This document shows, one piece after another, positions 1 to 64,000 of a stretch of 64,000 nt of DNA. Both the position numbers and the translations under genes were made by a program. The notes below the pieces were generated by a model that was not told the DNA's origin, ran no database searches, and saw only the letters and a program-made list of their open reading frames with translations. Numbering within the stretch: position 1 is the first letter of the stretch; the number at the start of each line of letters is the position of its first letter. Origin of the DNA: Pagrus major (Eukaryota > Chordata > Actinopteri > Spariformes > Sparidae); assembly GCF_040436345.1 (NCBI RefSeq), contig NC_133232.1, forward strand, positions 16,186,220 to 16,250,219, in the 5' to 3' direction.

Positions 1-1661
1 CCCTAAAAAATCAGACCTAGGAAATGTCTGTGATGCACAGTGTCTTTACCTGCAATAGACTGTATATCTCGAGGTCTCCATTTGTCAATAGTAGGCTAAA
101 TTGTTGACCAGGAAAGCAGCCCTGTAAGAGGCTGCAACATTGAAAAGTCTTGCTGCTGCTTCAGTTCACTGAATCTTTGATAATGCTGCCACCTTCTGGT
201 ACAGATTTTGTCCACAAATCCTTAAAAGTAAGCTTCAGATTGCTAAAAACAAGCTCTTAAGGATTGTTTCTAAGTGACCTCTCTGTACACTTAGACCCGG
301 TGTGTTTTCAAAAACGGTCTTACAGTGGAGAGAAGAATAACTCTCATTAAAAGGTGCTATATGTGAGAATTGTCCACCCGTCAAATTCATTCTCAAAACA
401 AACGGAGCAACATATCACCAGTGTAACCGCTGTCGCTCTTGTTAGCCAGTTAGCCTCTTAGCTCATTTAGCTGTGCAGCTAGCGGTCCAGACTCGGAGCA
501 CCAGTGGAGTGTTGGTGTTTACACTGCTAGCACAGGAGCTTTGGACCAGGACAAGCTAGGGCTATCTGGTTAGCAAGCTAACTTAAGTTGATATTTCTGC
601 AACACAATTCATACACGTCATAATGTATAACTTTATGTCAGTTTGTTTATTCAGTTTATTAAGTCATGAAAGTTTATATAGTTAAGACATAAATATCAGT
701 CAATGAAGAGCCTTCTCTTCTGATTAATTTTTTTCCCCCCAAAACTACAAAGTGCACCTTTAATGTTACATGATTATTTTAATGCTCATTAATTTAGTTA
801 GGTACAGTATATGTTTTAGCTGATCTATTGAGATTTCAGTATTCATACACTGTTGGTTACTCGTGTATTTATAGGTATAGATGTAGTTAACATCGTTTAT
901 GTTTTTAAAATTGAATGAATAAATAAACATATATAAATATTGAAATAAAGGTTTAGATCTGAGATTCTTTTGTTGTAAATATCTTACAATGTGTGTTAGA
1001 CATTATTTAATGCAGGCAGTTGATGCAGCCTTAAAAACAAACAAAAAAAAAAAGACAACACTCGTTGTGCCATATCATGACACAATGATAGCCTAAAATC
1101 TAAGATGATAAATAGTCTAATTTCATGATAACAATATAACATCAGTATATTGCATTGTCGTATTTTATGGTCAAGTATTTTTGGTGATTTTTTCCCCATG
1201 TGATGACCTCATTAGAGACTCTTAACAATATAGAAAGACACATTTACAGTGAACTATTTGTGCTTGTGCATTTATTGCATTTAAAGACAAAGTGCATCTG
1301 GTAAACTAGCTGTTTATGTTGTAAATATACGGTATTATGTATATGTAGTTACTCCACATGCAGTAAGGTTTCCACATTTCCACATTCACTGAAACAGGCT
1401 CATTGAAAATAAATCTCCCTTTATGCAGCCTTTAGTGTTCTGCAACAAATGATGATCAACAACAGACTTATGACTGCTTCAGGTTTTCCAGATAGCCCCA
1501 GCACTAAAACCATATCATTAAAAACTGATCAGGCTCAACATTAATTAGTAGAAATCAATGGATATGAAATCGGCAATACTATCGCAGCCACTTTTGAATG
1601 TTTCTCACAGGTAGGTAGTTTCTTGTAGCTAAAAGTAGTCTTAATCTTTAATCTTAAATCT
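1..1661. other. Gene-free stretch downstream of casp3, including its 3' UTR
   Basis: No exon-like open frame with splice signals was found on either strand. The part next to 1661 should be the casp3 3' UTR. TTTATT at 1271-1276 reads AATAAA on the minus strand and is a possible polyadenylation signal. A plus-strand AT-rich patch with AATAAA hexamers lies near 918-950, but no plus-strand gene could be tied to it. A MITE-like repeat fills roughly 345-765. Confidence 0.5.
345..765. repeat. Degenerate MITE-like repeat with short inverted ends
   Basis: The left end (about 345-365, TTAAAAGGTGCTATATG) and the right end (about 750-765, reverse complement TTAAAGGTGCACTTTG) are imperfect inverted repeats around non-coding DNA with no open frame. 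This end motif is common in fish non-autonomous DNA elements. That family assignment is from memory, and no clear target-site duplication was seen. Confidence 0.4.
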
Positions 1662-4600
1662 TTATTTGGGAAAGTAGAAGTCTTTGGTCAGCATTGAGAC
1701 GATACAAGGGATCTGCTTCTTGGCACTAAATCCAGGTAGGTTGGAGGCAGACTCAAAGCTTAGCGCCACCTTGCGGTTGACTCGGGTCATGATCTGCATC
1801 AGCTCCAGCTCTCCGTGGTGACGCTGCAACATCTCACACAGCGACTGCATGAACCAGGAGCCGTTCGCTGTGTTTCTCCATGAGTAGTAGCCTGCAGGAC
1901 AATTCACTGTGTTAACACTCTTACAAAAAGGGCATTTAGTGATACAGTGTAATACCAACATCACGTACAGTAAGTCAGATTTCAGTAAGTCAGTTAAAGG
2001 CAGAAATATTAACAGGACAAATAGTCTCTCTCTTTTTCTTTTTACCTGGAGCAGTGGAATAAGCATACAGGAAATCTGCCTCCACAGGAATCCTCTCTGC
2101 TGTTGACTCAGCTACACTATCACACTCGATTCCATCATCCAGAGCTGAACCACGGCACGCCTGGAGAGGACAGGAAATCCAGGCATATGTTCATTAGCTG
2201 TGATCATCTTTTATGGCAGTACTGGGACTCAGTAGCACAGAATCTTTATGTTTGCACTTGAACATAAAATGTTCAACTCCTTTCTTTCAAACCCTGGCAT
2301 CAAATAATATACACCTGAGATTTGACTGTTGAGTCAACATCGGCCCTTTAAACACAATCAGTTACAAGAGAAGCTGCCACCACCTTCTTTTATGCTTTTG
2401 GCTATAAAACAACACATAAGTAATTGTAAACAATTGTAAGGGTTAAGTGCAGTAAAGATTACTTTACACTGAGTCAACTAACACACATAAAACATGGATT
2501 AACAACGAGAACATTTTAAAACAATCAAATCCAGGCAATATTAACTGTCGAGGAGACACAAACAAATGCTTTCTGCTAGTCACCATTATTAATTTAAGTC
2601 TATGGCATTTTATATTGCATAAATTAGGCAAGCCTAGCTTTCCTGCCTGCATGCACATTTTGTCAGCCTAACACTGATGAAAAAGCGGCTGATATTGCCA
2701 TAGTGAGAGCAAGTGAGATGGCCTCTTTGTCTGTTGACCCGTCTTTTCTCCAAAGTCCAAAATATTGCCACACTGTTTATTTATTCCTGTAAATATCATC
2801 TTTGTCTTGTTATTGGCTGTTTGCCATCATCTGCACTAGCAGTGTTTGAATGTTTAGGAAGGAGGTGTGCTTGGACAGAGACGTTGACACATGGAGTTAG
2901 GGAGTATCGCTCCAGATCAATGGATTGTTACAGTCCAAGTGAAAGGCCTAAGTCAGTATTTAGTTTGTCTGTTCTGGGCTACTGTAGAAAGATTGCGGTG
3001 CAACATGGTGTACTCTGTGGAAGAGGACCAGCTCCCTCTGTAGATATAAAAGGCTCATTCTAATGTATTTAACAGTTTTCATTGCATTAGATTTATTACA
3101 TTCAATTGTGATTATATTCTTAGTTTCAGTTGATTAAATACTAATGAAAACGTTATTATGAATATTATATTCCATTTCTGCCAAAAGATCCCCCCAAATC
3201 CTAAACACAGGACCTTAAAGACCTTTTATTTTCTACATGAAGGTTTGTGTACAATATCACAAGTCTATGTGTGTTAATGTGGGTATATTTAACTGACCTG
3301 TATGAAGAAGAGTTTCGGTTTCCCCACCAGACTCTTGCAGCAATCTCCTTTCAAGGACTGTGTAAGGTTTTCAAACTTTTCAAGGCCGTCAGTTCCATAT
3401 ATGATCCCCTCGTCTCCATGACTTAGCAACACACATGCAAATGATGCACTGTCACTGTGGTCCTCCTTGGACACTAGAGACACACACGGAGGACAGTGCT
3501 GATATTTAGCATCAAGCAGTTGTACTTCTCACAATGAAGAACCTTCAAGTCTGGCATAGCATGAACAATTTTCAAAACTTTGAAAATTAAAGAGACACTC
3601 AGACGTTTCCATGCTCCTGTGGTCTGTATAAATGCAGCAGATGTACCTGATGAGTAATTATTAAGAGCCAACACTGGACCATTTAAATAAAGAGTTAACA
3701 TGAACATGATCACTCTCAGTGGCTATCTTGAATTAATGAAAAACTGAAAAACTTTCAGTTACCACTAAGCATCAGTTGTTTCATCTGTTCCACAGTCTGA
3801 TCATTGAAGACTTGGACCTTGTAACCCAGATCACGGAAGACCTTCATAGCAGCAGCAGCATCAACATCCGTCCCGTTTCGATAACTCATATCTAGAGAGA
3901 AACACAAACACAAAAGTGCGGCAGGCTTTAAATGTCAGCTTTTACAAGATAGTCCACAGAGCTGGGATGTGAGCTCTCGAGACCTGTCTCTCAGATTCAT
4001 ACATCATAAACTGAACTCACTCTTCTTGTTGGTGAAACTTTAAAGCTAAGCAGTTAAGACTGCACACTGCAATTAGACTAATTTTACTGCAAATGTAAAG
4101 GTCAACAAGTCATTGTTTTCATGCCCTCACACCTGTCATTCACATTTTGAAATTCTTCTTTTAAAAGCTACATGGTAACAAGTGTGATATAACCAACATC
4201 TTTTAATTAGAATGTACCACATTAAGGTTATGTGGTCACATTTGAATAATTGAGTTAAGTATTTTGCCAGTCAATTAAGAAAACTATTTAACACTAGTCA
4301 CCAGGTGGCAGAAGGTTACTGAACAGCAGCTTGAGTTTCCACACCTGCAAAACCTGTATAAATGCAGAGTGTGTGTGTGTGTGTGTAGCAGCACACACAC
4401 CATTTGAAATGTACCGCAAACTTTGATGAATTTTCTATTTAGAATTGTAATCATGACAACCCTAGTAAACATTGTGAATAACAGACAAGGACATGTTTAT
4501 TGTGGCACTGCTATGTTAATTCATGAGAACTGGATCTATTTTTTAATTTGTATTTGTGTCTAGTTTTTCAAGCTTCATTGAAAATTATGAAGTGGAGACG

Positions 4601-6018
4601 TGGAAAGAGTACGTCTTTCGGTTAGGCTTTTTTCCACAGCAGATATTTATACTTTTCATAGCAGGAAAATAACAAACAGTTAATAACATTAACAATGGCT
4701 ATATTGTCTCCAAGTGTCCCAGTAGACTATGACAGTGAGGCAGTAAGGCAGTATGCACAGTGTCAGGACCCTGAAACTGAAGCAGCTAAATGGAATTCAG
4801 CCATCATTAATTTTATTATTCACACCTGTCATTTTCCCACTGTGACATGTCAAGATGTCAGCTCAGAACTCATAGCATGACTTTAGCCACACTCCTCCCA
4901 TCTCTTCTCTGTAAGCATACCGTGTGTGTGTCACGCTTGTGTCTTTTTGAATGGATGTATTTACGTGTGCTCGGGTGGAAGTTCTTATTGTTGATAATAA
5001 GACAGGTTCCGAGGCTGGGGTAGTCCATCTTGTAGCGGTAAGGGTCAGAGTCTGCTGCTTTACTGCTGTTGATGGGACCAGAGTCCATTTCCTCATCAGG
5101 ACGTGATCTGAAACTAGAGGAACTTGTTTAGCAACTTATTTAACATGTCTACAGACATTTTAACACGATTTGACAGCTCACGGGTGATGAAACTTGAGAG
5201 GCTGGTTTAACACCACATGGAAAATTTTAGAGCCTCTCATTATACAGGGTGATTTATGAAAGTGATGGTATAATAAATGTTTCAATAACTTAATAAAAGT
5301 GTGTGGCAATTTTCTTCTTTTTTTGCAATGTAGCATTTCCACATCTATTGCATCTACAGCTCTTTGAAAATGACCTTCTACGTTACGGAAATAATGTACG
5401 CCAATGGCTTATAGCCTACACTGTACTACAGGTACAGGTATTACTTGTTAAATAACAATAACATAATAAAGAAACATACAATGAAAAGGAAATGGCAGCC
5501 ATCATTCCTTAAGTATTGGCCTTTAGAAACCTGGCCATCTGATGCAGTATGTATGAAACCTGATCCATGCTTAAACCTGTTACATAATAATCTGATTGAT
5601 GCTACACATAGTAATTTTAAAAACCCTGCACATCCCCACAGTTGATTTGATTTATTTTGATTATGTGGTGTGCAGACAGTGTGTGTCTGAAATTTTCCCG
5701 ATTCTCCGTTTAGCTTTGTTGCACCCTCTATGGTGGGACAAACTATACGTTTGTCTTTCTTAGTGATGTAGAGACCAGTGACCTCATTTAATGACAGCAT
5801 TGCTCTGCCCACCTTCATTCCCCCTGAACAGAGGTGTAGACAGTCAAGTATGTGAAAACAACTGTGCAGGTGTGCAGGACTTTTAAAGTGAATGGCTGGA
5901 TGAGATTAATGACCCTATTTTCAACAATGGACAATATTTACCTCTTTAGAGAAAACTTCAAAGCGTCCACTTCGTCCTTTGGACTCTGTGCATCACCGTC
6001 ACCACGAGGATCTGCCAT
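1662..6018 (-). CDS. casp3: Caspase-3 (executioner cysteine protease), 6 coding exons
   Basis: Executioner caspase that cleaves after Asp in DEVD-like sites in cytosol and nucleus during apoptosis. Coding exons in transcript order: 5942-6018, 4965-5107, 3763-3891, 3298-3473, 2046-2160, 1662-1891. They join in frame with GT-AG introns to 289 aa (human 277). Catalytic His135 lies in LLSHGDEG and Cys177 in QACRG, a motif split by the exon 4/5 junction. The prodomain ends at EEMD34-SG, and the large/small subunit linker site is IECD189-S, matching human ESMD and IETD. The GYYSWRN and GSWF substrate-pocket motifs are intact. The start is chosen because an acceptor AG lies 4 nt upstream (exon edge 6022), implying a non-coding first exon, probably near 9.4 kb. 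A DEVD motif sits in the prodomain at residues 15-18. Casp7 was considered, but the [28 protein letters not shown] and small-subunit residues fit casp3. The casp3a/casp3b paralogue is not resolved. Confidence 0.93.
4369..4387. repeat. Short (GT)n microsatellite
   Basis: About nine GT units in casp3 intron 2. No exon edge is nearby. Confidence 0.8.
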
Positions 6019-7289
6019 TTTCCTGCAGACATGGACGTATAAGAAGGATGTAGGAAGGGGAAAAAACACCAACTTGTTCTGAGATTTGCACTTATCTTGC
6101 TCCTACAGTTCCTGGTAATTAGCAAGGAACATAACGAAGAAGGCAGGGTCATTACGTCACTGATGCAAGACTGTGGAGACAGATGTATTGAAGCCTCTGG
6201 GAGATGCATGGAGTGTCAATAAAGTCCGTCGTTAACCTTCTCTGTAAAGTACGTTCTTTCATTTTCTGGAGACATGTCCTCATTAGAAGTCATGCGACAG
6301 AGATATGTTAGGTTTTAATTAGTTTCTCCACGCATCTTCCATAGACTTCAATACAGCTGTCACCACAGTCTGGCCCCAAAGTGAGATTCATTGAACGTAA
6401 TGACCTTTCCTTCCTTTTTAGGTTTCTTGGTATTCGCCTTGCTCTCAGTCAAAGCAGATGCAGGCTTCATCAAATAACTTTCAATTCCAGTTAAAAGAAA
6501 CCTTTACTCATACCAGCCAAAGCAACATCAACTGTTTTCTACAGTTACACAGTCTATCAAGTGGTCTGAAATGAAAGATTTCATATGTTTCTAGGAAATA
6601 ACAATGACAACTGCAGTATAGCCCAAGAGATACTGGATTGAATACTTAGGAGTCTAAAAAATCTGTTTACAGTAGACTTTCCGACGGCTCAACAGGTTTT
6701 TCACGAGGAAGCAGTTTAGCCATGGCAGTAAATCACCCAAAACAGTACACAAATTAACACTTGATGTATTTTTTTTTATTCTAAGTGTGCTGGTCTTTGT
6801 TCCATGTGAGGTGGCCCATCTCCTCTCTGCCATAAAAACCCTGTCCTATTTACTGGGACTTAGCCAGTCCTTGAAGGATTTCTTCATACACTTAAACATT
6901 TCCTCACTCACTACAACTGGTATTTAGGCTCAGATCTGTGGACAGGCTTCCTCTCAATCAAGTACTACTTTCTTGATAGAAAGATAGTCACGCTAACTCC
7001 AATGAAAAACTTTGACAGGGAAGTCTGTGGTTTAACCAACTGTCCAGAACACAACATTTAATTTTCAGTGATCAGCAGAAACGACATTTCATTTAACCAT
7101 ATTGAGGGTAGCAGCAAGAATTTCAGGTTAAATGCACTGTATGATTTACATTTACAGATTACTTAAAACATCTGAGTTGAACCACTGATTCTGATTCCTT
7201 ACTACAAGGCAGAAACTCGTCGAGTTAAGGGACCGCGATGGTTTCAAAATTACCACAGTAACCAGACTACTTCCTCCTGGCATCATTTA

Positions 7290-8743
7290 CAGGGCTGTGA
7301 AAAAGTATTTGCCCCCTCACAGATTTCTTTTGTTTTTGCTTTTTTGTCACACTTAAATGTTTCAGATCATCAAACAAATTTTAATATCAGACAAAGATAG
7401 AGAAAATACAAAATGCAGTTTTTAAATGATGATTTCATTTATTAAGGGAAAAAAGCTATCCAAACTAACCTGGCCTTATGTGAAAAAGTAATTGCCGCCC
7501 CTTGTTTAATCATGAATTAACTGTGATTAACCACATTGTTTGGAAAGCTGAGTTCAACTTCACTAGCTCCACCCAGGACTGATTACTGCCAGACCTGTAG
7601 CATCAATAAATCACTTAAATAGAACCTGTCTGACAACATGAAGTAAGCTAAAAGATCTCAAAAAGCAACACATCATGCCCCGATCCAAAGAAATTCAAGA
7701 ACAGATTAGAAACAAAGTCATTGACAGTCTGGAAAGAGTTACAAAGCCATTTCTAACGCTTTGGGACTCCAGCGAACCACAGTGAGAGCCATTATCCACA
7801 AATGGAGAAAACATGGAACAGTGGTGAACCTTCCCAGGAGTGGCTGCCTACCAAAATTACTCCAAGAGCGCATCGACAACTCATCCAGGATGTCACAAAA
7901 GAACCCAGAACAACATCTAAAGCACTGCAGGCCTCACTTGCCTCAGTTAAGGTCAGTGTTCATGATTCAACAATAAGAAAGAGACCGTGCAAAAATGACA
8001 TCCGGGGAGAGTTCCAAGGCGAAAACCACTGCTGACCAAAAAGAACACAAAGGCCCGTCTCACATTTGCCATAAAACATCTTGATTATTGGCATTTGGGA
8101 AAATATTCTGTGGACTGATGAGACAAAAGTGGAACTTTTTGGAAGGTGTGCGTCCCGTTACATCTGGCGTAAAACTAGCTTTGCTGCTTCAGGACCTGGA
8201 CAACTTGCTGTAATTGATGGAACCATGAATTCTGCTCTCTACCAGAAAATCCTGAAGGAGAATGTCCGGCAGTTCGTGACCTTAAGCTCAAGTGCACTTG
8301 GGTTATGCAGCAGGACAATGATCCGAAACACACCAGCAAGTCCACCTCTGAATGGCTAAAAAAAAACCAAAATGAAGGTTTTGGAGTGGCCTAGTCAAAG
8401 TCCGGACTTAAATCAGATTGAGATGTTGTGGCATGACCTTAAACAGGCCGTTCATGCTTGAAACACACAGCGATGTGAATGACTCATTGCCTGTTGTTGC
8501 TGCCAAGGGCCAAATTATTAGGGTTGAGGGGGAAGTTACTCTTTCACATAGGGCCAGGTTGGTTTTTGGATAGCTTTTTTCCCTTAATAAATGAAATCGT
8601 CATTTAAAAACTGCATTTTGTATTTTCTCAGGTTATCTTTGTCTGATATTAAAATTTGTTTGATGATCTGAAACATGTAAGTGTGACAAAAAGGCAAAAA
8701 CAAAAGAAATCTGTAAGGGGGCAAATACTTTTTCACAGCACTG
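7290..8743 (+). mobile_element. Tc1-like DNA transposon with IR/DR ends, inactive
   Basis: A 1454-bp element inside casp3 intron 1, flanked by the TA duplications at 7288-7289 and 8744-8745 expected for Tc1/mariner. The outer repeats read CAGGGCTGTGAAAAAGTATT on the left and the complement of AATACTTTTTCACAGCACTG on the right. The inverted repeats extend about 210 bp. Each holds a second internal copy of the end motif (7480-7504 and 8527-8550), so the ends are of IR/DR type as in Sleeping Beauty-class elements. The transposase inside is broken. Confidence 0.88.
7675..8515 (+). pseudogene. Tc1-like transposase remnant, frameshifted and internally deleted
   Basis: The start at 7675 gives MPRSKEIQEQIRNKVIDSLE, a typical Tc1 N-terminus. 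The frame is then lost, and helix-turn-helix-like similarity continues in other frames (around 7761-7976 and 7802-8035). The segment ILWTDETKVELFG near 8107-8145 carries the first catalytic DDE block, and QQDNDPKHT near 8308-8335 carries the second. The stretch between them is too short for a complete catalytic domain, so an internal deletion is likely. Later residues (WPSQSPDLN-like, near 8385-8415) are again out of frame. It is not functional. Confidence 0.8.
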
Positions 8744-9413
8744 TATAGCATGGTTAAGATCAGGGATGGATTGAACGAGCTGATATCCCAATATATAAAT
8801 AATATTGCATCATAAAATGTATTTAATTACTAGTAGTAAATACAAGTGTTACAGTTCCGGTAGGACGTGGTGCCATCTCACAGCGAAGCTCCATAGACAA
8901 AACAGGAAACTATGTACAGCAGATGTAGGTCAGGAAAAGAGAAAATGATCCTAGGCTGCTGTTCCTAACTGACACGAGTCACTGATCGTATCTACGTAAT
9001 TAAGGCGACGTTAACAAATACTCTTTCCTGTGAGAGAGAATATAGGAATGACCGTCAAAGCATTGTGTACTAATCTACAATGTTATTTTCCCCCAGCGCT
9101 TCAAGTCCATACATGCGAATATGACTTGAAACCTTTAGTATATGTCAAGACATACTGGGTAAAGCATATTGGCCACCTGCATTAAGTAATTCACAACTGC
9201 ATTCGACAGAGACACGCGAAAAATCATTTGTAAGATGCTAAAAGTTTGTTAAAAGTTAACGCTAGTTAGCAAGACTGCAACAGCAAACTAGGCTAATAGG
9301 AACAGCGGTTTTTCCAAGTCCTCTCAACTACAACTGACACGACAAAGTCAGCCTGTCAAACTCATGTGTAAATAACAATAATTAAAATATGACTATGTCC
9401 AAAATAAACGTAC

Positions 9414-9600
9414 CTTTTTGTGACAGGGCGGTAGATGTATTAGCAGGTAGTTACCACTCCGAACTACTATCATAAGGAAATGTCAAACTATTCAAAGTAC
9501 AGCCCTGAAAGTCTTAGCCAATCAGGAACGCTGCTGCCCGAGTGGGCGGGAGGAATGATACAATGTAACGCGCACCTGCATCAAAACAGGCAGTTGATAG
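9414..9600 (-). promoter_or_regulatory. casp3: Probable casp3 promoter and non-coding first exon
   Basis: The coding exon at 5942-6022 begins at an acceptor only 4 nt before the ATG, so an upstream 5' UTR exon must exist. The best donor is AAAAG|GTACGT, with exon edge at 9414. Just upstream on the minus strand lie a CCAAT box (9518-9522, seen on the plus strand) and a GC box GGGCGGG (9544-9550), in GC-richer DNA than the surroundings. The exact transcription start is not visible. Confidence 0.42.
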
Positions 9601-9906
9601 GCTTCAAACACTGTGTGGTCCGACGCCATGACGTGTCGGTACACTTCACCTCAGATCTTTTACTCTGATGTCAACAAAAACACACACAAAAAAAACACAT
9701 GCTGTTATTTTTTGCTTTATTTTATTTTTATTTGTTTTTTTATATTTATTTACTGAACAGGATTTGGGCAGTATACACAAAGAAATCAGAAAAACAACAC
9801 AGTCCAAAACGTTATGCTGCTTTCTGTATTAACTTGAAAACTTCCGGCAGCATTAGTATCATTCATAATATATGTACTCTTCAATTTGTGCGTGTGGCAT
9901 AGCACA

Positions 9907-10193
9907 TTAAATCTGAGTACCATCCTCCTTCAGTCTTTTTTCCAGTTGGTTATTGATTCCTCGCATCTGATGCTCTGCCGACTGAATATGCTTGGCCTCC
10001 AATAGCAAAGCTGGCAAGCTGGACGCCCCATACTGGAATGGGAGGAGGAGAGGAAAAGAGGGAGTACGTTACAATGACCTGAAAAGCATCAGCTGTGTAG
10101 TGTAACTCGAATAGGATAGAACAATTTGTATTGCTAAAGCTGTACCTATGACCAAGGCACACAAATAAGCAGGCAGTATGTACGTCATCTCTC

Positions 10194-10246
<53 letters not shown>

Positions 10247-13200
10247 CGTCTCTTTCTCTTTAGGGTGTTTGTGTCGGTAGTCCAGGTATTGTCTGTTGAG
10301 CCCCCTGATGTCATGCAGGAAGGCCTGGCCTCGTCTTAGATCAGATGATCTGAGTTTAAGTTCATCTTTCTCTTTCAGGAGCAACTGCACCTCCCTCTCT
10401 GCCCTGACCGAATACACACAGAGCAAAGGTCATTGTGAGTACAACCCGTACAGGAAGTTAGACGTTATAAGACGTGATAATGTTTGCTTTCAACAGTAAA
10501 AATACACTGTGCTTCTGCTTCATGAGTGTTTTTATACACTAAAACCTTGCAGTAATTTTAGTTTGTGTAAATTACATCTGTCGTGTTTGTGCCATGGAAG
10601 TGCCTCTCCTCACCTCATCAGCTCATATTTGGCATCCAACAGTTTCTGTGTCTTTTGACGGATCAAAGAACCCACCTGACACAAACAGGACAAAACAGCA
10701 CAGTACATACATGAAGACCTTTGATCTAGAACAAGAGTCTACATCCATGCTTAGCAGCTCTCTGAGGTGGATTAGCAGGTACTGTATAATGTTTACCATG
10801 CTCAAGACCATAGTTTAGTTGGTAAGCATGCTAACATTTGCTTAAAAAAATTAAAGTAAAGGCTGATAGGACTGGCGTGATCTGATATCACCATGTTGGT
10901 GTTGTTCCTGGAACATCATAATTCATGTTGCCGCAGGACCATCATTGACACTGACCCATCACATTTTTTGTCATGTCACAGCTTTGTGACTGGGGAAAGA
11001 GACTGTAAAAATGGGCAACCTTGTTAACGTGTTAAACACTGAGAAAGGGTATATTTAAACCCAAACCACATTTCCCTAATACCAAGTATTTTTGTTGCCT
11101 AATTCTAACCAAACAATGGCAGAAAATGGAAAAGACATGGGAAATATGATTGAACTTTGTGTAAAAAAAATAACTGAACATATAATAATATACTAATATA
11201 CTAATATAATAATAATACACAATAATAATATATTCCATACGGGATACAGTCCCTAATCTCCTGGGGGAGAATCATATGGTCTTTAAGTCCCTAACTCTAA
11301 CCTACTCAACCACAACGGCTTGCTCTGGATACGGTTTTCATTGCTGTTTTGTAGCCGAAGAGACTTCCACAAAGGTTACACCCGTACATCCTTGCTCATA
11401 CATAGCTCGTTCAGTAAGCCTTCTGTCTCCTCCCTCCTCAAGGATTATTTCAGGAATTGAGTCATGCTTTAAGATGGCATGCTGAGATTGATTTCCCGGT
11501 CACAGGCAGGACAGAGGACAGAGGAGATGAGGAGGAACAAAATAGAGAAATGAGAAGAGCCCATTAACTATGGTGTTCCAGGGACAACCCCAACACAAGT
11601 CGCAAAGCTCATCTCAACAGCGTGTTTGGTGGGTTGCAATGACTGTCATGGGCCAGCATTTATTATGATGTTCTAGGGACAACACCAAATACAGCGATTT
11701 AAGATACATAATGGGATTGATATAGTATTGCAAGTATTTGGTTCATCAACCAGTGCATTGAACACATTTTCACCTGCTGATTGGGCTGGATGAAGTCCAA
11801 CTTCCAACCTTTATGGCAATCCATTCTATAGTTGTTGAGACATTTTACTCAAAACCACAAATGTTACAAGAAAAGTCAGAGGACCATTAAAGTCAGCAGG
11901 CATCATCCTCTGAGAACCATAAACTTATTTACAACATTAAATCCCAGTTCATCTAATAGTTATTAAGTTATGTCAGTCACCACCAACTTTTACTATTATA
12001 TTGAATCACCAACTATTTTGATGATTGATCAAAAGTCTAAATTCTGATTCCAGCTTCTTAAATGTGAAAATCTTTTCTGTTGTTTTTTTGTTTTTTTACT
12101 CCTCTATGACAGTGAACTGAATATCTCTGAGTTGTGGACAACACAAGACATTTGAGGACATCATCATGGGTGTCGGAAAACACTGATAAACATTTTTCAC
12201 CATTTTCTGACATTTTATAGACCAAACAACTAATCAATTAATCTAGAAAATAATCGACAGATGAATCAACTTTAAATATAATCGCTAGTTGCAGACCTAG
12301 ACTAAAGCTGGTTGCCATAGTTACCTTTGCGTTTTCTCTTTTTAGAACCTTGAGATTCTTGTGAGAGGAGATCTGGAAGAGAAAACACAGCAGAGATTAT
12401 AAATGTTCGATTTAAGGTCTGATATTAACCAATATCATTCAGTCCTGTTCTGATAGATATATCATAATATTAATGGTCACAATTGTTGTTGACTTGATCA
12501 ATACCACTCCAGTGTTACTGTCCGATACAGTCCCAACCAATCCCTGGGCGTGTCGGTACATATCAAAAGTCTTACGGGCTTATTTATGAATAAAAGACTT
12601 AACAACTCTAAGTTCTCTCTAACAGTTTCTCCAGTATAGTCAAATCACAATTAGCACTTTAGATCAAAAGTTTAAAAAGTTGTTGCAGTTATGTAGTAGA
12701 TTCTCTAATCAAACACCTGTTGCTTGCCCTGATTAAGTGCACATACTGTATCAGTTGCTGATAAGTGCTTCACAACAATATTACAGAAAAACGAAACAAA
12801 AACAAAGAAACAGAGCAAAGCTAGGGGCGAAAAAAAGAATATAAAATGGCAGACACATTAATCAAAAGCAAGTTTAAATAAATTAGCTGCTTTTTAAATG
12901 CGTCAACTGTGTCCACATTACGTAAGTTCAATGGAAGAGAGTACACAGAGTGTAGGAGTGACTAATTCAAAAGCACAGTCTCCTTTTGTCTTTAGCCTGG
13001 TGCGAGGAACAGTTAACAAACCCTGGTCAGTGGACCTCAGAGTCCTACTTGTGGTATAGGGCATTAGGAGCTCTTGAATGTAGGTTGGTGCCTCACCATG
13101 CAGAGCTCTAAATGTGATACCAGGATCCTTCAGTGGACTTGGTCAAAAGTATGGCATCAGCATTTTGTACAACTTGTAAACAATTTGTGGAAGTTTTGCT

Positions 13201-16200
13201 TAGACAGAACTACAAATTAAATAGAAGTAGGAAAGTCTGACCTTTTCCGAGAGCTGCTCTCTCACATTGGAGGAGAAAGAATCAATGGACTGTTTGACTG
13301 CTGTAGACTCCACGGAGTCCCTGAGAAATAAACACACACACAAGGAATGTGACCACTTCAAACTGCAATAAAATGATTTAAAGTGTGCATGTAAGTAGTT
13401 AGTTATTGTGTGGTTATATGACAGGGTTAGATTACAAACTACAAATATTAGCTAGAGGTCTTTGAGAACAACGATTGTTTAAAAGTCTTTCATGGATCTG
13501 AAATGAAGTTTGATCTGGAACCTAGCTCAGTTGAATACATAATAAGTTACTGTGAAGTAACGTTCCTTAACAATGATCTTTTATGATGATTAAGTCATTA
13601 CTTCAGTATATGAGTTGTACCCTTATGATAAAGAGTTACAGTCTTGGTTTACCTGTACTGCTCACAGAAGTCAAGGAAAGCATCCAGCACCACCTCCAAC
13701 TGTGTTCCTCCCTGATGACCACGTCTCCTCTGTTTATCAGTGTGGGCCTTTTCTGCGTCTGCAGATGTGCTGCCTTCATGTGGAACAATTAGGTTTTGGT
13801 TACTGAGGTTTATCACATGAACTGTATTTTGTACTGTATAATGAAATACTAAAAACAAAACAAAAGTGTAGGTGCAGGAGCTAGAGCCAGGAGATATAGT
13901 AACAAATGAGATATAATAAGTTGATAAGCAAGTTTCACTTTCATATATTGACATGATTGGTATCAATGTTCTACAACTATAGAAAGCGAATAAGAATATT
14001 TGCCAAAATGTTGAACTACTTCTTAAAACAGGGTTAAAACATCAGGTCTGAGGTTGAAGTGAACAGTGACGTTTAACTTTGCAGCTTAGCTACCCTCTTT
14101 TTTCCCTTACCTGATGAAGACTTTCTAGATTTAGACCTATTGGACGAAGACTTCCTGGTTCTGCCCAAACTTAACACCTTGGCCTTCTTTGGACTCGGGT
14201 TCTGAGTAAATGAAATAAAGAAAAAGATGAATGTAAACTAAGTAAAACACTTAATCTAGGCCATATTCTTGTGGATGCTAGACTCCTGACTACAACGGTC
14301 TGCCATACCCAACTCGTGTCCTCGTCCACCACCTCTTCATCAGATGACAGGACTCTCCTACGTTTCTGCTGGGTGGTGTCAATGTCAGATTCCTCCTGAA
14401 AGAAATAAGTGAAACAGTACCTCTCCTCGTGTTTTTTTTTCTTTTTGAAAGCTACTTTCATTATGACATTATTGCCAAAATTGTGGTAAGATACCCTTGT
14501 TATTGGAAAAGTCATTATTTACTTCCTCACCTGTGACTGAAGGTCAGTGGACTTTACACTTCGTGATTCCCTCTCTCTCTTCACGCTTTTCTTCCTCTGC
14601 TGCTTTTTTAATGGACTTGTTGACAGACAGACAAGACATTTTTTGGGGGGAAGACAGAAACACCAACACACTTTTACAAAAGATGGACAAGATATGATAC
14701 AACCACAAAAGCGCTACAAACAAAAAATGTGCTACACCACAGTTTCTTCACACTGCTCCACCTGGACCTGGAACACACTTATGAACAGACACTGGACTTG
14801 TTCATGGATGTATTTCATCCAAACTCATACTGGATGTATTACATTTGTATTTGGCATAGAGAAATCCTGTTGGTGGATAATAATACAATTGTTGTATTCT
14901 GTATACTGTATATATCTGTAAGTATTTGTATTTCTAAAAAGTGCTGCTCCTTCTCCTCAGTTTTCTTCCATTTATATTCCAGACTTTTTGTGGTCACAAC
15001 TTTGAGAGTCCATGTGGTAGAGCAATTGTTTCTGGTGTGGACCTGTAAAGCCCACTGTAACTTGGTGTGCTATATTCAGCTGATAACTGTCAAATGAAAT
15101 TGTCTTGATTTCTAAAACCAAACACCCATGTCTCTAAGGCCACGTAACTATTCACTTCAAAATGTGCCTTTTTCATCACTTGTCTCAGGTGCAAGTTATG
15201 GATGTATTTATGAATGTGTACACATGTCTATCTGTGAACACATGTTGCATGTGTACATAGGCCTCTATTCATGAATATTAAAGAATATTTACTTATTTTT
15301 CAAATTAGTTTATCTACATTTTTCTATACACCCTTAAAGGGGCTCCGTGGAACTTCTGTGTTGTGTACATAATACAATGGTATCAGTGTGGACAGTAACA
15401 GTAGTAAACATAGTCCTTTGACCTTACCTGGCTTTGACCTTCCCTCCAGTACTTCTCTTCTTCTTCTTCTTCTCCTCTTCCTTCTCAGCAGTGTCCTTTC
15501 TCATGGCTTTTCCTTTGTTTACCCGTTCTTCTTCCTCTGGGACATTTAGATCTTCCTCCAAGGCGGTACTGTGCAGAGGTTTATCTAAACAACACAAGAG
15601 TTCTATTGTCAGCACAAGATTGGTGGTTTGCTGTAATGCTACACTCACACATTTTTTTGTTTTTGCCAATGTCTCTGTGAATTCTGCTTGAACAAGAGCT
15701 GCAGTAAAATAATGCAGGTGTTATATTTGAATGGTTTATGCTTTGTCAGACAGTTTAAAGACACAATGGCACTGACGTGGGTAAAGATAAAGCACTACAG
15801 TGGAAACTCACCATAATTTTGCTGCAGTCCCTCCAGGAAGCTAACTTTATTTATAGCAGACAGGTCGGGAGAATCCATATTACTTATCCGTGATTGTTTC
15901 TGGATTATGACACAAGAGACAACAACTAAATTCCAATTCCATGATTGACAGTAAATCAAGCTAGACATATACATCAACATGTTGCATGGCAATTCCCTCT
16001 TCTTGTGTTTTGCTGAGAAAAATATATACAGTTGACAAGGGGATGGGCCAGTTTCATCCCTTTTCAAAAGTACCAATTTGCATCAAATAATAGATTATAT
16101 ACTACAGTGACCACTGACCAACTCACTTCAGCGTCATGTTGTGGCTCTTTGCGCAGTTTGGCTGCTCTGCCCTTTTTGGTACTGTGGAAACAGAGAAGAC

Positions 16201-16834
16201 AGGAGACGTTACATTAAGATCAGTCTCAATATTTGTGCCACCAGCACCAGCACCAGGTGACAGCTTTTGGCTCTGCCTCAGTCACACCCATCAGCTCCAG
16301 CCAGGCTAGAGTTTGACGCTGACCTCAGATCTACTCAGGAGAAGTTGTGTCGTTAGCTATTATGTGGCAAACTTTACTAATGTACGTTATTTACTGCAAA
16401 GCTAACATCTCTTCTATCACCACCAACACAAGGCATGTTTTTTGTTTTTTTTGTTCAGATAAGCTAGTATGACTATTTTTCTCCAACATGTCTTCTGCCA
16501 AATTAGCTAACATTACAGTAGCTAATTAATGGCGGTTGCGAACAGCACCAATCAAATCATTTGTGAATGAACTTAGCAGCACAGAATCTGGCCAATGTTT
16601 AAAGCATATTCAGCTTTTGTTACTTTTCTTATTTCACTAATTCATTTCAAATGTGCAAGTTAACGTTACAATTAGCTAACGTAACATATAACAGAGGACA
16701 AGCAGGGCAGCGTTACATCTTCAAATTTCTAAACCAACATACGAGAGACGGTGTCTTTAACAGATTCACGGGCTCAGATTTTGGCTGCATTATATCGTAT
16801 AATTAACTTATAGTTCTCACCTCATTTTGGACAT
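9907..16834 (-). CDS. cenpu: Centromere protein U (CENP-U/MLF1IP), 13 coding exons
   Basis: CENP-U is a member of the CENP-O/P/Q/R/U group of the constitutive centromere-associated network. It binds kinetochores and helps recruit Plk1. Coding exons in order: 16821-16834, 16127-16181, 15812-15899, 15428-15584, 14531-14615, 14309-14395, 14111-14201, 13653-13758, 13242-13320, 12325-12372, 10614-10675, 10247-10403, 9907-10032. All join in frame to 384 aa (human about 418). The N-terminal two-thirds is charged and low in structure, with Lys-rich and acidic patches (EKEEEKKKKKRS; SSDEEVVDEDTSW). The C-terminal third is helical and coiled-coil-like (VGSLIRQKTQKLLDAKYELM through EREVQLLLKEKDELKLRS) and ends YGASSLPALLLEAKHIQSAE..., the conserved CENP-U tail. 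Identification rests on this architecture plus its position between casp3 and acsl1, as in human. Paralogy with other kinetochore proteins was considered and is unlikely. TTTATT runs at about 9716-9753 could supply the poly(A) signal. Confidence 0.85.
10198..10244. repeat. (GT)n microsatellite at a cenpu 5' splice site
   Basis: About 23 GT units on the plus strand. In the cenpu transcript this is a (CA)n run that begins right after the donor of exon 10247-10403 (ACG|GTACACACA). Confidence 0.95.
12130..13135. repeat. Patches of old dispersed-repeat sequence in cenpu introns
   Basis: Stretches at about 12200-12300 (ending CTAGTTGCAGACCTA) and 12950-13130 (CACCATGCAGAGCTCTAAA) look like degraded copies of dispersed fish repeats. 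They have no open frame or clear ends. The cenpu exon at 12325-12372 lies between them. Family assignment is uncertain. Confidence 0.25.
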
Positions 16835-16920
16835 CGGCAGCTTAGAAATGTATGTAAACACTAGTATTTCAAACCAGGCTCGAACTGAGACTGCTTCCCG
16901 CAAAACGCTTGAAGTGGGAC
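16835..16920 (-). promoter_or_regulatory. cenpu: cenpu proximal promoter with E2F and CHR-like motifs
   Basis: Just upstream of the cenpu ATG, the minus strand reads TTTTGCGGGAAG (16894-16905), a good E2F-type site. Closer to the ATG is TTTGAAA (16867-16873), a cell-cycle homology region (CHR) hexamer. That pairing is typical of DREAM/E2F-controlled mitotic genes, which fits a kinetochore component. There is no TATA box at a sensible distance. The transcription start is not visible. Confidence 0.45.
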
Positions 16921-18530
16921 TGTACCATTCCACATAAACGGGGGTGAAATCTGGAGCAGTTATTCACAACTAAAAAACTAACATAACAAAACGTACGTTT
17001 ATTTGGGACAAAAAATACAACACATTATACGTAACTTCACAGTGATGTAGTACGGGTACGGTTTACGTAAAATAAACAATTGTACTGAAAATGTGCGAAA
17101 AATATCTTCCCTACGCAGTTTCGCTTAAATTTCGGTCCTACGGGAAGCGAAAGGTTCAGCACCGTTCTGTTTCTTTAGGTCCCAGGGAAAACTTTAGGTA
17201 CAAATTCCCCCCCAAAAAATCCAAATTAAGGTACAAAATTTAGGTCCCAGGGAACAAAATCGGAAATAGTATTTTAGATGCATACGCTTATAAAGACCAA
17301 TGAAATTAATTCAAAGCTATTTACACACAAATTACTCTAGTTTCAACACATAAAACAAGTGAAAGGCATGTTTTGTTTGTTTTGTTGGATACAATCCATC
17401 CTAAATAATATGATATAATTTGTCTCGGCCTTATGAATACAGAATGTACAAATAATAGGACTCAATAAAACTCAACTACACAGCTAAATAGTTTTTTTCC
17501 AAACACAAAGCCCATACAAACCAAAAGACAGTAGATCACACAGCTGTTCTGATGATTTTTAATTAGCATTTTTACAAAACAAATTTGAGTAACAGTAAAA
17601 ACAATTATGGCAAACCACAGTCAAAAGTACTTCCATGGAATTAAAACAGTAAAACATTCAAGAGGATTTCATTTGGGTTTAATCACCCTATTATAAAAAT
17701 TAAGAAAACTGATTTCTTAAACAATCTCTTCCCTTCCTGTTAAGATCATAAATAAATTAAAACAGAAGCAGTTTCCCTATGTCCTGTTTGTTCTCTAGTA
17801 CCCGATTTTCCTGTGTACAGCTAGCTTTATTTCGACTTTTTAAAATATGGCTCTCTCTGCTGGTTCACAGGATCCTAACTGGACCAAAGCTTATTCGTGA
17901 AAAGATTCAAGGACCCAGCAGAAACATTCCTATTAACCATTGTGAATTTTAACTTCCTACTGAACAAACTCAAGAAACAGTAAAATAAAATCATGAGCTC
18001 TGACGAAAAATGTAATTTAAGACACTGACATGTTGAAGTAGTGGCCTGAGTCTTTGTCCTTAAAGTTAAAGGGTGTGTGCAGGTGTAAGGAGGTAAGGTG
18101 TGTGATTCTCGTCACTAAAATCCTGAGATATCTGATGCTACAGAGCTGCTCTTCGATACTTCCCTTTAAATTGCCCCTCATGAAGGTAATATCACAAAAA
18201 AATTGATTTGAATCAACACAGGATCACAGATTGTGTACTGTACATAGCATATGCAAAACTACTTCATCAATAGACACATTTATATTCAGCAAAATATCTA
18301 TTCTGGACCCTCAGAGGTTTTGTACTCTGTGCTGTTGATCCTAAAGGTTGATGATTTTGTTCTAACTGCTTTAAATCAAGTTCCATTAAAAAGCTACATC
18401 ACCTCCCGTTCCTGTTGTTTCTAGTGTTAATGTTCATGAAGACATAACAGGTCCACAATCCTTTTGGTCTGAGAGGATGCCTTCATTTCACTTCATGCTC
18501 TTGTGCATGTTCTTCCATTTTGCTCTCCTT
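16921..18530. other. Intergenic DNA and acsl1 3' UTR
   Basis: No coding potential was recognised. The acsl1 3' UTR should occupy the part from 18530 downwards. Candidate minus-strand poly(A) hexamers are TTTATT at 17826-17831 and TTTAAT at 17558-17563 (ATTAAA on the transcript). DNA near 16990-17280 is non-coding and contains repeated TTTAGGTCCCAGGGAA-type words. Confidence 0.4.
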
Positions 18531-21500
18531 CTACATTTTGATCCCAGCGTACAGTTCGTCTATCTGAGATCTGAAGTGTTGTCGCATTTCATTCCTCTTG
18601 GCCTTCAGAGTTGGAGTGAGCAGGCCGTTCTCGATTGAGAACATCTCAGTGTGGATGCAGATGGCCTTCACCTAAAGGACACATACGTGGTGGCAGGTTG
18701 TGTTAGAGGGGATGATAAAGTTTCACTTTCAGACAAAAGAGTCCCATGGCTGGAAACAGTTTGTAAAAACACCACAAAGTCTACTGAGCTATCCAGAGGT
18801 ATGGCCCACTGAATTATGAGCAAGTGTTGTACCTGCTCAAAGGACTTGAGGCCTGCTTCCTTGCCCAATCGCACCATGTCTTCCAAGATGGCTGCCTTGA
18901 CTTCCTGTACAGGCAGAAAAAAGGCAGGTTGCTCAGTACAATGAGCTAATAAAAAGCTCTTTCAATTAGCTCTCTGTACATGGGCTATGGTTTCCAAAAA
19001 CAAGCTTCATTCAGTCTAAGCTTTCAGTTTCTTGTTTAAAGCAATTTTAGTAGTTCAAATGTGTTTGTTTTGGTCATCAACACCATCTGTCGTGTTCTAA
19101 AATGTGTTATTTTAAATATTAATTATGTAAATGTGGACTTTTTACAATAATTCCCCTCATACAAGACAAAGTGATCCTTTAATGTTCATTGGTCTTTGTT
19201 TTCTTTTGTATTCAGTAGAGTTTGTCAAACTTACATACTATATAGAGGATATGACTGGAGCTGGATGTTTCAACCTTTATCTGTTATTTGTAGCTATCCA
19301 TTTTTACTTCTCTGCTTGATTGCTAACTATTTTTCAAACACTCAATTAGAGTTCAGGTGTGAGCTGTCTCAGTTTGGTAGGAGGCTGGTCTGGTGCTGGT
19401 AGTTTATTAGTTATTGTGCCAATAAATATATTAAGTTTAGCCTCACACTGGTTTGTAGTGCCATTTCTTTATTTTCCTTCAAACCAAATATGTGAAACAG
19501 AAAGAAGTACAATTAGAAAAAGCAATTTCTTTTTTCTTCTTCTTTTTGAATTAGTTGATCTTTCCATGCACCCCCTTACAACTGCAGAAATACCTCCTGG
19601 TGTACATGTGTCAAAAGGAGGGAAATTAATTTACAGTGTGGCCACAGGAAGCAGTATGTATGCAGTCTGAATGCATTGTGTCATTACACTATGTAAAGTA
19701 TTACCGCTCTGCCACATAGTTCCTGGTAGCTGCCTTCCAGTCCCAGCGTCCTCTTGGTCCAGCCAGACAGGAAGTCAGGGTCAGGAACCACCATTGCTAC
19801 CAGACACGCCTGCATATAAAACACAATACAGACAGTAAATTTAACCAAAGGGAACAGAGGTCAGAGAGACTGTGGGCCTAATGGTTAGCTTGATTGCAGT
19901 TAAACAGGGAACATTCACACATTCAATTTCGTCCACCTACCTGTAGACTATCTCCGTGCACGTAGACCTGTGCCACTGCATCACTCCTCGTGTAGACATT
20001 CTCAATCTTTTCAGGAGCAATGTACTCCCCCTGTGCCAGCTTAAAGATGTGCTTCTTCCTGTCCACGATCTTCAGGGTGCCATTCTGTAAACACATACAC
20101 ACAGAATTTATCTTAGTCCACATATTTATGAAACGCCTCCAGGTTGACAAACACACAGAATGCTATGAATAAAGCTGAAGGTAATTAATTTCGGGTGAAA
20201 TAAATATCTGTAGCATTGAGATGAAAAAAGTGAGGTTGAAATTAAACGACATAATTTAACGTACCGGAAGCCATTTTCCAATGTCTCCAGTGTGAAGCCA
20301 TCCATCTGCATCAATAGTCTCAGCAGTCTTCTCTGGGTCCTTCAGATAGCCCTGGAACACGTTAGGACCCTTCACACACACCTTAAAACCAAAACACATA
20401 CACAGTCAGTTATGAGTGTGCATTTATAAGAAATATAAAAACCACATGATGTATGTTTATGTTTCACCTCTCCCTCTCCGTTTACAGCCAGGTAGTTCAT
20501 CTCAGACACATCCACAAGTTTGATTGAGTTACACGGCAGAGGAGCTCCAACATGGCCTGTCGACATGAGGTAAAATTTAGTTCATCCATCACTTAAAGGC
20601 TTTATGCCGTAAGACAGAAAAAAAAACACAACATAATTTCACATTTTTAAGTCAAGCAGCTTTGTTATTCATTACCAGCACTCCAGTCCCCAGGCATGGT
20701 CGTGGTGCATCCAGCTGTACACTCTGTTTGTCCATAGCCTTCATAGAACTGAGACAGAGGAAAAGCTATGATTGTTAGGCAACCGATTGGGAACAGAAGA
20801 AGATTGTGGATGATTGCAGACAGTAGTACATTGCACAGTTTCAGTTAAAGGTGGTAGAAAAGATACCAGATAACATTTGAAAAAGGGCTGAGCTTAACTT
20901 GAGTGTGTTCGTGTTACCTGGCAGCCTATTGCAGCTCTGAGGAAGGTGAGGACAGTAGGAGAGATGGGAGCAGCTCCAGTTATCATGAGACGCACACGAC
21001 CTCCAAGGCTGGCCTGTAGAGGGCAGCACACTACATTAATCTGACAGTAATGCAGTATCAACATACCAAGTAAATAACATAAAAAACATTATCCAACACT
21101 GCATCACCTTCAGCTAAGCTGTTTGAGAATGCTAAAGTTGTAGGTATATTTATTGTGTGCTCAAAGGATATAAATCAATGCCTTCTGTAACAAACCCTAC
21201 ATATGAGTTAAGCCTGTGTCTACAAACATAAAAGCCACCTAAGTATCTGAAGTTGAAGTAAATTGTGAGAAAACAACAACAAAAAACTACTTTCATAGAA
21301 CCAACTAACCAAATGTTTATTTTATTTATTATGCATAATTAAAAAAATTAGTTAATTGTATCAAAGGATAAGTTCACCCAAAAATGAAAAGTCAATATCT
21401 ACCCACCCTCATGCCGATGAAAAGTCAGGTTAAGTTTCATAGTCAACAAAATATTTCTGGAGCGTCACAGCAAAACAGCCTTGCAGCATTCTGCTAAACA

Positions 21501-24028
21501 ACTGAAGTAGATGGAGACTAAAATTAGAAAAAAAGAAAGAAGTAAAAAGCATAAAGTGGCTCCATACAGCTCGTCCAGCTTTATCCAAGTTTCTGCAAGC
21601 CCTGAGACCAAATTGATTTGAAAAGACATTATTTACACTCTCAATGCGCAGCTGAGCTCATGCCTATACTTCAGCCAGGTTGTGGCTAAGCTTTTAGCTT
21701 AGCAGCTACAGTGAATATTTCAGCCTTAGAAGGGGTGTAGATAACAAGACTTTGGAATAGATTAGGCTCTATGAGCTGTGTGAAGCCACTTTGTTTTTTT
21801 CAGCTGTTTTTTTGTCTTAAAACAAGTCCACATCTACTTCGGTTGTTTAGGAGAATGCTGCAACCCTGTTTTGCTGTGAAACTCCAGAAATGTTATTTGG
21901 ACTACAAAACTTCCTCCGATTTTCCATCAGCTTGAGGGTGAGTAAATAATAGCTGAATTTTCATTTTTGAGTGAGTTCCTTTAATTTGATATATCGCCCA
22001 GCCCTAGAAAATCCCATTCCAAGACATGGAGGAGACAACCATACAGTGACGTAACAGGAGTTTGAACTGTGCTGGCTCTGTGTACCTGGACCTTCCCGAA
22101 GATGAGTCGATCCCAGATACTGTCTCTCCTCATGATGCCTTTCATCATCTCTGCCTCCTTCCTCCTGAAGGCGAAGCCCAGCACCCAGCGCTTCAGAGAG
22201 CTGTTGGCCTGCCCAAAGATCTGCAGAGACACACACACCAATGCTTACAATTATTAGGAACAGTATCATCCTTAATTTAAAATGCTAATATGAGCAGCGT
22301 CAGGTGATAGTTTTGATAGCTAATACTCCTGTCAATAAGGCTATCATCATTGTGTCCACCTACCTTATCATACATTCTGTTCAGGAGTCGGGGTACCACA
22401 GGGAACACAGTGGGTCTCAGTGTGTTCAGGTCATCTGACAGCCAACGAATATCTCCCTGAAAATAGCCAATCCTGGCTCCCTGCGCTATCATCACTCCCT
22501 GTCAGAAGAGAAAATTTAACAGCTCCTCATAACTGCTTCATATATAATGACAGAGGTTGACACACAGGGTTTGTAGGAATACTACAGGGTGACTATGGGA
22601 TCTAAGGGAATATACAATACCTGTACTACTCTCTCAAACATATGAGCCAGGGGCAGGTAGGAAATATGGACGTCGCTGGTACACATTGGACAGTGAACCT
22701 AAAACACGTGTATACACACACAGACAGGAATGCAGACAGGGTCACATTGACACACAGTTGTACAAACACACACGAGCGATGGACACGAGCCAGACAAACA
22801 GACAGACAGGGGAACACACAGACAGGCAGGAGAAAGCAGTTTGTTAATGTGTGTACCTCCACCACCCTCTCAAACATGTGGGCCAGAGGTAGAAAAGACA
22901 GCATGACATCTTCTGACGTGGTCTGAGCGCAAGACTGGAGAGAAGAGGGAATAGTTTACCAAAGTTCCTCCCACTTCAAACAAATTAAATTTTATCATTA
23001 TTTCTTCCTCTTGAGATATGGTGGTACTTCTGGATCCTGAATCATTGGAGGGATTGAAATGTCAGTGCAACAGCTGGAAACGCTCTGCTCCATCATTATA
23101 AAAAAAACGAATACAAATAAATCTCAGTCAAGTCGCTTTAACCTCCCTCACTCTTGTTCTTACTTTTCTGTCTATTCTAGCATTGAACTTGACTCAACAG
23201 AAACTGGCCACAATCTTAACAAAGCTCCTTTTTTTTTGCCTTTGCCCTACTTCCTCAGTAGATCTGTTGAAGCCATGACGGCATTACTACTGTAGTACAG
23301 GAATATTAACAGTATTGTCAATTATAGCGTTATAAGAGGAGGAGGTGAAGAGGAAAAGTAGAAAGAGAGGGAGAGGTAGAGGTAGAAGAGTAAAAGAGGA
23401 TGTGGAGAAGGTGAAGGAGGAGGTGGAAAAGGAAAGGAGGAAGTAGGAGGATGAAGAACATGAGGTAAAGAAAGAGAGGAGATGTAATGGAGGAAAGAAG
23501 GAAGTAGAGAGGGAGGGGTGGAGGTAGAGCAAGAAAAGAGGAAGAGCAGGAGAGGAAGAGACAAAGAATGAAGAGAGGAGATAAAGAAGGAAAAGGGAGG
23601 TAGAGGAGGAGGTGAAGTAGGAAAGGAGGAAGTAGAGGAGGAAGAAGATGAGGTAGAGAAAGAAGAGGTGGTAAGAGGAGGAAAGGAGGAACTGGAGAAG
23701 GAAATGAGGTAGAGCAGGAGAGGAAGAGAGAGGGAGGGGAGGCAATAACTGAGGAAAAGAGGAGGTAGAGGAGGAAAGGAAGAGGTAGCAAAGAGGAGGA
23801 GTAGACAGAGGAGGGTAGGAGATCAAGTATTACATCAGCACCTCACCTCTGTCACTCTAATGAAGGCTGAGCAGTTGGACACAATATTCCCATGAGTCAG
23901 CATAGCTCCCTTTGGGTTTCCTGAAAGCGCACACACACACACACACACACACACATAGGTCATCTTTACATCTTTAAAGTAGTAGTAGGGTACTCTTGAT
24001 TACTCATGAAATCATACTGGGTGCTATA

Positions 24029-24060
<32 letters not shown>

Positions 24061-27000
24061 CACCTGTTGTTCCACTTGTGAAGCAGATAACAGCCATATC
24101 CTCAGGTTGTGGAGGCTGGAAGGGTGGGGGTGACAACATTCAAGCAGTGCCACATAACTGACAACATTATCATTATTTTAAGTATTGACTGGTAAGGAGC
24201 TACTCACCACTGGTTGGTGATGGTTGGCCTTCCCAATAGCCTGCACAACAAGAGAAGCACATTAATGAAGTCATTATGGATGGAGTAATAAAGAGACTGG
24301 CAAGAAAGCAAAAAACAGAGCAATCAAGAAAATCTAAATAAAAAAAGGACATTTGGAGTGAAGACAACACAACAAGAAAACTAACAAGAAAAAAGGAAAT
24401 TTTAAAAAATGCCAACAAAGCAAAAAAACAAAAGAAGGTAAGAACAAGACAAGGTGGCAAAAGGGGAAAGCACAAACGAGATAAAACAAAAAAAAGAACA
24501 ATATATAAAGCAAAATAATGATTAAGGAATAAAAGACAAACTAACCTCCATCTCCTGCAGACTGAGGATGTGGATACCAGCCTGTTGCCCCCTGCTGACC
24601 AGGTCGGCACTGGGGGTCTCCATTAGAATGATGATTTTCACAGTATGCTCCTTGTCCTTCACACAGTCCAGCACCAGGTTGACTTTCTCTACCACGTCAC
24701 ACACAATGGTCGAGATGGAAGCTGCAGAAACAAACAAAAACCCATGCAGACAGATCAGGTCGCCCTCAGTTCTCCGACAAAAACACTGAAGTGTAGGTTT
24801 TCATGTTGTTGCTGCTGGGGTTTACCTTTCTCCATAATATAACTGATGGCTTCTGTTCCCAGTGTGTCGTACAGAGGGACTGACACAAGAGAATAAGTAT
24901 AACATGCCAGCTCAATGATGGTCCACTACACACACAAACACACATGAAAAAGCATTAAAGGATGATCAATGGACTCAGTAGCAATAGCAGATAAATACCA
25001 TAGGAACCACATGATGTGACATTATGAGCCTGAATGTCAAAAAATATATTAATAGAGCAAACAAGTAAAGTAATCATTTACAGATTTTGTCACTACTGTT
25101 ATTATTCTTTGTCCTACTTCTATCTAGAGGACAATTATGCTCTAAGTTCTGGGACTTAAGTTCCCGTAATGCTTCAGGAATGTACACAGGAAGTTTAAGA
25201 ACACTATTAGTGATTTTACTGAAGGCTACAACTTGAGCCTAGTTTTTCCTAGCCTATATTTGTTTACGTTTTGGCAAATTGGCACTATAAAGTAGGCCGC
25301 ATAGGCTCTTAGCACTTCCTATTTGCGATGTACCCAAGGGTGTGCATATAACTATCACTGGAAAACTTTCATAATGAAAAATATCACGATGATTCAGGCA
25401 AGGTCTGAGGAGTGTCTTTTTTCTCTGATTTCTAAGCAGATTTTCGGATGTTTATTAGCAATGACCATCAGAGATATCCTCAGAAAGTGTGTGTCACAGT
25501 GGATCTAAAAAGATGCATGTTTGTCTATATGGTTGGATTTGACTGAGTTATGAGTCAGAAAAGGAGTGAAAGGGGCATGTCTGTACCTCAGGTCTGTTCT
25601 GAGAGAAGATGCCTATGTGGGAGTCGGTGGTCTTCGAGTGTCCTTTGTGGAGAAATGCTGAACCCAGATTTTCTGTTCGCTCAATTACCTAACACACACA
25701 GACACACACACGCACACATGATATGAAGTGTTTCTTGATTTTCAGTATCGTAGTTATACCCAACAATCACATGCTCTGTTACTTATCACAGTTAAAATGT
25801 CACTAGTTGCCACATTTACAGCTCTTAACCGGTTTAATCAGTAAATGACAAACAAAAGCACAATATGGTCAATCAGGCTGAGGCTGGAATATTTCATTAA
25901 TATTTTACCTACAGTGTTCAAGCTGTACTTACCAAGTTCTACTATCAGTGATACTAATTCCCTCCCTGTTCACATACTATAGTAATTAGAAAGAAACGTG
26001 AAATATATTTTGTTAACTGTAATGTTACCAACACCTCATTATCAAGTCCTTACAGAAACATGAAATGGAAGAGTGATCTTCAAAAATAATAAAGTTTATT
26101 GCCATAATAAACGCAATGAACCAGATTAAATACGTGTTAATAGGATTTACCATCAGCAGACTTCACTCTAACACACAAACTGTATCAGCAGATAATTAAG
26201 TTAAGACGATTAAGTAGTAACCTCTTTATTTGTTGGATTAAAAACCTATTGTTTACATCAAAACATTGGAGAATTGGTTATTAAGGGTACATGTTACTGA
26301 TAAGACTATGACATTACCTTTCATGCAGCCCTGCTGTACTATAGAATGCATCTTCTGAAGCTTACATAACAAAAAAATAATGATAGCTATTATAAACTAT
26401 TCTCTTCCATGAATTTACAGGACTCAACACAGACAGATTCTTTTTGATAGAAGCAGAGGCCAGGATATTCTACCTTTTAATCCACTCTGAGTGTGTGTGA
26501 CTGTCTATAACTGTGTCCAACTAGAGGCCATAATGTTTTTATAAGGTGACTCTTACCTCTCTGTAGGACATCCATTCATAGGGCTGTTTTGGTTTCCTGG
26601 AGCCAAGACAGGGACCGTTATCTGGAGGATAAAAGGAAAGTGACACAGGGAGGAGTGACAATAAAAGAAAAAAAAAAAATTGAGTAAATATCTTACAGCG
26701 CTATCTTAATACACTGTACATATACATTCTGGTGCTGACAAACAAGACTTATTTTTTGGAAATCACACAAACAATAGGGTCTAGGCAGCAGTAAAACTGC
26801 AGTGTTAATAGTGTAACAGGGGAGACTGCTGACTCAAACCCCTGAGCTAACACTGTTCAGTAAAGTACAGGGAAAAGGATATGGTCCAAAAATTTTAAGT
26901 AAACTACATTGGTAAAAAGAACCTCAGTGAATGTACTTGTAAAGGAAAAGTAATGTTAAGAGTTACTGAGCAGAATGAGCTCTAGTTTACTGTTGTGGAA

Positions 27001-27979
27001 GTTTCAACCCCATGTAAGGGTACAGGCTCTTGAGTAACTCAGTGTACCCACTCAAAGATGTAAAACATTGATGTATTTGTGACTCACTGGAGACTCGGGC
27101 CCCTCTGAGGAGGAACTCATACATTGTTCTGGCATCATCGTAGAAATAGGTCAAGTGATCTCCGTCTCCATTGAGTAAAACTGATTGACGTGCCAACTCT
27201 CCACCCTGATAAAAACATAAAAACAAATAAAAGCTGGTTATGATAGATCTAGTAATTCCAACACCAGTTTCAGTGTGCTTCTATCATGAAGTACATTCTT
27301 TTATATTTTATGTCATACTTTTTATGTACTTTGTAAAGTGTTGTACAAAGTACCTAAAAGTCATATTGGTGGACTGCTATCGGTCTGGCCTTTATTCAAC
27401 ATTTTTCCGATTGAAAACTGTGTGTTTTTATTTGAATATTGATGAAAATACAGTACTTGGGCTCTGGACCAGCATTTAATGAGTGAATGGACTTTAGATA
27501 CATTTCATCACTGATTTTGTAGTTATCTTTTAACACAAATGTGAATAGATTACCATCAAATAAACAAAATGCTGCATGATATCTTTGAATAGGAAGTGCA
27601 GAGGGTGGGATACTGTCACAAAAATGCAAGATTTAGATTTCAGTTTCACCACAAACTGATAATGGTCTTCATATTAATGCACATTAATAATTTACTCAAG
27701 ACCCTATAGACCATGACCTCAACTCAAGCCCTACAACCCTATAGACACCTGACTCTGTGAGACAGACTTTGCCCTTAAACTTACCGGAACCTCGACTGAC
27801 TGCATGTGAAGGTCGCAGACTGGTGGGAGGGCCTTGGGTCGTGTTGCCAGGTAGTAGGTTGTCGCGGCAGCCACTGCCCCCATGCTAACTAACATGGGGG
27901 TGGAGATGCCCCTGATGGACTGGCTGACATCCTCCATATCTGGCAACCTCAGCTTCTGAATGAACTCCTGGCTCAGCAT
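18531..27979 (-). CDS. acsl1: Long-chain acyl-CoA synthetase 1, 20 coding exons plus one alternative exon
   Basis: Membrane-anchored AMP-forming enzyme that converts C12-C20 fatty acids, ATP and CoA to acyl-CoA at ER and mitochondrial outer membranes. Exons in order: 27785-27979, 27088-27205, 26557-26621, 25587-25688, 24826-24925, 24546-24721, 24208-24240, 24064-24115, 23847-23920, then either 22857-22934 or 22621-22698, then 22364-22498, 22086-22220, 20918-21013, 20676-20748, 20468-20556, 20265-20381, 19941-20084, 19705-19809, 18833-18904, 18531-18671. One path gives 699 aa (human ACSL1 698). A hydrophobic anchor lies at about residues 26-46. The P-loop TSGTTGNPKG is at 276-285, YGQTE at 458-462, and the FACS signature starting [14 protein letters not shown] at 533. 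All are intact. The ATG at 27979 is 4 nt after an acceptor, so non-coding exons lie upstream. ACSL5 and ACSL6 are close relatives; the casp3-cenpu neighbourhood favours acsl1. Confidence 0.95.
21363..21983. mobile_element. MITE with long (~85 bp) inverted ends
   Basis: Within an acsl1 intron. The left end AAAGGATAAGTTCACCCAAA and the reverse complement of the right end, AAAGGAACTCACTCAAAAAT, are imperfect inverted repeats that continue for about 85 bp (...CACCCTCA.GC.GATG...). The interior (21450-21890) has no transposase. A target duplication was not found. A hAT-like end (GCCCAGCCCTAG, 21997-22008) follows directly. Confidence 0.65.
22621..22698 (-). CDS. acsl1: acsl1 alternative exon, Tyr gate version
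   Basis: A 78-nt exon, phase 0/0, with acceptor TTTTAG|GTTCAC and donor GTACAG|GTATTG. It encodes 26 residues ending [19 protein letters not shown]. It aligns without gaps to the 78-nt exon at 22857-22934, and both are followed in frame by the exon at 22364-22498. In mammalian ACSL genes, mutually exclusive exons of this kind set a Phe or Tyr in the fatty-acid gate. Including both exons would keep the frame but duplicate the motif. Confidence 0.85.
22857..22934 (-). CDS. acsl1: acsl1 alternative exon, Phe gate version
   Basis: A 78-nt exon, phase 0/0, with acceptor CTCCAG|TCTTGC and donor GTGGAG|GTACAC. It encodes 26 residues ending [20 protein letters not shown], with the aromatic gate residue Phe at about residue 319 of the full protein. 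It lies 158 nt upstream (in transcript sense) of the Tyr version. No stop or broken splice site is visible in either exon. Confidence 0.85.
23334..23823. repeat. ~490-bp purine-rich (GGA/GAA) tract
   Basis: The plus strand is almost entirely A and G with scattered T and very few C, built from irregular GAGGA/GAAGA/GGTAGAG words. In the acsl1 pre-mRNA it is CU-rich. It lies in the 912-nt intron just upstream of the Phe/Tyr exon pair. Long open frames on the minus strand here (Ser/Leu/Pro/Phe only) are an artefact of composition. Confidence 0.92.
23930..24060. repeat. Opposed (CA)n and (GT)n runs filling a 143-nt acsl1 intron
   Basis: (AC)n lies at 23930-23955 and (GT)n at 24033-24060, both inside the intron 23921-24063. 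In the transcript, a CA run follows the donor (CAG|GTGACACAC) and a GU run precedes the acceptor by about 9 nt. The two runs are complementary and could pair. Confidence 0.9.
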
Positions 27980-29440
27980 GTTGCTGCCGGCGAGGTGAAA
28001 AAGGTAAGAAGATAGTGTGTGGCAAGTGCACCTGTTTGTGTGGGTGGGTGGAGTGGTAATGAATGTTGTGGCCCTGAGGTGAGGTTAAGAGTGTGTGTAT
28101 TACAAGGAGTGTGTGGAGGGTTGCTGGCCAGGAGGGGACCTAGAGAGAGCAAAAGAAGACAGCTTTGTTTAATTTTTATAAGTATTATAAAATTACCTTT
28201 GGGAGGTTTGTTACTCTTAACTACCAACTAACCACATTCCTCATGTTTGTGTTTGTACTGTGATTAGTTAAATATTAAACCATTTTTTCCAGTATTTCCA
28301 AATGAAAATGGAACAAAGTCTATCATTTTTTTACCTCAGCATGCCAACATGCTGACTGTGGGAAAAAAGTAGGGTCAGTAGGGTTCATCTTCTGGGGACC
28401 ATGACATGTTCCCACTCTCTCACTTGTCCCTTCTGGGATCTGTCTATGCAAATAATCTCATGTTTATCTGCTGAGATATCTCTCTTTGAGATTTATGTTG
28501 CTAACCCAGTACAATGAATAGATACACTTAACACTAGAATTACCTCCAGAAGAAAAAGTGCCAAAATTAGAGTCTTAAGGCCCCTGAAAAAAAAAATTCA
28601 CATCGTAAGTATTTCTCTGTAGTTGTATACATACTATTAAATACTAATTAAGCTACAATCAAAGTTTAAGTTGGGTAAAAACACATCCTCCCTTATTAAC
28701 AGTATAAGACTGAAACACTGAAACACTAGGACTATGTCTGTGTGGTTTGGTCCAAAATGTTGCTTAATCTTATTTATAGAAGTACACATGTTCTGCCCGT
28801 TTGCAGCCTAGTGGGAAAAGCATGGACAAAAACAGAAATTAAAAAAATCTGGAATGTAAAATGACCAAAACATTGAGCAGAAAATTGTACTTATTATCAT
28901 CTCATTATAAAGTAACAAAATGAAACTTCTTGGAGAAATATGGTTGATTGTTGAGTCTCATCCCCAGGTCATCGACAGTTTGGGTTTGCATCCAACCCAA
29001 GCTGCCAACCCAAAGTGTCAAAAGGATTTTAGAAAATGTGTTTTCATGGTCTGAAGAAAGTACCAAAGATCAAAATGGCCAGCCTCTGCCAAATCCATTT
29101 ATTGTATATAGCGCAAGCAATACATTTTAAAAAAAAACAATTTTGACCCTTTTAGGTTAGTGTTTGAGTTCTGACAACAAAGATGTAAATGTGGAGTCTA
29201 GGTCATCTGAGTCAACTGAATCCATGGCTCACTCAAGCCTAATCTAGGGCAAAACCTGGCTTAATGTTAAGTACAGAGCACTTTGTAGTGATACTACTAC
29301 TGTGGACCTGTGGCTCAGATCGCAATATAATTAGATCACATATCATCTATTTAACACATTCAAGTTTAGAAGGTGTGCCAGGTTCCCACGGTTTGTGTGG
29401 GTGTTTTCTTTTCCACAGGTGGGGTGAGTTTCTCAGTGTT

Positions 29441-29561
<121 letters not shown>

Positions 29562-29859
29562 GAAGAGCTGTTTAAGAATAAACAGATTAGTAACAGAGTC
29601 TGGGGTATTAAGGTGAGAACACAGGGAAAGGTCAACCTCTATGTGAACCCTGAAGACGAAGTGACCTTAGGCCCACACTACAGGCTGACACAACATACTG
29701 ATGGTCAGCACTGATCATATCCAGACAAAGTTTTACTGACCATCTTCCTATAACACAAAATGAGAACAGAATACAAAATAAATTCATCATCCTTGCAAGT
29801 AAACTACCCCTTTAGCATCATTCCCCATTTTTTTGGAATGAATATTCACTAATGACAAA

Positions 29860-30660
29860 TAGAGGTGTGGGAATTTCTCGATTATAAGATGCATCGCGAT
29901 GCGGACGTGGAAGATTCTGCATCGATGCAGAGACAGAGCATAATTGAAAGTCTGCAGCTCATGCTGATTGTTGATTGTCCGGCCTCAGCTGGACAATAAA
30001 GTTACGTCGCAACATTGCTCACACGCTATAAATTGTGGGCGGACATTAGGCTAATGTTACTTATGTTGGAGGTATGTCGGAGGGAGGCAGAGATCATCTA
30101 CGAGTGAAAAATAGTATTTTTTAAAACTGACATCTTGGAGCACAACTTGCTGGGAAGCACAAACTGGACGAGACCCACGCTGACTGTGACTTCAGCCCCA
30201 CAACAATTACTAATCACGTTAGCTATTTTCGCCTGAAGCTAACGTCTGCAGCCATAAATAATAACTGTTATAGCAAGCCCAGCTCATAAGCCAAGAACTA
30301 AGGAGGTGCTGTCAACTTTGCCATCCAACTCTGAGAGGTGTGTGCAGCAGTCAATAAATGCCTCATCTTAAAGCTGCCATGTGAAAACATTATTATTGTA
30401 GATTACAACAAATGTGTAAGGCACTGCAGATGGATAAATGTTTTGTTTTTGTAATGTTTATGTATTGAAAAGATGCAGCTTTTATTTTGTTGACTGCAGT
30501 AGTCTGATTATTGGAAGGTCTTTCTGAATAAAAGGGGAATTTAAATGATGAAAAAGTAGCCATGTGCAGTAATATAGATTACTGAGGATACCATACACTG
30601 AGATGCATCAAGAATCGTCTTGTATTTGAATCGTGAGTCCAGTGAAGATTCACGCCTCTA
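29860..30660. mobile_element. hAT-like non-autonomous element
   Basis: The left end TAGAGGTGTGGGAATTTCTC and the right end (reverse complement TAGAGGCGTGAATCTTCACT) form short inverted repeats. Subterminal GATGCATC words occur near both ends, typical of fish hAT MITEs. There is no transposase frame, and no 8-bp target duplication is evident. Confidence 0.5.
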
Positions 30661-30823
30661 ACCTCTGATGAATGTTTAGAGATGAAAAGCATAAAGTAAC
30701 AACTTAGATTCTCATCAACTTTATAAGTTTACAATAAAAATGTTGATTGCTGGCAATTATATAGCTTTATAAAGAGAGGATTTTGGTGCTTCAATCTTAT
30801 AACCTAAGTTTATATTTTTACCC

Positions 30824-31811
30824 GTGCCTGTTTGTTTGTTGATTGGTTTACACAAAAACTACTGTACGGATTTCCAGGAAACTTGGATGAAGGATGGGCC
30901 TCGGGCTCGGCCCAGAACATACCCCATTAAATAATAGTGTGGATTAGGGGTGGGGGATATGACCTAAAATTTATATAATGGTATTTGTTTGCTCTTTATG
31001 GTGACGGTATTATATCACAGCTTTACAAAAATAAAAGCGATAATCCACTCAAACAAGATTGTACCTCTTTTCACTCTATTTGGCAGTGTAAGGGAACATA
31101 TCTTAAGCAAGAAAAAAATTCAAAAACAAAACGTATGGGTTTAGTGGCTTTCAATATGGCTGGACATTATGGCCTCTAAATAATATTGCAATATTTTAAG
31201 GCTATAACACAATACACAATATCCTGTTTATTTCAATATTTTGAAATATCTTCATAGCACTTAATAAACTGAATAAATGCTAGGACTATGAAACTAAATC
31301 AAATATCACAATAATTTTGACCAAATACCTTGACATTGCGACAATATTGTGGTACTTTCACAAAATATTATCACAATGAGATTTATGATAAATAATTATT
31401 AGTAATGTGGATGTAAAGACAAGTATTAGAACAAGTAGAACAGTCTGGTAAGTTCAGAGAATTGCATTAAAGAAAATTCCTGGATCCATCTCTTTATCCG
31501 AATCTGCACCCAAAGTTAATGGGGTCTATTCTGGGCTGACACCCATCCTCCATCCTGGTTTTGTGGAATCTGCAATTGTGTAATCCTGCTGACAAACCAA
31601 CCAACCAACCAACAAACAAACAGGCGGACATGGGCGAAAACATAACCTCTGGTATGTTCAGAAAATTAAATCACTTTACTGTAATGCAGCCTTTAAACCA
31701 GAAAATACAACACTTGTGTCAAACAATGACATAACTATATCCAAAATCTAAGAACGATATACAGTCTTCTATCACAATAATGTTATAATATTTATACACT
31801 GCCCAGCCCTA
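30824..31811. mobile_element. Nest of two degraded palindromic MITEs
   Basis: The segment at 30824-30944 (CCTGTTTGTTTGTTGATTGG, later GGATGAAGGATGGGCC) reappears inverted at about 31465-31625 (GGATCCATC... to CCAACAAACAAACAGG). A second pair of hAT-like ends, TAGGGGTGGGGG at 30945 and the complement of GCCCAGCCCTA ending at 31811, overlaps it. The interior is AT-rich and non-coding. The order of insertions is unclear. Confidence 0.45.
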
Positions 31812-33004
31812 CTTGAAGCCATTTCCATTTCGGGGAATCCAGAAGAATCATCACAGTCAGAAGGGGATTTTTTTGATTGCATTTAACTTCCACACATTCC
31901 CGCTTCTGCAGTCACAAAGGATAACTGCATGTTTACCATAAATATGCTTAAAAGGTTACTGACAAACAACAGTGCCAACCTCTAAACTAGAATAGTCTGT
32001 CCAGCTTGAGGCCCAGGATCTGTAGGTTTGTACTATTCTATTCATACTGAATTTCTCCCCGCTGACTCACCTGTAACAGAAAGCAGCCAGGTGGATTTGT
32101 GAGTCTCCTTTTCAGCTGAACATCCAACAGCAACCCTGCTGTTGTTACTGCTGCTGCAGCAACCACACACCCTGACGAGCATGCACTGAAATACTACTGC
32201 ACAAAACACTCACTGATTCAGTTACAAGGTGATATATAACCTCAGCTAATCTGAGTTAAAGGTCAGACCGGTTCCAGGCAGAGCTCTGATTGGCTGGTTG
32301 TAGCAAGACAGTGAGTCTGATTGACTCAAAGGATTCATCAATGAATTTATCCCTGCACAAGATCAATGAGATAGTAAAGGTATGGCGTTCACATCATTGT
32401 GATTTTTCTAACTGCTGTTGCAAAGTACAATCAAATATAAAACATCTATAAACCCACAAATCTGCATTGTGCATCAACACACCCTGTTTGTCTTGCACAT
32501 CTGTATCATCTGTCTACTGTAGATTCTATTAAACATGAATAGAAATGTGACTCCCTAGATAAGTGCCTTGCCAACAAGTTCAAGCAGTTGCTCGATGGTC
32601 TCACCTTTCCCCCAGTGACCTACGAACCCTGTGTGGTCCGCTGAGATTAGACAAAGACAGATAAAGGCTGATGAAGAAAAAACTGCAGAATAGAGAGAAA
32701 GGCAATCCTGTTGACTCATGTCTCTAAAATTGGGTCTGTGTTTACAAGAGCCCATTAATGAATGATTAATAAAATATGAAAAAATCCTGAAAAATGCCCA
32801 TTATTAGTACTTCCTAAATACTAAGATAGTGTCTGACCAACGGGTCAAAAACCCAAAGATATTCAGAAAAGAGAAAAAGCAGCAAATCCTCACAACAGAA
32901 ATGTGAGAAAAGTCCTTTTGTTTCAAGTAAAGGCTGTCTTATCACACACATATCTCAGCTGAGCTCTATCAGCCAGTGATAGCATATCTTATCTTTACCA
33001 GCTT

Positions 33005-33051
33005 AGTGAGTGAGTGAGTGAGTGAGTGAGTGAGTGAGTGAGTGAGTGAGT
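33005..33051. repeat. (GTGA)n tetranucleotide repeat
   Basis: About eleven GTGA units in non-coding DNA upstream of the 32.1-kb acsl1 exon candidate. Confidence 0.95.
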
Positions 33052-33739
33052 AAGGACAAAACAAGTTTACATTTCCTGTTGCATTTACTTTATGAGCAAA
33101 AGCAAAAAGGCCCCCAAATACTACAGGAACACCACAGGCCCCCTGGGTTGACTGTGTCTGAAGCACAATAAAAACTGAAATGAGCGCCTTGTGTGTGGAG
33201 TGTGGAGTGTTAAGATATAGTCTTAATACCTTTACTATTTCAGGTATTATAATGCCGAATATTGACATATATCCTTTTTAAATTTTAAATAATAAAATTT
33301 ATTGTTAAAGTATAAAATATCCTGCCTCCATTACATATCTTTGTCACAAGAGTCTGATAACATTTAAGGGATTATTGCAAAAACTGTATGTATATCACCC
33401 GATATATGTCAATATCAGAATTTTTAAATTCCTAATATCAGTAACAGACCCAAAAATCAAGCATCCTTCTGACTCTATATCGCAGTATGGGAATGTCGAT
33501 CAAGAACTTTGAACTATTTTTAATCCAACAACAATGAAATAATTATTACATTATGGTTGAAAGTAACTATGTACATTTACTCTAGTACTTGTACTTCCAT
33601 TTTATGCTACTTTATGCTTCTATACGACTACATTTTATAGAGAAAAAATACTTTTTATCCCATTACATTTATTTGATCACTGTAGTTACTATTCAAATTT
33701 AGAAACTTATCATATGTAAGATAATATTAAAGTCATCAG

Positions 33740-34015
33740 TGGTTACTTTTGGCTTGGGACCCCTTAGAACCGACACGCAGGCTTTCCTGTCATACGTCAC
33801 TACATGCCTGTTGTTGAGTGCATAACGAGCGACACCAGGGAGGGGGGCGGGGCAGAGAGTCTACTATGTAGGGAGGAAGCCTGCCAAGGAACCAATGAAA
33901 GTAAGGTGGGTTCATGGATTTCAGCCAATCAGAGACAAGTCACCTTTCACCTCAAAACCTGCGTTGTGCCATAAGACCCCTTATAGCCGTCGTTTACAGT
34001 CTGTGTCCACCTGTC
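33740..34015. repeat. Possible dispersed repeat with GC-rich core
   Basis: This non-coding block contains GGGGGGCGGGGC (about 33843-33854) and ends with CGTTTACAGTCTGTG, a word common at the edge of fish dispersed repeats. It could instead be a regulatory GC-rich patch. No ends or duplication could be fixed. Confidence 0.25.
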
Positions 34016-34080
34016 TGACGGTATCTATGCACATAGACTCTGCTTCTACAGAATATTAACTGTTTTTACCATGCATTAAT

Positions 34081-34082
<2 letters not shown>

Positions 34083-34142
<60 letters not shown>
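34083..34142. repeat. (CA)30 microsatellite
   Basis: An uninterrupted CA run of about 60 bp in the acsl1 upstream region. Confidence 0.96.
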
Positions 34143-34145
<3 letters not shown>

Positions 34146-34840
34146 CACCAGAATCCAAGTCAATCTGCAACACTCACCAACAGACTTAAAACCGAACCAA
34201 CCCCTTACTCACCACACAGAACCAAGCCGCAAACTCCATTCATAAAGTTAAAGCTCGGGTTTTCTGAAAATTGAAGAAAACTCCTTAAGAATCCTTCAAC
34301 TTTGCCAGGAGCCATTTACCAGGAGCATAACCAGTGACCCCGGGCAGCACTTTGCCCCTCTATCAGTTAAATGCCCACAATTATCTAAAAACTACAACCG
34401 TTAACCGTGCAGACTCTGCAGTGTACTGAGTGAATGAAGACTGTGTGTACGTGAAACATGACTGAAGTGTGCTCAGTGTTTAGGAAGCAGTCATATATTA
34501 TCTTTCTTAATGTGAACGCCGAGTTTAAATAGTGCGTAGGACAAAACCATGAAGGAAAAGTCGGTTTTTCAGTCACGCGTTTTCATGTTTTAGCGTTAAC
34601 AAGATACCGTTAAACTGACAGATGTATGCAGAGTTCGGGCTGCTCCTATAGTCCAATAACCCTGCATGAATTTAATGTTACATGTGTACATTTTTGTTCA
34701 GCATGCGGTACAACAACTACTCTACAAATGATCATTTATGTCTATTTAATAAACCGACAAACAGTAACTTGTCAGAGGCACTTCACCTGTTAGCAGCAGA
34801 GCTCCCCGGCTTCGTCTTCTTGACCACGCGCACCTAATTG

Positions 34841-37410
34841 TGGAGTTAAAAACTACAACGTCCGGATAAAAGTTTCAAAATAAAACCCGTTGTGTTTACA
34901 CAGCTTTATGCGGGGAAAAAAGATACCAGTACTAAATAGTAAAATAGTATAAGTGCGTTATATATTTCATTGGTGATATGTTTAATTAAAATAAAATGCC
35001 GTTGCAGTCATTTCAGATTGTCTTTTGATGGTGTAACGATTTAAACATATTTTTACACCTTATTTTGAAGGGGAAACTGCCTGATTTCCGGTCCCAGTAA
35101 CGCTAGTAGTAAAAGGTTTGAGAGGCATGGCTTGGCCCTGTGCCTTCCAACTGATCATACATTGATAGCTTCACAATAGACTGAATTTAAGACATGCATT
35201 TCTGCAATCAGCAAGACAGGAGGCAACGTTTGCTGTACAATCAACAAACCAGCTTCGTCTCACAATCATTGTCATAGTTGCTGAGTAGCAAGTATTAATA
35301 TGTAACCTGGTGTGTCCTGGCCTGTGTGCACTCCTTTATGCATATACATGACTTGTATATGCAATGTGCTCGTGGCATATTTCACTTCATCTGACAGAAT
35401 GATCTGACTCAAGCATATTTTTCTGTAAAAGTGGGTAACATTTGTTAGAGATGTTGGCAATTGTGGAGATTGTGGTAACTTGACCTGACAGGATATAAAT
35501 GACTGAAGACTCAATTTGGAAGTTAGAGTCTTGCGAGTTGTCTTGACTTGAGACATAATTCCTGAAATGACTTGTCTATGTTCATGTAATGTTTTCAATT
35601 TGTTTTATTTCTTTTTTGTTAGATTACATTTATTTCACTGATTAATAATTTTAATACAAATTCAATTAATTGTCGAACTTTTTAACAGGTTAGATAAACC
35701 AGCCAATAATATTGGATATAACTGGAAAGGTACTAATACCATGTCTTTTTTTCTTTACAAAGACCAGATACTGCAGATAAGACTGCAGTACCTTGGGGCA
35801 AAAGTGACTTGACCCGCCTTAACTAATGATCCACTTGACCTGACTTGTCCAAGAAAAAATTACTTGGGACTAAGACCAAATGGGTTAGGGTCACATTACT
35901 GCCATTTGTTACGTAATGACTTGCTTTTTCCAAACTTGTTAAAAGTGCATTTTGCTTCTTAAATGTGAAGCTTGACAGCTACATCTGCTAGATGACAGCA
36001 ATAGCAGCTGTAACCCTGTGCATTAATGTGGATTATAGTTTTATCTAGATTGTTTTTAAATGGACATAAATAGGACATTTAAATCCTGATATTTAATTAT
36101 GAAACGCATAATTTTGAAATAAAATGAATAATCCTTCGCATGCAAATACTCAACTAATATAGTCACTGTGTCATGTATTTATTTCCATCATAGGTGCATT
36201 TTAATAAAGTCTCATGAAATTACAGTGAAATAAGACTCTTCACAAAAAAAAACATCTATATACTCTTTTTCACAGGCCAGCCATTCTGAGAGACTACACA
36301 GTAAATAAGATAAAGTTGTATAAAAAAAAAAAATCGGAACTGTTTTAACTTCCACCAAAACCACAGACAGAACTGAATAAGTAAAATTTTAAAATTGTTA
36401 CATTGCTAATCTACAGTGGAATGCTAAAATGTGCAGATAAACGTAACATTTCACAAAATTCTGTTGGTACTATCTTCTGTAACATCTTTTAAAATGTAAC
36501 AACACAACTGAGGAAATATGATTTCAGATGTTTTAGCCATTTGAAGCCTGCTTCAAAAATATCCTTGAAGACATCTTGGACTGATGCAGATCAATCCACT
36601 TTTTTTAAAATAGTTTTCACATTCCTCTGTAACTTTAAGTACAGATCCATTTGTTCCAGTGTAAACACACAAAATACATTGAACATATTTAACTGTCATT
36701 TAATTTAAAAGTCAAAAAAAGAAGAATAGGTTTAGTTCAGTTTATCTGCTTATGGATATACTTTGATACTACCATTTTAACTCTTAGTACTAGTAAAGGT
36801 ACGATGATACCGGTAAGACATTTTGGTATTACAAGCTGAAGTAGTCCTAAATTCAGAAGTGTGAGAGCTATTTGTAATAATACCAGTTTTTACATAGTGT
36901 TTGGGGTGCATGTGTTTTGATGTTTATAAATAAATACCCGCAATAAATTGAATATCTGGATAAATACTTGTCTGAAATGCTGGTATGAATCTGAATCATT
37001 AGAAATGTATGATTTATACATAAAAAACGTTTGTTTATCAGCAAAGAAACGCTAAAGCATTTCATTGGTTTGGTTTAAAAATCTATGGGACAGATGAATG
37101 GAATTGCTGCTACAAGGCCATTTTTTCTAACGGAGGAACCCTTAAAATATAAACACTGAAAGACTAGCCCAGCGGGTACTATTATTACTTTCTTTTTGTT
37201 TCCTTCAAGAAGCACTTTGTGACAAATTTGACAGATTTTAGACTACATTTCTTTCAGTCTTTGGGCCAAGTTTACCTCTCACATGGTTTGTAACACTTTT
37301 GGTCAGGCTATTACATCTATACAGTATTTTCCACACAGTATTTTCATTTCTTCTTAAAAAGCACTTCACAACAAACAGGTTGAAGTGCTTTATAGTCAGA
37401 TATCTCAGGG
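34841..37410. other. Intergenic DNA between acsl1 and st3gal5, with the st3gal5 3' UTR
   Basis: No gene was recognised. TTTATT at 36178-36183 (AATAAA on the minus strand) could end an st3gal5 3' UTR of about 1.2 kb. The rest (34841-36160) is AT-rich, with no open frame showing splice support. By comparison with human gene order, this interval holds the join between two conserved gene blocks. Confidence 0.45.
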
Positions 37411-40400
37411 TCAGCAGAAGGAGCAGTGAATCCCCCCTGTTAGGTCAGTGATGGCCCCCTCTCTGACTAGGCTCTGTAGGAGTTCAGTCTCTCTGTCCAC
37501 ATTGTGCATCGTCTCCTGCAGCATGGCGCTCATGGGCAGGTTGTCATAGTAGTGCAGTGGCGCCCCCTGCTGGGTGAGGTTGTAGCCAAAGCCTGCCAGG
37601 CTGACTTCATCACACAGCAGACTGGCTAAATCCAGTGCAGAGACACCAATAGTAGGCACATTCTGCAGACAAAATAACAAAGACCCAAAATGTAATTAAG
37701 GAGAAAAACAATATTGTCATCATCTTTTATTAGCCATTATTTCTTTCCATTCTTGACTCAAATCTGTTTAGTTACTACTTCTGTCCCAGCAAACCACCAT
37801 CAATAATAGTTTTATTTTCTGAAATCCTGTGTTGCATCTTCTTTTTGTTTTTGTTTTTTATATTCCTTAAAAGTAATCTGCTTTTGTAATTATAAACTAC
37901 CCAAATAATACATTTTAGAATTCCAATTTTATATTTTTCCATTCCTAAATAGAAAAGTTATCACAGATCACTGAAACACTTCCCTGTATACAGCCATTGT
38001 GTGTTGGTTATTGTCAGATTTTATATTTATATGTACATCGGTTTTGTCACCTACTTGTATGTACATAATAGCTTTCTTTATTTTTACTTGCCTTTGTTAA
38101 CATTTGCAGATCTTGTTTTTAGTTGTATGTCTATTACTATCTCCATTTCTACTGGACCTGTGTCAGTACGTGTCCTCACGTGTACAAATACTCGGCCAAT
38201 AAAGCTGAATCGTATTCTGATTAGTGCAGATCCTTCATGAAAATAATTTTGTATATATTATACTAAGTGTTACTGACTGACTGACTTTTTAATATAAAAG
38301 TTCATATCAACTTTATATCTCACATAACATTTCTGGCAGTTTACATTTTAAGGGAAAACTGTTTAAATTTAGGAAAGGGGAATATAACCACAATGTACAC
38401 TGGACAATGTATAAATATGGGGCTGTTCAGCAAAAATATGCTCTTGCTGTCAGTACTGCAATATCTAAAACCAAACACGGGGGGGAGCCTCTCCTACACA
38501 ACAAAATTTGGGCACAGCCACATGTGATGGAGACTGCACAGAAAGTCTGAAACTTGCTCCCTGTCAAAGAGGACCTGGTCCTCCAAGTGTTGTTTAAAAA
38601 GAGAAGTAGAGCCACAGTGTTTAAGATGTCTCTGTTAATTTAAGTACTACAAGGAACCTTGATACTTTTTGGTAACGAAACAGTCTCGATGTAAGACTGA
38701 TCCCTCTAGATGATCTACATGAGCAAACAAGACCATCAGCAAGCCGATCGGCTCTTTCGGAATAATTATAGTTATTCTGCCAACAGCCATGTCATCAAAT
38801 CGGATTCCTGGTCTTCCAGCTTGGATACGTCATAAAATTAAAACTACTTATTATGGAGAAGTGCTGAGGATGAACTGATGAGTCTCCCAGCCTGACAAAA
38901 GAAGCTGCTCTGTAGTCTGGTGGTACAGCACTAAAAAAAACGTTAACTTTGTTTCACCATCATCATACATGGGCACAAAATATACATCACTTCACTGTCA
39001 TGTATCTTGCAAACAGCTGTGTTTCCAAGTATTAACAATATGTTGTGTCTTTCTTTCATCGACTTCCAAAACAAATGCAAGCATTGGCCAGATCAAGATC
39101 ACAATGACACAGGGCTTTATGACCACTTTTGTCCATAGGGGCTGCCGGAATCAACAAAGAAATCTAAGTTCTTGTAACTGCTTTAAATTCAAATAATTTC
39201 AAAATAAAATGTATTTAAAAAATTCAAAATTGACTTTTAAATTACTACTCTTGTATTTATCTAACTACAAGCAGGTGATAGTAATAAGCTGGTTAATAAA
39301 TATAAACAAGCCAGTTAAAACGTGTCTCTTAAACATAACAGACTGTATTTGACTGATTGATTGATTCTGTACAGTGGCTATAAGAACAGACAGACTTTAT
39401 TTAATCCCCAGTATAAGAAGTGTCTATTACCTTGTCCTTGCCCCACAGGCGTCTTGTGGGCGGAGGGTATTTTAGTAGATCCAATGCGGTCTCTCTGATG
39501 ACTCCGGGGTTTAGAAGTCTGAACCTGTGGGGCTCAAGAGGGATTTGATCTGGAACCTTCTGCCAGAAGAAGAGCCAGTCCCACAGAGGCTGCAACACAA
39601 AGGACACGTGTCCTAACTCTGATCTGAGACAGCGACAGCTCTTTCTCAAGACTACAGATCAGCTTTAATCTTGATCACACAAAAACATTCTTCTGTAGTG
39701 GCATCGAGATTAAAAACAATATGAGGAACAGGCCAACACGAAAGAGGAGTCATGCAAACTCATTAGATACATGTAGCTACTCATCAGGGATACCGGCTAA
39801 GAGAGGGAGTTTAGCCACACAGTCGTTCAAAGAAAGTAAACCAAAGACAAGTGGAAATACAGACTATTTATTGCCTAATTTACATAAAGCCGGCTCTGAC
39901 TGAAAAGAGGTAATAAATCCGATTTGTTAACCAAATTCACCAGCAGATTTTGTTTTCACTGTTACTGTTTGAACTCTATGCAAAGGCATACTTTGTTGGT
40001 CAGCAAACAGTGGAAGGAAGTAAAATATGTCCATATCTGCCATCACTTTGTTTTGTATATTATGACTTAGAAACCGTTTATATTTTGGGAGTCATTTGTA
40101 TGATTTCAGTGATTTTCTTTTTCTGCTATATGCTCAAATGTCTACATTTTGTTTGCTCATTCCAGGCAATAGTGTATAAACATGTATAAATATATCAACT
40201 TCACTCTATGGATTAAAAAAAAGCATAAAATTCCTCCAACTAACAAACCTGCAACAAACAGCTACATGCAAGAGTTCAGCGAACTTAGTGTAGTCCTGAT
40301 AGTCAAAACTATTCTGTGCTGACATTTCTTGATAATGCTGTGCTACCATTTTAGTCTTTAAACGTGACTAAATGATTTGAAAGAAGTGCTCACTACTGTA

Positions 40401-43400
40401 TCTAGGACTGCATGTGTTGCAGGACAGAATTTTCTCTAAAATACATAAAACCCAATAAGATATATTTGTTACTGATTCCTCCTGAAGCCATGTTTGAATA
40501 AACAACATTATCGTTGGATTTGGGACAAGTTTAACCCAGTCAATAAACATAGACACACACACACAAACTACTCACCACAGTGAGCTTGTTGATCATAGCA
40601 GAGGTCCAGCTTATGTCTCCACCTTTATACACCACAGCTACAAACAGAGTGTGTGGGTCTGTGTCGACCCAGTGGAGCGGTGTGCCCTCTGGGTAACTCA
40701 TCCTGATGCTGGTTCGACTTCCAACGTCAACACTGAACTCTCCCAGAGGGCCACTGTTCAGCCTGAACGAGAGAGAAACCTAGTCAGTGATTTCTGATAT
40801 AAATAATTGAGTCACATGACTTTGGGGTACACAAGGTGGGAAGTGTTGGTGATGATAATTATTACCAGAGCATTTGACACTACAGTCAAAATGAAACTTA
40901 CATATTGATTATCCGCACACACTTTTTTAGTCAAGTAGGTTAACATTCCATCTGCACTGATCTGGTCACTATTCCACATCGACCACTGTGTAAAAAAGGG
41001 ATTAATACAGTCATGTTTTCACTTTTATGTTTCTGACCTGATAATGGTGTCAAAACGGTCAATGAGTTGGCCCAGCTCCAGGCCTTTGAGAATGCCTCCA
41101 TTTCCTATGATCACACAGCGGCAACATTTATCTGACGTGTTTCCTGGCTGAGATGCGGAGTCAGAGTCTGGCAGCTGTAAAGGACAATTCACACATACAA
41201 TCATGAGGTTTTTACTCCAACATAAAGAACATAAAGATATACTTTTGTGTTGTTTTCCCCCCGGAGGAAAGTAGATTCAGGATCTTTGTTTTACTGGGTT
41301 GCCCAATGTAGAAATTAGATGTGAATTTCATTATTGAAAACCTTCAGTCAGCTAAACTACATTCACATAAGCTAAAGGTGCATGTTCCACTATTTTCTAA
41401 GTCTGTCAGTGCCAAACTTCTGCAACCCCTTGCACAATGACACTTAAATTGAAAATAACTGAACCTATTTAATTTTATTGGGGTCTGAAACAATCTGTTA
41501 ATTACTGTTTTCATTATGAAGTTTCCATCCACCTGTCTTTTGGCAAATTTTCACAAAAAAAAAAGTATCAAAAATGTATGATGTCAATAAATATATGGTA
41601 TGAATAAAACCAAAACAAAGTGCAAGACATACATGCAGCAAATAAACCATGACTTAAGCATGTGACTTAAACATCAGTGAAGCTTCTTCACTGAAGAGAC
41701 AAAAAAAACATCAGATATGTGTGGAGTGATGAGAAGACTACCAACTATCAACCTTGAATTAATTCAGTAAACAGACAGAAAAATCATATTTCCATCATGT
41801 TTTTCTAAGTTGTTTTTAACTGTTTGAGGTTTGACTGGTGTCCTAATAATATCATCTCATTGTTCTCTCTCCGTCAACCTATTCTTAATGTTCACAAAAC
41901 ACGAGTGGATGGAAAAATACATTCATTAGAAATTTCTTTAACAGAATTTCTGATAATAGGGTTAACATTTGTACTACATTTGGATGGAAACTTGGGAAAA
42001 GAATCTGTTTAATCAAAAGTCCCTTTTCCATGCTGCTAATTACCGCCACTTAATTCTCTATCAAAATAACCTGAGAGCATGTAGCCGATTATAGTGGTGC
42101 TCAATTTGTGTAAAAATAGCAATATGTACTTGGGGGTCTTGGACACTGGAGCACCAAGTCCTGCAGCTTTAGGTGCGGCCAGAAATCATTATTTCACAAA
42201 TGAAACTTTTGCTTCAAGTTTCAAATCAAAACTTTTAAAAGCACTCATACAGACATCCTATATATGTGATGCCATTTATAAACCAGGTGATGGTGTTTCC
42301 TCCTTTCTTAATTTTCAGGTTGTACCTCAATGTAATAAATGTAAAAAAAAAAAAAAAAAAAAAATAGAATACTCATTGTGGATAATTTGTTTTAAAGTTT
42401 TGTCTTAAAAGAAATGAATATTTCAATCCCTGCTCTTTGTCGACCAATGTTGGTTTGTCCGTTCTTTCTAAGAGAAATGAGCCTACCAGGATTATCATGT
42501 TATGTTGGCTTACTGAAATATCTTTACAATATGAAGCCAGCCATCTTAGTCCAGCCTGAAAAAAGGCTTGTTACAACATACTGTGACGGTGTGGTCAGAG
42601 CAGGTACTTTGCCAACAGGTATGCACTGTTATCAAATCCTGCTCAGTCAACGATGTTCTCAGTTTGCACTGTAAACAAAAGCCTTCCTGCTTGCGTTTCA
42701 TATTGTGATGGAAATTTTGCACTTACTAGAGACATGTAAATTGAAGTCTTGCGCCTCTTTATATAACTGTTTTTCTACCTAAGTTTAGGGAAGTGAGTCC
42801 ACTCACCCCTTCTTGACCTGTATCTTATGTGCAGAAGACATGACCCAGCAACGGCTGCATGAACAGAGCAAGAGACACTACCACAGAGACAAATAAATGC
42901 CAAGCATTTCCTATTCTGCGCTGAGTTCTCTCTCTGTAACAATCCTGTGTTGTTGCGTCGTGATTTCTCTTAAACTTAAACGTAAAACTTTGAGCTGGCT
43001 CCGATCTCTGTTATTTTAACACATATCACGTGATAATGGGTGGCATATTAGAAATGACCATGGAAACCAGGTGAAGGGATTCATAATAGACAGGTGAATT
43101 CACCTGACTGTTCATAAACATTATGTCATAATGATTATACCATACTTGAGTGATCGTAGCAAAATCTTGGCAGTTACCAGTATCTTAAATTTGCGTGGGA
43201 TTTAAAATATTTTAGAAGATGAAACAATACCCTTACCTTTACCCTTATAGCTGCACCTCATCATGAACATAAACCATAAACAATTCATTCCATCTAGAGG
43301 TGCAGCTGCCTGCTCACTGTTCAAACAGGTTTCTAATATAAAAGGAAACCAGCAGGCCTCTGTAGCCAGCCAGTTCTAGTCATCTATAAGCACCTGATGA

Positions 43401-45993
43401 CTGTTAACAACGGTTACAGTTTATCCAAAGATATGATTAGACTTGGAATAGATATTTAACTGTGAGAACTGAAGGCATTTTTGACTGAAATATGACCAGT
43501 AAAAACAAAATTAAAGATACGTTAATTTTAAATGTTAAGATTAACTGTATCAAAAGTAAATTGTGTGCTATTAGTGAGAATATAAATAGAGATAGTCATA
43601 GTCATAAATGAAATATATCTGCAATGTGAATCCAGTCAGGATATTATATCATTGTATTATACACCAACCAGCCGCAAAATTAACAGATGGCAGAGGCGTG
43701 ACTTTGACAGGTACCACCCAACCAAACATTATTGTCCTAAAAAATATGCCCTACCACACCAAAAGAACTGCTCAGGAACATTCTCCAGTCCAGAACAAAC
43801 CCAGTCCACAGAGTCCCCAACCCCCAACCAACAGGACCCAAAGGATCTGCTGCCAACGTCCTGGTGCCAGACACCACAGAACACCCCCAGAGGCCGTGTG
43901 TCCATGCCCTGATGGGTGAGAGCTGTTTTGGTGGCAACGGTTTTATTGCTGTGGCTGATCTGATTTCACATTGAACAAATCTAATCCAACAACTGCTGTG
44001 GTGTACCTCTACTATATCTGCATGTGTGTTTTGGCATTTCCATTTGTCACATTGTTTATTGCTTATTGGATTCCCCATAAGTTGTTGTCTTGGCAACAAC
44101 TACTCTTCTTGGGGTCCACCTTCAAATAAAATAAACATAGTCAACATTGTACTTACACTTCATAAAGTAAAAGGTTGTATTATTCACCGTTTTAAGAAGC
44201 TCCTCTACTTTGCCCTGAAGACCTTTGAACCCAAACGGCGGTGGATACTGGAAGAGATCATCAGGGAACGGAATGTCTTTCCACAGGAAGGGCTGAGTCT
44301 CTTGACTGGAAGCAGGAAGTCGTGCTAACAGGCTCTGCCTGGTTCTGTCCGGACGACACGGACCATCCAAAACCTTGCGCACGTGCTCGTGCACCTGCTG
44401 CAGAGGTTATGAAAACAAGATGTCAGCTCTATGTCAGCTCCAAAGCAGTGATATTAAAATGATGGTGTGATGAACAGTGCCAAATTCTCTGCTGTTACAC
44501 TACAGCACACATTCTTGTAATATCTACGCCAGTTTTATAAAGATAAAGATAAAGAGTTATCTTTGATAATTGAGGGTATTTCCATTACTGTCCAAAAATC
44601 AGAACAATGCTCAGCTCAGGTGAACAGGCCATGGTAATATGGTAGCTTCTTTCACAGCACGTCAGGAAACTGAGACAAAAACAAGTGGCGGGGGTCAGTC
44701 ATTGTGTAACATATTACTACCAAGAAGCAGATTAGCGGTTACAAAGAGCAGATTTTCAAACCTGTGTCATGGACTCAATTTTAGTGGCTTTTCAATGAAG
44801 AGGAAGTTGAGTCATATACAAAGCGTTTTCTTTTTTTGATTTTCTGCGATGTTGAGGCAGTTACAACTATTATACTGATATTAATGTTCCACCGTGGCAA
44901 CATAGAGTCATAAGATAAATTGCTTTTCTATGTTTATTTGTCATACAGTATATGAACAAACTGAAACCATATTGTGTTACATTTAGCAACATGGAAGAAA
45001 AAATAAAGAATGTTCTTTAAAAATCATCTTCATATCCAAGTTTCAGTACCAGTCAACAAGTCTTTATTCCCAATTTGACCAAGCCACTTCATGTTAATTT
45101 CAATTATGTAAGAAAAAAAAAATCGTATTTCTTCTCACAACACTTCGACAAAAGAAATATGGTAAAAATTATTATCTACAATTAGTCATATTACACTACT
45201 CTACAAATGTACCTAAAAAGCCAGACAGGTATTCATTCACTCAAATAATTCATAACTTAGTTTATCTTGCTAGATTTTAATCACGGTGCTCAGATTAATT
45301 TCATTTGCGCCCTCAGATCACATCAATTTATATCCTGCTTGTAGCCCATTGTGCAACCATCTGTAGTTAGCAGAGTTTGAAGACTATAGAATCCAAATTG
45401 CAACAGGAACAATCGATCATCCCATAAATGTCCCAAGTCCAGCTAAATCCCAAACATCACTTGGTGGCATCCTGTGGAAACCATGGGTATCTGTACCAAA
45501 CAACCAGCCATTTATCTAAGAGCAACCAAACAGCTTTGTGTGCAGGAAAAAACACAACAAACACACCTGACGATCCCGTTGGGAGGAAATTATTCATTTG
45601 TGTAAGATGTTACATTGTTTTTTAACTGTGTAGCTTCAAAAAGCAGAGCTCATACAGTCTCTCTGATGTTGACTGAGTTTGTTTGGCTTTCTCCAGCTCC
45701 ATTATGAATTCTCTATCTGTTCTTGTTTTTTTTTTCTCTTCTATTATATTGGAAGCATCTGTGTCAACATGGCGGTCTCTACACTGTCAACTTGAGCTTC
45801 AGCTCTGAATGCTGAGAACAGTAAATTTGAAAGCCTGAATACTCTGCACTACAAATGCTCACTCTCACCTTTCTATGTGCAGGGTTGACATGCCAGTCAA
45901 CAGGTTTGCTCGGCTCCGTGTCAATCAGTGGGAGAGAGACTGTTACCAAACCCAGCAAACCTAAAACCACACACAGCAGTAACACACGCCTGA

Positions 45994-46081
<88 letters not shown>

Positions 46082-46573
46082 CGAGATGGGGAGAAGGGAA
46101 GCATCCTGTTAGAGTTTGAAACATTGTGTTTAATTGTTACAGAAAATGATCAGAGTTGACTAAAATTGCAATACTGCAGATATCAGAGGTCACATTGTTA
46201 GTGCCATATTCTGTATCTTCTACTCCGTTAGAGCGCAAGAAACAGTTTATTTTTGTTTAGCGCACTGGCTTACATGCAATAGTATTCCTGTGTCATAAGT
46301 CAAATACTGGCTAGTAATGACACAAAAATAACTAAGCTATAAGAGAATACTGAAGCGTGGGAAATATCTGCATGATGTGCATGAGTGGGACCCTGTCATT
46401 CATGGGTACATCCCACATTTGCACACTGACGCAAAGCATTGCCTTGTTTCTTATCACTACGTCTGCTATCAGTGGTTTGATTGGTCTGATATGGAAACAA
46501 TGCACTAAGGCCAGTGTAAATGCTGTGCAAAGTGACAAACATGAACAGACACTTGACTCTGCTCTATCCCAAA

Positions 46574-46654
<81 letters not shown>

Positions 46655-49034
46655 GGGTTGTAAAATGAAAAAAAATTAGGATTTGATCATGCACATCATG
46701 TTAATTTTTCTTATGTTTATATTTGCAGAATTCCACAAAATGTATTCTTCGACTGATTGAAACGCGGCCTGATTGCGTAAACTAAGGCATTGTTGCTCAC
46801 CTGGATGTCATCAGAAGATCCTGACCTTTGTCTTATAAGCCTTTTGTCTGAAGAACAAAGGCATGCAAGATGCTAATGAAGCCATGGTATAAAGAGAGAT
46901 AACAGCTGGCATTATTGTGACTACCCTTGGTCTTGTGTACCACGCTCAAAGCAATAAAAGTGTGACAATACTGTGAGTGAAAATGGCTTGTTCCTCATTT
47001 TCAGATTGTTGTTGCCATGACAGAAGCAACAGGTTTTGTGAGTATTAAGTGGTGGGACAAGATGTGAGAAGGGACGTATGCAGGTGTCACATTCAGACAC
47101 AGAGAAATGCTGATAACCAACAGAGTGATGCACTGATAGTAGAGAAAAATGTGCACATGAGGCCATTTTATCTGACCTGGGCCTAAACTAGGGCTGGGCG
47201 ATTAATTGAATTTTGATTTCGATTTTGGCTTCCCTCGATCATGAAAACAAGATAATCGTAATAAAACGATCATTCTGCCGCACGCCGTGTCTTGTGTGGT
47301 AAATGCAGCGAACCCTTCCATCTCCACCTGTGCACTCCGCTCCACTCCGCTCCGCCCCCGCCTGAACAGTTTCGCTTTCAGCCACACCGGTGTGTGTTGC
47401 CAGTGGGTTTTTGGAAAAAACGCGTAGAAGAAGACGGTAGAAGATGGCAGAAAGGAGCCTTTGGTCGGGAAGAAAGATAAAGCGAATTCTGTGGTGTGGA
47501 AACACTTCGGTTTCGAGGAGTCTGACTCGGAACAAACGAAGATATTGTGCAAGATAAGTCAAGGGAACACGACCAATTAATTTAACCATTTAAAGTCCAC
47601 ACACAGAGTAATACATGACCAAGCAGTGAAGGAACAAAACAAATGAAAAGCTCCTCGACTCCTGCCACCGCCACACCGTTCTCAATTAAGGACACACTTT
47701 ACAATGCCACCGCACATCCACCCAGCTCCCGCAGGCATGAAGAAATAACGGATGCCGTCACATACATGATTGCCAAAGACATGTGCCCTATCAACACCGT
47801 TAGCGAGCCGGGGTTCAATAAACTGATTAACACAATGGACAAGCGGTAGTAAGTGTTACCATCACGTCACCATTTCAGCAGAATTGCGCTGCCTGCCCTT
47901 TATGACGAATGTCGCAGAAAAGTTGCAAGAGAAGTGTCAACAGCATTATATTTTGCCACCACAACGGACCTATGGATTTTTTTTTTTACATATTATTTAA
48001 TTCATTTTATTAATATATTTTTCTTATTTACTTGCATTTTTCTTGTTTTTCAGTTCAAACTTATCGTGTTCAAAGAAATACCAGAGTTAAAAGTTCAATA
48101 AATGCTTGTTCTCAAATCAATGAATAATCGTCTTTAATAATCGTGATTACAATATCAATCAAAATAATCGTGATTATGATTTTTGCCATAATCGAGCAGC
48201 CCTAGCCTAAACCTTCACAGAAGCATTTACATATTTTTTTCACACAGCAGAATATGTTGTGGGCTAAAACGAGAATAGAAGGGTGCAAAGTTTTAGGAAG
48301 TTAAAGAGAAAAGCACCGTTTGGCACCCTTTTGGCACTATACTCTGCACAAAAATAAAAGTGGACTGGGTTGTATTTTGAATACTGTGGCAGACTTTTTA
48401 GTTCAGGGAAGAAATATTGATAAATCGACAAGAGCACAGAAAAAGACTGTGTCCCATGAACATCAACATAATACACAGGGATAATGTTGATTGTTAGTTT
48501 ATGGCAATAATTCCCTAGGTACCAATCGTCATTGTTTAGTGGGCACAGTCAGCATAGCATCAGGTGGACATTCAGATTAGCTGTTAGTTGATATAAGTTT
48601 GACAAACAGGTTCTACACAGTGCGATGATTAATCTGCAGAACAAACTCACAGTTGAGCTTTCCATTGTTGTTGCCCTCTGGGAGTAACGGCGGCTTTTGC
48701 CTGATAACATTTCTTTAGACACGTGATACTTGACTGTGCTTTGATTTAGACTCGGAGTTTGTGTTCACTTCCAAGTCTGTATTTTAGATGTTAAAATTGC
48801 CTTTTAAAGTCATGTATATGCAGGTATATATAAATGTAAATGCAAACTGTACTGAGCAAGTTGTAATAACAAACTGGCAGTGGCCATAAATGATACTGCT
48901 GTTCTTCAGCTGTCAGTCTCATCAGGTGTTGTTTATCTACCCACCACTGTTCAAAGGTAACAGTACGAGTCTTGGTGTTTTGTTATGTTATGTTATCATC
49001 ACCTGTTTGCAACCCAGCGTTTAGGAAGCTTCAT
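37411..49034 (-). CDS. st3gal5: Lactosylceramide alpha-2,3-sialyltransferase (GM3 synthase), 7 coding exons
   Basis: Golgi type II enzyme that moves sialic acid from CMP-sialic acid to lactosylceramide, making GM3, the first step of ganglio-series synthesis. Coding exons in order: 49003-49034 (coding part of exon 49003-49119), 45869-45989, 44188-44397, 41038-41174, 40576-40762, 39431-39589, 37411-37662. They join to 365 aa, close to the usual family length. The tail [12 protein letters not shown] precedes a signal anchor at about residues 13-32 ([14 protein letters not shown]...). Sialylmotif L starts [19 protein letters not shown] (about 138) and crosses an exon junction to [10 protein letters not shown]. 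Sialylmotif S is in [17 protein letters not shown] (Cys about 299). The HYYD and [11 protein letters not shown] blocks cover motifs III and VS. The exon at 44188 is ended at ACG|GTGAAT because this keeps phase and alignment; a donor 27 nt further on breaks the frame. The start is the only ATG in frame in its exon. Synteny with polr1a supports st3gal5 over other ST3Gal genes. Confidence 0.9.
41500..42005. repeat. Possible MITE in an st3gal5 intron
   Basis: GTTTCCATCCACCTGTCTTT at about 41519 recurs inverted as GAGTGGATGGAAAAATAC near 41904 and GGATGGAAACTTGGG near 41983. The DNA between is AT-rich and non-coding. The ends are too diverged to define. Confidence 0.3.
43655..43975 (+). mobile_element. 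Internally deleted Tc1-like fossil
   Basis: Inside an st3gal5 intron. The left end is ACACCAACCAGCCGCAAAAT and the right end is the complement of GATCAGCCACAGCAAT. Between them are two blocks from a Tc1-like transposase. One (about 43700-43800) has [11 protein letters not shown]-type residues. The other (about 43840-43930) is the C-terminal end ([13 protein letters not shown]). The middle of the gene is missing. This is a different Tc1 family from the element at 7290-8743. Confidence 0.6.
45997..46078. repeat. (CA)41 microsatellite abutting an st3gal5 3' splice site
   Basis: An uninterrupted 82-bp CA run. In the st3gal5 transcript it is (UG)~41 followed by only CGUUCAG before the membrane-anchor exon (edge 45989). 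Confidence 0.96.
46577..46651. repeat. (GAT)25 trinucleotide repeat
   Basis: A perfect 75-bp GAT array in an st3gal5 intron. The poly-His frame on the minus strand here is not a gene. Confidence 0.97.
47189..48204 (+). mobile_element. hAT (ZBED-like) transposon with intact 8-bp target duplication
   Basis: A 1016-bp element in the st3gal5 intron 45990-49002. An exact 8-bp duplication GCCTAAAC flanks it at 47181-47188 and 48205-48212. The ends are TAGGGCTGGGCGATTA on the left and the complement of TAGGGCTGCTCGATTATG on the right. Subterminal ATAATCGTGATTA words are repeated near the right end. Inside are only N-terminal pieces of a hAT transposase, so it is a deletion derivative that needs a transposase from elsewhere. 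Confidence 0.9.
47440..47990 (+). pseudogene. Truncated hAT/ZBED transposase remnant
   Basis: In one frame near 47466-47640, [13 protein letters not shown]..., ILCK and FNHLKSTH outline a BED zinc finger (the Cys/His pairs are partly lost). The frame is interrupted by a stop before 47643. From 47643 it continues as FSIKDTLYN... [20 protein letters not shown], then after a break as [19 protein letters not shown]... FATTTDLW, the start of the RNase-H-like catalytic domain. The remainder of the catalytic and dimerisation domains is absent, replaced by AT-rich DNA. Confidence 0.75.
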
Positions 49035-50598
49035 CTTGATCTCGTCCACATTGGATTCTGGGAAGTCCTCTGGTTTCACTGCTGACCTCTCGAGCCCTCT
49101 GGCTCTCAAGGGTCTTATCCTGGACAGACAGAGTATATTTGCCACATTAGTGAACAATGTAAGATGGGATACTAAAACAGCAGCAGCAAATAACTTACAT
49201 TTTTTTAAATTAGGCTGACATTTCACGAAACAGCTGTTTGATGTAATGCTGGCAGTTATGTCGCAGCGGAGCAATGTCTAATGGAGGGACATACAAACTG
49301 GTGTTATGATAACAATTTTATTTATATGGCACCTTTCAATACTAAGATTTTTAGGGATCGTACTGTAACTGGAATGTAACTTTGTTGTAGCAAATGGCTG
49401 CACATTACCCTTAGGGTAAACCTATAGACAATGATTCAAACAGTGTTCTGGCGACCTCATTTTCCTCTGAGAACAGCTTGTTTATTAAGTCATGGAAAAG
49501 ATGAATAATTCTGAGTTTGTCTTATTACCTCATTGTACTCAAATATTTAAATTCGGAGTTTGAAAAGCAATCACTTATATAAAAGTTGCTTTACCAACAT
49601 TTTAAAATACATGTTAAGGTTCTGTATTTACATTTTACTTATAAGATAGTAGTATCAAACATGTAAAAAGTAAAGTCAAAAGTAAAGTATCAAAGCTAAG
49701 AGTAGCGTGTGGTAGCATTGTTATATTGTTAACATTACTGATGCAGGCATATTAACATGCAAGCAGTCTTTAAATGTCGTAGCTGCTTGAGGTGGAGTTC
49801 AAAGTTCAGTAAGTACTTATTTGTATAATAGCAATAATTAAGCCATCATAATACATCATCATTTACGACTGCTCCATGTGTTGTGAAATATTAATCTTTA
49901 CGTATCAAGTAACTCCGTCTTTATTGAAGGCAAGAGTCATCTCTGAAATGTAGCTAATGTTAGCAAAAAGTGTGACGTCCCACTTTTATGTCTATATCCA
50001 AACGTATGAGTTCACGTTATACCGTTAGCTTACGGTGCTAGTTTAGTTATTAGGACACTTGCTACTACAGAATATTTTTGGTAGTTTCGCCACAAAATTG
50101 GTCGAATAAATGCCCCTCAGGCAACATTTTCATGGATTGATGAATAACTGTAGACGACTCACAGCATTGAACTCCAGGCGAAGCATTTCATGATATTGAT
50201 AATGCGTATTTCCCCACACTGCTTTGACGAGCTACCTGCTGAATAAACCGTGTTTCTGCCATGTTTGATGGTTCAGCAAGGCTTCATTTGAGTGCCGTAT
50301 TTTAATAACACGGCCTACGAATATCCTGCTTTGGGGCTCGGCTGTTTTGGTTATTCTAACTCGAATAACGATGAGCAGAGCAGGGCCAAACAGTAGCGTT
50401 AACATTGTGTGGAAGCAAAGACAACGAAGAGCACAACATGCAGCTTATCTTCAGCACTTGGTCGAGCAATGTACCGCAACACACACGGCGGGGGACCGTT
50501 AGCGGGTCCACTCCAATGGTGAGCGGTGCTAACCACACGTTATCCCTCTGTCCTTTAAACTGCCATTTCTTCTCTATAGCATTGACTTATTGACTCAC

Positions 50599-50760
50599 CC
50601 TTCAATGGATTCCGTAGTTGAGCCATGTCCAATCTATTTGACAGACTGACTGATCAGCTCCTCATCCCGCTGCCATTTATGCAAGCTACACTTCTTCGGC
50701 CTCCTCGTCCAGCCTATCAGCGGCCGGAACGCTCGGCCTCACTTCCGCTCCTTCGTAATA
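50599..50760 (-). promoter_or_regulatory. st3gal5: st3gal5 first exon and promoter
   Basis: Donor TTGAAGG|GTGAGT gives an exon edge at 50599. Joined to the exon at 49119, an upstream ATG at 50626 opens a 10-codon uORF (MAQLRNPLKG, then TAA) that ends before the main start. DNA at 50690-50760 is GC-rich, with ETS-type CGGAAGTG (complement of CACTTCCG, about 50740) and no TATA box. It lies about 60-200 bp from the polr1a poly(A) signal. Confidence 0.5.
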
Positions 50761-50820
50761 AGAGCCCTCAACCATCTGACACGAGAAGATCATAAAACCC
50801 ATGTGCTCACTCATAACAGG

Positions 50821-50826
50821 TTTATT
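50821..50826 (-). terminator. polr1a: polr1a poly(A) signal AATAAA
   Basis: TTTATT on the plus strand, i.e. AATAAA in the polr1a transcript, 433 nt after the stop codon. It is followed by a U/G-containing stretch. A second hexamer at about 50871 is possible. Confidence 0.55.
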
Positions 50827-51258
50827 GCACCAAACAACAACAACAACATTTTTGTTTTATATTTTTACTTTATTTCATTATTAAATACAAAAGACAAAAA
50901 AAATAGTTGTTCTGCAGTAAACACACACAATGCATCCTTTTAAAGTATGATACAGGGACTGCTCAGTGATTTCATTCATTTCTAATAGAGGCCATCAGTC
51001 GCTTTTAAATCAGTTCATTCAGGAACAATCTGACTCAAACAACAAATATTAAAGAGCATTTGTCACATCAACCATATAAAGTACGACTGAGACAAAACAA
51101 GTCATTCTTATTCATGTGTCAGAAAAGGTACACGTCATATCTCATAGAAGTGAAAGTGAATCCACTCCAGCTCTGACATCCTATCAGTTCAGGTGAGATA
51201 ACTTTTTACAGTATGCCTCATCCAACCAGTCCGACTACTGACTGCAGCATCTCCTCTC

Positions 51259-62087
<10,829 letters not shown>

Positions 62088-64000
62088 CTAACAGGAATGA
62101 GGAAACACACAGCTGTTTTTTCTGTTCAGGTTCATTTTCTACCAAATGTGTTAGAGCGTGTTATAATCCATCTCTTATTCAAACAGTGGAGACGGAGACA
62201 CAGACACTCTTCAAACAGAGTTGCTCTGCTTTATGCTTATTGAAAAGACTCCACTGTGTGAACTTGAGGTGAGCCGTTTAATCAAAAACAAACAACATTT
62301 TCAGGAAGGAAGTTTGAGTGCGCACCACTATAAACACACAGAACTACACAAACAGAATTTCAATTATTTATTTATCTTCTACACAAGGCTCTGAATTTAA
62401 AATGGAAAATTGTAATATATTACAGTACATATAGTACAATAGTTTAGAAATCATAAAACACTAATATGTGCTTCAACAGAAGGGCAAATTCAGATAAGCC
62501 AAATTAGTAATACAAAATGTATTGCATGTAACATTGTGGATGATTTTGGAAATACACTTATTGAGATTTAGATGAAAAAATCAGTATCACTCTCTTGTCT
62601 TTGTGTTTAGCAGGGCGCTAAAGCCAGGATACTGTTAGCCTAGCGCAACATAAAGACTTAACGCAGATGAGAACAGCTAGCACAGCTCCGTCCAAGGTTC
62701 AAAAATACACCCACTAACACCTCTAACGCAGGCTAATCGTCTGGTTTGTTTAAATCTTACACAAACCAAATGTAAAAACATCAATTTGTAGATTTAAATT
62801 AGTGAGCTTTAGATGTGCTCTTTGGAGTATTTTTTAGCATTGGTGAGAGTAAGGCTAATCACTTCCTGCTGCATCCAGTCTTTATACTACGCTAAGCTAA
62901 TAGCCACCGTGCTCGATCCTCTGTACTTGACGCACAGCTGTGAGAGTAGTATCAAGATTTTTTATATAAGTATAGACAAGATAGATAATATGCATATTTT
63001 ATAAAATGTGAAGGAAAATATTACTATAGAGATTAATTATAAGGTTAACATTTATATTATTGAACCTCAGATTAGTATTAGTCAGCGCAATAGTGCAGCT
63101 CATCCCACTTAATGTTTGTGTGTAGTACATATTTATCCCCAGTGGCCATGTTAGAGCACCATGGGGCCCATGAACTACACCTTCAATGTGGCAGCCATTT
63201 TGGCCAGTGGCATCCACTGAGGAGGAAGCACTGAATTTGACAAGGCTGCAGTCTTTTTAAATACTAATTTTCTGAGGAGTAGTCCTCATGGAGCCAGTAG
63301 CTTAGCTGCAGTATAAGTTAAATCAGGTTAACCCTCTGTTGACTGGAACAAAGAAATGTGTTTTGATACGCCACATTGCCATCGTCAGGACCTGTGGTTG
63401 AAACTGCGGTCATGGTTACTGTGTCACCTAACCCGTGGTTGCAGTTATCATTAGTCAGATAATGATAACTGCAACTGCAGGTTGCAAGAATTTTTTGAAG
63501 TCACAGAATTCAGTGTACAAAAATTCTAATCTTTTACAATTCATGAACATTTATGTCAAACCAATGCAACTGTGCAATGTATCGAAAATGTGTAATATGT
63601 ATTTTTAGTCCCTGTTACAGGCTACAGAGATATATGACTTAAAGAGGTCTATATTTTTTATTTTGATTTCTTCAGTATCAAAGTAATCGGAGGATAGTTG
63701 TCTGTATATCTGTGGTGCTAATTTACCAATATTATAAGGGAATATAAGGCTAAAAAAAACGTTAGTCCCAAATTATACGTACTGTGGGGCCAAAACTTGT
63801 TTATCAACATGTTTATCCACCAAATCAAACCAAAACTAAAAAGCTATCATCAAATCAAGTGTAAAATCAGAAATGTAGAAGCTGGCATTATTCAGCAACG
63901 TTCCTCTGAATCACCTGTGTTGGGTTGGGCTCACCTAACATCATAAATCTGGTTTTGCTGCTCTTCAGCAGAGTCTGTGATTGCTTTGCAGTAGTAATCA
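62088..64000 (-). other. polr1a: Presumed polr1a intron running off the window
   Basis: Acceptor TTAG|GTTATC at 62088 shows that an exon lies upstream, but no frame here encodes the expected preceding RPA194 segment with a phase-0 donor. The DNA is AT-rich. It includes a stretch (62620-62960) with the TAGC-rich words common in fish intergenic repeats, and an imperfect inverted repeat near 63405-63485 (GCAGTTATCATTAG / CTGATTAGTAT-like). Confidence 0.45.

Follow-up and report, generated by a model that had tools for sequence, protein, structure and literature searches.

Probable mutually exclusive gate exons in acsl1b of Pagrus major and the variable gate residue of the second exon among fishes

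Results

The acsl1b gene and its neighborhood

The window, i.e., the whole 64,000-nucleotide stretch of Pagrus major DNA analyzed here, carries an acsl1b coding region on the minus strand (18531..27979). The model is complete, running from a start codon to a stop codon (27979..18531), and comprises 21 coding exons with both gate exons counted. The AMP-binding domain PF00501 was recognized with a score of 307 bits (cut-off, 29.9); PF13193 fell just under its own cut-off (24.4 vs 24.5). Other exons encode a caspase domain (1677-2184) and a sialyltransferase (37-41 kb), and the Pfam-level matches in the window are presumably CASP3, ST3GAL5, and POLR1A. An Antennarius protein model (P0144) has ACSL1 fused to a sialyltransferase domain; the two genes are neighbors in the window, so this is probably a gene-model fusion. 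A SNORA5 H/ACA snoRNA was also found at 63114-63250 on the minus strand (Rfam RF00392, 73 bits).

The gene had been called acsl1 in the first-pass annotation, and the name is borne out: the best match and most named rows among the 120 matches listed are called ligase 1 or 1-like. Its closest tree rows among the matches listed are Sparus aurata (94% across 654 non-gate columns) and Acanthopagrus schlegelii. In a quick tree of 122 rows, the gene lies inside a clade (SH-aLRT 98) that includes 1b-named proteins and from which all rows named or sorted as 1a are absent. Contig C1 carries both acsl1a and the best caspase paralogue, though the two are about 4.8 Mb apart. Because of the placement in the 1b clade and the caspase neighbor with its best paralogue on the acsl1a chromosome, the gene is assigned as the acsl1b ohnologue, one 3R copy of acsl1. 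An acsl6 identity was also considered, prompted by stretches of the protein that we take to resemble ACSL6. It was rejected on the named relatives (ACSL1), the 1b clade, the caspase neighbor, and the presence of a more acsl6-like locus on contig C13; the 122-row tree itself holds no ACSL6. The caspase gene near acsl1b resembles the arrangement described for the vertebrate Acsl family, in which the 3R duplicates of acsl1 are flanked by casp3 (Lopes-Marques, 2013; PMC3890633). Unlike the present analysis, the available portion of that paper does not treat the gate exons and uses the word "exon" once, for primers.

Two gate exons for one 26-residue segment

Two exons of 78 nt on the minus strand encode residues 306-331. 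The Phe-gate exon (E1, 22857..22934) has M316 and F319, and the Tyr-gate exon (E2, 22621..22698) has H316 and Y319. They lie between the shared upstream exon 9 (23847..23920) and a downstream exon common to both forms (22364..22498), both on the minus strand as well. Each gate exon is preceded by AG and followed by GT, which confirms the proposal of two 78-nt exons of phase 0/0. The accompanying claim, that the exons are gap-free alternatives of a single segment, also stands, as the full model yields a 699-residue protein with either exon. The earlier description of the splice sites as good was overstated with respect to strength, although the AG and GT dinucleotides are present. The donors GAG|GTACAC and CAG|GTATTG agree with the consensus at 5 and 6 of its 9 positions (gene range 5-8), so both gate-exon donors are on the weak side, and the E2 acceptor, with 9/16 pyrimidines, is joint lowest with those of three other exons of the gene.

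The motif D-x4-(F,Y)-LPLAH-x2-E was found in both exons, and 12 of the 26 residues differ between them in this segment, which covers the fatty-acid gate. Identity between E1 and E2 is 14/26 residues and 43/78 bases. Silent codon differences occur at nine of the 14 common residues, which argues for an old duplication held at the protein level and against recent conversion. When the window was scanned with E1 in six frames (BLOSUM62, ungapped), the best match after E1 itself was E2, with a score of 68; the next best scored 33, which was also the best score in 20 block-shuffled windows.

Among the best 60 of 182 matches to solved structures, none is named as an animal ACSL1/6-type enzyme. The top four (E 2.6e-53 to 2e-44) are bacterial proteins of the carboxylic-acid-reductase type, and long-chain acyl-CoA ligases, e.g., 3g7s and 7kyd, rank lower. 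In the alignments, the bacterial carboxylic-acid-reductase-type proteins have Phe or Tyr opposite the ACSL gate residue (NFMPLSH, NFMPMSH, and NYMPMSH). An AlphaFold model built from a 31-row alignment was set aside, with a mean pLDDT of 51 and values of 21-28 in the gate region.

The statement that alternative Phe and Tyr gate exons are known from mammalian ACSL1 and ACSL6 agrees with the published account: both genes have mutually exclusive gate exons, Phe upstream and Tyr downstream, and the pair was proposed to exist because of the Phe/Tyr change (Soupene and Kuypers, 2006; PMC1543647). The gate-exon pair itself is thus a known vertebrate arrangement. Both exons are seen here directly in a fish gene, as the first-pass annotation put it; both gate types in fish had already been noted (PMC1543647). 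The fish exons share with those of human ACSL1 and ACSL6 the length of 26 residues, the Phe-then-Tyr order, the motif given above, and a His three residues before the Tyr (PMC1543647). They differ in that the Phe exon of the window has M316 rather than L316, and in that the Tyr exon of fish acsl1b relatives often has Phe with His316 kept. A paper on carp acsl6 also reports the gate motif in fish acsl6 (PMC7370118). A study of cold acclimation in carp names acsl1a and acsl1b expression and, in its available text, no exon choice (PMC7538616).

The same pair in acsl1a and the age of the duplication

The exon that follows the gate has matches at five loci of the genome (E of 1 or less): the window itself (contig C18) and loci on C1, C20, C13, and C5. 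The C1 locus, acsl1a, carries the same two-exon gate pair. At the C13 locus (L007), the gate exon found has Phe, and an ungapped scan of the approximately 4.8 kb before the next exon found no second gate exon. One gate exon each was found at the C20 locus (L009; Phe, TAVVPTTQDVSISF...) and the C5 locus (L010; Tyr, GSFVIRQEDVSISY...). We take the C13, C20, and C5 loci to be acsl6, acsl5, and acsl2, respectively.

Between acsl1b and acsl1a, 18/26 residues are identical for E1 and 19/26 for E2, as compared with 14/26 and 13/26 for E1 against E2 within the two genes. The exons are thus closer to their counterparts in the other gene than to their partners, which indicates that the pair existed before the gene was duplicated. 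Both gate forms also occur in gar, whose lineage lies outside the teleost duplication; separately annotated Phe and Tyr isoforms exist in gar, in zebrafish acsl1a, and in Megalops.

The E1-E2 intron and a likely basis of exclusivity

The coding frame of acsl1b is preserved when E1 and E2 are both included or both left out; hence, exclusivity must be enforced physically. The intron between them (22699..22856, minus strand) is 158 nt long, without an AG before the acceptor. Its AG-free end of 156 nt is the longest among the 20 introns of the gene (the next is 84); for exclusive exons with distant branch points, an AG exclusion zone of 100 nt or more is expected before the downstream exon. The mono-shuffle P for the absence of AG is 0.007, a mild value given that part of the intron resembles a CTGT repeat. 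A constitutive intron of the gene (86 nt) is likewise AG-free. The only yTnAy match in the intron is TTAAC (22843..22847, minus strand), a predicted distant branch point whose A (22844) lies at +13 from the E1 donor. A degenerate site, GTGAC, occurs at +115, 43 nt before the E2 acceptor; it is near the usual branch range, so by sequence a distant branch point would not be required in acsl1b. In acsl1a, the corresponding intron is 63 nt long, has its only yTnAy at +21, and contains one internal AG, at the donor end. Upstream of E1, the intron holds a degenerate C/T-rich array (23382..23788, minus strand), and a run of 400 nt free of AG overlaps this array; the array is possibly a site for pyrimidine-tract binding proteins.

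In OGDH, distant branch points under the limit of about 50 nt enforce exclusive splicing (PMC7969005). Distant branch points are also known for other exclusive exons, and exons with distant branch points are marked by long AG exclusion zones (PMC1431707). As in OGDH exons 4a/4b, the branch point predicted here is less than 50 nt from the upstream donor and a long AG-free stretch precedes the downstream exon; in OGDH the branch points were mapped by experiment, whereas that of acsl1b is a prediction (PMC7969005). By analogy and by the intron anatomy, the proposed mutual exclusivity of E1 and E2 is well founded. The likely means is an E2 branch point no more than about 50 nt from the E1 donor, which would block the joining of E1 to E2. 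Each acsl1b mRNA would then contain one exon of the pair, and the gene would encode two long-chain acyl-CoA synthetases. The actual splicing, the position of the branch point, and a difference in enzyme activity between the E1 and E2 forms are inferred, the last by way of human ACSL6. In our assessment, E1 and E2 are very probably an ancient mutually exclusive pair, with an E2 branch point near the E1 donor as the likely basis of exclusivity.

Exon use is also suggested by 20 proteins found only as "lgn" entries among the matches listed, 11 through the E1-form query and nine through the E2-form query. All 20 carry E2, none carries E1, and none carries both. Their contigs are 2.2-3.4 kb long vs the 9.4-kb gene in the window, and they therefore look like spliced transcripts. 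Five of the 20 have Phe in E2, four of these being near-identical to Micropterus salmoides. Because E1 does not occur among these proteins, its use rests on annotated isoforms of relatives.

Other readings of the exon pair are improbable to different degrees. If E1 and E2 were independent cassette exons, they could be jointly included or skipped, giving four in-frame isoforms; both outcomes keep the frame, gate-less transcripts of human ACSL1 and ACSL6 exist (PMC1543647), and some fish gene models contain both exons. Such models, e.g., P0016, P0023, P0026, and P0127, look like automatic predictions. The 63-nt intron of acsl1a would leave well under 50 nt from the donor to a branch point at the usual distance, and the absence of joined exons from the 20 "lgn"-only proteins points the same way, so we consider independent inclusion unlikely. 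That one exon of the pair is an unused relic appears less probable still. It would fit the lack of E1 among those proteins, which is weak as evidence in lists of up to 120 rows of 90% clusters, but the gate Phe of E1 is present in 40/40 acsl1b-like and 11/11 acsl1a-like listed segments, the second half of E1 is nearly invariant, and E1 forms occur among the annotated proteins of many species; E2, for its part, is in every one of the 20. Exclusivity through competing RNA base-pairing, as in insect Dscam, is very improbable: the E1-intron-E2 segment folds no better than its shuffles (z +1.87), of which 99 of 100 equal or exceed it in folding.

Gate residues in fish relatives

Relatives were counted in three lists of up to 120 matches each, in 90% clusters ranked by likeness to the query, and many of the proteins are predicted. 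The gate letter was masked as X in two of the relative queries, and the E1 form was used in one. For the gate counts, the split into 1a and 1b was set from names and gate letters, and the 122-row tree agrees with it. P0035, P0063, and P0086 were caught only by a looser gate pattern, and P0265 showed no gate. Trees were built from one E2 row per named species and all "lgn" rows of the first lists.

Among the matches listed, acsl1b-like E1 has Phe in 40/40 segments, with M at residue 316 in 30 and L in 10. Of the 99 acsl1b-like E2 segments listed, 61 have Phe and 38 have Tyr; by named species, with the window left out, the counts are 50 Phe and 23 Tyr. The acsl1a-like E2 segments listed all have Tyr (58/58 segments, 35/35 named species). 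A later list added 93 further proteins with 84 E2 segments, of which 82 have Tyr and two, both from Gadus, have Phe among the matches listed. The Gadus E2 (among P0241, P0242, and P0278) has His316-Phe319, and in the tree Gadus sits on a long branch that is not part of the 1b clade. Both exon types are documented for 20 species, 12 of which are Phe/Phe and eight Phe/Tyr, some of them from models joining both exons.

Whatever the residue at 319, His316 is present in 84/85 of the acsl1b E2 rows listed, including 55/55 of the Phe rows. A 12-residue stretch of E2 is intact in 45/55 Phe rows and 20/30 Tyr rows among the matches listed, which indicates that the Phe copies are not decaying. The strong divergence reported for the first ten residues of the two exons is conserved within each class only in part: T5 of E1 occurs in 30/32 rows, and in E2, C3 occurs in 73/84, P4 in 75/84, and D9 in all.

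Rows are grouped here as acanthomorphs and percomorphs, and sparid refers to the family of Pagrus. Tyr is present in all 38 acsl1b rows listed from outside the acanthomorphs (37 plus Pangasianodon), which makes it the probable ancestral state. In the acsl1b E2 rows, residue 319 changes 10 times on a gate-free tree (bootstrap 10-11); at least five changes are forced by supported branches, or at least four in a quicker tree. A one-rate model that allows only Tyr-to-Phe change (lnL -42.96) is worse by 8.5 log units than the equal-rates reversible model (-34.50). Three sparid rows, including the window, have Tyr amid mostly Phe neighbors, and a regain of Tyr in these rows is possible from the sequences. 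Some of the apparent changes could instead stem from rapid radiation, lineage sorting, or tree error. In a search for a residue compensating for Phe319, no column separates Phe from Tyr rows (the best are 335 and 25, difference 0.48); supported branches provide only five independent pairs, too few for a verdict.

Discussion

What the exon pair is kept for

The first-pass annotation took the Phe/Tyr switch as the point of the pair. In the window the exons do differ as Phe and Tyr, but this reading is weakened by the relatives, in which the same E2 position is Phe in 55/84 listed rows, with both exons kept. A feature other than residue 319 may be what maintains the pair, with His316, residue 331, and the first ten residues as candidates and the Phe/Tyr contrast as one labile trait; we regard the case for and against as evenly balanced. 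This reading competes with the functional reading of the pair, not with the identification of the exons. It draws on the 50 named species with Phe in the acsl1b-like E2 beside 23 with Tyr and on the 12 Phe/Phe among 20 species with both exons (eight are Phe/Tyr), all among the matches listed, as well as on the near-constant His316 (84/85 rows), the Phe copies that are not decaying, the 10 changes on the gate-free tree, and the better fit of the reversible model. Against it stand the Tyr of acsl1a-like E2 in all 35 named species listed and the later list, in which the two Gadus rows are the only Phe among 84 E2 segments; together with the 38 Tyr rows of acsl1b outside the acanthomorphs, they suggest that Tyr matters in most of the family. 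Moreover, the counts come from proteins, many of them predicted, and the number of changes may be overestimated through incomplete lineage sorting or errors in the tree.

In human ACSL6, the activity of the Phe form on oleate is about ten times that of the Tyr form (Soupene, 2010; PMC2868784), and a His316-Phe319 enzyme is poorly active, while His316-Tyr319 and Leu316-Phe319 are active (PMC2868784). The residue numbers are the same in the window gene, whose M316/F319 and H316/Y319 exons both avoid the poorly active H316/F319 combination; in contrast, many acanthomorph acsl1b E2 exons are exactly H316/F319. Going by the sequences, the His316-Phe319 gate is common among the fishes listed. We see an even chance that, in acanthomorph acsl1b, the pair outlives the Phe/Tyr contrast, with Tyr lost and probably regained in about ten changes, and that the Tyr of the window may itself be a regained one. 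By the human rule, the His316-Phe319 forms would be nearly inactive; if so, either fish ACSL1b escaped the ACSL6 rule by changes elsewhere, or the E2 isoform would act as a low-activity partner in mixed oligomers.

The comparative data suggest a new point, namely that acsl1b keeps the pair whether or not its exons differ at the gate residue. The open-licence literature, searched by title or abstract start, yielded no report of an exon pair kept without a gate-residue difference. Whether the Phe/Tyr swap explains the pair, as proposed in 2006, becomes a testable question, for which about 50 fish species offer natural His316-Phe319 gates beside His316-Tyr319 relatives, including the window. The two ohnologues also form a matched pair for the upkeep of exclusive splicing, with the very short acsl1a intron vs the longer AG-free intron of acsl1b.

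Two further entries were noted among the relatives. Among P0241, P0242, and P0278, a Coregonus form is Leu316-Tyr319. P0063, whose recorded source is the lamprey Lampetra planeri, shares 85% identity with the window gene and is probably fish DNA in the lamprey assembly.
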